64,000 nucleotides of DNA from Tessaracoccus antarcticus (GTDB lineage: Bacteria > Actinomycetota > Actinomycetes > Propionibacteriales > Propionibacteriaceae), in NCBI RefSeq assembly GCF_003688855.1, contig NZ_REFW01000002.1, forward strand, positions 558,001 through 622,000. The letters are read 5' to 3'. This document shows, in pieces, positions 1 to 64,000 of this stretch (positions within the stretch are counted from its first letter, which is position 1; every line of letters begins with the position of its first letter). The notes beneath the pieces are model-generated. The model was given only the letters and a program-made list of their open reading frames with translations, searched no databases and was not told the DNA's origin. Both the position numbers and the translations under genes were made by a program.

Positions 1-291
1 GCGCCCGGCCATCGCGCGCGGTGCGGCGTCGAAGACGGTCTCGGGCGAGAAGTCCTCGCCGGCGAGCCAGTTGACGAACCCGTCGATGCCGCTGCGGGCC
101 AGCACATTGATCCAGGAGCGTGACTCCGCGTCGAGCTGCCCGAACCATTCGTGCCGGGACTCCATTGCCGCCAGTGTGGCGGTGTTCATGGCACCGGTGA
201 CGGCCCGCAGTCGCTTCAGGATCGCGACCCGGGTGCGTTGCGAGCTGACCTGGGCGGGCAACGTTCCATGGCGCGGCGGGGGTGGGTTCAT
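1..291 (-). CDS. PucR/FasR-family transcriptional regulator, N-terminal part (cut by window edge)
   Basis: The first 97 codons of a minus-strand gene, read from an ATG at 289-291; the rest lies left of the window. Visible residues include RTRVAILKRLRAVTG, ESRHEWFGQLDAESRSWI and ARSGIDGFVNWL. This resembles the N-terminus of actinobacterial FasR-type PucR regulators, which control the fabD-fabH-acpP-fabF operon; in many Actinobacteria that operon lies close to aceE, which here is 10 kb away. The fatty-acid synthase genes may therefore lie just outside the window (inference). The DNA-binding C-terminus is not visible, so the family call rests on N-terminal resemblance only. The ribosome site is weak (AGGG about 9 nt upstream). 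Confidence 0.6.
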   Translation of the reverse strand, partial: MNPPPPRHGTLPAQVSSQRTRVAILKRLRAVTGAMNTATLAAMESRHEWFGQLDAESRSWINVLARSGIDGFVNWLAGEDFSPETVFDAAPRAMAGR

Positions 292-363
292 GGAGGACAC
301 CCTATGCCGAGGTGGTCGCACAGGGATGGCGCACGCCGGCGGTCATGGCCGACCCGTTGGCCG

Positions 364-1815
364 TCACGGCCGGTCCATCAGACCGTGGAGTGTTGCGTCG
401 CCGTCGCGGACGATGAGGTGCCGCCCCATGCGGTGGAGCTCCTGACCGGGGTTCAGCTCGAGGGTCCACACGGTCCTGGCGTCGGAGGGGTCGATTGCCA
501 CGATGCGAGGCTCGTCCTCCCTGTCGCCTGACTCGTACATGTTCTCCCCGATGTAGAGCGACTCCGTGCCGTGGAGGGTGACGGCGTAGGGGTCCGCCGG
601 CATGGTGCCCACCTCGTGAAGGTGGCGATCGAGGAACGTCAGCGTCTGGTGGTGAAGGACTCCGAGATTGCCCTGGGGCAGCGGGTAGACCCACCCAGGG
701 GGGCTTTCGAACACGTCTGTTGTCAGGGGGGACCCGGTTCTCGGATCGACCTCGCGAAGTTCCTGGACACCGGAGTCCGGCGACGAGGTGGGCGGGGCCC
801 ACCGGTAGAGGTGGGCTCCCAGCGGGGTGAGGCTCCCCACCTCCGTCTTCCACAGTTCCCGGCCCCGCAGATCAAGGACGGTCGTTCCCTCCTCCTCGTC
901 ATGGCGGTCCCAGACGACCACGTCGCCCACCCGGGTGTAGAAGTGGAGGTCGGTTGCGGTTCCCCGGACCCAGGACGGGGTGCGCCCGTCCGCCATCGAG
1001 AAGAACGAGGTGTACAGGAGGGGGTAGCCGTCTCCCGTCGAATAATGGATCTGGAGCGTCGCGTCATCGATCTGCCGGACGGAAAGCGTGTCGGCCTCGG
1101 CGGGGGAGCCGGGGAGCTGACGGCTCCAGATGGGTGTGGCGAGATCGTCGGGCTCCACTGCCGTCAGCACGTTGTCGTCGTCCACGAGGCCGATCATCGC
1201 CCCGATCGGGACGACGTGCCGCAGTGTGGTGTCAGACAGTTCCGCACGCTGTGCCCCCGTCGCGGCGTCGAAGAACGTGGCCCGCAGGACCGGACCGGGA
1301 TCCTTGTCCACGTACTCCAGGGCGGCCACCAGGTGTGCGCCGGGTAGGCAGGTGACACCCCAGTGGCCGGGCAGATCCACGTCCCAGAGAGTGTCGCCCG
1401 TCTGCAGATCGAGCGACCACACCCGGCCAACCTCCGACAGGATGGCGTGGTCCTCAGACGACGAGTACTGGCACTCGTGCCCGCCGTCGGCGGCCCAGGC
1501 GATCTCCGGCGCGGTGGCGAAGTCGACCACCGATGGCGCGGGCGCGGCCAACCCCGGGGCGTGTGGCTGCAGGAGCACCAGGGTGAGGACCAGGGCCACC
1601 ACCACCGCGAGGAGCCCCACGATCAGGGCGGAAAGACGTCCCGGACGTTGTGCATGCCCCGGCCGGTCGACCTCCGGTTCCGCATCCGTCGGGGCGCCGT
1701 GGTGCTCGGGCAGACCGGGTGGGGGTGTCGACGGCGGGGCGGCGAACGTCGGGTCTCCCGGTCGTGGCCGGCGGAAGGGGCGGTGGGGATCCTCGCCGCG
1801 GGCCCGGGGAGTCAA
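364..1815 (-). CDS. Membrane-anchored PQQ/WD-like beta-propeller protein, paralogue 3 of 3
   Basis: A 483-residue protein, last gene of a three-gene paralogous operon; its ATG overlaps the stop of the previous gene by 4 nt, so translation is probably coupled. It has a proline-rich cytoplasmic N-terminus containing HRPFRRP, one membrane segment near residues 60-85, and an extracellular part of about 380 residues. The latter has repeated W-S-L-D-L, G-D-T-L-W-D and G-R-E-L-W-K elements typical of PQQ-like or quinoprotein beta-propellers. Two cysteines near the start of the propeller (GGHEC and VTCL) are shared with both paralogues and could form a disulfide. No catalytic motif is visible. The function is unknown; an envelope scaffold or ligand sensor are possibilities. 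Confidence 0.75.
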   Translation of the reverse strand: MTPRARGEDPHRPFRRPRPGDPTFAAPPSTPPPGLPEHHGAPTDAEPEVDRPGHAQRPGRLSALIVGLLAVVVALVLTLVLLQPHAPGLAAPAPSVVDFATAPEIAWAADGGHECQYSSSEDHAILSEVGRVWSLDLQTGDTLWDVDLPGHWGVTCLPGAHLVAALEYVDKDPGPVLRATFFDAATGAQRAELSDTTLRHVVPIGAMIGLVDDDNVLTAVEPDDLATPIWSRQLPGSPAEADTLSVRQIDDATLQIHYSTGDGYPLLYTSFFSMADGRTPSWVRGTATDLHFYTRVGDVVVWDRHDEEEGTTVLDLRGRELWKTEVGSLTPLGAHLYRWAPPTSSPDSGVQELREVDPRTGSPLTTDVFESPPGWVYPLPQGNLGVLHHQTLTFLDRHLHEVGTMPADPYAVTLHGTESLYIGENMYESGDREDEPRIVAIDPSDARTVWTLELNPGQELHRMGRHLIVRDGDATLHGLMDRP

Positions 1816-3317
1816 CGCGTGCTCTGGAGCCCGTGCAGCGTGCCGTCACCGTCGACGACGAGGAGGTGGCTTCCCAGTCGTTCCAGATGTTGCACGGGCT
1901 CGAGGTCGAAGGTCCACAGGATGCGGGCGCCGCCGGGATCCACGGCCGAGAGCCGGGTCTGCTGGGACTCGCCCGGCTGGGCGATGTTGGATTCCGCGTA
2001 CAGAAACCTCTCGCCCGCGTAGGAGGCGAGGAAATTGTCGAACTGGACGGTCGGCTGCTCGGCGAGGTGGTCGTCGAGGATGATCAGCGAGTTGCCCCCC
2101 ATCACGGCGACGTGCCCGGCTGCGCCGTCGACGACGTAGTCGAACGCACCGTCGTAGGTGTCGCCGTTCAGCGGCTTGCCGGTGCGGGGGTCCACTTCTC
2201 TGAGATGCGTCATCCGGCCCTCGGGGGCGGAGCCGCGTGTTGACAGGTAGAGCCGCGAGCCGGAAGCGCCCAATTCGTCTCGACCCGGTTCCCACAGATG
2301 GCGGCCACGCAGGTCGAGAATTGAGGGGTCTCCGCCCTCGTCCGCGTCAAACGTGAGCAGAACGTCGCCGATCCGGAAGAAGACCGTGTGTTCCGTCGAC
2401 GTCTGCGCCCACTCCGGCGGGGTGCCGTCGGACAACGTCAGAGAAACCGCGAAGCCCTTCGAGCCGCCGACGGAACCCTCCTCCACCCAGTAGTGGAGCT
2501 GGACAGACTCACCGTCGATGTTGCGCACCCCGATGACGTTGTCCTCAATCGGGGATCCGGGAAGTTGACGCGACCAGAGCGGCTTGTCGAGTTGGTCGGG
2601 GCGAACGGCCGTCAGCATGCCGCCGGCGTCCACGAGTCCGAGGTTGGGACCCAGCGCGATCACCTGCACGACGGAGCTGCCGGGAAACTCGTGCACCTGT
2701 TGGCCCGTGACGGCGCTCAGCAACACTGTCCTCTGGACGGTCTGAGTCGCCGTGTCCAGCAGCGTGACGGCCACCAGGTCGAGTTCGGACAGGCAGGCCA
2801 CCTTCCCGTACCTGCCAAGGTCCAGACTCCAACGCGTCCTCCCGTTCGTCAGATCGATCGACCAGACGCGCTGTGCATCCGTCAGGATCGTGTGGTCCCC
2901 CTCCTGCGGCGGGCTGGCGCACTCGATCCCGCCCGCCGAGGTCCAGGCGATCTCCGGCCCTGTTTCCATGTCAGCCACGAGTGGCTCGAGCCGCCACGGC
3001 GACGGCTGGCTGCGGGTGCCCGGCACCACGAACGCAACAACCAGCGCCACGATCACGAGGCCCAGCAGTAGTGGCGCCCACACGACTGGTCGTGTGATCG
3101 GCGTCACGGGGGCAGCGTCGGGGTGCCCGGCGCCCGGTGCTGCATGGACGGGTTCTTCCCACGGCTTCCACACGGACTGGTGGAAGTCGGGGTCGAGAAT
3201 GATCGGGTTGGCGTCAGTGGCGGGGACGGATGCCGCTGCTGCCGCCGGGCCCTCCACGGCGTCACCGTGCGCAGGGTCATTCTGCGGGCGGCGGAAGGGT
3301 TGGTCCGGATCAGTCAT
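1812..3317 (-). CDS. Membrane-anchored PQQ/WD-like beta-propeller protein, paralogue 2 of 3
   Basis: A 501-residue protein with the same plan as its neighbours: N-terminal MTDPDQPFRRP, a conserved cytoplasmic segment ILDPDFHQSVWKPWEEP near residues 40-57, a membrane segment near residues 83-104 (VVWAPLLLGLVIVALVVAFVV), then the propeller. The ILDP-FHQSVW segment is nearly identical in the upstream paralogue but missing from the downstream one. The propeller repeats WSIDLTNGRTRWSLDL, IWSRQLPGSP-like blocks and a closing HLLVVDGDGTLHGL, a phrase that recurs at the end of the third copy. The shared Cys pair is GGIEC and VACL. An AGGGGCCGGG run lies directly before the ATG. The gene is 21 nt from its upstream partner and overlaps the downstream one by 4 nt. 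Confidence 0.75.
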   Translation of the reverse strand: MTDPDQPFRRPQNDPAHGDAVEGPAAAAASVPATDANPIILDPDFHQSVWKPWEEPVHAAPGAGHPDAAPVTPITRPVVWAPLLLGLVIVALVVAFVVPGTRSQPSPWRLEPLVADMETGPEIAWTSAGGIECASPPQEGDHTILTDAQRVWSIDLTNGRTRWSLDLGRYGKVACLSELDLVAVTLLDTATQTVQRTVLLSAVTGQQVHEFPGSSVVQVIALGPNLGLVDAGGMLTAVRPDQLDKPLWSRQLPGSPIEDNVIGVRNIDGESVQLHYWVEEGSVGGSKGFAVSLTLSDGTPPEWAQTSTEHTVFFRIGDVLLTFDADEGGDPSILDLRGRHLWEPGRDELGASGSRLYLSTRGSAPEGRMTHLREVDPRTGKPLNGDTYDGAFDYVVDGAAGHVAVMGGNSLIILDDHLAEQPTVQFDNFLASYAGERFLYAESNIAQPGESQQTRLSAVDPGGARILWTFDLEPVQHLERLGSHLLVVDGDGTLHGLQSTR

Positions 3318-3338
3318 CCCGGCCCCTGGTGACGGCTT

Positions 3339-4886
3339 TCACGGCGAACTGCTCCTCAGACCCTGGACGGTTCTGCCGCCATCGTCGAGCACCACGAGGT
3401 GACGACCCAACTGTGCGATGCGCTGACCGGGCTCGATGTAGAAGTCCCACACGATGCGCGAGCCGACGGGGTCGATGGCCGTGAGACGTGTCCTCCTCGC
3501 GTTGCTGTCCTGTTGCATGTTTCCGCCGGTGTACAGGAAGTCTTTGCCGCTGTAGGTCCCGCCGTAGTCGACGTCCTGCAACGTGTCCTGTGGACGAAGG
3601 TTCTCGTCGAGGATCGTCAGGGAGCCGAGCAGGGAGACCGCGATGCTGCCACGGGGGGCGGCCGACGCGTAGTCGAAGAGACCCACGAAGACGTCGTCGT
3701 TCACCGGTTCGCCGGTTCTGGGATCGACCTCACGCAGTTCGTGCACACCCGGTTCCGAATCTCTGCTACCGGGATACGTCACGTAGAGGCGGGACCCGGA
3801 GATGGTGGGTGTCAGGTTTTCCAGACTCCACAGTTCCCGTCCCTCCAGGTCCAGGACCGACACGTGGCTGCCCCACTCCATGTCCTGGTGCCACAGGACC
3901 ACGTCTGACAGCCGTTCGTAGAACTGGATATCGGTCAAGGCGTTGCGGGACCAGGCGGGGGCGCTTCCGTCCTTGAGGGACAGGATTGGCTGGAAGGATT
4001 CCCCGCTCTCGCCCGTGCTGGTCTCGGAGGAATACCAGAGCTGCACCGTGTCCCGGTCCACCGGTTCGACGTGGATGTCGCTGAGGTGGTCCCCGGCGCC
4101 GGGAAGGCGCAGACTCCACAGCGGGTCAGCCAGTCGCCCCGGCCGCACGGCGCGCAGCATGTTGCTGGTGTCCACCAGGCCGATGTTGCGGCCCAGTGGA
4201 ATCACCTGCGCCGTGTCTTCACCGGGCACGTCGGTCACCCTGCGTCCGGTCGAGCCGTCCAACAGGACGATGCTCTTCACCGTGCCATCGGGCCGGTCGA
4301 CGATGGAGACCGCCACCATGTCCGCACCGGCGAGGCACGTCACGCGCACATCGCCGCTGGGGACGTCCACGCTCCACCGGGTCCGGCCGTCGCGGAGGTC
4401 CAGGGACCAGACGCGCTGATGCGCGGTCATGACGGCGTGATCCTCGTCGAGCGGCGCATCACACCTCTGACCACCCTCTGCACGCCAGGCGATCTCCGGC
4501 GTGCTGGTCAGGTCCTCCACGATCAACGAGGGCGGCCACCCCGGAGAGTGACGCAACCCGGGGATCAGCGGCGCCAGAGCGATGGCCACCACGATTCCGA
4601 CAGCCACGGCGACGATCGCCACCCCGGGGACCCTGCGCGCGCCCAGCAGGACCCGTGGCGTCACGGCGGTGGCGCCGTTCGCGGTGCCCTCATCCGCATG
4701 CGATCCCACCACCCCGGCCGGAGCTTCCCACGGGTTCCAGACCGACTGGTGGAACTCAGGATCCAGGATCATCGGTTCGGCCGGCGGCGGGAGTTCCGAG
4801 GCGGGCCGCTCGTGTGTGGGCGCCTGATCATCATGGGGCGCGCCTGTCGGGGAGGGCCGCCGGAACGGTTCGTCCGGATGCGTCAT
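3339..4886 (-). CDS. Membrane-anchored PQQ/WD-like beta-propeller protein, paralogue 1 of 3
   Basis: First gene of the three-gene operon, 515 residues from the ATG at 4884-4886. The reading frame is open farther upstream. I chose this start because it gives MTHPDEPFRRP, matching MTDPDQPFRRP of the next paralogue, and because GAGAGGGGG lies 7 nt upstream. The cytoplasmic part carries MILDPEFHQSVWNPWEAP. One membrane segment (VPGVAIVAVAVGIVVAIAL) precedes a propeller with W-S-L-D-L-R-D-G-R-T-R-W-type blades and the conserved cysteines GGQRC and VTCL. All three copies probably arose by tandem duplication and diverged considerably. Substrate or partner is unknown. Confidence 0.75.
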   Translation of the reverse strand: MTHPDEPFRRPSPTGAPHDDQAPTHERPASELPPPAEPMILDPEFHQSVWNPWEAPAGVVGSHADEGTANGATAVTPRVLLGARRVPGVAIVAVAVGIVVAIALAPLIPGLRHSPGWPPSLIVEDLTSTPEIAWRAEGGQRCDAPLDEDHAVMTAHQRVWSLDLRDGRTRWSVDVPSGDVRVTCLAGADMVAVSIVDRPDGTVKSIVLLDGSTGRRVTDVPGEDTAQVIPLGRNIGLVDTSNMLRAVRPGRLADPLWSLRLPGAGDHLSDIHVEPVDRDTVQLWYSSETSTGESGESFQPILSLKDGSAPAWSRNALTDIQFYERLSDVVLWHQDMEWGSHVSVLDLEGRELWSLENLTPTISGSRLYVTYPGSRDSEPGVHELREVDPRTGEPVNDDVFVGLFDYASAAPRGSIAVSLLGSLTILDENLRPQDTLQDVDYGGTYSGKDFLYTGGNMQQDSNARRTRLTAIDPVGSRIVWDFYIEPGQRIAQLGRHLVVLDDGGRTVQGLRSSSP

Positions 4887-4992
4887 CGGTGCCCCCTCTC
4901 CGGAGCGCATCGTCGCAACCCCGCCCACGAATGCTACCCCGCACCGCGTGGCCCGGGCCGGTGTACTGGAGGTGGTTGACGGGGTCACGCAC

Positions 4993-4998
4993 TAGAGT
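4993..4998 (+). promoter_or_regulatory. Candidate -10 box (TAGAGT) for a leaderless PHP gene
   Basis: TAGAGT lies 8 nt before the ATG at 5007, a spacing that would put transcription start at or next to the start codon. No purine-rich ribosome site is present there, and no convincing -35 is seen. Several other genes in the window have the same layout. Confidence 0.4.
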
Positions 4999-5006
4999 GC
5001 GGATGC

Positions 5007-6041
5007 ATGTCGTCAGTGGCGTCCGAAGTTGCTGAATCCCTGCGTGAGTACGCGTTCTGGCTGGAACGCGGCATGGCGGACACCCACCGCATCAAGGCGT
5101 ACCGCCGGGCCGCTGACGTCGCGGCCGGGCTCACCCCCCGGGAAGTCGACGGACTCCACACCATCGCAGACTGGCAGTCGCTGCCCTCGTTCGGCCCGAG
5201 CACCGCAGGATTCGCCACCGAGGTCATGCACGGCGCCACACCGTCGAAACTGACGAAGGCCCGGGCGGCCGGTGCAGAGCCCCTTGATCCGGGTGGCGCA
5301 CAGCTGGGTGGCGCACTGCGAGGGGACCTCCACACGCACACCAACGCCTCAGACGGGGGCTCGCCCATGTGGGAGATGGCGGAGGTCGCGGACCGGATGG
5401 GGCGGGACTACCTCGCCATCACCGACCACTCACCCCGGCTCCGGGTGGCCAACGGACTGTCCCGCGAGAGACTCTTCGCACAGTGGGAGGAGATGGAACG
5501 ACTCCAGCCCGACCACCGTTGTCGACTGCTGCGGGGGATCGAGGTGGACATCCTCGCCGACGGCGCCCTCGACCAGGCCGAGGACATGCTGGCCGGTACC
5601 GACGTCGTAGTGGCCAGCGTTCACTCAGACCTGCGGGGCAGCAGCGAGACCATGACGCGCCGCATGGTCGCCGCAGTGTCGAATCCGCACACGCTGGTGC
5701 TCGGTCACTGCACCGGTCGGCGGCTCCAGGGGGACGGGTCGTGGCGACCACAGTCGCAGTTCGACGCCGAGATGGTGTTCAGTGCCTGCGAAATGTTCGG
5801 CGTTGCCGTCGAGATCAACTCCCGACCGGAACGCCGGGACCCTCCCATGCCGCTGCTGGAGCTGGCACGCGACCTCGGCTGCCTTTTTGCCATCGACACC
5901 GACGCCCATGCCCCGGGTCAGATGGAGTTCTGGTCCCTGGGTGCGGCCCGGGCCACCGTCGCGGGCATCGACGAGGACCGCATCATCAACACCTGGCCGT
6001 TGGAGTCCCTGCTGCATCACGCGCGCCGCCGCCGCCCATGA
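5007..6041 (+). CDS. PHP-domain phosphoesterase of the PolX C-terminal type
   Basis: A 344-residue protein. Residues 1-90 form a small helical region (SLREYAFWLERG, HRIKAYRRAADV, LPSFGPSTA) resembling the helix-hairpin-helix domain that precedes the PHP domain in PolX-like proteins. The PHP domain follows with all its metal-binding motifs: DLHTHTNASDG, AITDHSPRL, GIEVDIL, VVASVHSD, LVLGHCTG, and the final DTDAHAPGQ. The family hydrolyses phosphoesters, either as a 3'-5' exonuclease or a histidinol-phosphatase-like enzyme, using a trinuclear metal site. No polymerase domain is present, so this is a stand-alone form. Its last 56 nt overlap the end of the convergent GNAT gene. Confidence 0.85.
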   Translation: MSSVASEVAESLREYAFWLERGMADTHRIKAYRRAADVAAGLTPREVDGLHTIADWQSLPSFGPSTAGFATEVMHGATPSKLTKARAAGAEPLDPGGAQLGGALRGDLHTHTNASDGGSPMWEMAEVADRMGRDYLAITDHSPRLRVANGLSRERLFAQWEEMERLQPDHRCRLLRGIEVDILADGALDQAEDMLAGTDVVVASVHSDLRGSSETMTRRMVAAVSNPHTLVLGHCTGRRLQGDGSWRPQSQFDAEMVFSACEMFGVAVEINSRPERRDPPMPLLELARDLGCLFAIDTDAHAPGQMEFWSLGAARATVAGIDEDRIINTWPLESLLHHARRRRP

Positions 6042-6585
6042 TCGGTGTCACCATTTCCAGCTCCGACGTTGTCGGGTCCAGCGGATAGGGCGAGCTGTGT
6101 CCCGTGGGGATGAACCCGAGTCGCTCGTAGAACCGGTGGGCCGGATGCGCGTTCTCGTGCACGTCAAGGAACAACTGATCGAAACCGCGCTCCGCCGTCC
6201 ATGACCGGACAGCCTCCATCAGCTGCGTGGCGGTGCCATCACCGCGGTGACCAGGGGTCACGTAGACACCCATGAGCCACGCACGCGGCGGGGAGTAGTT
6301 GTGGAACTCGCGGACGGCCATCTGCCCCACCCAACGTCCGTCAGGCTCCACGGCGACGAAGACGGCTGAGTCGGGTAACAGCTCCGATTCGTGACGCGTG
6401 ATCCATCTGTCGTCATCCCACTCCATGACGTCGCAGAGACGGTCGCCGAAGGAGTGTGGTGTGTCGGCCAACATCTCCAGCCTCAGCTGCCTCGAGTGTT
6501 GCCACTCGTCGGGTCGGGCCACGCGGATGGTGAGGGCATGCACAAGCCGGGGAGGTGCGCCCTCGCGCTCTTCCCCGGCTTCCAC
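5986..6585 (-). CDS. GNAT-family N-acetyltransferase
   Basis: About 199 residues from a GTG at 6583-6585, which has AAGGG 9 nt upstream and sits 5 nt after the stop of the ABC permease gene, suggesting it is the last gene of that operon. A second possible GTG at 6541-6543 would begin at HALTIRVARPDEW, where homology-like sequence starts. GNAT features: AVFVAVEPDGRWVGQMAV (beta 2-3), the acetyl-CoA loop VYVTPGHRGDGTATQLM, and LDVHENAHPAHRFYERLGF near the end. The substrate cannot be inferred. The C-terminal 18 or so codons are antisense to the end of the PHP gene; they lie beyond the core fold and are probably a non-conserved tail. Confidence 0.8.
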   Translation of the reverse strand: MEAGEEREGAPPRLVHALTIRVARPDEWQHSRQLRLEMLADTPHSFGDRLCDVMEWDDDRWITRHESELLPDSAVFVAVEPDGRWVGQMAVREFHNYSPPRAWLMGVYVTPGHRGDGTATQLMEAVRSWTAERGFDQLFLDVHENAHPAHRFYERLGFIPTGHSSPYPLDPTTSELEMVTPIMGGGGARDAAGTPTARC

Positions 6586-6590
6586 GTTGA

Positions 6591-7556
6591 TCAACCCTTG
6601 ACAGAACCGGCCAGCAGCCCCCGCACGAAGAAGCGTTGCAGCGACAGGAACACGATCAGGGGAACGATGATCGAGATGAATGCGCCGGCACTGAGAAGGT
6701 GCCACTTGGCGCCCAGGGTGCCTGACAGTTCAGCGACCCGCACGGTCAACGGCGCCACGTTCTTGTTGCCGCCGGCGAAAGTCAGCGCCACCAGAAGGTC
6801 GTTCCAGACCCACAGGAACTGGAAGATGCCGAACGAGGCAATGGCGGGCATCAGGAGGGGGAGGAGAACACGGAAGAAAATCTTCACATGTCCCGCCCCG
6901 TCCACTCGGGCCGCCTCGATCAGCGACGCCGGGATCTCCTTCATGAAGTTGTGCAGGAGGAAGATCGCCAGTGGGAGCGCGAAGATGGAGTGCGATAACC
7001 ACACAGTCCAGAAGGAGCCGGCAAGTCCCCAGTTGACGTACTGCGTCAACAGCGGCACCAGCGTCACCTGGATGGGCACCACCTGCAGCGCAAAAACGGC
7101 GACGAACAGGATGTTGCGTCCGGGGAACTCGATCCAGGCGAAGGCGTAGGCGGCGAGCAGGGCCAGGGTGATCGGGATGATCACCGAGGGAATGGTCACC
7201 ACGAACGAGTTCAGGAAGAACGTGCTCAGGCCCGTGGAGGAGCCGAACAGCGTCTCCTCGTAGTTGTTCAGGGTGACGTTCGGGTTGGTGAACCACGTCC
7301 ACCACCCGGTCTTCCGGATGTCCGGCTCAGGCCGAAACGATGTCAGGAAGAGACCGAACGTGGGGATGGTCCAGATCAGGGCCAGCAGGATCGCGATGCC
7401 GGAGGCCCACGGTGATGAAAGGCGCCCCTTGGCGTCGATGGCCCGCTTCTCCGCGCGGGTCAACTTGCGCTCCTTGCGGAACATCGGGTCGTCGGAGAAC
7501 TTCGCATTCGTCGGCTCCACCGTGTCCACAATGGCGTACTTGATTTCTTCACTCAT
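6591..7556 (-). CDS. CUT1 sugar ABC transporter permease (MalG/AglG-like)
   Basis: A 321-residue inner-membrane permease. The ATG at 7554-7556 overlaps the stop of the preceding permease by 4 nt. A cytoplasmic N-terminus of about 60 residues is followed by six predicted membrane segments (IAILLALIWTIPTFGLFLTS first). The EAA loop that docks the ATPase is clear: PASLIEAARVDGAGHVKIFFRVLLPLLMPA. It forms the transmembrane channel with the next gene and receives sugar from the lipoprotein encoded at 8643. No ATPase gene is present in this operon. In Actinobacteria such CUT1 systems are commonly energised by a shared MsiK-type ATPase encoded elsewhere (established for Streptomyces; inferred here). 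Confidence 0.9.
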   Translation of the reverse strand: MSEEIKYAIVDTVEPTNAKFSDDPMFRKERKLTRAEKRAIDAKGRLSSPWASGIAILLALIWTIPTFGLFLTSFRPEPDIRKTGWWTWFTNPNVTLNNYEETLFGSSTGLSTFFLNSFVVTIPSVIIPITLALLAAYAFAWIEFPGRNILFVAVFALQVVPIQVTLVPLLTQYVNWGLAGSFWTVWLSHSIFALPLAIFLLHNFMKEIPASLIEAARVDGAGHVKIFFRVLLPLLMPAIASFGIFQFLWVWNDLLVALTFAGGNKNVAPLTVRVAELSGTLGAKWHLLSAGAFISIIVPLIVFLSLQRFFVRGLLAGSVKG

Positions 7557-8527
7557 CGTTCTCCCTCCGAAATCCTCATCTGGCGGACGTTGTAGATGAC
7601 GATCGGGATCACCAGCACGAACAGGATGACGGCCAGGGTGGCGGCGATGCCGTTGTTGCCCTGGCTGAACTTCTGGCTGTAGAACTCGTTCGCGATGACT
7701 GACGTCTGGAACTGGCCTCCGGTGGCGGTGCGCACGATGTCGAAGATCTTCAGGGTCGCCATGGCGATCGTCGTGATGACCACGATGAGAGCCGGCCGGA
7801 TGGAGGGCACCGTGATGTTGAAGAACGTGCTGAGTGATCCAGCGCCGTCGATCTGTGCGGCCTCGGTGATCTCGTCGGGGATCGCCTTGATGGAGGCGGA
7901 CAGGATGGTCATGGCGAAACCGGTCTGGATCCAGATCATGATGACGATCAGGAAGCCGGTGTTCCACGGCGGGTTCAGCAGGAACTGCTGGGGTGGCAGG
8001 CCGAGCCAGACCAGGATCTGGTTGGCGAAGCCTGTCTGGTTCGCCGTTGCCGGCTTGTACTGGTACACGAACTTCCAGATGATCGACGCGCCCACCATCG
8101 AGATCGCCATGGGGAGAAAGATGAGCGTCTTCGCCAGTTTCTCGAACCGGGTGCGATCCACGAGCACGGCGTAGAGCAGGCCGAACACGGTGGACAGCAG
8201 CGGCACCGCCACCACCCACGCCAGGGTGTTCAGCAGGATGATCTGGAAGTCTGGATTGGTCAGGACCGTGACGTAGTTGTCGACGCCGACGCTCTTCCTG
8301 CCGGCGGCGTCACGGAACGAGTCGAAGATGGTGCGGAGGCCCGGCCACAGCAGACCGAAGGCCAGCATGATGACGGCGGGCAGAAGGAACCCCACGGCGG
8401 GGATCCAGCGGGGAAGTTTTTCCGAGACGTACAGGATGAACGCCATCACGCCTGCGAACAGCAGTATGGCGACGAACATCACAAGGATCTTCTCGGCAGG
8501 CGTTGTCGCCTTGAGTAGCCAATCCAT
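7553..8527 (-). CDS. CUT1 sugar ABC transporter permease (MalF/AglF-like)
   Basis: About 324 residues. Two ATGs lie close together; I chose the one at 8525-8527 because GAGAGGAG is 6 nt before it, whereas it abuts the first ATG (8531-8533). The N-terminus has two membrane segments (ILVMFVAILLFAGVMAFILYV and AVGFLLPAVIMLAFGLLW), then a periplasmic loop and the core permease. The EAA loop is PDEITEAAQIDGAGSLSTFFNITVPSI-like. It pairs with the downstream permease (4-nt overlap). The architecture resembles alpha-glucoside AglF-type permeases, but the sequence alone does not fix the sugar. Confidence 0.9.
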   Translation of the reverse strand: MDWLLKATTPAEKILVMFVAILLFAGVMAFILYVSEKLPRWIPAVGFLLPAVIMLAFGLLWPGLRTIFDSFRDAAGRKSVGVDNYVTVLTNPDFQIILLNTLAWVVAVPLLSTVFGLLYAVLVDRTRFEKLAKTLIFLPMAISMVGASIIWKFVYQYKPATANQTGFANQILVWLGLPPQQFLLNPPWNTGFLIVIMIWIQTGFAMTILSASIKAIPDEITEAAQIDGAGSLSTFFNITVPSIRPALIVVITTIAMATLKIFDIVRTATGGQFQTSVIANEFYSQKFSQGNNGIAATLAVILFVLVIPIVIYNVRQMRISEGER

Positions 8528-8580
8528 GGGCATCTCCTCTCTGAGATGTCTGGTGACGCAAACCTAGTGGGTGGGAGCCC

Positions 8581-8620
8581 GAATGTGGGCCACAATCCCG
8601 AGGGAGTGTGGCCCACATTC
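8581..8620 (-). other. Perfect 14-bp stem-loop between binding-protein and permease genes
   Basis: Two perfectly complementary 14-nt arms (8581-8594 and 8607-8620) with a 12-nt loop lie between the stop of the binding protein and the start of the permeases. No T-tract follows on the minus strand. This position is typical of hairpins that protect the 3' end of the abundant binding-protein mRNA, or attenuate read-through, so the lipoprotein is made in excess over the channel proteins. Confidence 0.75.
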
Positions 8621-8642
8621 TGTGCATTTCAGCGGGCTCGGG

Positions 8643-10025
8643 TCAGGACTTCGGCCAGGAGGCCTCGATGGTGTCGAGGACGTCCTTGCTGCTCTTGTCG
8701 AGCGCGATCCAGTCGGTCATGCCCTTCCAGAACGAACCGGAGCCGACGGCACCGGGCATCAGGTCGGAACCGTCGAAGCGGAACACGGTCTTCTCATCGG
8801 ACAGCAGCTTGAAGGCCAGCTGATCGATGGGGGACTTCAGGTTCGCGGGGTCCAGTTCCTTGTTGGCGGACAGCCAGCCGGCGGGCGAGGCCTTGGCCTT
8901 CTCGTTGCTCCACTCGGGTGAGGTCAGGTAGGCCTGGAAGGCCTGGACCTCGGGGCGGTCGGCGAACGCCGTGGCGAACTCGCCACCACCCAGGAGGGGC
9001 TTGACGTCGGCGTCCTTGCCGGGCAGGTAGAAAGCGAAGACGTCGCCGTCCTCGGCGATCTTGGTGCCCTCGGGCCAGTTGGCCTGGTAGAAGGACGCCT
9101 GGCGGTGCATGTAGCACTGGCCGTCGAGGATGGGCAGGCCCGCGTCGCCGAAGGCGGTCGTGGCGATGGTCTTGACGTTGCCGTAACCACCGTTGACGTA
9201 CTTGTCGTTCTTCAGGATGGCGCCTGCCATGTCGAGAGCCTCAACCACCTTGGGGTCGTTGAAGGGCATCTCGTGGTTGACCCACTTGTCGTACTCCTCG
9301 GGGGTCACGGTGCGCAGCATCATGTCCTCGAGCCAGTCGGTGGCCGGCCAGCCGGTGGCGGCACCGGACTCGATGCCTGCACACCACGGCTTGGCGTCAG
9401 GGTGCTCGGTGGCGATCTTCTCGGTGAGGGCCATCAGCTCGTCGAGCGTGGTGGGGATCTCGTAGCCACCGTCCGACATCAGGCTGGGGGAGTACCACAC
9501 GAACGACTTGGCGTTGGCGCCCACGGGGACGGCGTAGTACTTGCCATCGACGGTGCCATAGCCCTTCCATGCCTCGTTGTAGTACTTGTCGACGTTGGCG
9601 TCGGCGGCTGCGGCCACAGGCTTCACGGCGTCCGGGAAGCGGTCCACGAGCGTCTTGAGGAGGCCGGGCTGCGGGATGTAGGCGATGTCGGGCGGGGAGC
9701 CGGCCTCGATCTTCACCGGCAGTTGTGCCTCGAATTCACGGGAACCTTCGTACGCAATGGTGGCCCCGGTGCACTTCTCGAAGGGCTTGTACGAGTCAAT
9801 CTGGGGCTGGTCCTCGGGCGAGACGATGGAGGCATAGACCGTGACGGTCTTGCCGGAAAGGTCTCCGTAGGACTCATACGCTGCGCAGTCGGCACTGCTG
9901 GCGCTGTCGGTCCCGCCCGCGGTCGGCTCGCCGGGAGTGGCGCCACCGTTGCTGCAGGCGGCCAGGGCCACCAGAGAAGCGACCCCGAGGGAGGCCACGG
10001 CAAATCTGTTCTTCTTGCGGAACAT
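8643..10025 (-). CDS. Sugar ABC transporter substrate-binding lipoprotein (AglE-like)
   Basis: About 460 residues with a lipoprotein signal peptide ([23 protein letters not shown], lipobox LAAC). The mature part is a family-1 extracellular solute-binding protein: [21 protein letters not shown]-like start, [49 protein letters not shown], and a long C-terminal domain. It captures sugar outside the membrane for the two permeases downstream. Two adjacent ATGs exist; the second (10023-10025) is better spaced from AAAGGA. The overall look is of alpha-glucoside binders, but the sugar is an inference. It is divergent from aceE. Confidence 0.88.
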
Positions 10026-10044
10026 CATCGTCCTTTCGAAACGG

Positions 10045-10064
10045 ACCAGCCTCCGTCGGCTGGT
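10045..10064 (-). other. Leader hairpin upstream of the binding-protein gene
   Basis: Perfect 7-bp arms (10045-10051 and 10058-10064) with a 6-nt loop lie about 10 nt before the ribosome site of the binding-protein gene. This could affect mRNA stability or initiation. It is short enough to occur by chance in GC-rich DNA. Confidence 0.35.
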
Positions 10065-10240
10065 TCAGCGATTTCCCCCAGTCAACCCGAGTTCTCGCCC
10101 GCACGACACAGGAACGGGTCACGAACCAATAACGATCTGTCCACGTTCACGTCCCGCGCTCCGGCGCGCCCAGGGGTTGCTTCCCGTGGTGCCGATTCCC
10201 TGGTGGCGGGCGGAACGTGAAACTTCACCGGGGTGGGGGG

Positions 10241-10246
10241 TATCTT
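10241..10246 (+). promoter_or_regulatory. Candidate aceE promoter -10 (TATCTT) with inverted repeat upstream
   Basis: TATCTT lies 59 nt before the aceE GTG. An inverted repeat GTGAA-AC-TTCAC (10217-10228) sits in the -35 region and could be a regulator site. No canonical -35 is visible. The rest of the 280-nt divergent region (10026-10305) holds nothing else I can name. Confidence 0.35.
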
Positions 10247-10305
10247 GGACGCGATGCGGGCGGCTGCGGACTGCGGATCAGCCCTTGACAACCGAGAGGA
10301 CTCAC

Positions 10306-13068
10306 GTGACCCAAATGGATGAGGCCGGACCGATCCTCAATGGACTTCCCACCACTCTGCCGGACAGCGACCTCGACGAGACGGCCGAGTGGCTCGAATC
10401 ACTCGACGGCGTCATCGAGCAAGGTGGGCGCCACAGGGCCCGGTACGTGATGTTGAAGCTGCTTGAGCGTGCACGGGAGCGCCAGATAGGTGTCCCGTCC
10501 CTGACGGGCACTGACTACATCAACACCATTCCACCGTCCCAGGAGCCGACGTTCCCGGGCGACGAGATGCTGGAACGTGAGATTCGACGCCTGCTTCGCT
10601 GGAATGCCGCCATCATGGTGCACCGCGCTCAGCGACCCGGCATCGGCGTCGGCGGCCACATCGCCACCTACGCCTCGTCGGCCACCCTGTACGAAGTGGG
10701 CTTCAACCACTTCTTCCGTGGCAAGGACCACCCCGGCGGCGGAGACCAGATCTTCTTCCAGGGCCACGCCTCGCCCGGTATGTACGCCCGCGCCTTCCTC
10801 GAGGGGCGCCTCCAGGAGGAGGACCTCGACGGTTTCCGCCAGGAGCACAGCCACTACGTCAATGGTGAGCTGCGAGCGCTGCCGTCGTATCCGCACCCCC
10901 ACCAGATGCCCAAGTTCTGGGAGTTCCCCACGGTCTCCATGGGCATCGGTCCCATGAATGCCATTTACCAGGCACAGTTCAACCGGTACCTCCACAATCG
11001 CGGGATGAAGGACACGTCGCAGCAGCACGTGTGGGCATTCCTGGGCGACGGTGAAATGGACGAACCGGAATCGCGCGGTCTGCTGCAGACTGCTGCCAAT
11101 GACGAACTCGACAACCTCACTTTTGTCATCAACTGCAACCTGCAGCGCCTTGACGGCCCTGTGCGCGGCAACGGCAAAATCATGCAGGAACTGGAAGCCT
11201 TCTTCCGCGGCGCAGGCTGGAACGTCATCAAGGCGGTCTGGGGTCGGGGCTGGGATCCGCTCCTGGCCGCCGACAGTGAGGGTGCTCTCGTCAACCTCAT
11301 GAACTCCACCTCGGACGGCGATTACCAGACGTTCAAGGCCAACGACGGTGCCTACGTCCGCAAACACTTCTTCGAGCGCGATCCGCGCACCGCGGCGATG
11401 GTCAAGGACTGGTCCGACGACGACATCTGGCGTCTGACCCGCGGCGGCCACGACTACCAGAAGGTGTACTCGGCCTACAAGTCCGCCACGGAGTTCACGG
11501 GGGCGCCCACGGTCATCCTGGCGCACACCATCAAGGGGTACTTCCTGGGCAAGCACTTCGCAGGCCGCAACGCCACGCACCAGATGAAGAAGCTGGCACT
11601 GGATGACCTCAAGACCTTCCGCGACCGTGTGAACTTGCCCATCACCGACAAGGTGCTGGAGGAGGATCCGTACCGTCCTCCGTATGTGCGCCCCGATGAC
11701 AACGATCCGCGAATGCGCTACATCCACGAACGTCGCCGCGAACTGGGGGGCTACCTCCCGGAGCGCCGCGGGGACCGCAAGTTCCTGTCCCTGCCCGGGG
11801 ACAAGGCCTACGCCAGCGTCCGCAAGGGCTCCGGCAGGCAGGAGATCGCCACCACCATGGCGTTCGTCCGCCTGCTCAAGGACCTCATGCGGGACAAGGA
11901 GTTCGCGCCGCACGTGGTGCCGATCATCCCCGATGAGGCCCGCACGTTCGGCATTGACGCGTTCTTCCCCACCATCAAGATCTACAACCCCCACGGGCAG
12001 AACTACACGCCCGTGGACAACGAGTTGTTCCTGGCCTACCGGGAGGCGAAGAACGGCCAGATCCTGCACACGGGCATCAACGAGGCCGGATCGGTGGCCG
12101 CGTTCACCGCCGCCGGCACGTCCTACGCGACCCACGGGATCCCCATGGTCCCCGTGTACGTGTTCTACTCGATGTTCGGGTTCCAGCGCGTCGGCGACTT
12201 CCTCTGGGCGGCCGGTGACCAGCTCACCCGCGGCTTCCTGATCGGGGCGACGGCGGGCCGCACGACTCTGACGGGTGAGGGCACCCAGCACATGGACGGC
12301 CATTCGCCCTTGCTGGCGTCGACCAACCCCGCCGTGGTGTCCTACGATCCTGCCTACGGCTACGAGATCGCGCACATCGTGCGGAACGGCCTCGAGCGCA
12401 TGTACGGGGAGAAGCCTGATGACGTCATGTACTACATCACGGTGTACAACGAGCCCAACGTGCAACCCACCGAGCCCGAGGACGTGGACATCGAGGGCAT
12501 CCTCAGGGGCATGTACCTGCTGAAGGCGGGCTCCTTCGACGGTGTCGGCGAGGACGCGCGCCGCGCACAGATCCTGGCCTCAGGTGTGGGTGTGCCGTGG
12601 GCCCTTGAGGCCCAGCAGTTGCTCAAGGAGGACTTCGGCGTGGTGGCCGATGTCTGGAGCGTCACCTCGTGGGGCGAGCTGCGTCGCGAGGGCCTGGAAC
12701 AGGATGAGAAGAAGTTCCTGGACCCGTGGGGCGAGTACGAGCCCACCTGGGTGGAGAAGAAGCTCGGCGAGGCGCAGGGACCGGTCGTTGCCGTGTCCGA
12801 CTACATGCGCGCCGTCCCCGACCAGATCCGCCAGTGGGTGCCGGGCGATTACACCACGCTCGGTGCTGACGGATTCGGGTTCTCCGACACGCGTGCGGCG
12901 GCCCGTCGGTACTTCCACATCGACGGACCCTCCATCGCCGTGGCAGTGCTGCAGAGCCTCGGCACCACCGGGGACGTTCCCACGCAATGGGCTTCGGACG
13001 CCGCAAAGAAGTACCGGATCGACGACGTGACGGCCGGTACCTCCGGCAATGCTGGTGGCGACTCCTGA
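10306..13068 (+). CDS. aceE: Pyruvate dehydrogenase E1 component, homodimeric type
   Basis: A 920-residue enzyme, the normal length for single-chain AceE. The frame is open far upstream; I start at GTG 10306 because GAGAGGA lies 5 nt before it and the next residues ([19 protein letters not shown], then [16 protein letters not shown]) match family N-termini. It decarboxylates pyruvate with thiamine diphosphate and passes the acetyl group to the E2 lipoyl domain. The ThDP motif [12 protein letters not shown]...INCNL and the histidine-rich [21 protein letters not shown] region are visible. E2 and E3 are not in this window. The downstream hairpin and DUF3052 gene follow directly. Confidence 0.96.
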
Positions 13069-13087
13069 CGGGACGCGCCGTCCAACG

Positions 13088-13121
13088 CACCGCCCTCCGC
13101 TGACTTCAGCGGGGGGCGGTG
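13088..13121 (+). terminator. aceE transcription terminator hairpin
   Basis: Sixteen-nt arms (13088-13103 and 13106-13121) pair throughout with one G-T wobble and a 2-nt loop, 19 nt after the aceE stop. No T-tract follows, as is common for high-GC terminators. Confidence 0.75.
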
Positions 13122-13186
13122 TGCGCTGGGGCCCCTTCATCTGGCAGGCTGGGGGCCGTGTACGTCATTCTTGGAAGGATCGAACT

Positions 13187-13591
13187 GTGAGTGCGGCTGA
13201 GGGGGCGGAGCTGCTCGGCCTTGAACCCGGCATGGTCGTCGAGGAAGTTGGCTGGGATGAGGACGTGGATGCATCGCTCCGCGAACACATCATGGACATC
13301 ATCGACGCCGACATGGTGGAAGAGGCGCTGGAGGGCGTGGACGTTGTCCTGCTCTGGTGGCGCGACGACGACGGCGAAGTGGCCGATGGCCTCGTGGAGG
13401 CCATGACGGACCTCGCGCCGCAGGGCTACATCTGGCTGATGACACCGAAGGTGGGACGCGACGGCTTCATCGAGGCGAGCGACCTCGACGAGGGAGCCGT
13501 CACGGCAGGTCTGGCGTTGACAGGGACCGCCAACGTCAGCGCTGAGTGGCAGGCCCACAAAGTGGTCCGGCCCAAAAGCTCTCGCCGCTAG
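13187..13591 (+). CDS. DUF3052-family protein
   Basis: A 134-residue acidic protein from GTG 13187, with GGAAGGA 8 nt upstream. It contains GLEPGMVVEEVGWDEDVD, REHIMDIIDADMVEEALEGVDVVLLWWRDDDGEVADGLVEA-type helices and strands, YIWLMTPKVGRDG and SAEWQAHKVVRPK. This is the conserved actinobacterial DUF3052 family, often encoded next to aceE; its biochemical role is not known to me. The WLMTPK segment resembles phosphate-binding turns but no catalytic set is evident. It is separated from aceE by a terminator, so it probably has its own promoter. Confidence 0.85.
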   Translation: MSAAEGAELLGLEPGMVVEEVGWDEDVDASLREHIMDIIDADMVEEALEGVDVVLLWWRDDDGEVADGLVEAMTDLAPQGYIWLMTPKVGRDGFIEASDLDEGAVTAGLALTGTANVSAEWQAHKVVRPKSSRR

Positions 13592-13620
13592 TCCTCTTTC
13601 CACACCCAAGGAGCTTCTCC

Positions 13621-15831
13621 ATGCCCTCACGCATCGGCGTCCTGACATCGGGCGGTGATGCACAGGGCATGAATGCTGCTGTGCGCGCCATCGTCCGCGC
13701 CGCCATTCACCGCGGAGCCGAGGTTTTTGCCATCCGCGAAGGGTGGCTGGGCGCCGTCGAGGGTGGCGCGAACATCGCGAGAATGGGCTGGTCCGACGTC
13801 TCGGGCATCCTCAACAAGGGCGGGACCATCATCGGCACTGCCCGGTGTGTCGCCTTCCGTGACGAGGGCGGTCGCCGTCGCGCCGTGCGCAATCTCATCC
13901 AGCAGGGCATCGACCACGTCATCGTCATCGGCGGGGACGGATCCCTCACCGGCAGTGCCCTGCTCCGCGCCGAGTGGCCGGCCCACGTGGAGCAGCTCCT
14001 CGGAAGCGGGGACATCACACCCGAGCAGGCAGAGTCGCACCCCGTACTCCACATCGTGGGACTCGTGGGCTCCATTGACAACGACATGGTCGGCACCGAC
14101 ATGACCATCGGCACCGACTCCGCCCTTCACCGCATCACCGAGGCCATCGACGCCATCAGCTCGACGGCGGAGTCCCACCAGCGGACGTTCATCGTGGAGG
14201 TCATGGGCCGCAACTGCGGATACCTGGCACTCATGAGTGCCGTGGCAGGTGGCGCAGATTACGCCTTCCTCCCCGAGGTGCCTCCGCGTGACGGGTGGGA
14301 GGACCGGCTCGTGGAACTGCTGGCGCGGGGACGAGCCGCCGGTCGTCGCGACTCCATCGTCATCGTCGCCGAGGGTGCGGCGGACCGTCACGGGAGCCCC
14401 ATCACGGCGCAGGGGATCCAACAGGCCATCGCCGAGCGCACCGGCGAGGCCGCGCGCATCACCATCCTCGGGCACGTGCAGCGGGGCGGACGCCCCAGCG
14501 CCTACGACCGGTGGATGGCCACCGCCTGCGGCGTCGAGGCCGTGAACCAGATTCTCGCTGCCGAGGCGGACACCGAACCGGTCCTGGTGGGTGTGAGGCG
14601 CGACGCCGTCGCCTGGCAGCCGCTGCTGGAGGCCGTGGACGAGACGCGCGGTATCGCGGACCACATCCGCAACGGCAACTACCTGCAGGCGGTGCAGGCC
14701 CGGGGCGCTGGATTCACCACCATGATCGACATCTACCGTGGCATCACCGAGGCGAAGGCGTCCAAGGAGGAGCGGGCCGGCGCGAAGCGGATCGCCATCA
14801 TGAACGCAGGAGCCCTGGCGCCCGGCATGAACCAGCTCGCACGGGTGGCCGTCCGCTCCGGCATCGACATGGGCTATCAGGTGTTCGCCATCCAGGGCGG
14901 TGTTCCCGGGCTGGTGGAGGGCAAGTTCTCGCAGTGGTCCTGGTCGGACGTGGAGGGCATGGCCCACACCGGCGGCGCAGACATCGGGACACGACGCTAC
15001 GTGCCGCAGGACACCGACCTGTACGCCATGGCCCGCCAACTCGAGGAGCACCGCATTGATGCGCTCCTGGTGATGGGCGGGTTCCACGCCTACGCCACGG
15101 TGCGGATGCTGGAGAGCGAACGACGCCGCTACCCCGCGTTCGACATCCCCATCGCCGTCGTGCCGGCCAGCATCGACAACAACCTGCCGGGCTGGCCCAT
15201 GGCTGTGGGAGCGGACACGGCCCTCAACACCGTCGTCGATGCCATCGACATGGTGCGCATGTCCGCCTCGGCCAGCAGGCGTGCCTTCATCGTGGAGACC
15301 ATGGGCCGCGGCTGCGGTTTCCTCCCCCTGGTGGGCGGCATCGCCGCCGGCGCCGAGAAGTCATACCTCCCGGAGCTGGGCATCACCCTGTCCGAGTTGG
15401 AGGAGGACATCGCCGCCCTCGTCGACGCCTTCGACACGGGCCGCAACTTCTACCTGGCCGTCATCGGCGAGGACGCCAGCGAGCACTACACCACCGACGT
15501 GCTACGTCGCCTCTTCGAGGCGGAGGGTGGGGGAAAGTTCACGGTCCGGCAGAGCGTCATCGGACACATGCAGCAGGGCGGCACACCGTCGCCCTTCGAC
15601 CGCATCAACGCGACCCGGCTGGCCCACAACGCCATGGTGCACCTCGACAAGCAGCTCGCCGGGGGCACCGCCCACTACTCGGCGGCCTCGAGGGAGGCGC
15701 CCGGGTTGTTCGCCCCGTTCCGCGACGTCACGGACCAGATGGACTGGGACAAGCAGCGACCCCGCGAACAATGGTGGATGAACCTGCGCCCCGTGTTCCT
15801 GCAGCTCAGCCGCCGCCCCGGCCAGCAGTGA
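13621..15831 (+). CDS. ATP-dependent 6-phosphofructokinase, eukaryotic-type tandem-domain form
   Basis: A 736-residue glycolytic enzyme made of two homologous halves; usual bacterial PfkA has one half of about 320 residues. The N-half (1-385) is catalytic: TSGGDAQGMNAAVRAIVR, GGDGS at 104-108 and GSIDND at 150-155, with catalytic Asp153, then GTDMTIGTDSALHRI and VMGRNCGYLAL. Gly107 and Gly150 are the ATP-type residues rather than the Asp/Lys of pyrophosphate enzymes. The C-half (389-736) has lost the ATP site (GGFHAY at 486-491 replaces GGDGS; SIDNN replaces SIDND) and probably binds effectors. GSIDND, GTDMTIGTDSALHRI, GGFxAY and VGADTALNT are hallmarks of eukaryotic PFK. AAGGAG precedes ATG 13621. 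Confidence 0.93.
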   Translation: MPSRIGVLTSGGDAQGMNAAVRAIVRAAIHRGAEVFAIREGWLGAVEGGANIARMGWSDVSGILNKGGTIIGTARCVAFRDEGGRRRAVRNLIQQGIDHVIVIGGDGSLTGSALLRAEWPAHVEQLLGSGDITPEQAESHPVLHIVGLVGSIDNDMVGTDMTIGTDSALHRITEAIDAISSTAESHQRTFIVEVMGRNCGYLALMSAVAGGADYAFLPEVPPRDGWEDRLVELLARGRAAGRRDSIVIVAEGAADRHGSPITAQGIQQAIAERTGEAARITILGHVQRGGRPSAYDRWMATACGVEAVNQILAAEADTEPVLVGVRRDAVAWQPLLEAVDETRGIADHIRNGNYLQAVQARGAGFTTMIDIYRGITEAKASKEERAGAKRIAIMNAGALAPGMNQLARVAVRSGIDMGYQVFAIQGGVPGLVEGKFSQWSWSDVEGMAHTGGADIGTRRYVPQDTDLYAMARQLEEHRIDALLVMGGFHAYATVRMLESERRRYPAFDIPIAVVPASIDNNLPGWPMAVGADTALNTVVDAIDMVRMSASASRRAFIVETMGRGCGFLPLVGGIAAGAEKSYLPELGITLSELEEDIAALVDAFDTGRNFYLAVIGEDASEHYTTDVLRRLFEAEGGGKFTVRQSVIGHMQQGGTPSPFDRINATRLAHNAMVHLDKQLAGGTAHYSAASREAPGLFAPFRDVTDQMDWDKQRPREQWWMNLRPVFLQLSRRPGQQ

Positions 15832-15876
15832 CTGAAGGAGTCTTGGGGGGGGGCTCAGCCCCGACTGCACGGACCC

Positions 15877-18090
15877 CTACTTCGGCTCCTGACCGTCCTT
15901 TGCCGGGTCCGGCTGGCCCGTCGTCTCTAATGCGGTAGCCGGCTTGATCGCCTGCTGGGGTGGCAGCACGCCGTTGTTCTCGGATGCGAGGGGGGCCCAT
16001 CGTCGGGCGAAGTCCAGAAAGACCACCTCCTGGGTGAGGCGGTACAGCTGCAGCAACTCCACCACGTGGCTCTCGTGGTACCCGTAGTGCAGGTTGCGGC
16101 CCGTGAATCGCTCCGGGATGACGGCGCCCGACGATGATCCCGGCGTCAGTCTCACCTCTGCCACGTCCTGCCACCGGCCGTCGGCGTGCGCCTGGAGGGT
16201 CGCGGAGCCCGCCCCCGTGAGGGACAACGTGTTGACGGGGGTGCGATCCACCAACATGTCGTAGGCGGGCGTGACGCTCTCGCCGATGACCTCCGCACGG
16301 CTGAGGCGGACGTCGTCGAATTCGACCACCGTGTTGGCCGGCCCCTTGTTGCCCGAGGTGAGCCGGATTTCGAGTGAGCACCCGGCGCGGGGTGCTGGGA
16401 ACCCCACGTTGTAGGAGGCCCAGGATGTGCTTCGCAGCTTGGAGGTGGTGTGGAGCACCCGGTACTTCCCGGAGCACCGTTCGTAGGCCATGATCTTCCC
16501 CGAGGTTCCCGGAGCGCCGGTGGGAAGTGTGAGGCGGCTCCGCACCGCCAGCGTCAGGGGCTCCTCAGGTGTGAAGGTGCCGGCCTGGACGCTCTGGACG
16601 GCGCCCTGCCACGCGGCGCCATCTGTCACCAGTCGCAGGGCGCCCCCGGATGCGCTGATGGCGGAGCGGGCGTTCAGTGGTGACCAGTTCGCCGGGACCC
16701 CGTTGGTCACCTGTGACATGTCGGAGTTGCGCAGCACGTTGGGTGGAGGTGGGGCGGCGGCCGCGACGGTGGGAATACTCTGGAATGTGGTGTTCAGCCG
16801 GGATGTGCCCCACCAGAAGTCCCCTGAGGTGGCAAGGAGTCGCAGGGGTGCGGCGGGATACCCCCGCACCAGGTCGTAGCTGGACAGGAGGCCGGCCTCC
16901 ACCTGCACCTCGCTGGCCTCCAGGAGCGGCCGCAACTCGGGGACCGTCTCGGTCACCATGGCTGTGGCGCGGGGTTCGTTCATGGTCTTGCCCCAGTAGG
17001 ACAGGGCGATGAGCGCCTCGAAGTTGCCGTTGAGGACGGTGGTGCCGGGCGTCGTGGGGTACTCCTCGAACCACAGGAACCCCTTCTCACGGGACATGAA
17101 CCCGCCCGCGGAGGTTGGAACCATGAAACTCTCAAACGTTTCCCTGCCGTACCGTGCCCAGACGGGGTCGCCCGTGACGTCCTCCAGGAGGACCGTCAGC
17201 GTGAGGATGTTGGCCTGCGCGAGGCCGGAATGCCAGGGCGCTCGCAGCGTCGGGACCGATGGGTTGGCGGAGTAGTCGAAGTCAAAGGGGAACCAGCGCG
17301 ACGTGACACCGTCCACCACCCGGGTGGTGCTGTGCGCCACGAGATGGCCGGCAGCCGTGGCCGCGAGACACTTCTTCTGGGACGCGGTGCTGCGAGTGTC
17401 CTTCAACACCTGCCGGATGAAGTTGCCGATGTATTGGGGGTTGAAGGCTCCTGCAGGCTGCTGTCCGGTTTGTGGCGATGAAGGCATGCCGTTGTCCAGG
17501 ACGTCGAATCCTGATGGGATCGGCGCCCCCACGCAGGCCTTGGTGGGGGCAACAGGGATGACGGGGGCCGGTGACCCGGACGCTGGGGTGAAACGCACCA
17601 TGTTGTTGAAGACCCACATGGTCTTCCAGCCGTAGCGGGTCGGGTTGGTGGACGCCACGTCCACTACGCTGGCCCGAATCCAGCTCCGGCAGCCGTTGCG
17701 GCCCGTGACGGCGGTGTCGCACTCCGTCCTCCATGCGCGCCCGTCCAGGGTGTGTTCGCCGGGGGTGGCCAGCGGGTTGCCCGCCCACGGTCCACGAGGG
17801 CTCGCCCGGTACGTCAGGTTGTTGAAGGTCCAGCCGGTGGTGCTGACGAACGAGTTGCCCCTGGCAGCGACGGTGGTGGCGATGATCTCAGTGCGGCACC
17901 GCGTCACCGTGCTGCTGTACGCAGAGCATGCCGTGCGCCACGTACGGCCGTTGACGTGGTGGGTGCCGGGGGTGATGTAGACGTCCAGCGCTGCGGCGGG
18001 AGGGGTTGGGGACAGCCAGGTACAGACGAGGACCACTCCCATCACCAGGGCCATGGCCCGTGAGACGCAGCGCATCACACCTTGTCGCAT
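15877..18090 (-). CDS. Secreted D-glucuronyl C5-epimerase-like protein with N-terminal four-cysteine module
   Basis: About 737 residues from ATG 18088-18090 (AAGGG 6 nt upstream; an upstream GTG is less well spaced). The signal peptide ends near residue 34 (PPAAA-LDVY). Residues 36-168 are the two-fold repeated module with Cys55, 65, 124 and 134. Residues about 215-440 resemble the D-glucuronyl C5-epimerase C-terminal fold: RWFPFDFDYS, PWHSGLAQANILTLTVLLEDVTGD and GFLWFEEYPTTPGTTVLNGNFEALIALSYW. A jelly-roll-like carbohydrate-binding segment (about 450-600) interrupts it before NLHYGYHESHVVELLQLYRLTQEVVFLDFARRW, which looks like the end of the same fold. A role in processing uronic-acid polysaccharide outside the cell is inferred; it could instead be a lyase-like (alpha/alpha)6 enzyme. 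Confidence 0.72.
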   Translation of the reverse strand: MRQGVMRCVSRAMALVMGVVLVCTWLSPTPPAAALDVYITPGTHHVNGRTWRTACSAYSSTVTRCRTEIIATTVAARGNSFVSTTGWTFNNLTYRASPRGPWAGNPLATPGEHTLDGRAWRTECDTAVTGRNGCRSWIRASVVDVASTNPTRYGWKTMWVFNNMVRFTPASGSPAPVIPVAPTKACVGAPIPSGFDVLDNGMPSSPQTGQQPAGAFNPQYIGNFIRQVLKDTRSTASQKKCLAATAAGHLVAHSTTRVVDGVTSRWFPFDFDYSANPSVPTLRAPWHSGLAQANILTLTVLLEDVTGDPVWARYGRETFESFMVPTSAGGFMSREKGFLWFEEYPTTPGTTVLNGNFEALIALSYWGKTMNEPRATAMVTETVPELRPLLEASEVQVEAGLLSSYDLVRGYPAAPLRLLATSGDFWWGTSRLNTTFQSIPTVAAAAPPPPNVLRNSDMSQVTNGVPANWSPLNARSAISASGGALRLVTDGAAWQGAVQSVQAGTFTPEEPLTLAVRSRLTLPTGAPGTSGKIMAYERCSGKYRVLHTTSKLRSTSWASYNVGFPAPRAGCSLEIRLTSGNKGPANTVVEFDDVRLSRAEVIGESVTPAYDMLVDRTPVNTLSLTGAGSATLQAHADGRWQDVAEVRLTPGSSSGAVIPERFTGRNLHYGYHESHVVELLQLYRLTQEVVFLDFARRWAPLASENNGVLPPQQAIKPATALETTGQPDPAKDGQEPK
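17587..17985 (-). other. Four-cysteine two-repeat secreted module, copy 1 (in the C5-epimerase-like protein)
   Basis: Encodes the module directly after the signal peptide. Half A: TPGTHHVNGRTWRTAC, RCRTEI, GWTFNNLTY. Half B: GEHTLDGRAWRTECDTA, GCRSWI, WVFNNMVRF. Both halves have a C-x9-C pair. Confidence 0.8.
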
Positions 18091-18168
18091 CCTGTTCCCT
18101 TCCACCCCACATGTTCTCCCCGCACCCTTTCACGGATGGCGCATGCTCGGAAGGGGTCGGGGCGTGTT

Positions 18169-19104
18169 TCAGCAGAGGGGGAGGGCGAGGCCAAAGCTGG
18201 CGCTGGCCTCGCAGGACATGGCCCCCAGCTGCTGCACCGGGGCTGAGTCGCTGGCCCCACCCTGGGGAACTGTGGTGCGCAGCATCAGCACGTGCGAGTC
18301 CGTGGCCCTGCTGACGAGGGTGAAGGTGACGGTGTTGGCGATGCCGTCACTGCTGCGCACGCCCGTGAAACCGCAGCGGACACCGGTGCCGGCCGAGGCC
18401 TCCACCCCGATGGGCACCACCAGTTGTCGCGTGACGTCGCTGAACTGCGCCTGCTGGAGGTCCACGAGGGATCCGCACGACGCTGACAGGTCGGAGTCGC
18501 CCGGGTTGAGCGTGACCGCCTGCAGGCGCGCGTCCGTGCGGTCGTGACTGAGCCGCACGGCGCGACGCCCGTCCTCGATGAGATCGTCGCCGTACAGGAG
18601 CCAACCGGCGGGGGCGATGAAGGTGGCGTCGTTCAACACGATGGTTCCAGCCACCTCACTACCCTCGGGGGACGGTTCCGGGGACTGGGGGAGAACCGGT
18701 GCGGGGGGCACAGTGCCCGGCAACGGCGCGGCCGACCCGGCCGTTCCTGATGGTGTGGGGGAGGTGGGAGATTCCACGGAGGGGCTGGAGGGCGTCGTGG
18801 GCGTGGCCGCCACGCTCGCGGATGGCAGGACCACCGTCACCTCGCCGGGGTTCCGGATGATCACCCACACCAGTACTGCCACCACCACCATGGCGATGAC
18901 CCCGGCTGCCAGCCAGCGACGCGTCCCTGCAGGTGGGCCGGTATGTCCAACCCCGTCGTCGATCGTCGCGGCTCTGCGCGCGGCGATGTGGCCGGGGGCG
19001 GTGCTCGCCACCGTCGGTCCCGGCGCGCCGGGCTGCCCGCTGGGGTCGTCGCGCTGGACCCCGCGTCGGGGGAGGGGCGGTTCAGGGATGTCGGAATAAC
19101 TCAT
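18169..19104 (-). CDS. Single-pass membrane protein with Pro/Ser/Thr-rich stalk, unknown function
   Basis: A 311-residue protein: cytoplasmic proline-rich 62 residues, one membrane segment (WLAAGVIAMVVVAVLVWVII), then a stalk of about 75 residues rich in P, S and T, and an extracellular domain of about 160 residues. The latter has three cysteines in SASCGSLVDLQQAQF, GVRCGFTGV and AMSCEASASF, plus a final C-terminal Cys. I do not recognise the family. TAAATT lies 11 nt before the ATG with no ribosome site, suggesting a very short leader. Its position between the C5-epimerase-like gene and the ABC importer implies no obvious partner. Confidence 0.7.
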   Translation of the reverse strand: MSYSDIPEPPLPRRGVQRDDPSGQPGAPGPTVASTAPGHIAARRAATIDDGVGHTGPPAGTRRWLAAGVIAMVVVAVLVWVIIRNPGEVTVVLPSASVAATPTTPSSPSVESPTSPTPSGTAGSAAPLPGTVPPAPVLPQSPEPSPEGSEVAGTIVLNDATFIAPAGWLLYGDDLIEDGRRAVRLSHDRTDARLQAVTLNPGDSDLSASCGSLVDLQQAQFSDVTRQLVVPIGVEASAGTGVRCGFTGVRSSDGIANTVTFTLVSRATDSHVLMLRTTVPQGGASDSAPVQQLGAMSCEASASFGLALPLC

Positions 19105-19176
19105 GGGTGGGGATGAATTTACCCAAGGGCTGGTCCTGAACTGAAACTCCCCGACGGTATGCGTGTCCTGGAGGGG

Positions 19177-20331
19177 TCATCCGGGCTGTCGGGTGCGGGG
19201 CAGCAGCCAGGCACGCTCGGCGTTGAAGCTGACTTCCACGTCATCGCCCTCTCGATGAATGGCATCCACGTTGGGATCGGCCACCACCGCGGTGATCGTG
19301 CCGTGTTCCGTCTCCACCTCGTACTCCACGTGGTCGCCGTAGAACACCGAGAACAGGACGCGACCCTCGTGCCCGCCGAGCCCACCGCCGGCTCGCGTGT
19401 CCACCGCCTTCAGGCGGATGGATTCCGGCCGCAACAACAGCACCACGTCCTCCGCGGCCGGGGCGTCCGGATGGGCGGGGACATCCACGCTGTGGCCCAG
19501 GACCTTCACGCGGGCCCTGCCCTGCTGTGTGGAGGTCTCCTTCTCGACGTCGAGGAAGTTGGCGCGGCCGATGAAGTCGGCCACGAACACCGAGGCGGGT
19601 TGCCGGTAGATGATGTCCGGGCTGGCGGCCTGTTCCACACGTCCGCCGTTCATGACCACGATGCGATCCGACATGCTCATCGCCTCCGCCTGGTCATGCG
19701 TCACGTACACGCTGGTGATGCCGAGGTGGCGCTGCAGCGTGCGGATCTCAATGCGCATCCGTTCGCGGAGTTTGGCGTCGAGGTTGGACAGAGGCTCGTC
19801 GAAGAGCAGCACCCTGGGCTTCATGACCATGGCGCGGGCCAGTGCCACGCGCTGCTGTTGCCCACCGGAAAGTTGGTTGGGTGCCCGGTTGGCGAGCGCT
19901 GACAGGTTCATGGACTCGAGTGCCAGGTCCACTTCTTCCCGCAGTTTCGCAGATGGAGTGCGGCGAATCTTGAGGCCATAGGCGACGTTGTCGCGCACCT
20001 TGAGGTGGGGGAACAGGGCGTAGGACTGGAACACCATGGCCATCGGTCGCTTGTTGGGTGGAGTGTCGATCATGTTCACGTCGTCCAGCGTGACCTGGCC
20101 ACCGGAGGGGTCCTCGAACCCAGCGATCATGCGAAGCGTGGTGGTCTTGCCGCACCCCGAGGGACCCAGCAGCGTCACGAACTCGCCGGGTTCAATGTCG
20201 AGGTCGATGGCGTCCACGGCCACCACCTTGTCGGCCCCGTTGCCGAATTCCTTCGTGAGCCCCCGCAGGCGGAGGGTTCCGCTGGCGGTCGTGTTGTCGA
20301 GCAGCTTTTCAGCAGCAGCAAGGTCAGTCAT
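19177..20331 (-). CDS. ABC transporter ATP-binding protein (FbpC/AfuC/PotA-like)
   Basis: A 384-residue ATPase, last gene of a binding-protein/permease/ATPase operon. Walker A GPSGCGKTTTLRM, Q-loop MVFQSYALFPH, signature LSGGQQQRVALARA, Walker B VLLFDEPLSNLD and the switch His in YVTHDQAEAMSMSD are all present. A C-terminal TOBE-like domain (about 270-384, LLLRPESIRLK) is typical of CUT1/Fbp-family ATPases. It is the only intact import ATPase in the window. It belongs by position to the Fbp/Afu-type system; whether it also serves the two ATPase-less sugar importers cannot be told from sequence. Confidence 0.9.
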   Translation of the reverse strand: MTDLAAAEKLLDNTTASGTLRLRGLTKEFGNGADKVVAVDAIDLDIEPGEFVTLLGPSGCGKTTTLRMIAGFEDPSGGQVTLDDVNMIDTPPNKRPMAMVFQSYALFPHLKVRDNVAYGLKIRRTPSAKLREEVDLALESMNLSALANRAPNQLSGGQQQRVALARAMVMKPRVLLFDEPLSNLDAKLRERMRIEIRTLQRHLGITSVYVTHDQAEAMSMSDRIVVMNGGRVEQAASPDIIYRQPASVFVADFIGRANFLDVEKETSTQQGRARVKVLGHSVDVPAHPDAPAAEDVVLLLRPESIRLKAVDTRAGGGLGGHEGRVLFSVFYGDHVEYEVETEHGTITAVVADPNVDAIHREGDDVEVSFNAERAWLLPRTRQPG

Positions 20332-20345
20332 GTCTTCCTTGTCCG

Positions 20346-22100
20346 TCAGGTGCCGGGTGTCGGCATGGGTGTGTCTGGACGGTCCCGGACGGCCAGCGTG
20401 AGCAGGCCGATGACCGTCAGCACAATGGCGATGAGGATGGTGCAGTAGGCGAAGGCGTTGCCGAAGCGTCCAGCCTCCACCTCGGAGAGGATCTGGGAGG
20501 TCATGATCCGGGTCTGCGGGGTGGTGATGAAGATGATGGCGGAGATGGTGGTCATCGAACGGGCGAAGGCGTAGGTCAGCCCCGCGAGGAGTGCCGGCCT
20601 GATCAGGGGGATGGTGACCTTCCGGAACGTGGTGAGACCGCTGCCCCCCAGCGAGGTGGAGGCCTCGTCGATGGCCGGGTCGATCTGTTGCAGCGCGGCG
20701 ATGCCGGTTCTGAGTCCGGCGGGGATGGATCGCGCAATGTAGACCATGACGATCGCCATGGCGCCGCCCAGAATGGCTCCGCCGCCCGCCAGCGCAGGCA
20801 GGAAGCGCAACCCCCAGCCGTCGACGGGGCTGTTGTAGGCGATGGCGTAGCCGATGCCCAGCACCGTGCCCGGCACGGCCAGGCCCAGCATTCCCAGGAA
20901 GTCCATGACGCCCGCCGCGCGGCGCAGCTTGCGCACCACCAACCAGGCGATGAGGGTGCCCATGACCCCGGCGATCGGCGTGGCGATCAGCGCCAGCAGC
21001 GTCGTGGTGATGATGGCGTCAGACCCGATTCCGCCGAAGAGGTACCGGTAGTTGTCCAGGGTGAACTCGTTGTTGATCCCGAGGATCCTGACGAAGCCGC
21101 CGAGAATCACCGTGCCGTAGATGGTGATGATGAGCGCCATGACAAGCCCGACGGCGATCAGAACGGGCACGCGTGCGACGTTGGACGTGTTGAGCTTGAT
21201 GGTGCCCGTCGGCTTGCCCGTCACGCTGACGGCTGAGGACCGGGTGGACCAGTATCGCTGCACGATGAACACCAGGAGCGCAGGTACCAGTAGCACCAAC
21301 GAGTACGCGGCACCGGCACCCAGGTTGTACTCGCCGATGATGGCGATGTAGGCGCGGGAGGCGAGCACCGTGAAGTCGCCACCCAGGACGATGGGGTTGG
21401 CAAGGTCCGCGATCGCCTCCACGAACAGCAGCAGGAACGATGCCGCGAAGCCGGGGATGAGCATGGGCAGGGTCACGGTGAGGAATACCTGCCACTTGCT
21501 GGCGCCCAGGCTTTCGGAGGCCTCATCGAGTGCCGGGTCGAGTGAGCGCAACATGCCCAGCAGGTTGAGGTAGGCGATCGGGAAGAACGAGAGCGCCAGC
21601 ACCACCGTCAGGCCGCCCAGACCGTAGACGTTCCAGTTCAGGCCCAGCAACTGCTTGGAGATGATGCCGCCGCGACCGAAGAGGGTGATGATCGCCGTCG
21701 CCACCGCGAATGGCGGCGAGACGATGGGGATGAGCGCCAGAAGGTGGACGAACTTCTTGCCCCGCCACTGCAGGCGGGCCTGCGCATAGGCCAGGAGGAA
21801 GCCCACCCCCGTGCCGATCGTTCCCACCAGGAGACCCAGCACCACGGTGTTGAGCAGGATCTTCCGGTTGACCGGCGAGGTGAACATCTTGGACAGGGTG
21901 GCGAGACCCTTGTCAGAAAAGGCGGTGGAAAGCGTCTTGCCCAGCGGCAGCAGGACGAGGAAGAACAGGATCGCGACGACGACGACGATGAGGGTGATGG
22001 TGACGGGGTCCTGCCGGACCCGCTTGCGTCGGCTCTGTTTCACGGGCGCCGCCACGCTGGGCGGCTCGAGTGGGGCGGGTGCCTCGAGGATGTCGGTCAT
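20346..22100 (-). CDS. ABC transporter permease, fused two-domain type (FbpB/AfuB-like)
   Basis: A 584-residue inner-membrane protein in which two permease domains are fused head to tail, with about 12 membrane segments. Each half has an EAA-like ATPase-docking loop: SLDPALDEASESLGASKWQVFLTVTLP in the first and QIDPAIDEASTSLGGSGLTTFRKVTIP in the second. This fused layout is characteristic of ferric-iron, AfuB and related importers. The ATG has AGGGA 6 nt upstream. The ATPase gene begins 14 nt after its stop. Confidence 0.9.
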   Translation of the reverse strand: MTDILEAPAPLEPPSVAAPVKQSRRKRVRQDPVTITLIVVVVAILFFLVLLPLGKTLSTAFSDKGLATLSKMFTSPVNRKILLNTVVLGLLVGTIGTGVGFLLAYAQARLQWRGKKFVHLLALIPIVSPPFAVATAIITLFGRGGIISKQLLGLNWNVYGLGGLTVVLALSFFPIAYLNLLGMLRSLDPALDEASESLGASKWQVFLTVTLPMLIPGFAASFLLLFVEAIADLANPIVLGGDFTVLASRAYIAIIGEYNLGAGAAYSLVLLVPALLVFIVQRYWSTRSSAVSVTGKPTGTIKLNTSNVARVPVLIAVGLVMALIITIYGTVILGGFVRILGINNEFTLDNYRYLFGGIGSDAIITTTLLALIATPIAGVMGTLIAWLVVRKLRRAAGVMDFLGMLGLAVPGTVLGIGYAIAYNSPVDGWGLRFLPALAGGGAILGGAMAIVMVYIARSIPAGLRTGIAALQQIDPAIDEASTSLGGSGLTTFRKVTIPLIRPALLAGLTYAFARSMTTISAIIFITTPQTRIMTSQILSEVEAGRFGNAFAYCTILIAIVLTVIGLLTLAVRDRPDTPMPTPGT

Positions 22101-22170
22101 GCTCGTTCCCTGGTGGTAGGTGTGCGGGCGCAGGGTGTTCCTCCGCCCGCACGTCGATCAGCGGTGGGCC

Positions 22171-23244
22171 TCACTCCTTGGGAGCGGTGGCGATCTCCTC
22201 GTCGAAGCGAGTGGTGAGCTCATCCTTGGCAGCGGCGGCCTTCGCGAAGTCGTAGTCCACGAGCGTGACGTCGGCGAGGTCCACCATGCGCTCGTCGCGC
22301 TTGCCGTTCGGGTTGGTGAACAGTTGGTAGGACTGGTGCTCTGGACCAATCTCCTGCGCTTCGGCGGACAGCGCCCAGTCGAAGTACTTCTTGGCCGCGT
22401 CGCCGTTCTTCGCGTCCGCGATGAGAGCGACACCACCGATCTCCCACCCTGTGCCGTCACTCGGGATGGTGGTGACGAGGTCCGTCATGCCCTGCTCGTT
22501 GTACTTGACGCAGTCGTGGCTGAAGACCACAGAGGTGGCCACTTCGCCACGGCCGGCCGACTGGGCAGGTGCGGAGCCGGACTTGGTGTACTGGAGGATG
22601 TTCGAGTGGAGCTGCTTCATCCAGTCCATGGCCTCATCCTCGCCACCACGGAGCACCACTTGCGTCCACAGGGCCGTGAAAGCAGTCCCGGACGTGGCGG
22701 GGTGGGCCATCATGATCTGCTTCTTGAGCTTGGGGTTGAGGAGGTCATCCCACTTCTGGGGAACCTCCACGCCCAGTTCGTCCAGAACCTTCTGGTTGGA
22801 GCAGAACCCGAGAACGCCCACGTAGACGCCGCCCCAGTAGCCCGCCGGGTCCATGTATTTTTTGTCGATGTCAGCGGCGGCGGGGGAGTCGTACTTCTCC
22901 AACAGGCCCGCGGTTGCGGCCACGTTGTAGCCGTCGACGGGTCCGCCGTGCCAGACGTCGAACTCCGGGTTGCCCTTGGACGACTCGAGACGTGCGACCG
23001 CCTCGCCGGAGGCCAGGCGGACGTAGCTGGTCTTGATGCCGGTCTTGGCCTCGAAGGCTGCGACCCAGGCCTGGCAGACGTCCTCCTGGTTGCCGCAGGC
23101 CACCGTCAGGCTCTGGTCACCGGCGGGGGAGCCATCACCGCCCGTGGTCTCGCCGTCGTCGATGGCGCAGGAACCGAGCAGCAGTGCGCTGATCCCGATG
23201 CAGGCGCCGAGGAGCCGGCCGAGCCTGGTGCTGTTGCGTGACAT
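22171..23244 (-). CDS. ABC transporter substrate-binding lipoprotein (Fbp/AfuA-like; iron or phosphorylated compound)
   Basis: A 357-residue lipoprotein (lipobox LLLGSC). The mature part is a family-1 binding protein: LTVACGNQEDVCQAWVAAFEAKTGIKTSYVRL, GNPEFDVWHGGPVDGYNVAATAGLLEKYDSP, YWGGVYVGVLGFCSNQKVLDELGVEVPQKW and HPATSGTAFT. The DVWHGGPVDGY block resembles AfuA/FutA relatives. That family includes ferric-iron binders, hexose-phosphate binders (AfuA of Actinobacillus) and aminoethylphosphonate binders, so the ligand is open. I did not see the adjacent C-terminal tyrosine pair that is usual in iron binders. First gene of its operon. Confidence 0.85.
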   Translation of the reverse strand: MSRNSTRLGRLLGACIGISALLLGSCAIDDGETTGGDGSPAGDQSLTVACGNQEDVCQAWVAAFEAKTGIKTSYVRLASGEAVARLESSKGNPEFDVWHGGPVDGYNVAATAGLLEKYDSPAAADIDKKYMDPAGYWGGVYVGVLGFCSNQKVLDELGVEVPQKWDDLLNPKLKKQIMMAHPATSGTAFTALWTQVVLRGGEDEAMDWMKQLHSNILQYTKSGSAPAQSAGRGEVATSVVFSHDCVKYNEQGMTDLVTTIPSDGTGWEIGGVALIADAKNGDAAKKYFDWALSAEAQEIGPEHQSYQLFTNPNGKRDERMVDLADVTLVDYDFAKAAAAKDELTTRFDEEIATAPKE

Positions 23245-23397
23245 GTCTTCCTCCGTGGGAACGATGGGGGTACGGGCATCACTGCGCCGTGTCTCCTGTG
23301 GACCCTAACGGAGGTGTTGACTCCCCGACACCGAAAGGCCACGTTGATGTGGAATTGTTATTCGCCGGGTGACGGGGAGCCCTCTATCAACGTCGGC

Positions 23398-24234
23398 TCA
23401 TCCCTTCACGGCACCACTCGTGGTGTTCATGATCCTGCGCTGGAAGATGAAGAACACGATGGCGACAGGCACGGTCATGAGGGCGGCCGCTGCCAGTTTG
23501 AGCGGGTACTGGGTGCCCTGCGACAGTTGGCCCGACGCCAGCTGTGCCACGCCCTTGGTCAGTGTTGTGAGGCTGGGTGACTGGGTGGACACGATGAAGT
23601 GGTTCAGCTCGTTCCACGAACCCTGGAAGCTGAGGATGACCAGCGTCATGAGGGCCGGCGTAGCCATGGGCAACACGATGGACCAGAACGTGCGGAACGT
23701 CCCCGCCCCGTCGATGCGCGCTTGTTCCTCGACGCTGGCGGGAATGGATTCGAAGAAGTTCTTCATGATGAACACGCCCGCTGCGTCCGCGAGGAGGGGG
23801 ATGATCATGCCCGCGAAGGAGTCGTAGATGCCCAGCTGGTTGATGACCAGGAACTTGGGGATCAGGAGCACCACACCGGGCACGGCCATGACGGCGATGA
23901 CGAGCGCGTTGACCACTCCGCGGCCACGGAATTGGAGTCGGGCCAGGGCGTACCCGGCCAGCGAGTTGAAGAACACGCGGCCGAGCGTCACCACGACGGT
24001 GACGATGAAGCTGTTGCGGAACCACAGGGGGAAATCGGAATTGGCGAACAGTGTCTTGTACGCCGCGGTCGTCCACGTGGTGGGGATGAGCGCCAGGGGG
24101 TTTGACGCTGCCTCGGGTTCGGTCTTGAAGCTGGTCGCGACCTGGACCAGGAAGGGGAAGATGTAGATGACGGCCAGCACTATCAACAGCACGTAGACAG
24201 CGACCAGGGTGAAGCCCACTGGGCGTTTTCTCAT
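23398..24234 (-). CDS. CUT1 sugar ABC transporter permease (MalG-like)
   Basis: A 278-residue permease with six membrane segments, starting VGFTLVAVYVLLIVLAVIYIFPFLVQVATSF. The ATPase-docking loop is PASVEEQARIDGAGTFRTFWSIVLPMATPA. Its ATG overlaps the stop of the previous permease by 4 nt. It is the last gene of the LacI-controlled operon; no ATPase follows. The 153-nt gap to the Fbp/Afu-type operon contains an 8-bp inverted repeat (23341-23348 and 23386-23393) but no obvious terminator. Confidence 0.9.
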   Translation of the reverse strand: MRKRPVGFTLVAVYVLLIVLAVIYIFPFLVQVATSFKTEPEAASNPLALIPTTWTTAAYKTLFANSDFPLWFRNSFIVTVVVTLGRVFFNSLAGYALARLQFRGRGVVNALVIAVMAVPGVVLLIPKFLVINQLGIYDSFAGMIIPLLADAAGVFIMKNFFESIPASVEEQARIDGAGTFRTFWSIVLPMATPALMTLVILSFQGSWNELNHFIVSTQSPSLTTLTKGVAQLASGQLSQGTQYPLKLAAAALMTVPVAIVFFIFQRRIMNTTSGAVKG

Positions 24235-25277
24235 GATCCGACCTCTTTCTTTGCGGCCTTGATCGGTTTCACGTCACGTTCCCTCGACACCGACCGCTGG
24301 ATGATGGTCATGACCACGATGATGGCGAAGAGGATGAAGGCAATGGCGGAACCCTGTCCCCACTGCTGGTCCTGGAATGCTGCCTGGTAGGACAGGTAGG
24401 CGGGCGTGAGGGTGGTCTTGGACGGACCACCCTGTGTGCCGGTGTAGATCTGGTCGAATACCTGCCAGGTGCCGATGAGGCCCAGTGTGATGACGGTGAA
24501 CAGCGTGGGACGCACCATGGGCAGCGTCACGAACCAGAACTTGGACCAGGCTCCCGCCCCGTCCATGGATGCTGCTTCGGAGACCTCGCCGTCGAGTTGC
24601 TGCAGCGCCGCCAGGAAGAGAAGCATGAACGTGCCCGAGGTGGTGAAGATGGCCATGATGATGAACGCTGACATCGCCACCGACGGGCCGGCGAACCACT
24701 CCCATCCGCTGATGCCGAGGATGCGGGCGCCGCCGGTGGCCGGCTGGACCCCGAACGACTGCAGGATGATGTGCAGGACTCCGCGGGGGTCCTGGAACCA
24801 GTTGGGACCGTTGAGGGAGAAGTAGGACAGGACCTTGTTCACGACCCCGGTGGCGGAGAACAGGAACAGCCACAACACGGTGATGGCCACGGAGCTCGTG
24901 ACGGACGGGAAGTAGAACGCCGTCCGGAAGAACCCCTTGCCCTTGAGGGCCGCCTGGTTGACCATGACGGCCAACCACAGGGAGAGCGCTGTCTGCAGCG
25001 GCACCACCAGCAGCACGTAGTAGACGTTGTTGCGCATGGCCGTGCCGAAGTCCTGCTGCGTCAGCCCCTGACCGACGAGGAGGTCGCTGAAGTTCTTGGC
25101 ACCGATGAAGTTCACGCCGGCGCTGAACGGACTGCCGCGCCCGCTCCAATCGGACACGCTCACCCAGGCCGCCATGATGACGGGGATGAACAGGAACAGT
25201 CCGAGGATGACCAGGACGGGGCTGACGAAGAGCCAGCCCGCCGTGGTGTCGTTGCGGATCCCCGATCGCTTGAACAT
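24231..25277 (-). CDS. CUT1 sugar ABC transporter permease (MalF-like)
   Basis: A 348-residue permease. N-terminal segment AGWLFVSPVLVILGLFLFIPVIMAAWVSVSDW is a classic MalF/UgpA-type start. The docking loop is QQLDGEVSEAASMDGAGAWSKFWFVTLPMVRP. Start and stop are both coupled: TGATG (1-nt overlap) with the binding protein upstream, and a 4-nt overlap with the next permease. Together the two permeases form the channel for the sugar bound by the product of the 25277 gene. Confidence 0.9.
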   Translation of the reverse strand: MFKRSGIRNDTTAGWLFVSPVLVILGLFLFIPVIMAAWVSVSDWSGRGSPFSAGVNFIGAKNFSDLLVGQGLTQQDFGTAMRNNVYYVLLVVPLQTALSLWLAVMVNQAALKGKGFFRTAFYFPSVTSSVAITVLWLFLFSATGVVNKVLSYFSLNGPNWFQDPRGVLHIILQSFGVQPATGGARILGISGWEWFAGPSVAMSAFIIMAIFTTSGTFMLLFLAALQQLDGEVSEAASMDGAGAWSKFWFVTLPMVRPTLFTVITLGLIGTWQVFDQIYTGTQGGPSKTTLTPAYLSYQAAFQDQQWGQGSAIAFILFAIIVVMTIIQRSVSRERDVKPIKAAKKEVGS

Positions 25278-26542
25278 CAGCCGAGTGCGGCTTCGAGGTT
25301 GGTCTGCACCTCGTCGAGCAGCGCCTTCACGTCGGCTGTCTTGATGCCTTCGAGCTTGGCGTTGAGGTCGGAGATCACTGCGGTGATGCCCTTCCCTGCG
25401 GGAGGATTCTTGGCGTAGTCAGCCCCGGCCAGGAACGCGGCCTGCTCCGGGTACTTGGCCTTCCACTCCTCGCCGGTGGCCTTGACCGAGGGCATCACGC
25501 CGAAGGCCGCGGCGAACGCCATCTGCTGCTCGGGCGCTGTGAGGGCCTTGATGAGTTCAAGGGACGCGCCCTTGTTCTTGGAGTCGGTGGCGAGTCCCCA
25601 CGCGTTGGTGAACTGCAGCGTCCCCTGGCCCGAGGGGCCGGCGGGAAGCTCCGCGACCAGGTACTCCACGCTCGGGTAGTCGCTCTGCAGGGCGCCGATG
25701 ATCCAGTTGCCCTCGATGGTCATGGCGCACAGCTCCTTGCCGAACGCCTCGCCGCCCCAACCGGCGCCGAGGTCCGTCGTGAGCTTGACCGTCCCCTTCT
25801 TCAGAAGCTCCTGGATGTGGGTGAGGCCATCGACGCAGGCCTGCGAGTTCGCCGTCGCCTTGCCGTCGGTGACCAGTTCGCCGCCGGCCTGCGCCATCCA
25901 CACGCCGAGTCGCTGGTACTCCGGGGAGGTGCCGAGTCCCACCTGGGTGGCGGTGGTCAGCTTCTCCGCCACGGTCGAGAACTCTTCCCAGGTGGTGGGC
26001 ACGTCGGCGTCGGTGAGGCCCGCGGCTGCCCACGACTTCTTGTTGATGATGAGCGCCAGCGTGGAGAAGTCCTTGGGTGCTGCGTAGAACACGTCGTCGA
26101 CGGTGAACGCCGCCACGAGCGCCTCGTAGAAGGAGGCGGCGTCGATCTGGTCCCCGTAGGGTTGCAGCGAATTGTTGGCCGCGTACCCGCCGAAGGCTTC
26201 CGTGGTGAGGTAAAAGACGTCAGAAGGGTTGCCCGAGGCGAAACCCTGCGAAAGCTGCTGGTCCAGGTTGTTGGCGGGCAGCACCTGCGACTGCACACCC
26301 GAATCCTTGGACCATGCTGCCACGGCGTCCGTGACGGCCTTGGTCTCCGCCGCACCGGAGGAGCCGATGAGCACGGTGATCTTGGACTCCGTGGTCTCGA
26401 AGCCCGTGGGGCTGCCTGAACCGTCCGGCGACCCGGTGGCCGCTGGCTCGTTGAAGCCGGACCCGCCGCAGGCGGAGAGTCCGACGGCGGCGACGGCCAG
26501 GCCGCCGAAGCCGAGGAAATGTCGACGGGTGATGCTGGTCAT
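25277..26542 (-). CDS. Sugar ABC transporter substrate-binding lipoprotein with Tat-type signal
   Basis: A 421-residue lipoprotein from ATG 26540-26542 (AAGGA 7 nt upstream; the frame is open farther back, but this start gives the signal peptide). The signal MTSITRRHFLGFGGLAVAAVGLSAC has a twin-arginine motif and a lipobox, so a Tat-exported lipoprotein is likely. The mature part is a family-1 sugar binder: SKITVLIGSSGAAETKAV, DVFYLTTEAFGGYAANNSLQPY, FYAAPKDFSTLALIINKKSW, MTIEGNWIIGALQSDYP. First gene of the operon facing the LacI-type operator, so probably repressed by the LacI protein and induced by the sugar. Confidence 0.88.
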   Translation of the reverse strand: MTSITRRHFLGFGGLAVAAVGLSACGGSGFNEPAATGSPDGSGSPTGFETTESKITVLIGSSGAAETKAVTDAVAAWSKDSGVQSQVLPANNLDQQLSQGFASGNPSDVFYLTTEAFGGYAANNSLQPYGDQIDAASFYEALVAAFTVDDVFYAAPKDFSTLALIINKKSWAAAGLTDADVPTTWEEFSTVAEKLTTATQVGLGTSPEYQRLGVWMAQAGGELVTDGKATANSQACVDGLTHIQELLKKGTVKLTTDLGAGWGGEAFGKELCAMTIEGNWIIGALQSDYPSVEYLVAELPAGPSGQGTLQFTNAWGLATDSKNKGASLELIKALTAPEQQMAFAAAFGVMPSVKATGEEWKAKYPEQAAFLAGADYAKNPPAGKGITAVISDLNAKLEGIKTADVKALLDEVQTNLEAALG

Positions 26543-26613
26543 GGCGTGTTCCTTCTCTCGTGGTCCGGCTCCTGCCGTTCTCCGCCCGGATTCAACTTTG
26601 TGTCCGTGCGACC

Positions 26614-26643
26614 TTGCAGGAACCGGTGATGTGTCGATACGAT
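26614..26643 (+). promoter_or_regulatory. Candidate promoter of the debranching-enzyme gene
   Basis: TTGCAG (26614-26619), an 18-nt spacer and TACGAT (26638-26643). The -10 overlaps the left arm of the LacI-type palindrome, so bound repressor would block it. Confidence 0.45.
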
Positions 26644-26660
26644 TTGAGCGCTCAAATCGT
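26639..26660. promoter_or_regulatory. LacI-family operator: perfect 22-bp palindrome
   Basis: A perfect inverted repeat centred on TTGAGC|GCTCAA. It lies between the divergent sugar-importer operon and the debranching-enzyme gene. The central CG with flanking AG/CT matches the usual LacI-family operator form. The regulator is very probably the LacI protein encoded at 28553-29545. A single site could control both directions: it overlaps the rightward -10 and lies at about +1 to +22 of the leftward promoter. Confidence 0.85.
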
Positions 26661-26667
26661 TGCCCCA

Positions 26668-26697
26668 ATCGTCGGACAGCCGCACGTGATTTGTCAA
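26668..26697 (-). promoter_or_regulatory. Candidate promoter of the LacI-controlled sugar importer
   Basis: On the minus strand a consensus TTGACA (26692-26697), an 18-nt spacer and GACGAT (26668-26673). Transcription would begin about where the palindrome starts, placing the operator in the first transcribed bases. Confidence 0.55.
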
Positions 26698-26737
26698 GCA
26701 TCACGGGCAGGGCATCTCACAGGAACAGGACCACGCC

Positions 26738-28573
26738 ATGACTTCACAGCAGCCGTACGTGCACGACCGGTGCGTCGTCCTGCACGCACCCAACCAGTGG
26801 TGGGGTGCGCGCGAGGGGGATTGTGCCGATGGGATCGACGGCATCTACGCGGGGGACATGCGCGTGGTGGGGGGTGTCAAACTCTCCGTGTCAGGGGGCG
26901 ATCTGGAGTGGATCGGCAATGGCCCCAGCGATGACGATGCCAGTGTCCTGCGCCACGAGTACGTCGTGAGGATCGGGGGCAGCGGCGCGGATCCGCTCGT
27001 CGCACTCTCCCGTCTCCGCAGCATCACGGTGGAGGATGCCGGTGAGCAGTACGAGCTACGCAACGCCTCCCCTGAAGAGGTCACGCTCGGTATCGAGGTC
27101 CATCTCGAGGGCGAGGCCACTGCGCTGGACGTCGTCAAGGGTGGTGGCGAGGGGACGGCAGTGCCACTTGCCACCGGGGTGCTTGCGGAGGGTGCCGGGG
27201 TGCGGACGACCGGGGCGAGCACGCGGATCTCCTGGAGCGCCACGGTGCCAGCCGGTGGGAGCACCACGATGGCGTGGCGGATTCCCCTCGCCCCGGAGGG
27301 CACGATGACGGCTCCCTCCGGAGACCCACTGGTCGCGCCCGCCGCCGGCGGGCGTCTCGGGCGCCTGCTCCACCGGAGCATCGCCGACCTGAACGGCCTC
27401 ATGATGACTGACAGGCTGACACCCGACTCGGCGTTCTTCGCCGCTGGTGCCCCGTGGTTCTTCACGCTCTTCGGACGCGACAGCCTGATCGCGGCTCTGC
27501 TGTCGCTGCCCCACAGCACGGCGGTGGCGCTCGGGACACTCAGGACCCTCGCTGCTAGGCAGGGGACGCGCCACGATTTCGTGACCGCCGAACAGCCCGG
27601 CAAGATGCTGCACGAGGTCCGCAGCCACGAATTCGAGTTGGAGGAGGGCAGGCGACTGCCGCCCGTGTACTACGGCTCCATCGACTCCACCCCGTTGTGG
27701 ATCCTGCTCCTGAAGGGGGTGCTCGACGCCGGGGTCGACGCGTCCGAGTTGGCCGATCTGCGCCGTCCACTACAAGCCGCTTGCCGGTGGCTGCTGGAGT
27801 CCAGCGATGCCGATGGTGACGGACTGCTCGAGTACATCGACGAGTCGGGCACGGGACTGGCCAACCAGGGCTGGAAGGACTCCGGGGACTCGATTCGTTT
27901 TGCGGACGGCAGCCTCGCCGCCGGCCCCATCGCACTGGCAGAGGTGCAGGGCTACGCCCACGAGGCGGCGCTGGTGTGCATCGACATCGCCGCGGTGATC
28001 GGCGCCGAGGTGGACGTTCCCGCCCTGGAGGCCTTCGCCCGGCGTGTGCGGGAACGATTCCAGGCCACCTTCTGGTGTGCCGACGAGCTGGGGGACTATC
28101 CGGCGCTCGCTCTGGACGGGGACAAGCAGCCAGTGGATGGTGTGGCCTCCAACATGGGCTACCTGATCGGGTCCGGTCTGTTGACACGCGAGCAGGAGAA
28201 GTCGGTGGTGGCGCGACTCATGGACCCTTCGCTGTTCTCCGGTTTCGGTATCAGGACACTGTCCACCACCAACACCGCCTACTGGCCGCTCCGCTACCAC
28301 GGCGGCAGCGTCTGGACCCACGACACGGCCCAGATCATCTGGAGCCTGCTGCGGGCGGGGTTCCTGCGCGAGGCACGGGTGCTGGCCACCGCCCTGCTGG
28401 ATGCGGCAGAGGACTTCGAGTTCCGGTTGCCGGAGCTGTTCGCCGGCCACGCACGCGATGAGGTCTCGCGTGCCCTCCCGTATCCCGCGTCGTGCCGACC
28501 GCAGGCCTGGGCCGCCGCGTCCGGCGTGGTGGTCTGGCGCGCGCTGAGCGGCTCAGGTGACGAAGTCACCTGA
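26738..28573 (+). CDS. Glycogen-debranching-type (amylo-alpha-1,6-glucosidase-like) glycoside hydrolase
   Basis: A 611-residue cytoplasmic enzyme (no signal peptide). Residues about 8-200 are the beta-rich glycogen-debranching N-terminal domain (GIYAGDMRVVGGVKLSVSGG). The rest is an (alpha/alpha)6 catalytic domain with the family phrases APWFFTLFGRDSLIAALLSLP, QGWKDSGDSIRFADG, VDGVASNMGYLIGSGLL and RYHGGSVWTHDTAQIIWSLLRAGF. Related enzymes cut alpha-glucosides or other short oligosaccharides. It is divergent from the importer at 23398-26542 and shares its operator, so it probably hydrolyses the imported sugar. Its stop codon lies in a bidirectional terminator. Confidence 0.85.
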   Translation: MTSQQPYVHDRCVVLHAPNQWWGAREGDCADGIDGIYAGDMRVVGGVKLSVSGGDLEWIGNGPSDDDASVLRHEYVVRIGGSGADPLVALSRLRSITVEDAGEQYELRNASPEEVTLGIEVHLEGEATALDVVKGGGEGTAVPLATGVLAEGAGVRTTGASTRISWSATVPAGGSTTMAWRIPLAPEGTMTAPSGDPLVAPAAGGRLGRLLHRSIADLNGLMMTDRLTPDSAFFAAGAPWFFTLFGRDSLIAALLSLPHSTAVALGTLRTLAARQGTRHDFVTAEQPGKMLHEVRSHEFELEEGRRLPPVYYGSIDSTPLWILLLKGVLDAGVDASELADLRRPLQAACRWLLESSDADGDGLLEYIDESGTGLANQGWKDSGDSIRFADGSLAAGPIALAEVQGYAHEAALVCIDIAAVIGAEVDVPALEAFARRVRERFQATFWCADELGDYPALALDGDKQPVDGVASNMGYLIGSGLLTREQEKSVVARLMDPSLFSGFGIRTLSTTNTAYWPLRYHGGSVWTHDTAQIIWSLLRAGFLREARVLATALLDAAEDFEFRLPELFAGHARDEVSRALPYPASCRPQAWAAASGVVVWRALSGSGDEVT

Positions 28574-28575
28574 GC
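28551..28575. terminator. Bidirectional terminator holding both stop codons
   Basis: A perfect 11-bp inverted repeat (28551-28561 and 28565-28575) with a GAA loop. The stop codon of the debranching gene (28571-28573) lies in the right arm and that of the LacI gene (28553-28555, minus strand) in the left arm. Because of the symmetry, both proteins end in nearly the same peptide, SGDEVT and SGDFVT. Confidence 0.8.
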
Positions 28576-29545
28576 GAAAAACCACGGTGGGTTCCAGGAT
28601 CCGGGTCCGTGGAACGGCGTCGGCATCCAGCAGTCGTTGCACGCAGAAGTCGGCCACCTGTTCCACGGGCTGCCTGATGCTTGAGAGACCCGTGAGCGCT
28701 GCGACGGGGGAGTCGTCGAAACCCACCACCCTGGAGGTGTCCAGGCCGGACTCACGAAATGCGGCCCGGGCCCCGAGCGCCAGCGTGTCGGATGCGCAGA
28801 CAAGTGCGTCGACCCCGTCGGCGCGCAGGTCGTGGGCCATTGCACGCGCCAGTGAGACCTCGTCGAGGCACCGACCAAGCCAGCGATCACCGTCGTCGTG
28901 GGCACCCGCCGCGACGAGAGCCTGACGCCAGCCGCTGACCCGGTCATCGCCCACGCCGGACCCCTGCGGCCACCCCAGGAACCCCACCCGGCCAGCACCG
29001 CGGTGGAGGAGCTGCTCCGTGGCCATACGGCAGCCCGCAGCCCCGTCGACATCCACCCACGGGTGTGACGAGTCCTGCCCCCAGGGCCTGCCGAACGCCA
29101 CGAGGGGGATGCCGGTGCGGGTCAAACGTCCTGGGCGGATGTCCTGACTCGTGGTGTCGGTGAGGACCACACCGTCGATGTTGCTGGTCGCGCGCAATCG
29201 CTCGATCTGCGCCACCTCGTCCGCGTCGTCCTGCGCTGCGAACACCAACAGGTGGTAGCCCATGGCTGCTGCGCGCTCCGTGACGGCGTGGAGCAGGTTG
29301 TCCACCACCTGCCCGTGCAGTCCGTTGGGGGCTGGACGGACACGGAAGGCAAACAGCCTGGAGCGCTTCGAGGCCAGCTGGCGCGCCGCGGTGGAGGGGA
29401 CGTATCCGGTGCGGGCGATCTCATCGAGGACCCTCTGGAGCGTCTCGGGTCGCAGGGCATCGGGGCGGTTGATGGCGTTCGACACCGTCTGGTGGGACAA
29501 ACCCAGGGCTGAGGCAATGGAGCTCAGGGTGGGGCGACCAGACAT
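28553..29545 (-). CDS. LacI-family transcriptional repressor
   Basis: A 330-residue regulator from ATG 29543-29545 with GAGGAGGCAGG just upstream (an open frame extends further, but this start aligns with LacI N-termini). Helix-turn-helix and hinge: TLSSIASALGLSHQTVSNAINRPDALRPETLQRVLDEIARTGY. A periplasmic-binding-protein-like sensor domain follows (NIDGVVLTDTTSQDI, WVDVDGAAGCRMATEQLLHRG, VCASDTLALGARAA, VVGFDDSPVAALTGLSSIRQP). It probably binds the palindrome at 26639 and releases it when sugar binds. It is convergent with the debranching gene, with a 21-nt overlap. Confidence 0.92.
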   Translation of the reverse strand: MSGRPTLSSIASALGLSHQTVSNAINRPDALRPETLQRVLDEIARTGYVPSTAARQLASKRSRLFAFRVRPAPNGLHGQVVDNLLHAVTERAAAMGYHLLVFAAQDDADEVAQIERLRATSNIDGVVLTDTTSQDIRPGRLTRTGIPLVAFGRPWGQDSSHPWVDVDGAAGCRMATEQLLHRGAGRVGFLGWPQGSGVGDDRVSGWRQALVAAGAHDDGDRWLGRCLDEVSLARAMAHDLRADGVDALVCASDTLALGARAAFRESGLDTSRVVGFDDSPVAALTGLSSIRQPVEQVADFCVQRLLDADAVPRTRILEPTVVFRSGDFVT

Positions 29546-29678
29546 CCTGCCTCCTCGTCGGGTGGTGCGCCGTGCACCGCTGTTTGCTGTGAGCACGTTA
29601 CCCCCGGGGACGGGGGTGGCGGGCACGGAGACCGGGTTCTGACCCCCGGTCAGGTCCGGCCTCGGAGGATCCGAGAGC

Positions 29679-31289
29679 TCAGCTGCCGTGGCGAAGTGCG
29701 CCGCCCAGGAGCGTCTGCGACACCGTGATGCCGGAGATGCGGCGGGGATCCACTGATGTGGGATCGTCCTCCAGCAGCACCAGGTCTGCGTATTTGCCCA
29801 GCTCGATGGATCCGGTGATGTTGTCGGCGCGGCACTGCCAGGCCGCGTCGATGGTCACGGCCCGGAGCGCCGCCTCGACGGGGATCCGCTCGTCACCGTT
29901 GAGGACGTCGCCCGACTCCTCCATGATGCGGGTGACGGCGTCCTCCACGTAGCGCAGCGGCTCGATGGGGGTGACATTCCAGTCACTGTGCAGGGAAATC
30001 CGCAGCCCAGCGGCCAGGGCCGATGCGCAGGGGTCGTAGCGGTTGGCGCGGTCGGGACCCAACAGTCGGTCGCGGAACGCGGTGCCCCACCAGCGGATGT
30101 GGCCGATGAGGAACGACGGGGAGAGACCGAGTGCCACCATGCGGGCGATCTGGTCGTCGTGCAGGACACTGCAGTGCTCGATCCGGTGGCGGTGGTCACG
30201 GACTGGGGTGTGGGCCAGGGCGGACTCGTAGGCGTCGAGTGTGACGTCGATCGCTGCGTCGCCATTGGCGTGGACGCCGATCTGCCAACCGTCGCGGTGC
30301 GCGCGGTCCACCACCTCTGCCAGCTCCTGCGGCGAATAGTTCAGCGAGCCATGATCGGCTGTGTTCAGGTACGGCTCCCTCTGGTACCCGGTTCCCGCCT
30401 GGTTGGAGCCGTCCGACCAGGCCTTGATGCCGTCGATGCGCAGCATGTCGTTGCCTGCGCCGGGCCGCAGCCCGTTGTTCATCCATGTGTCGTACAACGT
30501 GGACACCAGCATCCCGCGGTACCGGACGGGGGAGGAGTCGTCGACGACGCTGCGGAGGATGTCGAGATCGTCGGCGCCACTGACGGCCCCGACCCCACAG
30601 TCGTGGAGGAGGGTGATGCCCCGGGCGGCGGCCTGCTGGAAGAGGTCGCGGTGACGGGCCAGCATGTCCTCTCGGGTCAGTGGCGGAATCCCGCGCGTGA
30701 AGGCGGCGACCGCGCCCGATTCCTCGAGCCTCCCGTTGAGGTCCCCGTGGGGCGTACGACCGTAGCGGGCCTGGGGTGGGTCGGGGCTGTCCCGGTCCAC
30801 GCCGGCCTCCCGCATGGCGGCCGAGTTGGCGTAGGCCACATGGCCGTTGCTCTCGAACACCAGCATGGGGTGCACTGGTGACAGGCGGTCCAGTGCGTCG
30901 CGGTCGAGCCGTGGGCCGCCTTGCGTGATGCTGGGGTCGAACAGCTTGGCGATCACCCACCCGGTGGACGTGGGGGGTGCGTTCCTCAGGGTGGTCATGA
31001 CGTCGTCGGCCGTGGGGTTTGCCATGGGGCTGACGTCCACCCAGTCCGCCATCTGCACCATGGCGGCGTGCATGTGTGGGTCGATGAGGCCAGGCAGCAA
31101 CGTCCGACCCTCGAGGTTGAGCTTCTCCGTGGCGCGCCCGACCTGCGCCGTCACGTCCGTCAGGGATCCGATGGCCACGATCCGTCCATCGGCCACGGCC
31201 ACGGCTTCGGGCCGGGCCCCCTCGGCCATCGTCAGGATGGGGCCGCCGCTGATGATCAGGCCGGGGTGGGATCCGCGTCTCTGCGTCAT
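29679..31289 (-). CDS. Amidohydrolase-family protein (YtcJ-like)
   Basis: A 536-residue cytoplasmic hydrolase of the amidohydrolase 3 type. It has the N-terminal metal-binding phrase LPGLIDPHMHAAM, a HANGDAAIDVTLDAY block, RIEHCSVLHDDQIARM, LHSDWNVTPIEPL and the final ELGKYADLVLLEDDP, all characteristic of YtcJ-like enzymes that cleave N-acyl or ring amide bonds. The substrate is unknown. On the minus strand TAGTCT (31296-31301) lies 6 nt before the ATG, so the mRNA is probably leaderless. No obvious link to the flanking carbohydrate genes. Confidence 0.85.
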   Translation of the reverse strand: MTQRRGSHPGLIISGGPILTMAEGARPEAVAVADGRIVAIGSLTDVTAQVGRATEKLNLEGRTLLPGLIDPHMHAAMVQMADWVDVSPMANPTADDVMTTLRNAPPTSTGWVIAKLFDPSITQGGPRLDRDALDRLSPVHPMLVFESNGHVAYANSAAMREAGVDRDSPDPPQARYGRTPHGDLNGRLEESGAVAAFTRGIPPLTREDMLARHRDLFQQAAARGITLLHDCGVGAVSGADDLDILRSVVDDSSPVRYRGMLVSTLYDTWMNNGLRPGAGNDMLRIDGIKAWSDGSNQAGTGYQREPYLNTADHGSLNYSPQELAEVVDRAHRDGWQIGVHANGDAAIDVTLDAYESALAHTPVRDHRHRIEHCSVLHDDQIARMVALGLSPSFLIGHIRWWGTAFRDRLLGPDRANRYDPCASALAAGLRISLHSDWNVTPIEPLRYVEDAVTRIMEESGDVLNGDERIPVEAALRAVTIDAAWQCRADNITGSIELGKYADLVLLEDDPTSVDPRRISGITVSQTLLGGALRHGS

Positions 31290-31295
31290 TCCCAG

Positions 31296-31301
31296 AGACT
31301 A
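31296..31301 (-). promoter_or_regulatory. Candidate -10 (TAGTCT) for the leaderless amidohydrolase gene
   Basis: TAGTCT with a 6-nt spacer to ATG 31287-31289; no ribosome site or clear -35 seen. Confidence 0.4.
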
Positions 31302-31444
31302 GTGGCGCCCGCGTCGACGTGGGTGCCCGCCGCATCGCAGAAAATCGCCTCCGCGTACCTCACAGGGGTGGCATGCCTGAGATCCTCCAGCGACGGGACA
31401 ATTGCGCGTTGCCCTTCGGTGCCGTCGGGATGTGATTGACTGGG

Positions 31445-31456
31445 GAAAGCGCTCTC
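31445..31456. promoter_or_regulatory. Candidate LacI-type operator upstream of the GH3 gene
   Basis: GAAAGC|GCTCTC, a 12-bp palindrome with one mismatch and the central CG typical of LacI-family sites, 59 nt before the GH3 start codon. The core AGCGCT is shared with the palindrome at 26639 but the flanks differ, so a different LacI protein may bind. Confidence 0.35.
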
Positions 31457-31514
31457 ATCGCCGAGAGTCCTGCTTGACAGCCACCCATCTGTACCCCTGA
31501 AAGGGGTCTCGCAC

Positions 31515-34500
31515 ATGAGACAGAATCCCAAGCGCTTTCTGGCCGTCGGATTGGCGGGCAGCTTGTCCGTGGGTCTCATGGCGTTGCTGCCAGCAACTCC
31601 GGCGCTCGCCGCCGAAACAGATCTGGCGCAACTCGGGGTCGTGAGCGCATCTGCCACGCAATCGGATCAGGACGGGACATTTCCGGCGTCCAACGTCAAT
31701 GACGGCAATCCTGAGACGCGTTGGGCCAGCGGCAACGGCCCTGACGACGGTGCGGCCGTCTTCACAGCTGACCTGACGGTTGATCTCGGCTCGGTCGCCA
31801 CCATCACCTCGGTGGCAATGGCGTGGGAGGCTTCCTACGCCGAGGCCTACGACATCCAGGTGGCCAGCGCGTCACCTGATCAGCCCGCCAGTTGGGAGAC
31901 GGTACACACCACCACCGCCGGCGACGGGGGCGCCGACGCCGTCACGCTTGAGAGCGTTGACGCTCGCTACGTCCGCCTCGACATGAAGAAGCGGGCGGCG
32001 GCCCTGTGGGACGCGCCCACTCTTCACTACTACGGGTATTCCCTCTACACCCTCGCCGTCAACGGCGACTTCGCGACACCGATGGTCAGCCTCGGTCCCG
32101 ATGAGGTCGTCGCCGCCGGCGATGCGGTCTCCATTCCAGTGCGCCTTTCGGGAGCCTCCGACACGGAGCAGAGCGTCCGGGTGAACACCGAGGGTGGCAC
32201 TGCCGTGGCCGGCAGCGACTACACCGCCTATGACCAGACCCTGATCTTCGCAGCCGGGGAGGTGGAGAAGGTGGTGGACATTGACACCGTCAGCCAGGGA
32301 TTCCTGGCCCCGCAGCGCGATTTCACGGTGCGCGTCAGCGACCCCACCGCCGGCGTCCAACTTGGGATCCGCACCACCGCCAGCATCACCATCAGACCCA
32401 CGGGCGACGGTTCCGGAACGGGACCCTCCGAGGTGCTGCATGACTTCCAGTCCGGCGTCCCAACCGACTTCACCGTGTGGGGCAGCAACCCGAGCGTCAC
32501 ACCCGTGCTGGGCAGTACCGCCGACGACACAGTCCCCGGCTCGGCAGCGGACAACCAGGTGCTCGTCGCCACGGTGGGGGGCTCTCCGAGCGGTGGGGAC
32601 TGGTTCGGTTTCACCCATGACACGCCGGCAACTGACTGGTCGGGCTACGACGGCTTCCAGTTCTGGTTCGAGGGCTCTGGCAGCGGCAAGATGCTCAGCT
32701 TCGAGGTGAAGAGCGATGGTCAACTCTTCGATCACAGCATCGTCGACGATGCAGCGGGGTGGCGCCGGGTATCGGTGCTGTTCAGCGACTTGCGCGTGAA
32801 GGGGAATCCCGGTTCCGACGAACGATTCAACTCGCGCGCCTCCACGGGCTTCGCGGTGACCCTCACCGGTCTGGGCGCAGGGTCCTTCCGGATGGACGAC
32901 TTCGCGCTGTTCCAGCGGCTCGTGGTGCTGGATGACTTCGAGAACGACATCACCGTGGGCTCCGGCGCCGATCCGATCGGCTACTTCACGTGGTCCAACG
33001 CCGAGAATGCAGTGACGTTGGGCCGCGAGGTGCAGGAACGCGACGGCAACGCCGACAACCACGTGTTGGCGGGAACCCACCTCATCCCTTCCGGCTCCTA
33101 CGGCGGCATGAGCTACAACTTGGCCAACCCCCAGGACTGGAGCAGCTTCCACGGCATCCGGTTCCTGTGGTACGCCTCACAGACGAACAACCCCGCGTCC
33201 CCCACGGCGGGCGCGGACATCAAGGTGGAGATCAAGGACGGCGGTACTGATGCCGAGCACTCCGAGCTGTGGCAGGCCACCTTCAAGGACCGTTGGGGAA
33301 GCTCCACCAGCCGGTGGAAGCTCGTCGAACTACCTTTCTCGTCGTTCACCCCGGGCGGCTACCAGCCCGGATCCAGCGAGACACAGAACGGCACTCTGGA
33401 CCTCGACAACGCCTGGGGTTATGCCATCACGTTTGATCCGGGCACCGCTGAGGCGATGCGTTGGGCCATTGACGATGCCGGCCTCTACGGCACTCCAACG
33501 GTGGCCAGTTCCGTCACCGTGGCAGCCCCCGGCGTCACACTGGTGGACGGCGGAAGCACGGCGTCCGTGCCGCTCACGCTGACAACCACTGATGGTGAGC
33601 CCACCGGCGAGCCCGTCGACGTCACATGGAACACAAGCCCCGGAACCGCACTCGAGGGCACGGACTACACAGCAGCGTCGGGCTCGATGACGTTCCCCGC
33701 CGGAACACCCTCGGGTACGGCCCAACCCGTTGAGGTGCAGACGCTCGCGCGAACGGGCGCCAGCGAGGCCCTCACCATCCCCCTCGAGATCACGGCCGAC
33801 GGGGCGGTCACTGCAGATGGCGTGCCGCGTGTCGTCATCAACGCGCACGACCTTGCCTACCTCGACTCCTCCCTGCCCACCAAGGACCGGGTGGCGGACC
33901 TGCTGGGGCGCATGAGCCTGCAGGAGAAGGCGGGCCAGATGGCACAGGCCGAGCGCCTCGGGCTGAGTTCGGTGGAACAGATCTCTGACCTTGCGCTGGG
34001 CTCTCTCCTGTCCGGCGGCGGGTCCGTCCCGAATCCCAACACCCCCGAGGCCTGGGCGGCCATGATCGACGGGTACCAGCGCCAGGCGTTGTCGACGCGT
34101 TGGCAGATTCCGATGGTCTATGGTGCGGACGCCGTCCACGGGCACAGCAACGTCCTTGGCGCCACGATCTTCCCGCACAACATTGGCCTGGGGGCCACTC
34201 GCGACCTCCAGCTCATCCGGAACATCGGGCGGGCCACAGCCTCCGAGACACGCACCACAGGCGTGACGTGGACATTCGCGCCCGCCCTCACTGTGGGTCG
34301 GGACGAACGCTGGGGTCGAACCTACGAGTCGTTCAGCGAGGACCCGAAGCTTGTCGCGGCCTTCGCGGTACCTGCCACCGAGGGGCTGCAGGGTGATGAC
34401 CCCACGGACATCACTGCGGCTGACGAGGTGCTGGGCTCGGCCAAGCATTGGGCCGGGGACGGGGGCACTACCTACGACGCCTCACAGCTGGGCAAGGGAT

Positions 34501-36515
34501 ACCCGATCGATCAGGGTGTCACCCATGTGTCGTCGATGGCGGAGTTCATGCGCCTCCACGCTGATCCGTACATCCCCGCCGTGGATGCAGGGATTGGCAC
34601 CATCATGCCGTCGTATTCCGGCGTCTCCGTCAACAACGGACCGGTGCTGCGGATGAGCGAACACGCGGAGCTGAACAACGGTGTCCTCAAGGGCGACATG
34701 GGCTTCACCGGTTTCCTCATCAGCGACTGGGAGGCGATCGACAAGCTGCCGGGCGGCACCTACCAGGAGAAGGTGGTGCGATCGGTCAATGCCGGGATGG
34801 ACATGGTGATGGCCCCCTACAACTTCGCCACATTCATCGATGCCGTGGTGGCGGGAGTCGAGTCCGATGCCATTGCGCAGGCACGTGTTGATGACGCCGT
34901 GACGCGGATACTGACCGAAAAGATGCACCTCGGCCTGTTCGAGCAGCCGTTCACCGTCGACAGCCAACGCGACATGTTCGGCGGTTCCGAGCACCGCATG
35001 ATTGCGCGGGAGGCGGCCGCACAGTCGCAGGTTCTGCTGCGCAACGACGGCGCACTGCCGTTGGCACACACGGGTCGGTTGTACGTGGCCGGCTCCAACG
35101 CCGACGACCTCGGCAACCAGATGGGTGGCTGGTCCATCTCCTGGCAGGGCGGCTCTGGTGACACCACCACGGGCACCTCCATCCTCGAAGGTCTTCGCGA
35201 GGTGGCTCCGGATCTGGAGATCACCCACTCGCGGACGGCCAGCGAACCCACGCAGGACTACGACGCGGGTCTTGTCATCGTGGGGGAGACCCCCTACGCG
35301 GAGGGACAGGGCGACGTCGGCAACAACGGCAAGTCGTTGTCGTTGTCCGCCACGGACCAGAAGGCCATCGAGACGGTCTGCGGGGCAATGGAATGCACCG
35401 TGGTGGTCGTCTCCGGTCGGCCGCAGGTCCTCACTGGGGCCGCTGCGGGGGCCAACGCAGTCGTGGCCTCCTTCCTCCCCGGTAGCGAGGGTGCAGGCGT
35501 GGCGGATGTGTTGATGGGTGAGCGTCCTTTCACTGGTCAGCTGTCGTTGACCTGGCCCAAGGCTGCCGATCAGGTGCCGATCAACGTCGGCGACGACGTG
35601 TACGAGCCTGCCTATGCCTACGGGTGGGGTCTGCGCACCGATCAGCCGAAGGAACGGTTGTCCGAACTCGTCGCCGGGCTGCAGGGCGATGCGCGGATGA
35701 AGGCTCAGAGCCTGGTGGATGCTGGTGTGTGGGCTGCCGACGGCAGTATCTCGGACCCCGCTGCTGCCTGGCCACTGCTGAAGTCCCTCGCCGACACACT
35801 GTCGGGCACGGGCGAGGACACCCTGATGCAGGCAGCAGCAGTGGTCTCGTTGGCCCGTGATGTGGCGCAGGACGCAGTGGTGGCTGCAACCGCAGACGCC
35901 GATGCCCAGCGTTCCATCGCCGACGCTGAGCACCTGGTCTGGTCCGGAGATCCTGCGGGCGCCGTTGAACTCCTCGGACAGGCAGCCAATGTCGACGAGA
36001 CCCTGCCGCCGGCCTCTCCGTCGCCTTCTCCCTCGGCCTCGGTGTCCCCGTCCCCGTCTCCGTCGGCGTCGCCCTCCCCGTCACCGTCGGTGTCGTCGGG
36101 GCCGGTGTTGCGGGCGCCGTACGAGGTGCCCGGATTCCATCAGATCAACGGTCGTTGGTGGTTCACCCAGTGTGAGCCGTACTCACAGACGACGCGTTGT
36201 CGGACGGAGATCTGGTCCTCGACGGTTCGGTATGTGGCTGGGGCCTATGTGGTCGACACGGGATGGCACTTCAACAACCTGACCTACCTGCCCTACATGA
36301 CTCGTCAGAAGTGGGGGAGCAATCCCCTGGCAAATACGGGGGAGTGGACCAGCGGCGGTCGTCGCTGGCGTACCGAGTGCGATACGGCTGCGACGGGTCG
36401 TGGGGGGTGTCGTTCCTACATCTGGATGAGTGTGGTGGTCCCTGATGGTGGGGGTGGCCACCGTATGAAGGATCAGTTCGTCGTGAACAACATCGTGCGG
36501 TTCAGGAAGGGTTGA
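31515..36515 (+). CDS. Secreted multi-domain GH3 beta-glucosidase with C-terminal four-cysteine module
   Basis: A 1666-residue exported enzyme; GAAAGGGG is 8 nt before the ATG. Order, with rough residues: signal peptide 1-33 (ALA-AET); discoidin-like F5/8C domain 36-185; Calx-beta-like domain 190-295; two CBM11-like carbohydrate-binding domains about 305-470 and 470-660; a second Calx-beta-like domain 665-775; GH3 N-domain about 783-1130 with K977-H978 (KHWAGDGG) and nucleophile Asp1071 (LISDWEAI); GH3 C-domain to about 1375; a helical segment to about 1495; a Ser/Pro linker; the shared module 1536-1666. NagZ's KH-PG-H signature is absent, so a beta-glucosidase-like activity on beta-glucan or similar is likelier than beta-N-acetylglucosaminidase. 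The domains suggest action on polymer outside the cell. Confidence 0.9.
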   Translation: MRQNPKRFLAVGLAGSLSVGLMALLPATPALAAETDLAQLGVVSASATQSDQDGTFPASNVNDGNPETRWASGNGPDDGAAVFTADLTVDLGSVATITSVAMAWEASYAEAYDIQVASASPDQPASWETVHTTTAGDGGADAVTLESVDARYVRLDMKKRAAALWDAPTLHYYGYSLYTLAVNGDFATPMVSLGPDEVVAAGDAVSIPVRLSGASDTEQSVRVNTEGGTAVAGSDYTAYDQTLIFAAGEVEKVVDIDTVSQGFLAPQRDFTVRVSDPTAGVQLGIRTTASITIRPTGDGSGTGPSEVLHDFQSGVPTDFTVWGSNPSVTPVLGSTADDTVPGSAADNQVLVATVGGSPSGGDWFGFTHDTPATDWSGYDGFQFWFEGSGSGKMLSFEVKSDGQLFDHSIVDDAAGWRRVSVLFSDLRVKGNPGSDERFNSRASTGFAVTLTGLGAGSFRMDDFALFQRLVVLDDFENDITVGSGADPIGYFTWSNAENAVTLGREVQERDGNADNHVLAGTHLIPSGSYGGMSYNLANPQDWSSFHGIRFLWYASQTNNPASPTAGADIKVEIKDGGTDAEHSELWQATFKDRWGSSTSRWKLVELPFSSFTPGGYQPGSSETQNGTLDLDNAWGYAITFDPGTAEAMRWAIDDAGLYGTPTVASSVTVAAPGVTLVDGGSTASVPLTLTTTDGEPTGEPVDVTWNTSPGTALEGTDYTAASGSMTFPAGTPSGTAQPVEVQTLARTGASEALTIPLEITADGAVTADGVPRVVINAHDLAYLDSSLPTKDRVADLLGRMSLQEKAGQMAQAERLGLSSVEQISDLALGSLLSGGGSVPNPNTPEAWAAMIDGYQRQALSTRWQIPMVYGADAVHGHSNVLGATIFPHNIGLGATRDLQLIRNIGRATASETRTTGVTWTFAPALTVGRDERWGRTYESFSEDPKLVAAFAVPATEGLQGDDPTDITAADEVLGSAKHWAGDGGTTYDASQLGKGYPIDQGVTHVSSMAEFMRLHADPYIPAVDAGIGTIMPSYSGVSVNNGPVLRMSEHAELNNGVLKGDMGFTGFLISDWEAIDKLPGGTYQEKVVRSVNAGMDMVMAPYNFATFIDAVVAGVESDAIAQARVDDAVTRILTEKMHLGLFEQPFTVDSQRDMFGGSEHRMIAREAAAQSQVLLRNDGALPLAHTGRLYVAGSNADDLGNQMGGWSISWQGGSGDTTTGTSILEGLREVAPDLEITHSRTASEPTQDYDAGLVIVGETPYAEGQGDVGNNGKSLSLSATDQKAIETVCGAMECTVVVVSGRPQVLTGAAAGANAVVASFLPGSEGAGVADVLMGERPFTGQLSLTWPKAADQVPINVGDDVYEPAYAYGWGLRTDQPKERLSELVAGLQGDARMKAQSLVDAGVWAADGSISDPAAAWPLLKSLADTLSGTGEDTLMQAAAVVSLARDVAQDAVVAATADADAQRSIADAEHLVWSGDPAGAVELLGQAANVDETLPPASPSPSPSASVSPSPSPSASPSPSPSVSSGPVLRAPYEVPGFHQINGRWWFTQCEPYSQTTRCRTEIWSSTVRYVAGAYVVDTGWHFNNLTYLPYMTRQKWGSNPLANTGEWTSGGRRWRTECDTAATGRGGCRSYIWMSVVVPDGGGGHRMKDQFVVNNIVRFRKG
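36012..36099 (+). repeat. Low-complexity Ser/Pro linker repeat in the GH3 gene
   Basis: Irregular repeats of a tcc-ccg-type hexamer encode alternating Ser-Pro with some Ala and Val. It separates the helical segment from the C-terminal module and probably acts as a flexible wall-spanning linker. Confidence 0.8.
36120..36512 (+). other. Four-cysteine two-repeat secreted module, copy 2 (C-terminus of GH3)
   Basis: Half A: VPGFHQINGRWWFTQCEPYS, RCRTEIW, GWHFNNLTY. Half B: GRRWRTECDTAATG, GCRSYIW, FVVNNIVRF. Cys spacing is C-x8-C and C-x9-C. Confidence 0.8.
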
Positions 36516-36532
36516 TTCTGCGGAGAATCCGG

Positions 36533-36572
36533 CAGGACGGGAGGTGCAGCGCTTGCTGCCCCACCCGTCCTG
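36533..36572 (+). terminator. GH3 gene terminator hairpin
   Basis: Arms of 18 nt (36533-36550 and 36555-36572) pair with two mismatches around a 4-nt loop, 18 nt after the stop. Confidence 0.65.
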
Positions 36573-36696
36573 TTGTGGGCTCTCGCTCGGTTCCTGCCTC
36601 CACGCAGTCAGACCGTGAATCCCGGCGACGCATCGGTGGCCCCCTCGTCCTGTTAACGTGACGCGATCCGAAAGTCGATGAAGACCAGGGAGCACC

Positions 36697-38520
36697 ATGT
36701 CTGCAGCGCAGCACACAACTGACCAATCCCGACGCACAGTGCCACGGCGGCGATCGCGCGTCGGAGGCCGTCCTCGAATCGTGGTGGCCTGCGGCGCCGC
36801 AGCATCCCTGATCATCTCGCTGGGGCTCTCGGTCTCCGCCGCTCAGGCCGATACCGCCCCGGCGGACCCGCTTGACGCCAACTCCGAGGCAGCGTTCCCG
36901 CCGCGGGCCAACGGCGTGTGGATGTACGACAGGGATCGGGCCGGCGCCTTCGACCCGGGCCGCTGGATCAACCTCATCAACAAGTACAACGCCGCCGCCA
37001 CACCCGGCAACGAACTCGGCCAGGTCTTCAGCTACGGCAGCGACATGGAGACCTACTGCGAGGACGACGACGCCGACAAGTGCACTCTCGACGACCTGAA
37101 CATGTATTACACGCCCGACAGCGTCGGGTATGAGTCCACCGGCGCTTACGTCGACGGCCTCGATCCGATCGACAACGACCCATCGGGCGCTGCGGCCAGG
37201 CCCGTCGTGATGACGCCGGTCATCGATGGGCGCATCGGGCCGGAAGGGTACCTGCGGAACTTCAACGATCTCAGCGAGAGTCTCGCCCGCGACTACGCGG
37301 ACAAGGCGTCCAAGGAACTCTGCGCGGATGGGCGCATCGACGGTATCCAGTTCGACCTGGAGCCCTTCGACGTCACCACACCCAACGGCCAGTACTACTT
37401 CTACCTGCAGATCGCCAAGAACTTCGCCGGTGATCACGACGGTGACCCGGGCAACGACCCGTACGGTTGCGTCGACGCTGCCCACCCCCAGGGCAGGTTC
37501 TTCTCATTCTTCACGTTCGCAGCCGCTATTGAGCCCGGAACGGTGAGCGCCAGCAACGTCCACGACGTGGTCACGTCCTACGGCAACGGCCTCATCATCG
37601 CCTCCCTGTATGACCTCAACAACCTCCCCGCAGGGACGCTCAATGACCTCCCCACCTACACCGGCAGTGTTCAGCAGGAAGTCGCCAACATGAAGGCGTG
37701 GGCGCAGGAACTGGAAATTCCCTACGCATTCGGGATTCCCGCCTCCGCGTCCGCGCACGAGTACACAACATGTGACGGTCCCGATTGCAGGCCCGGCAAG
37801 AACGGCGCGACCGGATATCCGATGCTCGACTACACCAAGGCCGCCGTGACCGCACTGCATGACAGTGCCGTCGACTCCGATCCGTTGTTCCGGGGCACGT
37901 CGATCTGGGACTTCGGGGAAGGCATCAACGTGGACGGCAACGCCTTCCAACCGGCGCCGGCCCCCGCGGAGGTTCTGCTGTACCTCACCCACAACCTGAC
38001 CAGGCCTGACGCAGAGCAGCCCGGTTCGCCGGAGCCCACCCCGGCTCCGACGGTCACCGTCACGGCACAGCCCTCGCCTGCACCGGCCCCGACCGTCACG
38101 GCCACGCCGGCGCCGCCCACGGGTGACCTCTACGAGACGCCCGGTTTCCACTACGTCAACGGTCGCAAATGGATGACAACTTGTGAGCCCTACTCGGTGA
38201 CGATCCGTTGTTGGACCTACATCTGGGGCACCCAGGTGCAGTACACGGGCGGCCAGTTCGTGAAGGTCAACGGCTGGCTGTTCAACAACCTGACCTATGT
38301 GGCAGCGCCGCGCAGCGTCTGGAAGGACAATAAACTGGCCTACGACAACAGCTGGACCGCCGCGGACGGTCGCAGGTGGCGCACACAGTGTGAGACCGCT
38401 CTGACCGGCCGCAACGGCTGCCGCAGCTGGGCGGAGGCCACGGTGATCGAGCCCACCGGCTCCGGCTACGCTCTGGTCAAAAAGTTCGTGTTCAACAACA
38501 TCGTGCGCTTCAGCAACTGA
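36697..38520 (+). CDS. Secreted GH18-like glycoside hydrolase with C-terminal four-cysteine module
   Basis: A 607-residue exported protein. A long signal peptide (arginine-rich to about residue 27, hydrophobic to about 50, ending AQA-DT) follows AGGGAG-cacc before the ATG. The catalytic part (55-430) resembles a GH18-type TIM barrel: GRIDGIQFDLEP (Asp215, Asp220, Glu222) fits the DGxDxDxE active-site pattern with one Asp replaced by Gln218. RFFSFFTFAAAI, GLIIASLYDLNN and GTSIWDFGEGIN are further barrel strands. A Pro/Thr/Ala-rich linker (about 447-475) leads to the shared module. Likely target is a GlcNAc-containing or related glycan; the family call is moderate and activity untested. Confidence 0.65.
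   Translation: MSAAQHTTDQSRRTVPRRRSRVGGRPRIVVACGAAASLIISLGLSVSAAQADTAPADPLDANSEAAFPPRANGVWMYDRDRAGAFDPGRWINLINKYNAAATPGNELGQVFSYGSDMETYCEDDDADKCTLDDLNMYYTPDSVGYESTGAYVDGLDPIDNDPSGAAARPVVMTPVIDGRIGPEGYLRNFNDLSESLARDYADKASKELCADGRIDGIQFDLEPFDVTTPNGQYYFYLQIAKNFAGDHDGDPGNDPYGCVDAAHPQGRFFSFFTFAAAIEPGTVSASNVHDVVTSYGNGLIIASLYDLNNLPAGTLNDLPTYTGSVQQEVANMKAWAQELEIPYAFGIPASASAHEYTTCDGPDCRPGKNGATGYPMLDYTKAAVTALHDSAVDSDPLFRGTSIWDFGEGINVDGNAFQPAPAPAEVLLYLTHNLTRPDAEQPGSPEPTPAPTVTVTAQPSPAPAPTVTATPAPPTGDLYETPGFHYVNGRKWMTTCEPYSVTIRCWTYIWGTQVQYTGGQFVKVNGWLFNNLTYVAAPRSVWKDNKLAYDNSWTAADGRRWRTQCETALTGRNGCRSWAEATVIEPTGSGYALVKKFVFNNIVRFSN
38131..38517 (+). other. Four-cysteine two-repeat secreted module, copy 3 (C-terminus of GH18-like protein)
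   Basis: Half A: TPGFHYVNGRKWMTTCEPYS, RCWTYIW, GWLFNNLTY. Half B: GRRWRTQCETALTGRNGCRS, FVFNNIVRF. Cys spacing is C-x8-C and C-x9-C. Confidence 0.8.
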
Positions 38521-38539
38521 CGCTGGGGTTGATGCGCGA

Positions 38540-38571
38540 AGCGGGGGTCGGCCACCAGGCCGGCCCCCGCT
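38540..38571 (+). terminator. GH18-like gene terminator hairpin
   Basis: Fourteen-nt arms (38540-38553 and 38558-38571) with one G-T wobble and a 4-nt loop, 19 nt after the stop. The following 190 nt up to the tRNA show nothing I can name. Confidence 0.75.
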
Positions 38572-38761
38572 CCGCGTCGAGACGCAGCGCGAACGACAGG
38601 GGAATGAGTGCCCGCTGACACCGTGTGACACTCGTGCGAACACGGCGTTGTCCCAGAGCATGGCTCGCGGATCCCGTGGTGCATGTGGGTATCGACCCGC
38701 ATCGGATGGGGACGCGACCTGCTCGTGGAACGTCAATATCTTCTGACTGTGGGTCTGTCCA

Positions 38762-38838
38762 TGGTGGGCGCAGAGGGACTCGAACCCCCGACCCCCTCCT
38801 TGTAAGGGAGGTGCTCTAACCAACTGAGCCATGCGCCC
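38762..38838 (-). tRNA. tRNA-Val (anticodon UAC)
   Basis: A full cloverleaf on the minus strand. The acceptor stem is GGGCGCA with TGCGCCC. D arm GCTC-GAGC, anticodon stem CCTCC-GGAGG with loop CTTACAA, and T arm GGGGG-TTCGAGT-CCCTC follow. Discriminator A and an encoded CCA (38762-38764) complete it. Reads GUA (and by wobble GUG) valine codons. Confidence 0.95.
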
Positions 38839-38902
38839 GGAACCGCTGTCGCGGTGCAGAGCCATTGTGACAGCCCTGCACCGCGCATGGCGAACCCTTG
38901 GA

Positions 38903-39691
38903 TCAGCCCTTGAAGCAGTACTTGATGGGCTCTGCCAGGTCGAGTGGTGCGCCGGACTGGCGGTAGAGCTCGGCGCAGACGCTCGTGAGGTTCTCGTTGC
39001 TCTTGAACTCCAGCCCCCAACCGGTGGGGCGCTGGAAGAAGAACGCGGTCTCTCTGTAGAGCTTGCCGGACGGGTTCGACACCACGTAGTCAGCCGCCAG
39101 CCACTTGGAGTTCGACTTCGACACCGTGCAGGCAGATGTCACGATCGACGGCTGGCCGGTCAGGGTGCGGATCTGCGACTGCGGCACGGGGCACTTGATG
39201 GGCGTGACGTGGACGATGTTGTTGAACACCCACTTGTTGACCATCTCGTAGCGCCCGTTGCGGTATTCGGGGACGGTGGCCCAGATCTGCGAACGGCAGC
39301 CGTTGGAACCCGTCCACGCAGTGTCGCACTCGGTCTTCCACCTACGGCCGTTGAGGGTGTGTTCGCCGGGGGTGACGAGCGCATTGAAAGGTGCCCAGGC
39401 GGCTCTCGGGCTGGTCTTGTAGGTGAGGTTGTTGAACGTCCACTGCGTCTTCGCAGTGAACGTGCCGTTCTTGTACGTCACCGTCTTGTGCCAGATCTGG
39501 GTGGTGCACCGGTCGACGACGCTGGAGTACTTCTCGCAGCTTGTCAGCCAGTCGCGGCCGTTCTGGTGGTGCTTGCCCGGTGTCGTGTACACATCCAGGG
39601 CTGAAGATGTCTGCACGCCTGCCGCGAGCAGGCTGAGGCTGGCGGCAAGGACGGCCAGGAGTCGGATGAAATGACGTGTGTGGGGGCGCAC
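38903..39691 (-). CDS. Small secreted protein: four-cysteine module plus unknown C-terminal domain
   Basis: About 262 residues from GTG 39689-39691, with GGAGA 8 nt upstream; an ATG at 39704-39706 would add five residues. A signal peptide (HFIRLLAVLAASLSLLAAG, ending near SSA-LDVY) leads to the shared module at residues 33-164 (Cys52, 62, 122, 132). The last 98 residues hold four more cysteines and aromatic-rich text (LYRETAFFFQRPTGWGLEFKSNENLTSVCAELYR-like). I do not recognise this C-terminal part, and no enzyme motif is seen. It could be a small envelope-binding protein built on the module. Confidence 0.75.
   Translation of the reverse strand: MRPHTRHFIRLLAVLAASLSLLAAGVQTSSALDVYTTPGKHHQNGRDWLTSCEKYSSVVDRCTTQIWHKTVTYKNGTFTAKTQWTFNNLTYKTSPRAAWAPFNALVTPGEHTLNGRRWKTECDTAWTGSNGCRSQIWATVPEYRNGRYEMVNKWVFNNIVHVTPIKCPVPQSQIRTLTGQPSIVTSACTVSKSNSKWLAADYVVSNPSGKLYRETAFFFQRPTGWGLEFKSNENLTSVCAELYRQSGAPLDLAEPIKYCFKG
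39200..39595 (-). other. Four-cysteine two-repeat secreted module, copy 4 (small secreted protein)
   Basis: Half A: TPGKHHQNGRDWLTSCEKYS, RCTTQIW, QWTFNNLTY. Half B: GEHTLNGRRWKTECDTA, GCRSQIWATV, WVFNNIVHV. Like copy 1, it starts right after the signal peptide with LDVY. Confidence 0.8.
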
Positions 39692-39845
39692 GTTGTATGT
39701 CTCCATGTATAGGGGATGTGGGTCCAGACTGCCGCGGGACGTCGATCTGGCCACGGGCAACGCCGTCACTGTAGGACGGCGGAGACCCGTCTGCCGCACC
39801 GACCCGCCGTAGCGGCCAACCTCGTCGGGTCGGTGGCGCGCCGGA

Positions 39846-40313
39846 TCAGGCGGTGAGGGCTCCCCGGACCAGTTCGGCCACCACCTTGCCCTCGGCCCTG
39901 CCGGCGGCCTTGGCGTTGACAGCCTTGACCAATCCACCCATGTGCTTCATCGACGGCGTCTCACCGGTGGCGATCAGAGCATCCACCTCGCCTCGCACCA
40001 GTTCCGTCACCTCGTCCCGCGTGAGGGGGACAGGCAGGTAGCGGGCCATGAACTCGGCCTCGGCGGCCTCCTTGTCCGCAAGGTCTGCCCGTCCGGCGTC
40101 GGCGTACGTGGCGGAGGAGTCCCGGCGCTTGCGCTGCTCGCGGGCAACGACGTCGACCTCCTCGGCGTCGCTCAGCTGGCGGGGGGTGTCCCCGGCCACC
40201 TCTTCGGTGGTGATGGCGGCCATCAGCATCCGGACGTTGCTCTTGGCGAATTCGTCCCGAGCGCGCAGCGCCTGGGCAAGGTCGGTCTTCAGTTGCTGCT
40301 TGGTGGATCCCAT
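39846..40313 (-). CDS. GatB/YqeY-domain protein
   Basis: A 155-residue cytoplasmic protein with AGGAG 6 nt before the ATG. It is the stand-alone YqeY form of the tRNA-binding C-terminal domain of Gat[27 protein letters not shown] at the start, [28 protein letters not shown] in the middle and [29 protein letters not shown] at the end. The exact role of stand-alone YqeY proteins is not settled. Divergent from prfB. Confidence 0.92.
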
Positions 40314-40401
40314 GGCGTACTCCTGGTGTCGGTGTCACCGCCCATTCTTCCACTGGAGGACGTGACTCCCGCACGGGAATGGCCGCTGCAGTGCATCGGG
40401 G

Positions 40402-40407
40402 TAGGAT
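40402..40407 (+). promoter_or_regulatory. Candidate -10 (TAGGAT) for prfB
   Basis: TAGGAT lies 8 nt before GTG 40416, giving a leaderless or nearly leaderless mRNA. No convincing -35 is seen. Confidence 0.4.
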
Positions 40408-40415
40408 GGTCGACC

Positions 40416-41534
40416 GTGGCAGCCGTAGATCTTTCCCAGACCCTCTCCGACCTCGACAAGTCCCTGGCCTCCATCGAGGCCGTGGCCGACATGCCCAAGC
40501 TGCGCAACGACCTCGCAGAGCTTGGGGAGGAGGTGGGTGCCCCCGACCTGTGGGACGACCAGGACAACGCCCAGCGCGTGACCTCCGCCCTGTCCGTCAA
40601 GCAGTCCGAGCTGGACCGCCTGGTGGGTCTGCGCGGCCGTCTCGATGACGCCGCCATGATGCTCGAAATGGCCGAGGAGGAGGGCGACGCCGACACGCGC
40701 GCCGAGGTCGAGCGGGAGCTCAAGAAGTTGTCCAAGGACATTGCGACCCTCGAGGTCCGCACGCTGCTGTCGGGTGAGTACGACTCGCGCGACGCGCTGC
40801 TGACCATTCGCGCGGAGGCGGGTGGCGTGGATGCTGCCGACTTCGCCGAGAAACTGATGCGCATGTACCTGCGCTGGGCGGAGCGTCACGGCTACGCCGT
40901 CGAGGTCTACGACACCTCCTACGCAGAAGAGGCCGGGCTGAAGTCCGCCACCTTCTCCATCAAGGCGCCGTTCGCGTACGGAACATTGTCCGTGGAGCAG
41001 GGCACACACCGTCTGGTACGCATCTCCCCGTTCGACAACCAGGGCCGCCGCCAGACCTCCTTCGCGGGCGTCGAGGTGCTGCCCGTCACGGAGGAGACCG
41101 ACAGCATTGACGTGCCCGAGGGCGACATCCGCGTGGACGTCTTCCGTTCGTCGGGTCCCGGTGGTCAGTCCGTCAACACCACCGACTCCGCCGTGCGGAT
41201 CACACACCTGCCCACCGGCATCGTGGTCAGCTGCCAGAACGAGAAGTCGCAGTTGCAGAACAAGGCAGCGGCGCTGCGCGTGCTGCAGTCACGACTTCTG
41301 GAGCATGCCCGCATCGAGCGCGAGAAGGAGATGAACGCACTCAAGAGCGATGGCGCGGGCTCTTGGGGTGCGCAGATGCGGTCCTACGTCATGAACCCCT
41401 ACCAGATGGTCAAGGACCTCCGCACCGAACACGAGGTGGGCAACCCCGAGGCGGTCTTCGACGGCGAGATTGACGGGTTCATCGATGCCGGCATCCGCTG
41501 GCGCAAGCAGAGCCAGATCAGTGCGGGAAGCTGA
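40416..41534 (+). CDS. prfB: Peptide chain release factor 2
   Basis: A 372-residue RF2 that ends translation at UGA and UAA. It has the catalytic GGQ ([20 protein letters not shown]) and the RF2-specific SPF stop-recognition tripeptide ([14 protein letters not shown]). The coding frame is continuous: the programmed +1 frameshift near codon 25 that regulates prfB in E. coli and many bacteria is absent. Start GTG 40416 is chosen because the next residues ([17 protein letters not shown]) match the family and a -10 box lies 8 nt upstream. First gene of the conserved prfB-ftsEX-smpB block. Confidence 0.96.
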
Positions 41535-41668
41535 GAAAAACCATCGGGCGGACCGCGGGCCGAGCGTGTTCACTGGTGATCTTCCGCGCGCCATGGCCTA
41601 GACTCGCACCGATTCGCCGTTGAGAGTTTCTCAGGAAACCACCCCCCACCCAGTCGGAGTCCACACCC

Positions 41669-42352
41669 GTGATCATGTTCGAAGACGTCACGAAGTTCTA
41701 CCCGGGCCAGTCCCGGCCAGCGCTTCGCAACATCAACCTCGAGATCGCCAAGGGTGAGTTCGTCTTCCTGGTGGGGCAGTCGGGTTCCGGCAAGTCCACC
41801 TTCCTGCGCCTCATCCTGCGGGAGTACCGCCCCACCAAGGGCACCCTCTATGTGGCCGGCAAAAATCTTGGCACCCTCAACCAGTGGAAGGTGCCTGCAC
41901 TGCGCCGCCAGATCGGCACCGTGTTCCAGGACTTCCGGCTACTGCCGGGCAAGACCGTCTACGAGAATGTCGCGTTCGCGCTGCAGGTCATCGGCAAACC
42001 CACCAAGGAAATCCGGCAGGTGGTGCCCGAGACGCTGGAGACGGTTGGCCTGACAGGCAAGGAGGACCGTCTCAACGAGGAACTCTCCGGCGGCGAGCAG
42101 CAGCGGGTCGCCATCGCCCGGGCCTTCGTCAACCGCCCGCAGATCCTCATCGCCGACGAGCCCACCGGCAACCTTGACCCGGAAACCTCAGTGGGGATCA
42201 TGAAGCTGCTGGACCGCATCAACCGCACCGGCACCACCGTCATCATGGCCACGCATGACTCCTCCATCGTGGACCAGATGCGTCGACGAGTGCTGGAACT
42301 GCGTGACGGGGAACTCGTCCGCGACCAGTCGAAGGGGGTGTACGGCGCATGA
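41669..42352 (+). CDS. ftsE: Cell-division ATP-binding protein FtsE
   Basis: A 227-residue ABC ATPase that, with FtsX, transmits ATP hydrolysis to a cell-wall hydrolase at the division site. Walker [14 protein letters not shown], signature [14 protein letters not shown], Walker [14 protein letters not shown] and switch His ATHDSSIVD are present. The start is GTG 41669 (GGAG 9 nt upstream); ATG 41675 is an alternative. A TAGACT -10-like box at 41599-41604 could be its promoter. The stop overlaps ftsX by 4 nt. Confidence 0.96.
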
Positions 42353-43251
42353 GGCACACACTGCGTGAAACGTGGTCGGGTCTGCGACGCAACCTGGCCA
42401 TGACGGTTGCCGTCGTCGTGACGATGGCGGTGTCCCTGTCGTTGTTCGGGCTCGGCCTGCTCACCTCCATGGAGGTGGACCTCGTCAAGGGACGCTGGTA
42501 CGACAAGATCGAAATCTCCGTCTTCTTGTGCATCAAGACCACCACCGGAGGGATGTGCGAGGACGGCAAGGGCGCCACCGACGCCCAGCGCGACGCCATC
42601 CAGGCGGCGCTCCAGGGCAACCCGGAGGTGGCGCAGGTGTTCTACGAGTCGAAGGAAGCCGCCTTCGAGGAATTCCAGCGGGTGTTCAAGGACTCGCCGA
42701 TCCTCGGGTCGCGCACCGCCGACGAGATGCAGGATTCCTTCCGCGTCAAGCTCATCAACCCGGAGAACTACCAAGGGGTCGTCAGCGAGGCGTCGGGGCT
42801 GCAGGGCGTTCAGAATGTTCAGGATCTTCAGTCTCTCTTCGAGCCCCTGTTCAAGTGGTTGAACGGGCTCCAGTGGGCCACCATCGGCATGAGCGTGCTC
42901 CTGCTCCTGGCCGCCGGACTGCAGATCGCCAACACCATTCGCATGGCCGCCTTCACCCGACGCCGTGAGATTGGCATCATGCGGTTGGTTGGTGCCTCGA
43001 ACCTCTACATCCTGCTGCCATTCCTCTTGGAAAGCCTTGTGGCAGGCCTTATCGGGGTCCTCGTGTCCGGGATCACCGTGGCCGCGGGTTACCTGTTCAT
43101 CATTGAACGCAACGCCAAGACCTCAATCCGGACTTTACCCTGGATTGACTGGACCCACGTGACTACTGCCATCCTTGCCATGGCCGCGGTGGGGATCGCT
43201 CTGGCGATCATCCCAACGCTGCTGGCAACCAGAAAGTACCTACGCATCTGA
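42349..43251 (+). CDS. ftsX: Cell-division permease-like protein FtsX
   Basis: A 300-residue membrane protein with four membrane segments: one near residues 18-40, then an extracellular domain of about 125 residues, then three at the C-terminus ([51 protein letters not shown]). [14 protein letters not shown] is the cytoplasmic loop typical of FtsX. The extracellular domain probably activates the hydrolase encoded next. Start overlaps ftsE (ATGA). Confidence 0.96.
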
Positions 43252-43275
43252 GAATTGGTGCCCAAGGAGATTCAG

Positions 43276-44676
43276 GTGAATCGGGAACTTCCCCCTCTAC
43301 CCGAGAGCAGGCGCATGACACGGTTACTGCGAGGCATTGCCGCCTCTGCGGTCGGTGTCGCCATTCTGCTCACGACAGCTGCGCCGGTGCAGGCTGACGA
43401 ACTGGACGACCGACGCTCAGAGTTGACGTCCAGGATCGCCGACCAGGCGCAGGCCGTGGACCACGCCTCGGGTGAACTGACGGCCGCGAACGCCGCACTG
43501 GAGTCCGCGCGGACCGAGCTCAGCACGGCAGAGACCAAGCTGGCGGCTGCAGAGGCATTGCTGCGCGACGCCAAGGACCTGGATGCGAAGCGGGCAGCGG
43601 AGCTGAAGTCTGCCGAGCACAAGCTGAAGCAGGCGGAGGCAGAAGTGGCGGCCGCGAAGGCGGCACTGGATGACGCCGAGGCCCGCACGGCCGAGGAAAT
43701 CGTCGTCATCACCCAGCAGCACGGACCGCTCATCAACCTGGCTCTGCTCGTGACCGACGTGACGGCCGCCGAGCTCAACCAGCGTGCCCAGCTGTCCACC
43801 ACCCTTTTCGACTCCAGCGCACGGCAACTCGACGAACTTGAGGCGCGACGCATCGCCCTCGACGCCGCCCAGTTGCGGGCGGACGAGGCGCAGGCCGTCG
43901 CGGCCGAGGCGCGCCAGGCCGCGGCCGACCAGCTCGCCGACGCCAAGGAGAAGCAGGCGCGAGCCGACGCCCTCCGCGATGAGGTGGCCGCCAAGGTTGC
44001 CGCTCGTGACAACGCTGCTGACGAGGCCACCCGCCAGCTCGACCTCGAGCAGACCCGCCAGGAGAACCTCGAAGCAGAGTCCGCCGACGTGGACAAGCGC
44101 ATCGCCGCACGCGTCGCCGCGCAGAAGGCAGCCGAGGAGGCGGCCCGCAAGAAGGCCGCCGCAGACGCCGCGAGTGCACGTGCCGCTGCTGCAGCGTCGA
44201 AGGCCAGAAAGACGTCGGTAGCGGCGCCCGCTCCCAGGCCACAGTCGGTCCAGGGGCCGGCGGCTCCCGCCACCTCGTCGGGGTTCCAGCGACCCGTCAG
44301 TGGGCGACTCAGCTCCCCGTACGGCATGCGCCTGCACCCTGTCCTGGGTATCCGCAAGCTCCATGACGGCACCGACTTCGCCGCGTCCTGCGGTACCCCC
44401 ATCAAGGCCGCCGCCTCCGGCACGGTCGCGGAACGCTACTTCAACACCGGATACGGCAACCGCCTCATGATCGACCACGGCAAGGTGGGCGGCACGTACG
44501 TCACCACCGGCTACAACCACGCCACCCGCTACGTGGTGTCCGTGGGCCAGTACGTGTCCAAGGGGCAGGTCATCGGCTACGTGGGCACCACGGGCTACTC
44601 CACCGGATGCCACCTCCACCTGATGGTGTGGGAGAACGGCAGCATGGTCAACCCCATGTCCAAGTGGTTCCGCTGA
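43276..44676 (+). CDS. Secreted coiled-coil M23 peptidoglycan endopeptidase (FtsEX effector)
   Basis: A 466-residue exported protein from GTG 43276, chosen because AAGGAG sits 6 nt before it. Signal peptide ends PVQA-DE (about residue 38). Residues 40-300 are an Ala/Glu/Lys-rich coiled coil as in EnvC, PcsB and RipC. The C-terminal LytM/M23 domain has its zinc ligands intact: KLHDGTDF (H-x3-D) and CHLHLMV (H-x-H), plus GYNHATRY. It therefore looks catalytically active. Gene order ftsE-ftsX-hydrolase-smpB implies activation by FtsX at the septum. Mycobacteria have an NlpC/P60 enzyme (RipC) as the FtsX partner instead. Confidence 0.92.
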   Translation: MNRELPPLPESRRMTRLLRGIAASAVGVAILLTTAAPVQADELDDRRSELTSRIADQAQAVDHASGELTAANAALESARTELSTAETKLAAAEALLRDAKDLDAKRAAELKSAEHKLKQAEAEVAAAKAALDDAEARTAEEIVVITQQHGPLINLALLVTDVTAAELNQRAQLSTTLFDSSARQLDELEARRIALDAAQLRADEAQAVAAEARQAAADQLADAKEKQARADALRDEVAAKVAARDNAADEATRQLDLEQTRQENLEAESADVDKRIAARVAAQKAAEEAARKKAAADAASARAAAAASKARKTSVAAPAPRPQSVQGPAAPATSSGFQRPVSGRLSSPYGMRLHPVLGIRKLHDGTDFAASCGTPIKAAASGTVAERYFNTGYGNRLMIDHGKVGGTYVTTGYNHATRYVVSVGQYVSKGQVIGYVGTTGYSTGCHLHLMVWENGSMVNPMSKWFR

Positions 44677-44700
44677 CGCCAGGCATGGCATCATGGGCGA

Positions 44701-45177
44701 ATGCCCAGGGAAACCGGACGCAAACTCGTCGCACAGAACCGGAAGGCCCGCCACGACTTCCACATCGGTGATGTGTACGAGGCGGGTCTGGTCCTGACCG
44801 GCACGGAAGTCAAGAGTCTCCGTGCGGGTCGCGCCACCCTGTCGGAGGCCTTCGCCACCGTCGACGACGGCGAAGTCTGGCTCCGCAACGTCAACATCCC
44901 CGAGTACGCGTTCGGCACGTGGCGCAACCACGCTGCCAAGCGCACCCGCAAATTGCTGCTCAACCGGCGTGAGATCGCCAACATCGAGAAAGAAATGTCC
45001 GGGTCGAACCGCACGCTGGTTCCGCTGTCGCTGTACTTCTCCGACGGCTACGCCAAGGTGGAGATTGCGGTCGCCACGGGCAAGAAGGACTGGGACAAGC
45101 GCCAGAGCATCGCCGAGCGCGACGCCAACCGCGAGGCGCAGCGCGCCCTGGCCACCCGCAACAAGTACCGGCGCTGA
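44701..45177 (+). CDS. smpB: SsrA-binding protein SmpB
   Basis: A 158-residue RNA-binding protein that delivers tmRNA to stalled ribosomes. Family text: [37 protein letters not shown]-type start, [23 protein letters not shown] and the basic tail [29 protein letters not shown] 6 nt before the ATG and the lack of a good ribosome site suggest a short or absent leader. The tmRNA gene lies 870 nt downstream. Confidence 0.97.
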
Positions 45178-45372
45178 GGTCGTTCAACCGCCTGCGGGTG
45201 GACACAATGTCACCGCAGCACCGTCTCCGACCGCTCTGTTCATGGTGGGCACGCCACGGTGCTCAGCAGCCCCACGCGAGGGCATCCCGATGCCGTGGCA
45301 CCACAGTCCCGGTGGGGGCAAGGGTCAGATCAGGGCAATCCCCAATGGTGTGGGTTGCGCACTCCGGGCAAA

Positions 45373-45996
45373 ATGGAGGACATGAGCTTCTCTGACCCCG
45401 CCTTCCCCGATCCCACACTGGGCAACCAGGTCACCGACGTCCAGCGCGACCGTGCCGTGGAGTACTTGTCCAACGCGTACGCCAGCGGCGCCATCGACGC
45501 CGACACCTTCGAGGACCGGATGGCAACCGCCCTGACGTCCTCCACCCGCGCCGAGCTCAACTCCTCGCTGCGAGGCATCGCGCGTGTCGCCACCCCGGCC
45601 GGTCAGTTCGCCGCACCCGTGGTGCGTCCGCAGGTGGTGAACAACGTCGAGAACATCGGCGCCGGTTTCACACACCTGAGCGGGTTCATCTTCCCCTTCT
45701 TCCTTGGCCCGGTCATCGTGAAGGCCGTCGCCCGGCCCGGTTCCCGCCTCTGGCTGGAGGCAGGGCGTGCACTCAGCTTCCAGTTGACCGCCATCACCAC
45801 GGCCCTGGTTCTGGGCACTGTTGTCGCCGTCCTCAACATCGGGGGGCCCCTGTTGTTCCTCGGCGTCATCGGATGGCTGATCACCACAACCCTGCTGGCG
45901 GTTCGTGCGTTCCAGGGCCTCAACAGCACCGCCGCCATCGAGAAGTTGCTCCCGTTCAAGCCGCCGCGTGAGGATCGCCAGATCGGTCGCCGATAG
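45373..45996 (+). CDS. DUF1707/DUF4870-like membrane protein
   Basis: A 207-residue protein. An N-terminal DUF1707-like segment (VTDVQRDRAVEYLSNAYASGAIDADTFEDRM) is followed by a linker and a DUF4870-like membrane part with about three segments (LSGFIFPFFLGPVIVKAV, QLTAITTALVLGTVVAVLNI, LLFLGVIGWLITTTLLAV). Start ATG 45373 or ATG 45382 cannot be separated: GGAGG lies only 2 nt before the second. The role is unknown. The gene sits between smpB and the tmRNA gene. Confidence 0.8.
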   Translation: MEDMSFSDPAFPDPTLGNQVTDVQRDRAVEYLSNAYASGAIDADTFEDRMATALTSSTRAELNSSLRGIARVATPAGQFAAPVVRPQVVNNVENIGAGFTHLSGFIFPFFLGPVIVKAVARPGSRLWLEAGRALSFQLTAITTALVLGTVVAVLNIGGPLLFLGVIGWLITTTLLAVRAFQGLNSTAAIEKLLPFKPPREDRQIGRR

Positions 45997-46047
45997 GTCT
46001 CGGCGAAGCCCGGGGGGCTGGTAGTGTGGAGGATGTACAACTCAACA

Positions 46048-46413
46048 GGGGGTGACTGGTTTCGACTTGGGACGGTAGTCCCAGGTGAAGCGGGCCGAGG
46101 ATCCATGCTTATCTCGTAAACGATGTATGGAAACCAATAAGTGCCGACAACAATCGCACTAACTTCGCTCTCGCTGCCTGATCAGTGATCGAAGGGTCAG
46201 CTTGAACGTGCCTTCCGTTCAATACCTGGCCTAATCTAGAAGGCTTTGCTGCACGATCTGTGTTCCAGGGATCGTGCGGGACTTAACTGGGGCTGGGCTC
46301 GTCTGCGACATGCCGACGTGAGTGCAGGAGCCAAGTAGAACGCCTAGTCGGCTGCGCCCGGAGAAGACCTGGTTCGCCTCTCGAGGACGCGGGTTCAATT
46401 CCCGCCACCTCCA
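46048..46413 (+). ncRNA. ssrA: tmRNA (ssrA)
   Basis: The 5' end GGGGGTGACTGGTTTCGAC and 3' end GGTTCAATTCCCGCCACCTCC form the tRNA-like acceptor (GGGGGTG pairs with CACCTCC, one wobble) and T arm. The tag reading frame at 46143-46181 encodes ADNNRTNFALAA then stop, the usual degradation tag ending in LAA-type residues. TACAAC at 46036-46041, 6 nt before the 5' end, is a possible -10. The CCA tail is not encoded (ACCC follows the discriminator), so it must be added. It acts with SmpB to rescue stalled ribosomes. Confidence 0.96.
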
Positions 46414-46443
46414 CCCCTGATGATGATGTCGCGTGCGGCGTCA

Positions 46444-46478
46444 CACAACAGCCGGTCCCTTCGGGGCCGGCTGTTGTG
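46444..46478 (+). terminator. tmRNA terminator hairpin
   Basis: A strong stem of 15-16 bp with one mismatch and a TTCG tetraloop (loop 46460-46463), 30 nt after the tmRNA 3' end. Confidence 0.85.
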
Positions 46479-46518
46479 GTTTCCCGGCAGTGGTGGGCGG
46501 TCATGCCAGAATGGGGAC

Positions 46519-47082
46519 ATGCAACAGGGTCAGGCACCGGAGGCGGGACAGGTTCTCGTGGCGACTGAGCCGGGACGCGGCGGATACTTTGACCGGAGCG
46601 TGGTGCTCCTGCTGGACCACAACGACAACGGCTCGCTCGGCGTCTGTCTGCAACGCGTCAGTGAACTGGGCATGGTGGACGTCCTCGAGCACTTCAGCGA
46701 CCTGCTCACCCCACCGAAAGTCCTGTTTGAAGGCGGGCCCGTGTCGCAGCAGGCAGCCGTATGCCTCGCGCAGGTGGCCAATCCGTTCGAGGAACCACCC
46801 GGCTGGAAACGACTCTTCGACGATGTGGGCATCCTTGATCTCGAAACCCCCGTGGAACTGGTTGCTGGCGGGTTCACCCACATGCGGATCTTCGTCGGTC
46901 TTGCGGGATGGGACGCAGGGCAGTTGGAGGGGGAACTCATCCGTGGCTCCTGGTTTCGCGCGGCCGCCCGCGCCGAAGAGGTGTTCGGCACCCCCGCCGA
47001 CCTGTGGCGCCGCACCCTGCGTCGCCTCGGTGGTGCTCCGGGTCGCTGGTCGACATGGACGGAAACCCCTGAGCTCAACTGA
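46519..47082 (+). CDS. YqgE/AlgH-family protein
   Basis: A 187-residue cytoplasmic protein of the DUF179 family: GQVLVATEPGRGGYFDRSVVLLLDHNDNGSLGV at the start, KVLFEGGPVSQQAAVCL, then RIFVGLAGWDAGQLEGELIRGSWF. Family members (Pseudomonas AlgH) have uncertain biochemical roles. CAGAAT 6 nt before the ATG suggests a leaderless mRNA. Its stop overlaps the end of the convergent chimeric ABC reading frame by 8 nt. Confidence 0.92.
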   Translation: MQQGQAPEAGQVLVATEPGRGGYFDRSVVLLLDHNDNGSLGVCLQRVSELGMVDVLEHFSDLLTPPKVLFEGGPVSQQAAVCLAQVANPFEEPPGWKRLFDDVGILDLETPVELVAGGFTHMRIFVGLAGWDAGQLEGELIRGSWFRAAARAEEVFGTPADLWRRTLRRLGGAPGRWSTWTETPELN

Positions 47083-47776
47083 GGGCTTCCACCACCCGGC
47101 CGTCGCGTAGCTCAACCACCCGGTCCGCGCGTGCCACCATTGCGGGGTCATGGGTGGCCACCACGGCAGTCAGGCCCCGTTCACGGGTCAGTTCGAGCAC
47201 CAGGTCCAGAATCGGTCCGGCCGTATCCGAGTCGAGTTGGCCGGTGGGTTCGTCCGCGATGAGGATGGCGGGTTCGGCCACGAGCGCACGTGACCGATCT
47301 CCCTGCGTCTGAGTCCCGGCGCCGGCCTCGGCAGCCGTGCGGACCTCCAGTGCACCGTCGAGGCTGCCCTGTGCAGCCCAGTGGCCCTCCACGAGGCGGA
47401 ACAGCGGCGGTGCCTCCCCGGTCGTGAGCCACTCGCCGCCGATTGCCACCACACGGGGTGCCAGTGCAGTGCCGTCGAGGATCGCGTTCCGGGGCTCGGA
47501 CACGATGCTGGAGATGATGTCGACGCGGGCCGGGGCAAAGCCTTCGAGCAGTGCCGCGCGCGCACTGCGGTCCTGTCGAGAGGCATCGTCCCCCAGCCCT
47601 ATCGACACCACCACCGCCGAACGGGTGGAGCCGGCCAGTGCCGATCGTGCAGCAGATGTGGCCGCTGCTGACGAGTACCCGAGGGCACCGGCGATGATGG
47701 CGGACGTGGTGATGACCACCAACAGCGATCGTGATGCGGTGGCGCGGCACACCTGCCAGGACCACCACGTTGTCAT
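47075..47776 (-). pseudogene. In-frame chimera: ABC permease N-terminus fused to ABC ATPase C-terminus (probable deletion remnant)
   Basis: A 233-codon reading frame from ATG 47774-47776. Residues 1-150 resemble the start of an FtsX/MacB-type ABC permease: one membrane segment (ASRSLLVVITTSAIIAGALGY) and part of the extracellular core. After GAGTQTQGDRS it becomes the tail of a LolD/MacB-type ATPase: [22 protein letters not shown] (Walker B), VVATHDPAMVARADRVVELRDGRVV. Walker A, Q-loop and LSGGQ signature are missing, as are the other permease segments. The simplest reading is an internal deletion joining two adjacent genes in frame. It still has a -10-like TAGTAT 8 nt before the ATG, so it may be transcribed. 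No transport function is expected. Confidence 0.75.
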
Positions 47777-47784
47777 GGGCAGCA

Positions 47785-47794
47785 ATACTAGGCT
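47785..47794. promoter_or_regulatory. Overlapping divergent -10 boxes (chimeric ABC gene / mtrA)
   Basis: On the minus strand TAGTAT (47785-47790), 8 nt before the ATG of the chimeric ABC frame. On the plus strand TAGGCT (47789-47794), 66 nt before the mtrA start, a candidate mtrAB promoter. The two hexamers share two bases; no strong -35 is visible. Confidence 0.4.
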
Positions 47795-47860
47795 GGAGCT
47801 GCCTGAACGTCTCGAGGCCGTGGCGCTACCATTGGCCCGACCGCCAGCGGAGGAGGATCA

Positions 47861-48568
47861 GTGACCGACACGAGGTCTCGCACGCGCATCCTGATCGTGG
47901 ACGATGATCCGGCACTCTCGGAGATGCTGCAGATCGTGCTCCGCCAGGAGGGGTTCGACACGGTGCTCTGCAGCACCGGGACCCAGGCTGTCGCCGCCAT
48001 GCGCGAGAGCCGGCCGGACTTGGTGCTGCTGGACCTGATGCTGCCCGGGCGTGACGGTGTGACGGTGTGTCGGGATATGCGTGCCGAGTCGGTCGTGCCC
48101 ATCGTGATGCTCACGGCACGGTCGGACACCTCCGACGTGGTGGCAGGTCTGGAGGCGGGCGCCGACGACTACGTGGCCAAGCCCTTCAAACCCAAGGAAC
48201 TGATCGCCCGAATCCGGACACGGCTGCGTCAGATGACGGCCGACCCGGGCAAGGACGTGCTCGGTATCGGGGACCTCATCATTTCCGTGTCGGCTCACAC
48301 GGTGAAGCGCGGCGACGTCGCCGTGCAGCTGACACCGCTCGAGTTCGACCTGTTGCTGGCCCTGGCGAAGCGTCCCACGCACGTGTTCAGCCGTGAGGCG
48401 CTGCTGGACGAGGTCTGGGGATACCGCAACGCCGCTGACACGCGGCTCGTGAACGTGCACGTCCAGCGCCTGAGGGCGAAGGTCGAACTGGATCCGGAAC
48501 ACCCCGAGATCGTCGTGACGGTCCGCGGAGTGGGGTATCGGGCCGGTGAGCCAGCTGCAGAGGGGTGA
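47861..48568 (+). CDS. mtrA: Two-component response regulator MtrA
   Basis: A 235-residue OmpR-type regulator of cell-wall and division genes in Actinobacteria. The receiver has the acidic pair VDDDP, phospho-acceptor Asp58 (LVLLDLMLPG), Thr in MLTARSD and Lys in VAKPFKPKEL. The winged-helix domain shows QLTPLEFDLLLALAKRPTHVFSREALLDEVWGY and LVNVHVQRLRAKVE. Start GTG 47861 follows a strong GGAGGAGG ribosome site. The mtrA-mtrB-lpqB order is conserved in the phylum and supports the gene name. It overlaps mtrB by 23 nt. Confidence 0.95.
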   Translation: MTDTRSRTRILIVDDDPALSEMLQIVLRQEGFDTVLCSTGTQAVAAMRESRPDLVLLDLMLPGRDGVTVCRDMRAESVVPIVMLTARSDTSDVVAGLEAGADDYVAKPFKPKELIARIRTRLRQMTADPGKDVLGIGDLIISVSAHTVKRGDVAVQLTPLEFDLLLALAKRPTHVFSREALLDEVWGYRNAADTRLVNVHVQRLRAKVELDPEHPEIVVTVRGVGYRAGEPAAEG

Positions 48569-50108
48569 CCGGCGCCCGCCCGGACTGGCCCGCCTGTGGT
48601 GGGGCTCGCTGCCCCTGCGGGTGCTGTTCACGACGATCGCCGCTTCCTTCCTCGTGCTGGTGTTGGCAGGGTTGCTGCTGATGCAACAGGCCCGCAACAG
48701 CATCGTCGAGACGAAGAGGAACGCCTCCATCACGGAGGCCAGTGGTATTCACACCTTCATGGCGAACCAGTTGCGGCTGCCGGAGTCGAGGAGCATTGCC
48801 GTCTACGAGCAGCTCAACAGCCTCGCGGAACAGGCCCAGGAACAATCCGGCCAGTACAAGGTGATCATCGAAGGCCCGGCCGGTGCCATCCTTTCCGGCG
48901 GCATCACATGGGAATCCGTCCCCGAGTCGCTCCAGAGTCGGGTCAACGGCAGCGACGACATGTTTGCCACCCCCACCGAAGTGCTCTTCGCCGACCCGAC
49001 GCTCCCCCCCGAACCGGGGTGGGCCGTTGGTACCAACCTGGTGGACAGCTCGGGTGAGCGTTTCCCCGTGTACTACATCTTTCCCATGACCAATGAGGTC
49101 GCGACGCTGAAATCGCTGCAGCGTGCCGTCATCAGCACCGGCCTTGCGCTGCTCGGGGCGTTGACCGCCATCGCGTACCTCGTGACGGTGCAGGTGGTGC
49201 GGCCCGTTCGCAAGGCCAGCCAAACCGCCCAGCGGCTGGCAGCCGGAAACCTGGAGGAACGGATGAGGGTCCGGGGGACCGACGACATCGCGTCACTGGC
49301 GGTGTCCATGAACGACATGGCGGAGGACCTCGCCGAGCGGATCCGCGAACTTGAGTCGCTGTCACTGGTGCAGCGCAGGTTCGTCGGCGACGTGTCGCAC
49401 GAGTTGCGCACGCCCATGACCACCATCCGGATGGGCGCCGACGTCCTGTACGAGGCTCGTGACGAGTTCGAGCCGCAGTCGCGGCGCACGGTGGAGCTCA
49501 TGTCCACACAGATCGACAGGTTCGACTCGCTGCTCGCCGACCTGCTCGAAATCTCCCGTTTCGATGCCGGCGCTGCGGTTCTGAGCCTCGACGAAGTGGA
49601 CCTGGTGTCGCTCGTGGAGTCGGAGGTGGAGGCGCAGCACTCCTTCGCCCAGAAGCAGGGCATCGAACTCAGGATCCACCACGACGGTCCCGCCACCGCC
49701 CAGATGGACTCCCGGCGGATCCGTCGAATCCTGCGCAACCTGCTGACCAACGCCATCGAGCACGGCGAGGGCAGGCCCATTGAAGTCACGGTGGCATCCG
49801 ATGCGCACGCCGTCGCTGTTGCCGTACGCGACCGTGGGGTCGGGTTCCAGGCCAGCGAGTCCGGTCTGGTGTTCGGACGCTTCTGGCGCGCCGACCCGTC
49901 ACGGAACCGTGTCGTGGGCGGCACCGGGCTCGGACTGGCCATCGCGCTGGAGGACGCGCGCCTCCACAAGGGGTGGCTGACCGCATGGGGGAGGCCCGGC
50001 CGCGGTGCGCAGTTCCGCCTCACGATCCCGCGAGATCCCGGGCACCCGCTCATCAGCTCCCCGCTTCCGGTGATCCCCACCGACGTCGAGTCCAGGAGGC
50101 GGACGTGA
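48546..50108 (+). CDS. mtrB: Two-component sensor histidine kinase MtrB
   Basis: A 520-residue membrane kinase partnering MtrA. Membrane segments at about residues 26-47 (LFTTIAASFLVLVLAGLLLM) and 195-216 flank an extracellular sensor of about 145 residues. HAMP, then the H-box RRFVGDVSHELRTPMTTIRM, N-box RILRNLLTNAIEHGEG and ATP-binding glycines RDRGVGF and GGTGLGLAIALEDA follow. Start GTG 48546 lies inside the end of mtrA; the stop overlaps lpqB (GTGA, 4 nt). Confidence 0.95.
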   Translation: MSQLQRGDRRPPGLARLWWGSLPLRVLFTTIAASFLVLVLAGLLLMQQARNSIVETKRNASITEASGIHTFMANQLRLPESRSIAVYEQLNSLAEQAQEQSGQYKVIIEGPAGAILSGGITWESVPESLQSRVNGSDDMFATPTEVLFADPTLPPEPGWAVGTNLVDSSGERFPVYYIFPMTNEVATLKSLQRAVISTGLALLGALTAIAYLVTVQVVRPVRKASQTAQRLAAGNLEERMRVRGTDDIASLAVSMNDMAEDLAERIRELESLSLVQRRFVGDVSHELRTPMTTIRMGADVLYEARDEFEPQSRRTVELMSTQIDRFDSLLADLLEISRFDAGAAVLSLDEVDLVSLVESEVEAQHSFAQKQGIELRIHHDGPATAQMDSRRIRRILRNLLTNAIEHGEGRPIEVTVASDAHAVAVAVRDRGVGFQASESGLVFGRFWRADPSRNRVVGGTGLGLAIALEDARLHKGWLTAWGRPGRGAQFRLTIPRDPGHPLISSPLPVIPTDVESRRRT

Positions 50109-51799
50109 TCAAGAGGCTCGCCTGCGCACTGCTGGCCCTTCTCCTGGTCGGGTGCACCGACATCCAGACCACCGGGCCGGTCCAGGAGGTTCCCATGGGG
50201 TCCGAGCCCCGCGGGGTCCAGATCGCGCCGGAGCCTCCACAGCCCGGGGTGACCCCCGTGCGCCTCGTGGAAGGATTCGTCCAGGCCATGGCCGCCCCCG
50301 AGTCCGACTGGGCCGTGGCGCGTCAGTACCTGACCGCGTCGGCAGGCGCACTGTGGCGTCCACGGGACGGCGGGACCGTGTACAAGGGCGTGGTGACGGA
50401 GGATGAGGGGGCCGTCATGGTGAGGGGTACGAGCACCGGGGTGCTGGATGCCGCCGGAAGGTTCACTGCCACCGGTGAAGAACTGTCCCACGACTTCGGC
50501 GTCATCCTCGTGGAGGGGGAGTGGCGCATCGGGCTGCCCCCGGACGGGGTGCTGGTGTCCGACTACATCTTCGAGCGCTACTGGTCCCACATGACCGTCT
50601 ACTTCATGGCCGGCTCCGGGGACCACGTCGTGCCTGACCTGGTGCACGTTCCCGACACCCTTCTCACTCCCAGTCGCGTGGTGGAGGCGCAGATAGCCGG
50701 GCCCAGCCCAGGCATCGCCGCCGCCGTGCGCAACGCCGTCGGACCCCGTGTGCGGCTCGCCCCCGAGGGCGCCAGCGTGGACGCAGAAGGGACCGCTGCT
50801 GTGGCGCTCACGGGACTCGGTCGTGACATGCCAAATGACCGCCGCCGCCTGCTCGGCGCGCAACTGCTCTGGTCCCTGACAGCGATCCCCAGGGTGACCG
50901 GCCTGCGGATCACCTCCGACGGCGAACCGTTCCAGCTTCCGGAACAGAACTCCGATGGGGTGCTCCAACTCTCCCAGCAGCAGGGGTTCCAGTTGCTCTC
51001 ACGGGCCTCCACGGCCGACTTGTTCGGCGTCCGCGACGGCGTGGGCGGCCGGATCGGTTCCACACAGGCGTTCCTGCCCATGAACTCCGCTGATGAGCGC
51101 GTGGCGGAAGTGGCGGTGTCCATCGACGGGACCCTCGTGGGGTTCATCGACGAGACCCGCACCTCCGTCCTCGTGGGCCCGCTCGGGGGTGCGCTCGTGA
51201 GGGCTGCCCCCACGGGGCTGACAGGACTGCGTGCTGCGCAGTTCGCGCTCGGCTACCTGTGGGCCGTGGGGACCGACGCGCAGGGTGTCATCCGCCTCCT
51301 GCGCGTGGATGCGCAGGGGATGATCACGGAAATCGACACCACCCCCCTCCCCGGGGCCGTCGTCGACTTCTCCATCACCCAGGCGGGTGTCCGGGTCGCA
51401 GCCGTCGTCGAACGCTCCGGGCTCCGTCAGATCGTGCTCGCGAGCGTCGTCGGTGGCGACAAACCCCGTCTGGAGCCGGCACTTTCCCTGCCCCTGCTGG
51501 TTGCCACCGATACCCGTCTCACAGGGTTCAGGGGCCTCGACTGGAGCGGGGAAACCGAGTTCGTGGTGATCGCTGACTCTGGCGAGAACCGCACGGTATT
51601 CAGGGCGCGCATGGACGGATCCCTCGTGGAGGACCTCGGCCCCTTCTCTGAGGAGCCCGTGCAGATCTCTGCCCTGCCACGGCCGAGCGGGGACGCGGTG
51701 GTGGTGCGCTCCAAGGACGACACGGTGTGGCGCCGCGACACCAACACCCGTTGGTCGCGGCTGGACGGGGCACTGCAGGACATCAGCTATCCCGGCTGA
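50105..51799 (+). CDS. lpqB: Lipoprotein LpqB (MtrB-associated)
   Basis: A 564-residue lipoprotein with a short signal and lipobox LLLVGC (MIKRLACALLALLLVGCTD). The N-half contains a GerMN-type domain around FMAGSGDHVVPDLVHVPDTLLTPSRVVEAQIAGP; the C-half is a beta-propeller-like LpqB domain (AFLPMNSADERVAEVAVS, GLDWSGETEFVVIADS). It works with MtrB at the outer face of the membrane (known for mycobacteria). GTG 50105 is preceded by AGGAGG and overlaps the mtrB stop, so translation is coupled. Confidence 0.94.
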   Translation: MIKRLACALLALLLVGCTDIQTTGPVQEVPMGSEPRGVQIAPEPPQPGVTPVRLVEGFVQAMAAPESDWAVARQYLTASAGALWRPRDGGTVYKGVVTEDEGAVMVRGTSTGVLDAAGRFTATGEELSHDFGVILVEGEWRIGLPPDGVLVSDYIFERYWSHMTVYFMAGSGDHVVPDLVHVPDTLLTPSRVVEAQIAGPSPGIAAAVRNAVGPRVRLAPEGASVDAEGTAAVALTGLGRDMPNDRRRLLGAQLLWSLTAIPRVTGLRITSDGEPFQLPEQNSDGVLQLSQQQGFQLLSRASTADLFGVRDGVGGRIGSTQAFLPMNSADERVAEVAVSIDGTLVGFIDETRTSVLVGPLGGALVRAAPTGLTGLRAAQFALGYLWAVGTDAQGVIRLLRVDAQGMITEIDTTPLPGAVVDFSITQAGVRVAAVVERSGLRQIVLASVVGGDKPRLEPALSLPLLVATDTRLTGFRGLDWSGETEFVVIADSGENRTVFRARMDGSLVEDLGPFSEEPVQISALPRPSGDAVVVRSKDDTVWRRDTNTRWSRLDGALQDISYPG

Positions 51800-51849
51800 G
51801 CGCGGTCTGCCTGTGCACAGCTGCCGAGCACTGTTGGAGACTGCCCACA

Positions 51850-52545
51850 GTGGAGGCTGTGGGTGACTTCCTGGTGGCAGCGGCGCATCTTTTCCTCGGT
51901 GCCGAGTGCGCGGTCTGCGGGCGCCCCGGCTGGGGGGCGTGTCCAGCGTGCCTCGCCGAACTGTCGGCCCCCGCACCGCACCGGGTCCATCGCAACGGGC
52001 TGGCCATGACGGTGGTGGCCGCCAACAACTACCGCCCCCACCTGGAAAAACTCGTACCCGTGTTCAAGGACGACGGTGCGCTGCACCTCGGCGCACTGCT
52101 GGGCCGCCGGCTGGCGGTGGCGGTGGCGTGCCTGCTTGCACCCGGCGGCAGTGCTGTCCGTCTCGTGCCTGTTCCGTCACTGCCCTCGGCGGTCCGCCGC
52201 CGGGGACATGACCACGGTGCGGCCCTCGCTGCACGGGCTGCCAACCTCCTGGGCCTCAGATGGGCGCCACTGCTGCGACGCGCATCCTTTGGCCTCGACC
52301 AGCGTGACCTGGGCGCAACCGGTAGGCAGCGCAACGTCCTGGGCACCATGCGGGCCTCCCGCTGTGAGGGTCCCGTGCTCCTCATCGATGACGTGTGCAC
52401 CACGGGTGCGAGCCTCGCGGAGGCTGCCCGTGCGTTGTCGGCAGCAGGGGTGAGGGTTGTGGGTGCAGCCGTGCTCGGCGACGCCGACCGACGACGCGAC
52501 CACGGGAGCACCACTTTCATCACGGGGCCTCCCATACTTGAGTAA
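51850..52545 (+). CDS. ComF-family phosphoribosyltransferase-like protein
   Basis: A 231-residue cytoplasmic protein. An N-terminal zinc-knuckle-like cysteine set (CAVCGRPGWGACPACL) precedes a type I PRTase fold with GTMRAS...GPVLLIDDVCTTGASLAEA, the PRPP-binding loop, and RRGHDHGAALA. ComF homologues are linked to DNA uptake in naturally competent bacteria; in Actinobacteria the role is unclear and the gene commonly lies next to hpf and secA. GTG 51850 is the likeliest start (GGAG 10 nt upstream); GTG 51859 is possible. Confidence 0.9.
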   Translation: MEAVGDFLVAAAHLFLGAECAVCGRPGWGACPACLAELSAPAPHRVHRNGLAMTVVAANNYRPHLEKLVPVFKDDGALHLGALLGRRLAVAVACLLAPGGSAVRLVPVPSLPSAVRRRGHDHGAALAARAANLLGLRWAPLLRRASFGLDQRDLGATGRQRNVLGTMRASRCEGPVLLIDDVCTTGASLAEAARALSAAGVRVVGAAVLGDADRRRDHGSTTFITGPPILE

Positions 52546-52713
52546 CGTTGCAGCATGGAGACGCCACTGCGACAGGCGACACGGTTGGTCGAAGGTCGCG
52601 GTGGCTCCGCTGTTTTTTACGGGCGGTCGTCCCCCATGCGACCGCAACCGGTTGCCCCACACGGGGAATCGGTAAGGACAAGTCCCTCATCGGGACCCAG
52701 AAGAGGAGTAATC

Positions 52714-53316
52714 ATGGACGTTGTTGTCACAGGTCGGCACTGCACCATCAGCCCTGCCCTGAAAGAACTGGTCACTGATCGCATCGCCACCGTCGAGAAG
52801 TTGCGCGACCGAGTGATCCGTGTCGACGTCGAATTCTCCGCCGACGAGAGCAAGAACCCTTCTGAGTCCGTCGAGGTGCAGATCACCATGCGCAGCCGTG
52901 GCCCCGTCATTCGGGCAGAGTCCAAGGCCAGCGACAAGAACACCGCGTTCGACCAGGCCTTCGACCGGCTCAAGTCGCAGCTTCGGAAGGCCGCTGACCG
53001 TCGCAAGACCCACCAGGGGCTGCGACTGGCCTCCGCACTGGACCCCTCGCAGCTCTCCGGGCCCGTCGTGGAGAGCCCACAGGAGAACGATGACGTGTAC
53101 GAGGTGGCTGGACTCGTGGTGGACGGCGATGGCCCGCTCGTGGTCCGGGAGAAGGAGTTCGACACGACGCCCCTTTCCCTGGCCCAGGCGCTGGACGAGA
53201 TGGAGCTCGTCGGGCACGACTTCTTCCTCTACCAGGATGCCGACACCGGACGCCCGTCGGTGGTGTACCGCCGCAAGGCCTACAACTACGGTGTGATCCA
53301 CCTGAACGTCAGCTGA
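52714..53316 (+). CDS. hpf: Ribosome hibernation promoting factor, long form
   Basis: A 200-residue protein, the long type that makes 100S ribosome dimers when growth stops. The N-terminal S30AE domain (MDVVVTGRHCTISPALKELVTDRIATVEKL, VQITMRSRGPVIRAESKASDKNTAFDQAFDRLKSQLRK) is joined by a variable linker to the dimerising C-terminal domain (IVREKEF-like, PLSLAQALDEMELVGHDFFLYQDADTGRPSVVYRRKAYNYGVIHL). ATG 52714 has GAGGAG upstream. The 168-nt leader after comF is unusually long for this window but shows no structure I can name. Confidence 0.94.
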   Translation: MDVVVTGRHCTISPALKELVTDRIATVEKLRDRVIRVDVEFSADESKNPSESVEVQITMRSRGPVIRAESKASDKNTAFDQAFDRLKSQLRKAADRRKTHQGLRLASALDPSQLSGPVVESPQENDDVYEVAGLVVDGDGPLVVREKEFDTTPLSLAQALDEMELVGHDFFLYQDADTGRPSVVYRRKAYNYGVIHLNVS

Positions 53317-53356
53317 ACCACCGGGCCACCGGCACAAAGTGGTGGCAACATCCCGG

Positions 53357-53384
53357 GACGCCCGTGCAACCTTGCACGGGCGTC
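53357..53384 (+). terminator. hpf terminator hairpin
   Basis: A perfect 13-bp stem (53357-53369 and 53372-53384) with a 2-nt loop, followed by TT. It ends exactly where the secA -35 begins. Confidence 0.85.
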
Positions 53385-53413
53385 TTGGGTGCCCGAGCCG
53401 GGCTGGGTAAGAT
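53385..53413 (+). promoter_or_regulatory. secA promoter
   Basis: TTGGGT (53385-53390), a 17-nt spacer and TAAGAT (53408-53413), about 57 nt of leader before the secA GTG. Confidence 0.6.
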
Positions 53414-53476
53414 GTCGCGTGGTGCGCCGCCGGGAGGGCGCCGCCGACCAGCTGATCCAACAGAAGGAACGCCAAC

Positions 53477-56275
<2,799 letters not shown>

Positions 56276-56278
56276 GGT

Positions 56279-56650
56279 TCACCGGCTGGCGCAGCCGATG
56301 ACTGACAGCTCCGAGCAGAGCCAGCGGTCTGCACGGTCCAACCGGACCGTGCAGGCCAGCCATCGCTGTCCCTTCGAGACGCGGGCGGTCGCCTCGATGG
56401 CCCCCCTGCTGGGCATCTGGATCCGGAGCCGCCCGAGACTGCTCTGACAAAAGGTGCCAGCATCAACGTGGGATGCCAGCGACAGGAAGGCTCCCGGCGC
56501 CATCCAGGGACGAAGCGGGTGCAGGCCTCGGCGGCCCAGCAAAGCTTCGAAGGTGGCGAAGACGAGCCCCAGCGCCTGCGGGGGCATGGGAGCCAGGTGG
56601 ATTCCCGCGGATGTGATCTCCGGCGGTCGCCGGTCAAGGTCTGTGGACAT
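56279..56650 (-). CDS. Rv3235-family protein
   Basis: A 123-residue protein convergent with secA. It matches the small actinobacterial family typified by Rv3235: MPPQALGLVFATFEALLGRRGLHPLRPWM, then SSLGRLRIQMPSRGAIEATARVSKGQRWLACTVRLDRADRWLCSELSVI. Members are usually encoded beside secA; the function is unknown. On the minus strand TAGCGT lies 6 nt before the ATG, so the mRNA is probably leaderless. Confidence 0.75.
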   Translation of the reverse strand: MSTDLDRRPPEITSAGIHLAPMPPQALGLVFATFEALLGRRGLHPLRPWMAPGAFLSLASHVDAGTFCQSSLGRLRIQMPSRGAIEATARVSKGQRWLACTVRLDRADRWLCSELSVIGCASR

Positions 56651-56740
56651 GGCCTGACGCTACGGAGACGCGCGCAGGCCCGCCCAGACCAGTGATCGCT
56701 CCGGACAACACCATCGGCTCTGGGGACAACACCCCGTGGC

Positions 56741-58024
56741 TCAGCCGAACATGAGCAGCATGCCGACGATCGTCAGCACCACCATGAACACCAGCAGCGG
56801 CACCTGGCGGCGCACGGCCACCCCGGCGGGGAGGTCACGCAGCGCGATGTCGTGTGACACGAGCGCGGCCATGACGTGGCCGCCCACGATGAACAAGACC
56901 GTCACGAACGCAATGAGCGTGGGGAACGCCAGCAGGGTGAGGTCGGGACCGGCCTCCGCGATGCCGAACCAGTCCCAGCCGAGTGCCAGCGGATCCGCCA
57001 TGCGGATGGCCGTGCGCTGACCCTCGAGGTACAACATCGTGGCGTAGTGCGCCAGGAAGTACCCCGCCACGAGCGGCACCAGGCCCGGGGACAGTGCGTC
57101 CGCCGTCTCGCGCAGGGACCGCCCTGCCCGCCGCAGCGGCAGGACACTGAGGTGAAACAGCGCCGTGACAAGGGCGACAGTCGCCACTAGCCCGATGGTG
57201 CCCACCAGTCTGGGCGGCAGCGAGGAGTCCTGGAAGGCACGCACCCACCAGGCGGCCCCCGCGATGGCGTCGAACAGGGTGCTGCCCAGTAGGACGCAGG
57301 TCAGGATGGACAGGTGCCGCGGGGCGTTCCAGGATGCGAGGTTGCGCAACGGATTGATCAGAAGTAGCTGTCCGGAGCGGGAGCGCGCCCACGGCGACAT
57401 CCTGGCGACGGTACTGGCGAACGCCTCGAAGGGGTCTGCCATGGCGATCCACCGTGTGGAGGTGACCAGGGTTCCCACCACCACCCACGCCACCCACGCC
57501 GCCGCTGCACCTCGCAGCACCGGCAGGGTGGCGGCCAGTGGCTCGACCAACTCGAACCAGGCAAACGTCAGGAGCGCGGCAGCCGCGGGGAGCCTTGACT
57601 TCGTGGTGGTGCGGGGGGCTGGTGCAGTGCCGCCGAGCCCGCGCAGGAGGAGGCGGATGGGGTTGGTGCGGCGATGCACCTCGCCGAACAACAGTGCGAT
57701 GGGGACCAGGCCAACCCAGAGCCACACGAACACGAAACCGAAGATGGGGTTGTCGGTGCGGTCGGGGCCGAACACCAGCGCCGCGGCCGCCACAAGCCAC
57801 ACCAGCCCCACGATCAGGCGCAGGGGGCGCGACACCCACGGGGAGTCCACCAGCTTCGTCAGCCGCGGCAACTCCCGGCCACTCGGATTGCGGTAGCGGG
57901 GTTCACGCCATGCGAACAACAGGATCCAGAATGTCACCACCAGCACGAGGGCAGCGGCGGTGACGATGAGAGGGAAGGGCAGCGGCAGGTCCTCGCGTGA
58001 GGCGATGCCGTGCAGCGGAATCAC
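56741..58024 (-). CDS. Polytopic membrane protein, partner of the cupredoxin-like lipoprotein
   Basis: A 427-residue protein with about ten membrane segments, starting HGIASREDLPLPFPLIVTAAALVLVVTFWILL. Homologues in Actinobacteria are, as I recall, sometimes labelled fenitrothion hydrolase (FedB-like). That name comes from a pesticide degrader and probably does not describe the native role; no hydrolase motif is visible. MADPFEAFASTVARMSPWAR and LLLINPLRNLASWNAPRHLSI are distinctive internal phrases. Translation is coupled to the lipoprotein gene upstream (4-nt overlap). A role in metal or electron handling is only a guess from that partner. Confidence 0.7.
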   Translation of the reverse strand: MIPLHGIASREDLPLPFPLIVTAAALVLVVTFWILLFAWREPRYRNPSGRELPRLTKLVDSPWVSRPLRLIVGLVWLVAAAALVFGPDRTDNPIFGFVFVWLWVGLVPIALLFGEVHRRTNPIRLLLRGLGGTAPAPRTTTKSRLPAAAALLTFAWFELVEPLAATLPVLRGAAAAWVAWVVVGTLVTSTRWIAMADPFEAFASTVARMSPWARSRSGQLLLINPLRNLASWNAPRHLSILTCVLLGSTLFDAIAGAAWWVRAFQDSSLPPRLVGTIGLVATVALVTALFHLSVLPLRRAGRSLRETADALSPGLVPLVAGYFLAHYATMLYLEGQRTAIRMADPLALGWDWFGIAEAGPDLTLLAFPTLIAFVTVLFIVGGHVMAALVSHDIALRDLPAGVAVRRQVPLLVFMVVLTIVGMLLMFG

Positions 58025-58359
58025 GACACGACCAGCTTGATCCAGACTGCGTCGGGGTCATGGGTCTCGATTTCGAAAGCCCCTGACATGCTCGCCTTGA
58101 AGGTCTTCTCGGTGGTCTCACCGGCCGTCAGAGTCAACTCCTCGTCGAACCCGTGCACGTGCAGGAGCCCGTCCACATCCGAGCTCACCTCCAGCGTGAC
58201 CTCTGAGCCCAGCGGAACCCTCTCCTCCACCGGTTCTTCGGGCGCCTGTGCGCGCACGTCGAGGTGGATGGTGGTGGGCGGCGCGCTGTCCTGGGTGCTG
58301 CAGCCGGCCAGTGCGGCGAGGAGTGCGAGGGGCAGAAGCGCGCGGATGGGGCGAAGCAT
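58021..58359 (-). CDS. Cupredoxin-like lipoprotein
   Basis: A 112-residue lipoprotein (lipobox LAGC, at LAALAGCST). The mature 90 residues look like a small cupredoxin-type beta barrel: TIHLDVRAQ, LGSEVTLEVSSDVDGLLHVHGFDEELTLTAGETTEKTFKASMSGAFEIETHD. HVHGF resembles the first metal-ligand region of EfeO/cupredoxin-like domains, but the usual Cys-His-Met loop at the C-terminus is not evident, so metal binding is uncertain. It overlaps the downstream membrane protein gene by 4 nt (ATGA). Confidence 0.72.
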   Translation of the reverse strand: MLRPIRALLPLALLAALAGCSTQDSAPPTTIHLDVRAQAPEEPVEERVPLGSEVTLEVSSDVDGLLHVHGFDEELTLTAGETTEKTFKASMSGAFEIETHDPDAVWIKLVVS

Positions 58360-58434
58360 GACTCTCCTGTGGGTGCGTGATCGGTGACCAACCTACCTGT
58401 TCGCGCGGTATCCACTGAGTCGGACATGCAGCGC

Positions 58435-58440
58435 TAGGCT
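58435..58440 (+). promoter_or_regulatory. Candidate -10 (TAGGCT) for a leaderless gene
   Basis: TAGGCT with a 6-nt spacer to GTG 58447; no ribosome site. Confidence 0.45.
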
Positions 58441-58446
58441 GAGCCC

Positions 58447-58917
58447 GTGGAACGCCAACTCATCTTCGTCCCTGTTGCCCGCGCGGAACTCGACGCCATC
58501 CAGGGGGAGTCCCGGCTGCGGGACCGACCAGCGCACCGAGTGACTCCCGAACTCCTGGAGGAGCTCGGCTTCGAACCCGACCAACAGGAGGACGCCGAGT
58601 ACGCCACCCTCGTGCTGGCCTCCGTGGCGGCGCTGGCGGCGCACGGCGAACGTCTGGTGCTGGTGGCGGAGGTTGACGCGGCTCTGATCTCAGAGGGGGA
58701 GGATCCCGCCAACGGTGGCTGCGTCGTGTCGAGGGTGCCACCGGCCGCCATGACGTGCTGGTTCGGGGACGCGGACGACGTCGACGTCACGTCGGCGGCG
58801 GCTGCCGCCAAGGGGCTCGGCATCGACATTGCGTGGGAGATGGACGAGGTGCAGCAGCTCCTGCACGGCCATGACCTGCTGTGGAACGACGTGGAGGAGT
58901 TCCGCCGCCAGGACTGA
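58447..58917 (+). CDS. DUF6912-like conserved actinobacterial protein
   Basis: A 156-residue cytoplasmic protein: QLIFVPVARAELDAIQGE, AHRVTPELLEELG, EDAEYATLVLASVAALAA, RLVLVAEVDAAL and an acidic C-terminus ending HDLLWNDVEEFRRQD. It resembles a small actinobacterial family found near secA, whose function is unknown to me. The start GTG 58447 is supported by the -10 box 6 nt upstream. Confidence 0.65.
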   Translation: MERQLIFVPVARAELDAIQGESRLRDRPAHRVTPELLEELGFEPDQQEDAEYATLVLASVAALAAHGERLVLVAEVDAALISEGEDPANGGCVVSRVPPAAMTCWFGDADDVDVTSAAAAAKGLGIDIAWEMDEVQQLLHGHDLLWNDVEEFRRQD

Positions 58918-59011
58918 ACCTCGCTCCACCCCGGGTCACGGGGACCCCTCGCGTGACACCATGGGACGACCGGCTGCGAGGCCGGACGACGATCCCATCA
59001 GGAGGTCCTTC

Positions 59012-59821
59012 ATGCCCAGGGCAATGTGGAGTGGTTCGGTGTCCTTCGGTCTGGTGTCCATCCCGGTGAAGCTCTACGGCGCCACCGAGGACAAGGACAT
59101 CAGCTTCCACCAGGTGCATGCTGAGGACGGCGGCCGTGTGCGCTACCAGAGGGTGTGCGAGAAGTGCGGCGAGGTGGTCAAGTGGGGCGACATCGCGAAG
59201 GGCTACGAGGCTCCCGACGGACGTGTGGCCGTGCTGACGAACGAGGATCTCGACGCCCTGCCACTGTCATCGCTGAAGGCCGTGGACGTGGTCCAGTTCG
59301 TTGACGCGGACGAGATAGACGACATGTACCTGCAACGCACCTACTTCATGGAGCCGCAGAAGACTGGCCAGAAGCCCTACGTCCTGCTGCGGGAGGCTCT
59401 CTGCCGTGGCAACAAGGTGGCCGTGGTGAAGGTGGCGCTGCGCTCGCGGGAATCACTGGCCCTCATCCGGCCACACAAGGACCTCTTGATCATGCACACC
59501 ATGTACTGGCCCGACGAGTTGCGTGACGGCGAGTTCGCCGCACCGTCGCAGGAGGTGAGCATCTCCGACGCCGAGATTGAGATGGCCAACCTCCTCATCA
59601 ATCAGTTGGAGGGGCACTTCGACCCCGACGCCTACAGCGACACCTACCGGGAGGCGTTGGAGGAGGTCGTGGAGGCGAAATTGTCCGGCACTCCCATGCC
59701 CGAGCAGGCGGACACCTCGCAGCCCGTGGGCGATGTGGTGGATCTCATGGCGACGCTCAAGGCCTCCGTTGAGGCCGCCAGGAAGCGCCGGGAGGCAGCG
59801 GCAGAGGCCAAGGCCAGCTGA
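59012..59821 (+). CDS. ku: Non-homologous end-joining protein Ku
   Basis: A 269-residue bacterial Ku that encircles broken DNA ends and recruits LigD. Family phrases: MWSGSVSFGLVSIPVKLYGATEDKDISFHQVH, RVCEKCGEVV, KGYE, VDADEIDDMYLQRTYFMEP and VVKVALRSRESLALIRP. A basic/alanine tail (ARKRREAAAEAKAS) is typical. GGAGGT 6 nt before ATG 59012 fixes the start. No ligD is in the window. Confidence 0.96.
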   Translation: MPRAMWSGSVSFGLVSIPVKLYGATEDKDISFHQVHAEDGGRVRYQRVCEKCGEVVKWGDIAKGYEAPDGRVAVLTNEDLDALPLSSLKAVDVVQFVDADEIDDMYLQRTYFMEPQKTGQKPYVLLREALCRGNKVAVVKVALRSRESLALIRPHKDLLIMHTMYWPDELRDGEFAAPSQEVSISDAEIEMANLLINQLEGHFDPDAYSDTYREALEEVVEAKLSGTPMPEQADTSQPVGDVVDLMATLKASVEAARKRREAAAEAKAS

Positions 59822-59884
59822 GGGGTTCCAGAGCGATCCTGCAGAAGCCCCCGCAGGGTTGATCGGTGGAGCACACTTGCATAC

Positions 59885-61081
59885 ATGACTGTATCGGCGT
59901 GTTCCCGCAAGAGCGTCCATCCGGGAGAGGCCCCGGGCCCTGACCTCGAGGAGGTGGACGGCACCTGGCACGTTCGCGACGCCGCGATGGTGCGGGAGGT
60001 GCTGAGGTCCAAGGACGGTACCACTCAGGCAGGGTTCACCTCCGAGTCGGTCAGCACCTCGAGGCTGCGTCAGCCCATCCTGTTCGCCGACGGTGAGGAA
60101 CACAGGACGCAACGCTCACGGATCGCACGGTTCTTCGCCCCGAGGGTGGTCTCCGACCGCTACCGGGACATGATGGGGCAGCGGGTGGACTCCCTCCTGT
60201 CTGCCGCGGGTCGCGAGATCACCCTCGATGACCTCGCCATGGAGTACTCGGTGTCGGTGGCCGCCGAGGTCATAGGGCTCACCAACTCCAGCACCGCAGG
60301 ACTCTCCAGGAGGCTCGAGAACCTGTTTGACCAGCCGGGGTACGACCACACCACGTCCGGTGGCGGACGCAGCCGCCTCACCCGCGTCCTGGCCCGCCTC
60401 ACAGGGGCTTCCCCGCTGATCCCGTTCTATCTGTTCGACGTCCGCCCCGCCGTACGCGCCCGCCGACGCACGCCGTCCGAGGACGTCATCACGCATCTCA
60501 TCGGTGAGGGCTACAAGGGGGTGGAGATCATGATCGAATGCTTGACGTACGGTGCGGCCGGCATGGTCACCACCCGGGAGTTCATCTGCATGGCGACGTG
60601 GCACTTCCTGGGGGCTCCGGCGCTCCGCCAGCGCTACCTCGTGGCGGGGGAGAAGGAGCGGTTGGCCATCCTGGGGGAGATATTGCGGTTGGAACCCGTG
60701 GTGGGTCACCTGTACCGCCGCACCACACGGGACCTGCAGGTGGGCGGCCGGGTGATCCCGGCGGGCGCGCTGATGGATCTGCACGTGCGGGACGCCAACG
60801 CTGACGAGGACGTGGTCGGGGAGTCCCCCCTGGAGCTGTGCCCGGGTCGTGACATCGCGACGGGCTACGGCCCCGAGGTGATAAGTTTCGGGGACGGCGC
60901 CCACAAGTGCCCCGGCAACGCCCTGGCCATTCAGGAGACGGACATCCTGATGCAACGCCTCCTGGCCATGGACCTGACGGTGGTGTCGGAACCCACGATG
61001 ACGTGGGACGACCTCATCACCGGCTACCGTCTCCGCAACTTCCGCCTCATCGTCGGGCCGCAGGCGGCCACGCACGAGTGA
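59885..61081 (+). CDS. Cytochrome P450
   Basis: A 398-residue soluble bacterial P450. Heme ligand Cys342 lies in SFGDGAHKCPGNALA (FxxGxHxCxG). The K-helix ExxR is EILRLEP, and the I-helix is LTYGAAGMVTTREF, where the usual AG-x-(D/E)-T becomes AGMVTT, so the oxygen-activating acidic residue appears shifted or missing. PILFADGEEHRTQRSRIARFF is the C-helix region. It needs a ferredoxin partner, not seen here. Substrate unknown; it stands alone between ku and a DUF2505 gene. Confidence 0.93.
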   Translation: MTVSACSRKSVHPGEAPGPDLEEVDGTWHVRDAAMVREVLRSKDGTTQAGFTSESVSTSRLRQPILFADGEEHRTQRSRIARFFAPRVVSDRYRDMMGQRVDSLLSAAGREITLDDLAMEYSVSVAAEVIGLTNSSTAGLSRRLENLFDQPGYDHTTSGGGRSRLTRVLARLTGASPLIPFYLFDVRPAVRARRRTPSEDVITHLIGEGYKGVEIMIECLTYGAAGMVTTREFICMATWHFLGAPALRQRYLVAGEKERLAILGEILRLEPVVGHLYRRTTRDLQVGGRVIPAGALMDLHVRDANADEDVVGESPLELCPGRDIATGYGPEVISFGDGAHKCPGNALAIQETDILMQRLLAMDLTVVSEPTMTWDDLITGYRLRNFRLIVGPQAATHE

Positions 61082-61108
61082 GGTGTCGCCCACCTCGACC
61101 CGGGTGGG

Positions 61109-61582
61109 TCAGCGGGACAGCCACTCGTCGGCGCGCCGCTCGAGTCCCGCGAATGCGTCGTTGATGGAAGGGGCCACCAGCGTCTCCACCTTTTTACCCA
61201 CCAACGGGATGCGCACGTTCAGGTCGCCGTCGTAGGTACCGACGCAGCTGTCCGGACCGGTGGGCGTCAGCACCGCCGCCGCCGAGACGTTGACAGGCAT
61301 GCCAGCCACCCCGAAGTCCACGGTGCCGCGGCGCACGCCCTGCGAGTCGGCGGGGCCCCACGCCAGGCGCTGCGTGACGTGGATGGTCTTGCCCACGAAC
61401 TTGGCCACGTCACTGGGGGCCTCGAGTGCCATCTCCATGTGGGTCGTGGCGCCCTCAATCCGAACGGTGTGGCTGGTGGCGCCGGAGTGCTCGGCGACGT
61501 CGGTGATGAAGTCGGCGTTCGCCATGAGGGACACGACGGCGTCCGTGGAGCCTTGGTAGGTGTGACGGTAGCTCAGATGCAT
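61109..61582 (-). CDS. DUF2505-family protein
   Basis: A 157-residue protein of the START/SRPBCC-like DUF2505 family: HLSYRHTYQGSTDAVVSLMANADFITDVAEHSGA, VGKTIHVTQRLAWGPAD, GTYDGDLNVRIPLVGKKVETLVAPSINDAFAGLERRADEWL. It probably binds a small hydrophobic ligand. ATG 61580-61582 is chosen over one six codons upstream because TAGATT lies 7 nt before it (leaderless). It is convergent with the P450 gene, and a short hairpin (61089-61108) lies between them. Confidence 0.85.
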   Translation of the reverse strand: MHLSYRHTYQGSTDAVVSLMANADFITDVAEHSGATSHTVRIEGATTHMEMALEAPSDVAKFVGKTIHVTQRLAWGPADSQGVRRGTVDFGVAGMPVNVSAAAVLTPTGPDSCVGTYDGDLNVRIPLVGKKVETLVAPSINDAFAGLERRADEWLSR

Positions 61583-61643
61583 GGTGGACAATCTACCCAT
61601 CCCCGGCCACCGGTGCAGGGGCCGACTCTCCTAGGATGAGGTC

Positions 61644-62495
61644 ATGAGGATCGACCTGCACACGCACTCCAGGGTCAGCGACGGCACTGACACACCCACG
61701 CGGCTGGTGCTGAAGGCGCTGGAAGCAGGGCTGGATGTCATCGCCCTCACAGACCATGACACCTTCGACGGCGTCCTGGAGGCGGCGGAAGTGGGCAAGC
61801 GGGTCGGTGTCCGTGTGGTGACCGGCCTCGAGATGTCCACTGAGGTGGCGGGGCACAGCGTGCACCTCCTCGGGTACGGCTGCGACATCCACGATGAGGC
61901 ACTGACGACGGAACTCTCAGCCTTGCGGCGTGCCCGCGCCCAGCGGCTCCCCGCGATGTGTCAGAAGCTGACGGACCTAGGGCTGGCTCTGACCGTGGAG
62001 GAGGTCGAGGCCGCGTCCCGCTCGGCCCGTGCGCTGGGGAGACCCCACGTGGCGGACGCGCTGGTGGCCAAGGGCTACGTGACGGACCGAACGGAAGCCT
62101 TCAACAAGTGGCTCGGCGTTGGCATGCCCGCTTGGGTGCCGCGCTACAACACGGATCTTGCCCGCGCCATCACCCTGGTGCACGGATCGGGTGGCGCGGC
62201 CGTCATCGCCCATCCGTGGGCACGGGGCAACGCAGACGTCCTCACAGCGCCTCTGCTGGAGAGCCTCGTACTGGGCTACGGGCTGGACGGCATCGAGGTG
62301 GACCATGAGGACCACGACGCGGACACCCGTCGTCTGCTGTTCGAGATGGGTGGCCGGCTGGGGCTCGTGCGGACGGGATCCAGCGATTATCACGGCACAG
62401 GCAAAAGGGGACACGACCTGGGATGCAACCTGACCCGCAAGTCCGCCTTCATGGAACTGGTGTCACGAATCCGCGCACGCGGGGGAGTTGTCTGA
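61644..62495 (+). CDS. PHP-domain phosphoesterase (RNase AM / nucleoside bisphosphate phosphatase-like)
   Basis: A 283-residue metal-dependent phosphoesterase. Motifs: MRIDLHTHSRVSDGT, ALTDHDTFDG, GLEMSTEVAGHSVHLLGYG, VIAHPWARG, GIEVDHEDHD and the final GSSDYHG. This set matches YciV/RNase AM-type proteins, which act on 3',5'-nucleoside bisphosphates or trim rRNA 5' ends; which one applies here is not resolved. TAGGAT at 61632-61637 is 6 nt before the ATG. Confidence 0.9.
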   Translation: MRIDLHTHSRVSDGTDTPTRLVLKALEAGLDVIALTDHDTFDGVLEAAEVGKRVGVRVVTGLEMSTEVAGHSVHLLGYGCDIHDEALTTELSALRRARAQRLPAMCQKLTDLGLALTVEEVEAASRSARALGRPHVADALVAKGYVTDRTEAFNKWLGVGMPAWVPRYNTDLARAITLVHGSGGAAVIAHPWARGNADVLTAPLLESLVLGYGLDGIEVDHEDHDADTRRLLFEMGGRLGLVRTGSSDYHGTGKRGHDLGCNLTRKSAFMELVSRIRARGGVV

Positions 62496-62507
62496 TGGAC
62501 CCGCTGT

Positions 62508-62536
62508 TGGGGGCACACGTCGGCGGCCGGTAGGGT
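62508..62536 (+). promoter_or_regulatory. trpS promoter
   Basis: TTGGGG (62508-62513), a 17-nt spacer and TAGGGT (62531-62536), about 35 nt of leader before trpS. Confidence 0.55.
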
Positions 62537-62577
62537 GTCCTCGGTTGCACCGGAGAAGCCCGAGCAGGAGGAGAGTC

Positions 62578-63666
62578 ATGGACGCCGAGACGATGGTTGA
62601 ACTGGACGCCTCGCTGGCACGCTCGACGGCACGCAGCCATGAGATCGAGCGCGCGATCGCCAAGGACCCGTCGCAGTTCAGGATCCTCACGGGGGACAGG
62701 CCCACCGGCAACCTCCACATCGGACACTGGTTCGGCTCGCTGGAGAACCGTGTCAGACTCGCCGACGCTGGCGTGGAGACATTCCTCATCATCGCCGACT
62801 ACCAGGTGATCACCGATCGGGACGGCGTCGGTCCCATCCGTGACCGGGTGTACTCGCTGGTGGCGGACTACGTGGCCGCTGGCCTCGATCCGGAGAAGGT
62901 CACCATTTTCACCCATTCGTCGGTGCCCGCGCTGAACCAGCTGATGCTGCCGTTCCTGTCGCTGGTGACCGACGCCGAGCTGCGCCGCAACCCCACCGTG
63001 AAGTCGGAGCTCGACGACACGGGAGAGCGCCCCATGTCGGGACTCATGCTGACGTATCCGGTCCACCAGACCGCAGACATCCTCTTCTGCAAAGCGAACC
63101 TCGTCCCCGTGGGCAAGGACCAGTTGCCGCACATCGAGCAGGCGCGGATCGTGGCGCGGCGCTTCGACGAGCGCTACGGCCGTGCGGACGCCACCCATCC
63201 CGTGTTCCCGGAGCCGGACGCACTTCTCAGCCGCTCCGGCACGATCCTCGGTCTCGACGGTACGAAGATGAGCAAGTCGAAGGGCAACACCATCGAGCTG
63301 GGCATGACGGCCGACGAGACAGCCAAGCTCCTGAAGCGTGCCGTCACGGACTCCAACCGTCACATCACCTACGAGCCTGCCGAGCGGCCGGAAGTCTCCA
63401 ACCTCGTCAGTCTTGCTGCCCTGTGTCTGGATCGCGATCCCGTCGACGTTGCTGCGGAGATCGGCGACGGCGGGGGTGGTGGGCTGAAGAAGCTGGTCAC
63501 GGAGGCCGTCAACGAGCGTTTCGCGGGCCACCGTGCCCGCCGGGCAGAGATCGTCGCCGATCCGGGTCAACTCCAGGCCATCCTCGCCGACGGCAACCGC
63601 AGGGCCAACGACATTGCCGACGCCACCCTCGACGAGGTCCGTGCGGCAATGCGCATGGAGTACTGA
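62578..63666 (+). CDS. trpS: Tryptophan-tRNA ligase
   Basis: A 362-residue class I aminoacyl-tRNA synthetase that charges tRNA-Trp. The HIGH motif is GNLHIGHWFGSL and the KMSKS motif GTKMSKSKGNTIELG. RPTGNLHIGHW and GLMLTYPVHQTADILFCKANLVPVGKDQ-type phrases identify TrpS. ATG 62578 follows AGGAGGAG. An extra N-terminal helix of about 40 residues precedes the catalytic fold. The 203 nt after it, before the SDR gene, show nothing I can name. Confidence 0.96.
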   Translation: MDAETMVELDASLARSTARSHEIERAIAKDPSQFRILTGDRPTGNLHIGHWFGSLENRVRLADAGVETFLIIADYQVITDRDGVGPIRDRVYSLVADYVAAGLDPEKVTIFTHSSVPALNQLMLPFLSLVTDAELRRNPTVKSELDDTGERPMSGLMLTYPVHQTADILFCKANLVPVGKDQLPHIEQARIVARRFDERYGRADATHPVFPEPDALLSRSGTILGLDGTKMSKSKGNTIELGMTADETAKLLKRAVTDSNRHITYEPAERPEVSNLVSLAALCLDRDPVDVAAEIGDGGGGGLKKLVTEAVNERFAGHRARRAEIVADPGQLQAILADGNRRANDIADATLDEVRAAMRMEY

Positions 63667-63869
63667 CCACAACCCCAACGTCGCGAGCACTGATCGAAAG
63701 ACCGGGCCTGGGTGGTCGTGACGATCATGGCCCCGGGCGTTGCGCCGCACGACGGTTCATTCTGCTCCTCTCCCGGTGGATGCGGGCCTCGCCGCACCCC
63801 CACTGTTCCTCGGATGGGTCGGGAGCATCGCCGGCACCGTGATTGGCAGGGTGGTGGCCGTCCACGTGG

Positions 63870-64000
63870 TCAGACGGGGATTCGCCCTCTCGGGTAGCCG
63901 CCATTGCTGTACAGGAGCTGTCCGTTGATCCACCGGCCCTGCTCTGAGAGCAGGAAGCGGATGAGGTTCGCGGTCTCGTTGGGCGTCCCAAGGCTTCCGC
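63870..64000 (-). CDS. Short-chain dehydrogenase/reductase, C-terminal end (cut by window edge)
   Basis: The last 42 codons of a minus-strand gene running off the right edge. Residues GSLGTPNETANLIRFLLSEQ, then GRWINGQLLYSNGGY and a short tail, match the C-terminus of classical SDR oxidoreductases (G-x-P-x-E-x-A, FL-S, W-I-N-G-Q, GG). The Rossmann N-terminus and active site are outside the window, so cofactor and substrate are unknown. Confidence 0.8.
   Translation of the reverse strand, partial: GSLGTPNETANLIRFLLSEQGRWINGQLLYSNGGYPRGRIPV

Follow-up and report, generated by a model that had tools for sequence, protein, structure and literature searches.

What would a secreted enzyme of the glucuronyl C5-epimerase type do on the surface of a Gram-positive bacterium? 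A GLCE-type enzyme converts glucuronic acid to iduronic acid in human heparan sulfate. The question is raised by a gene of Tessaracoccus antarcticus in the window, which is the whole stretch of 64,000 nucleotides analysed here (contig NZ_REFW01000002.1, positions 558,001 to 622,000). Its minus-strand reading frame is open throughout and comprises 742 amino acids counted from a GTG codon. Residues are numbered from this GTG; the ATG at 18090 is the likelier start. An earlier note, made from the sequence alone, had read the product as a secreted C5-epimerase whose core is interrupted by a carbohydrate-binding jelly roll and resumes behind it, and had taken this to imply a uronic-acid polymer at the cell surface. 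The protein indeed starts with a signal peptide, and its features are listed in Table 1.

Table 1. Features of the split epimerase gene, its neighbor, and the other module-bearing genes in the window
Feature	Position	Strand	Basis
Whole reading frame, secreted split C5-epimerase	15877..18105	-	Reading frame and profile match
Signal peptide, residues 6-39; hydrophobic run, AAA before LDVY	17989..18090	-	Sequence
Display module, residues 40-176; two repeats of ~65 residues, each with one conserved Cys pair	17578..17988	-	
C5-epim_C core, first part, residues 189-440	16786..17541	-	
Catalytic E348-Y349 (GLCE E499-Y500), in WFEEYPTTP	17059..17064	-	
Catalytic N359 (GLCE N510)	17029..17031	-	
Catalytic Y410 (GLCE Y560), in SSYDLVRG	16876..16878	-	Motif and order
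Inserted CBM-like jelly roll, residues ~451-605	16291..16755	-	
Remainder of insert, residues ~606-665, beta-rich piece	16111..16290	-	
Core resumes, residues 671-705; LHYGYHESH and last helices	15991..16095	-	
Catalytic Y676 (GLCE Y578)	16078..16080	-	
Neighboring gene, 311 residues, hydrophobic segment	18169..19104	-	
Module at C-terminus of GH3/CBM11/F5-8C protein (31515-36515)	36117..36506	+	
Module at C-terminus of secreted protein (36697-38520)	38125..38517	+	
Module behind signal peptide of protein (38903-39706)	39203..39595	-	

The Pfam family C5-epim_C (PF06662) matches residues ~272-412 over profile positions 7-143 of 188 (E 3.4e-21), and the score of 76 bits lies well above the curated cut-off of 23.3. 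With the single protein as the query, phmmer matched the GLCE sequences in the PDB at 2e-5 in an alignment that includes the terminal stretch (YHESH against RWDYHTTH), and a profile of the genus matched them at 8e-17. PMC13308652, citing Debarnot 2019, lists E499, Y500, N510, Y560, and Y578 (human numbering) as the catalytic residues of GLCE. Counterparts of all five were found: E348, Y349, N359, and Y676 were assigned from alignments and numbering, and the equivalence of Y410 with Y560 rests on the YDL motif and the residue order rather than on a structural alignment. Thirteen intact enzymes of the genus, most of them only 38-48% identical to the window copy in the core, have all five unchanged. 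The catalytic tyrosines, whose conservation the earlier note had proposed to check, are kept (Y349, Y410, and Y676), no catalytic residue is missing, and the match is to a PF06662-type epimerase instead of a different (alpha/alpha)6 enzyme. A homolog from an uncultured Arachnia (L040:9893-12166) has WFELYR in place of WFEEYP and has lost the equivalent of E499; it is a possible natural inactive variant.

The sequence match to GLCE is confined to the catalytic part, and the display module occupies the N-terminus of the window protein, where GLCE has its beta-hairpin and beta-sandwich domains. Helices were predicted at the places expected for an (alpha/alpha) domain. The full-length model, built with four usable sequences in the alignment, is weak except for the jelly roll (pLDDT 60, pTM 0.37), and GLCE was not among the structure matches listed for it, since the jelly roll filled the list. 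The window protein belongs to the C5-epimerase family and is unusual in having another domain inserted into it. It shares the family, the catalytic residues, and the terminal YHxxH helix with GLCE/Hsepi (PF06662; PDB 6HZZ and 4PW2) and with the Bermanella RED65 enzyme. Unlike them, it is a secreted actinobacterial protein with an insert of ~250 residues between the Y560 and Y578 equivalents and a display module at its N-terminus.

Y410 and Y676 are 266 residues apart, compared with 18 between Y560 and Y578 in human GLCE; the separation results from a CBM-like jelly roll lying between the two. The gap measures 255-349 residues in 14 intact members of the genus and about a dozen in relatives without the split, which belong to a different family of this order. 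For all intact epimerases of the genus, the PF06662 match ends at ~143 of the profile; in relatives from other genera, it mostly reaches 182-187. The split architecture is not due to chance. The insert (residues 451-605, or 412-566 of the model) has a beta-sandwich jelly-roll fold. VIA aligned it with structures of CBM16, CBM70, CBM22, and CBM4 at Z 14-16; the figures were 16.0 for CBM16 (2zew) and 15.6 for the hyaluronan-binding CBM70 (4d0q), with rmsd values of 2.4-2.7 over 136-145 residues. An alginate CBM also matched (8zqf, Z 14.2), and jelly-roll matches were obtained with Foldseek as well. Although the insert shares the fold of these modules, it is 9-20% identical to them and sits inside another domain, and no named CBM sequence family exceeded its Pfam cut-off (HpiC1-like, 19.2 bits, below 27). 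Both the jelly-roll insert and the resumption of the core behind it, where YHESH and Y676 lie within residues 671-705, were therefore read correctly from the sequence.

The earlier note was right about the enzyme family, the insert, and the link to a polysaccharide; however, it overlooked what is more unusual about the protein, the module at its N-terminus, as well as a second epimerase copy that lies outside the window. Residues 40-176 are internally duplicated: hhalign aligned the two halves as homologs (99.1%, E 6e-19), a Cys pair and a W.FNN strand recur in both, and the predicted model (pLDDT 95) is an eight-stranded beta structure. For 58 module sequences, no relevant family was obtained from Pfam or NCBIfam, the T9SS CTD, SLH, and other named surface-anchor profiles included, and the module likewise had no sequence match in the PDB. 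Structure comparison of the model stayed above 0.001 with Foldseek and gave Z values of at most 3.4 with VIA-align. On this predicted structure, no structural relative of the module can be named, from which a novel fold would not follow. Literature searches turned up neither a description of the module nor an account of the wall polymer of this genus.

The window genome contains 64 module matches. Among 63 module-bearing reading frames, including a few fragments or broken genes, 40 end in the module with 0-3 residues before the stop codon (..VFNNIVRF), 22 carry it near the N-terminus, usually directly behind a signal peptide, and a start resembling a signal peptide is present in 50. The partner domains include GH101, GH123, GH20, GH35, GH26, GH2, beta-N-acetylglucosaminidase (NAGidase), subtilases (S8), and F5/8-type domains. 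In the window, the plus-strand protein at 31515-36515 is a secreted GH3 enzyme of 1666 residues with F5/8C, Calx-beta, and CBM11 domains and the module last, and the one at 36697-38520 (plus strand) had no Pfam match. The module is basic (average charge +4.5), which fits an anionic ligand. The C-termini of the 40 proteins that end in the module do not show the traits of sortase substrates (an LPXTG-like motif, a hydrophobic stretch, and a basic tail). Replacement of sortase by the module system was ruled out, because all 39 genomes of the genus encode sortases, with modules or not. The placement of the module, the signal peptides, and the co-occurrence described below suggest that it serves as an anchor binding a wall polymer.

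A scan of the genome collection located the close relatives in Tessaracoccus, Arachnia, and unnamed Propionibacteriaceae. The module occurs in 15 of the 39 genomes of the genus (Tessaracoccus/Arachnia), and none was found in the rest of the 198 family genomes or elsewhere in a phylum sample of 396 genomes. PF06662 was detected in 13 of the 39, all of which carry 11-64 module proteins. A large glycosyltransferase encoded in the polysaccharide locus has a full-length ortholog (at least 62% identity) in exactly these 13 genomes, counting G008, whose copy is in pieces; neither it nor the split epimerase was found in the other 26 (Fisher 1e-10). The epimerase of G008 (L021 / L037) is likewise split over several frames, and sequencing errors are the likely cause because aceE and the glycosyltransferase are also in pieces there. 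Only one of the 26 epimerase-free genomes has more than one module. In this exception, G015, 17 modules were counted in a 400-contig assembly, with modules at contig ends, and the epimerase and glycosyltransferase were not found; therefore, modules may work without them. Another exception is G019, with a single module protein (C62:22994-23404) and neither of the two enzymes. PF06662 proteins also occur in other genera of the family, where modules are absent; four of these five matches extend unsplit to 184-185.

On a tree of aceE from 36 genomes, the pair of epimerase and glycosyltransferase requires six changes, of which well-supported branches force at least five; the many-module state requires five, with at least four forced. 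Five changes coincide, with a rough probability of 5e-7 if they fell on branches at random, and would correspond to about five joint gains or losses of the epimerase, the glycosyltransferase, and the modules. The tree neighbors G020/G028 and G022/(G019, G030) differ in all three traits, with one module retained in G019. Vertical inheritance within a single clade was ruled out as the cause of the co-occurrence on this tree, which represents one gene and has some weak branches; aceE adjoins the type A epimerase copies.

The epimerase copies are found in two main settings. Type A lies beside housekeeping genes (phosphofructokinase, DUF3052, and aceE); the window copy is of this type and is not in the polysaccharide locus. 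The neighboring 311-residue protein had no Pfam match, and L032, L035, and L038 likewise have its gene adjacent to the type A epimerase locus. Type B includes a second copy of the window genome, which is 38% identical and located outside the window (C1:~152.9-155.3 kb). The type B locus encodes several glycosyltransferases, two UDP-sugar dehydrogenases, a Gfo/Idh oxidoreductase, a DegT aminotransferase, a hexapeptide acetyltransferase, a UDP-GlcNAc 2-epimerase-type protein, and an ABC exporter. Seven epimerase copies are inside the polysaccharide locus. In G022, four of the 11 modules, the epimerase's own among them, are encoded on one ~37-kb stretch that holds this locus. An argininosuccinate-synthase-like gene stands beside the large glycosyltransferase in type B loci (L025:3492-4925, L027:1-941, L034:4240-5670, and L036:16150-17832).

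In family composition, the type B enzymes correspond to the WbpA/B/E/D/I route that leads to 2,3-diacetamido-mannuronic acid (PMC4031482). The wall polysaccharide of C. acnes, a member of the same family, contains this sugar (PMC6598116), and Streptomyces teichuronic acids composed of it are lectin receptors (PMC13274773). The pathway genes of these actinomycete ManNAc3NAcA polymers are likewise present in the epimerase locus. The locus thus points to 2,3-diacetamido-uronic acids and/or GlcA as the probable substrates, rather than to heparosan specifically. The surface uronic-acid polymer postulated in the earlier note agrees with the presence of epimerase relatives in a surface-polysaccharide locus with UDP-sugar dehydrogenases. 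A sugar pathway specific to the module genomes was ruled out, because the WbpE-like DegT aminotransferase is present in most of the genus, including most module-free genomes. The base sugar therefore looks general, and it is the glycosyltransferase, the split epimerase, and the modules that go together.

We propose, with about even confidence, that a uronate polymer of the wall is remodeled by the epimerase and that the module tethers secreted proteins to the same polymer. The secreted enzyme would act at the polymer level, where the inserted jelly roll and the N-terminal module would bind the uronate-containing glycan of the cell wall. GLCE-type chemistry, with an active site reassembled across the insert and comprising E348/Y349, N359, Y410, and Y676, would invert C5 of uronic-acid residues, presumably 2,3-diacetamido-uronic acid or GlcA. 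Together with the one dedicated glycosyltransferase, the epimerase would produce the wall polymer in the form recognized by the module, and ~60 secreted module proteins would thereby be held at the cell surface without sortase. A stricter form of this proposal, to which we give somewhat less than even confidence, is that the module sees the wall polymer only after the module-bearing split epimerase has acted, so that an iduronate- or guluronate-type mark would be the docking address of the secretome. The position of the window copy outside the polysaccharide locus, the DegT aminotransferase in most module-free genomes, the modules of G015, and the lost Glu of the L040 homolog speak against the proposal. 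The epimerase is itself also a client of the module; therefore, its loss together with the modules may reflect loss of the whole set rather than dependence on the ligand.

This last point leads to the nearest alternative, a plausible though less probable one. The epimerase may be one more surface-displayed client that remodels a capsule or wall polymer for other reasons, with the module binding peptidoglycan, another glycan, or a protein, and the co-occurrence would then be that of an accessory surface package gained or lost as a unit. The epimerase carries the module as other clients do, several further clients of G022 are also common to the window genome, and the modules of G015 occur without the epimerase. 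However, the dedicated glycosyltransferase shared by the same 13 genomes does not itself carry the module, and linkage between the loci is missing in several genomes (type A copies), so that their joint loss is not one deletion. It is unlikely that the epimerase acts on foreign glycosaminoglycans or alginate-like polymers of a host or plant as an accessory to module-bearing glycosidases. Many module partners are glycan-foraging enzymes (GH101, GH123, GH20, and NAGidase) and the insert resembles CBM70, but seven relatives, including the second copy of the window genome, are in a biosynthetic polysaccharide locus, and a forager has no obvious gain from an epimerase. An enzymatically dead, lectin-like relative that only binds polymer is very improbable: the 250-residue insert could separate the two catalytic tyrosines and the L040 homolog lacks the catalytic Glu, but the five residues are invariant in the 13 diverged enzymes.

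The proposed tethering to an epimerized wall polymer can be compared with two known systems of anchoring. SLH domains bind a secondary wall polymer pyruvylated by CsaB. The likeness is that dozens of secreted proteins bear a repeated surface module and that, in our proposal, a dedicated enzyme modifies the wall polymer; in contrast, the present module is unrelated to SLH, and the modification would be C5 epimerization instead of pyruvylation. In Porphyromonas, ~30 secreted type IX proteins with a shared terminal CTD are bound to A-LPS made with Wbp-pathway genes (PMC4031482). A terminal domain common to many secreted proteins and Wbp-type polysaccharide genes are found here as well, but the host is Gram-positive and the module has no match to the CTD family. 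The module is also found at the N-terminus, unlike the T9SS CTD, and therefore need not be cleaved. The proposed system would belong to neither the SLH/CsaB nor the T9SS/A-LPS type of anchoring, because no family of these kinds matched the module and sortase tails are lacking in the proteins that end in it.

The presence of an undescribed module in ~60 other secreted proteins points to a novel means by which proteins may be attached to the cell's own sugar coat. If the proposal is correct, the few protein-display systems known in Gram-positive bacteria would be joined by a distinct one whose enzyme chemistry is known best from heparan sulfate of animals, and the module would offer a tag of ~135 residues for surface-display tests in laboratory strains. 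To our knowledge, no C5-epimerized form of the ManNAc3NAcA polymers has been described; C5-inverted uronates would be predicted in actinobacterial walls, and the unnamed domain on ~60 proteins of the window genome would gain a function.

Follow-up and report, generated by a model that had tools for sequence, protein, structure and literature searches.

Fusion genes that arise when a deletion removes several genes at once have been described in Mycobacterium tuberculosis. Rv0071/74, Rv2623/28 and ppe38-71 are given there as fusions formed via multigene deletions, and one such deletion fusion is reported to have been detected as protein (PMC7671302). The open reading frame (ORF) that we describe here, from a 64,000-nucleotide stretch of the Tessaracoccus antarcticus genome (the window), resembles those cases (PMC7671302) in that a multigene deletion would have brought the beginning of one gene into frame with the end of a different one, the frame being left open. 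It differs from them in that permease and ATPase pieces from a single operon are combined, and in that the mycobacterial fusions were tracked among strains with reads (PMC7671302) whereas here a single genome carries the fusion. Judged from its sequence, the chimera belongs with the multigene-deletion gene fusions, as its ends trace back to two genes that share one contiguous locus in relatives, and one relative, G046, has the intact genes at this same site.

The operon concerned recalls ABC systems of the LolCDE/MacB type in its LolD-type ATPases and in the FtsX domain of its first permease, but its intact form comprises a pair of very large permeases along with a pair of ATPases. Among the papers listed by our literature searches was the M. 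tuberculosis fusion report but none on this yqgE-mtrA locus, a result that makes no wider claim about what is in print. On the evidence set out below, the ORF is very probably a recent, non-functional decay scar of this four-gene operon, which would have collapsed in place.

Two origins of one open reading frame

The features of the locus are collected in Table 1. The response regulator gene that diverges from the chimeric ORF is one that we take to be mtrA, a name first given by the first-pass annotation of the window. At the other end, the stop codon of the chimeric ORF is located within the final codons of yqgE, giving a tail-to-tail overlap of 8 bp.

Table 1. Coordinates at the yqgE-mtrA site of the window and at the corresponding site of G046
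Feature	Coordinates	Strand	Basis or remark
yqgE/AlgH-like (DUF179) gene	46522..47082	plus	Pfam PF02622; convergent to chimeric ORF
Chimeric ORF, 233 aa	47776-47075	minus	ATG 47776, stop 47075; remnant of permease 1-permease 2-ATPase 1-ATPase 2 operon
ATPase 2 C-terminal ~75 residues	47078..47305	minus	alignment, tblastn; Walker B, D-loop and H-loop included
Junction zone	47297..47335	minus	overlap of two tblastn matches and alignment; relatives too diverged for an exact breakpoint
Permease 1 N-terminal ~152 residues	47320..47776	minus	alignment, hydropathy; first membrane segment and start of extracytoplasmic domain
Leaderless-type -10 box of remnant, TAGTAT	47785..47790	minus	ends 8 nt before ATG
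mtrA -10 box, TACCAT	47827..47832	plus	comparison of 38 genus loci
mtrA response regulator	47861..48568	plus	Pfam Response_reg, Trans_reg_C; divergent from chimeric ORF
G046 site (L162)	yqgE 2234-2791; ATPase 2 3495-2806; permease 1 start 10212; mtrA from ~10290		ATPase 1 and permease 2 follow ATPase 2

The two halves of the ORF have separate origins, the first in an FtsX-type permease and the second, the final ~75-82 residues, in a LolD/MacB-type ATPase. By tblastn, positions 47776-47318 match permease 1 of a relative at 44% identity, and positions 47329-47084 match residues 148-229 of the G046 ATPase 2 at 57% identity. The first-pass annotation, made from the letters alone, had read the ORF as a permease N-terminus fused to an ATPase C-terminus with its frame still open and a junction near 47.33 kb; these matches and the alignment bear out each of these points. 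It had also reported the loss of Walker A and the signature, and indeed neither Walker A nor a recognisable LSGGQ signature was found in the 233-aa translation. The chimeric protein retains Walker B (ILIADEP), the D-loop (GQLD) and the H-loop (ATHDP), all of which align with intact ATPase 2 sequences. The NCBIfam LolD model matches residues 154-229 only (E 1.5e-17), and Pfam ABC_tran (PF00005) gave no match to the protein at E <= 1. Nor did the C-terminal FtsX domain (PF02687) match, just the first ~152 permease residues being left. The chimeric protein contains no complete domain of either a permease or an ATPase.

In FtsX-type permeases the residues that follow the first membrane segment usually lie outside the cell. 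With this topology the product would be a membrane protein with one span, and the fused ATPase fragment would be expected outside the cell too, where it would have neither ATP nor a Walker A motif. An ATPase fragment that is outside the cytoplasm and without Walker A or signature means that the predicted chimera could not act as an ABC subunit.

The intact operon and the missing DNA

We determined the gene order of the intact operon by comparing ten same-genus loci with the four G046 genes and one further permease 1. All ten fetched loci read permease 1, permease 2, ATPase 1, ATPase 2, so that the two ends of the chimera correspond to the start of the operon's first gene and the end of its last. 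Fusion of two adjacent genes was rejected for this reason. Frames are broken in three of the ten loci, namely in the permeases of L157 and L159 and in many places in L160, whose genome has a completeness of 60%. L164 and L165 are more diverged operon loci, and the permease 1 match in L164 starts only at residue 202.

The G046 permease 1 matches PF02687 (FtsX; E 1.2e-9), and ATPase 2 of the intact relatives scores best against the LolD models of NCBIfam (E 2.7e-59), yet below LolD's own cut-off; its best structure matches are YtrE, LolD and MacB. The NCBIfam search gave no name for the two large permeases, and no solved structure matched permease 1 convincingly by sequence (best E 0.42).

Permease 1 of G031 (L157) and of G003 (L159), and permease 2 of G003, are split over two frames and are either pseudogenes or sequencing errors. 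Permease 1 of G046 (L162:7111-10212) has 1033 aa as compared with about 1115-1130 in L156, L158 and L161, and its extracytoplasmic domain is short of ~85 residues beyond position ~105, indicating an in-frame loss in the G046 copy too.

Compared with G046 and L156, the window lacks about 6.7-7 kb, a gap that opens near codon 152 in permease 1 and closes near codon 150 in ATPase 2. We propose that an ancestral operon, with two large FtsX-type permeases followed by two LolD/MacB-type ATPases, was oriented divergently from mtrA, and that a deletion of ~6.7-7 kb, probably a single event or else a series with the same result, joined its ends in frame. The first-pass annotation had likewise proposed an in-frame deletion next to mtrA. 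The deletion and its site stand, but the border between two genes that it assumed does not, since the source is a four-gene operon and ~7 kb were lost.

The assembly is a draft of 13 contigs, and could in principle have skipped ~7 kb of an operon that is intact in the cell. We searched the genome itself (G000) and found no permease 1 match beyond the N-terminus and no permease 2 match. The absence of the missing permease sequence from the rest of the assembly makes a misassembly or a misplaced contig unlikely, as the missing 7 kb are on no contig of a genome with a stated completeness of 100%. Further arguing against such an error are the in-frame junction and two independent signs of decay, the loss of 5 aa from the membrane segment and the loss of the ATPase 2 stop codon. 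Taken together, these points leave an assembly error extremely improbable.

The yqgE-mtrA site across the genus

A match to the mtrA locus is present in 38 genus genomes, G014 having none at the threshold used, and in six of the genomes (G044, G037, G001, G017, G009 and G008) there is no yqgE match inside the 1.5-kb flank. In G046 all four genes of the operon stand between yqgE and mtrA, oriented like the window remnant. The suggestion in the first-pass annotation that a relative might hold intact genes at this site was thus correct as to their existence, the genes in G046 being four rather than two. The gap between yqgE and mtrA is 43-295 bp in 24 relatives versus 781 bp in the window. It is ~2.4-3.3 kb in G041, G016, G036, G032, G043 and G031, and where the ORFs of these long spacers were listed (G041 and G031) they form a three-ORF block unlike the ABC operon. 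The content of the yqgE-mtrA spacer varies across the genus, and in the 24 relatives it is nearly empty. Spacer coordinates are 47083-47860 in the window, L186 3901-7125, L191 4510-7501 and L162 2795-10290.

In a tree of MtrA and MtrB, G013 and G050 adjoin the window genome with support of 1.0, and G046, G041 and G007 fall in the next clade with low support (0.63). In these closest relatives, G013 and G050, the gaps between yqgE and mtrA measure 103 and 109 bp and contain nothing of the operon. The operon, whole or collapsed, is thus found at the site in two of the six members of the clade formed by the window genome, G013, G050, G046, G041 and G007, and this distribution, with no trace in G013 and G050, requires a history of repeated loss or separate arrivals.

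One history of this kind is that the remnant arrived already collapsed, by recombination from another species, and that the full operon was never present in this lineage. The variability of the site, with its short spacers, the three-ORF block in G041 and G031 and the operon in G046, would fit such an arrival, as would the sisters without the operon. However, no other collapsed copy was found among 198 family genomes, and the identity of the permease half to G046 (0.49) fits the 0.45 expected under vertical descent. We therefore regard arrival of a collapsed copy as unlikely, and collapse of the operon in place as the better account. The first-pass annotation had named the same short gene in relatives, under purifying selection, as a finding that would speak against its reading; among the 39 genomes searched in the genus and the 198 in the family, the window's own is the one genome with the two halves joined.

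The intact operon of G031 and G032 starts ~33 bp from a divergent gene that we take from its sequence to be purF-like, with a leaderless-type box (L157:10945-10979, L161:3846-3880). Movement of the operon from the purF site was considered and set aside, as G046 has the operon at the mtrA site and no move is needed. A tblastn search of the 1.5-kb purF flanks of ten genomes, including G000, gave no match to the N- or C-half above 45 bits.

With regard to transcription, a TAnnnT box lies 6-8 nt before the permease 1 start in eight of nine intact loci (the start in the ninth, L163, is uncertain), and the corresponding box of the remnant has kept this position. The shared spacing indicates that the leaderless layout was inherited from the operon, in agreement with the leaderless-type promoter first assigned to the ORF. 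Since the old promoter still stands before the remnant, the ORF is probably transcribed, and transcription would start from that promoter. A TAnnnT box is also found at -29 to -37 of mtrA in 32 of 38 genus loci, the window included. By this 38-locus comparison 36 bp separate the -10 box of the remnant from that of mtrA, and the overlap that had been claimed is rejected. At most, the upstream promoter regions of the two genes would lie back to back.

Decay, constraint and the fate of the product

By itself, a frame open over 233 codons is weak evidence, many longer spurious ORFs being present in the same G+C-rich sequence. Third-position G+C is 0.76 in the chimeric ORF and 0.74 in yqgE, and 0.84-0.88 in six of the eight neighbouring frames measured, with the lpqB value left out. 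We compared each half with its intact relatives, bearing in mind that these comparisons rest on one genome per species.

In the ATPase half, codon positions 1 and 2 account for 0.41 of the differences (mean of 21 comparisons) versus 0.46 (sd 0.04) in intact reference pairs with 20-25 differing residues. The C-half comparison drew on 22 loci; L138 was excluded because it has a stop inside 66 codons, and G046 enters twice (L133 and L162). Identity of the permease half to nine intact relatives is at or above the level predicted from their identities in MtrB (z -0.2 to 2.1), the prediction being derived from 36 intact pairs that are not independent of one another. Alignment with relatives revealed three indels in the chimera, every one a multiple of three, and no frameshifts. 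The first membrane segment is 5 aa shorter than in all nine intact relatives, and its peak 19-residue hydropathy is the lowest of the ten (1.73 versus 2.06-3.08 in the nine).

In simulations of neutral change with assumed indel ratios, the frame stayed open at 0.05 substitutions per site in 11% (ratio 0.05) or 4% (ratio 0.1) of runs, and at 0.1 substitutions per site in at most 1%. As the frame rarely survives simulated neutral change, the chimera would be young if it is neutral. The lack of an excess of protein-changing differences in the halves indicates either that the collapse is recent or that the product is still constrained.

Under the second of these options, the old promoter beside mtrA would drive expression of a small protein anchored in the membrane, and selection would have kept this protein for a new role. 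The open frame with its three in-frame indels and no frameshifts, the codon-position pattern like that of a constrained gene, and the intact promoter all accord with a retained protein. However, the codon pattern of the halves mostly dates from the time before the deletion, and the restriction of the chimera to 1 of 39 genus genomes, its weakened membrane segment and an ATPase fragment without Walker A and signature that is expected outside the cytoplasm count against retention. We consider selection of the fused protein quite improbable, and its fuller form, a new selected membrane protein with a permease anchor and an extracellular ATPase C-terminal fragment, made from a leaderless transcript divergent from mtrAB, still more so. 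Most likely, to go by the sequence comparisons, the collapse is young relative to the divergence of the species, and the gene lacks a function.

The locus offers a clean, apparently recent case in which a whole ABC operon has been cut to its two ends in frame, still behind the promoter that it had before, at a site that varies in the genus and adjoins a conserved two-component system. Should the product be made and retained, the deletion of an operon would here have given rise, in nature, to a new protein. Otherwise, the locus calls for caution in annotation, as the ORF is open to misnaming as an ABC ATP-binding protein.
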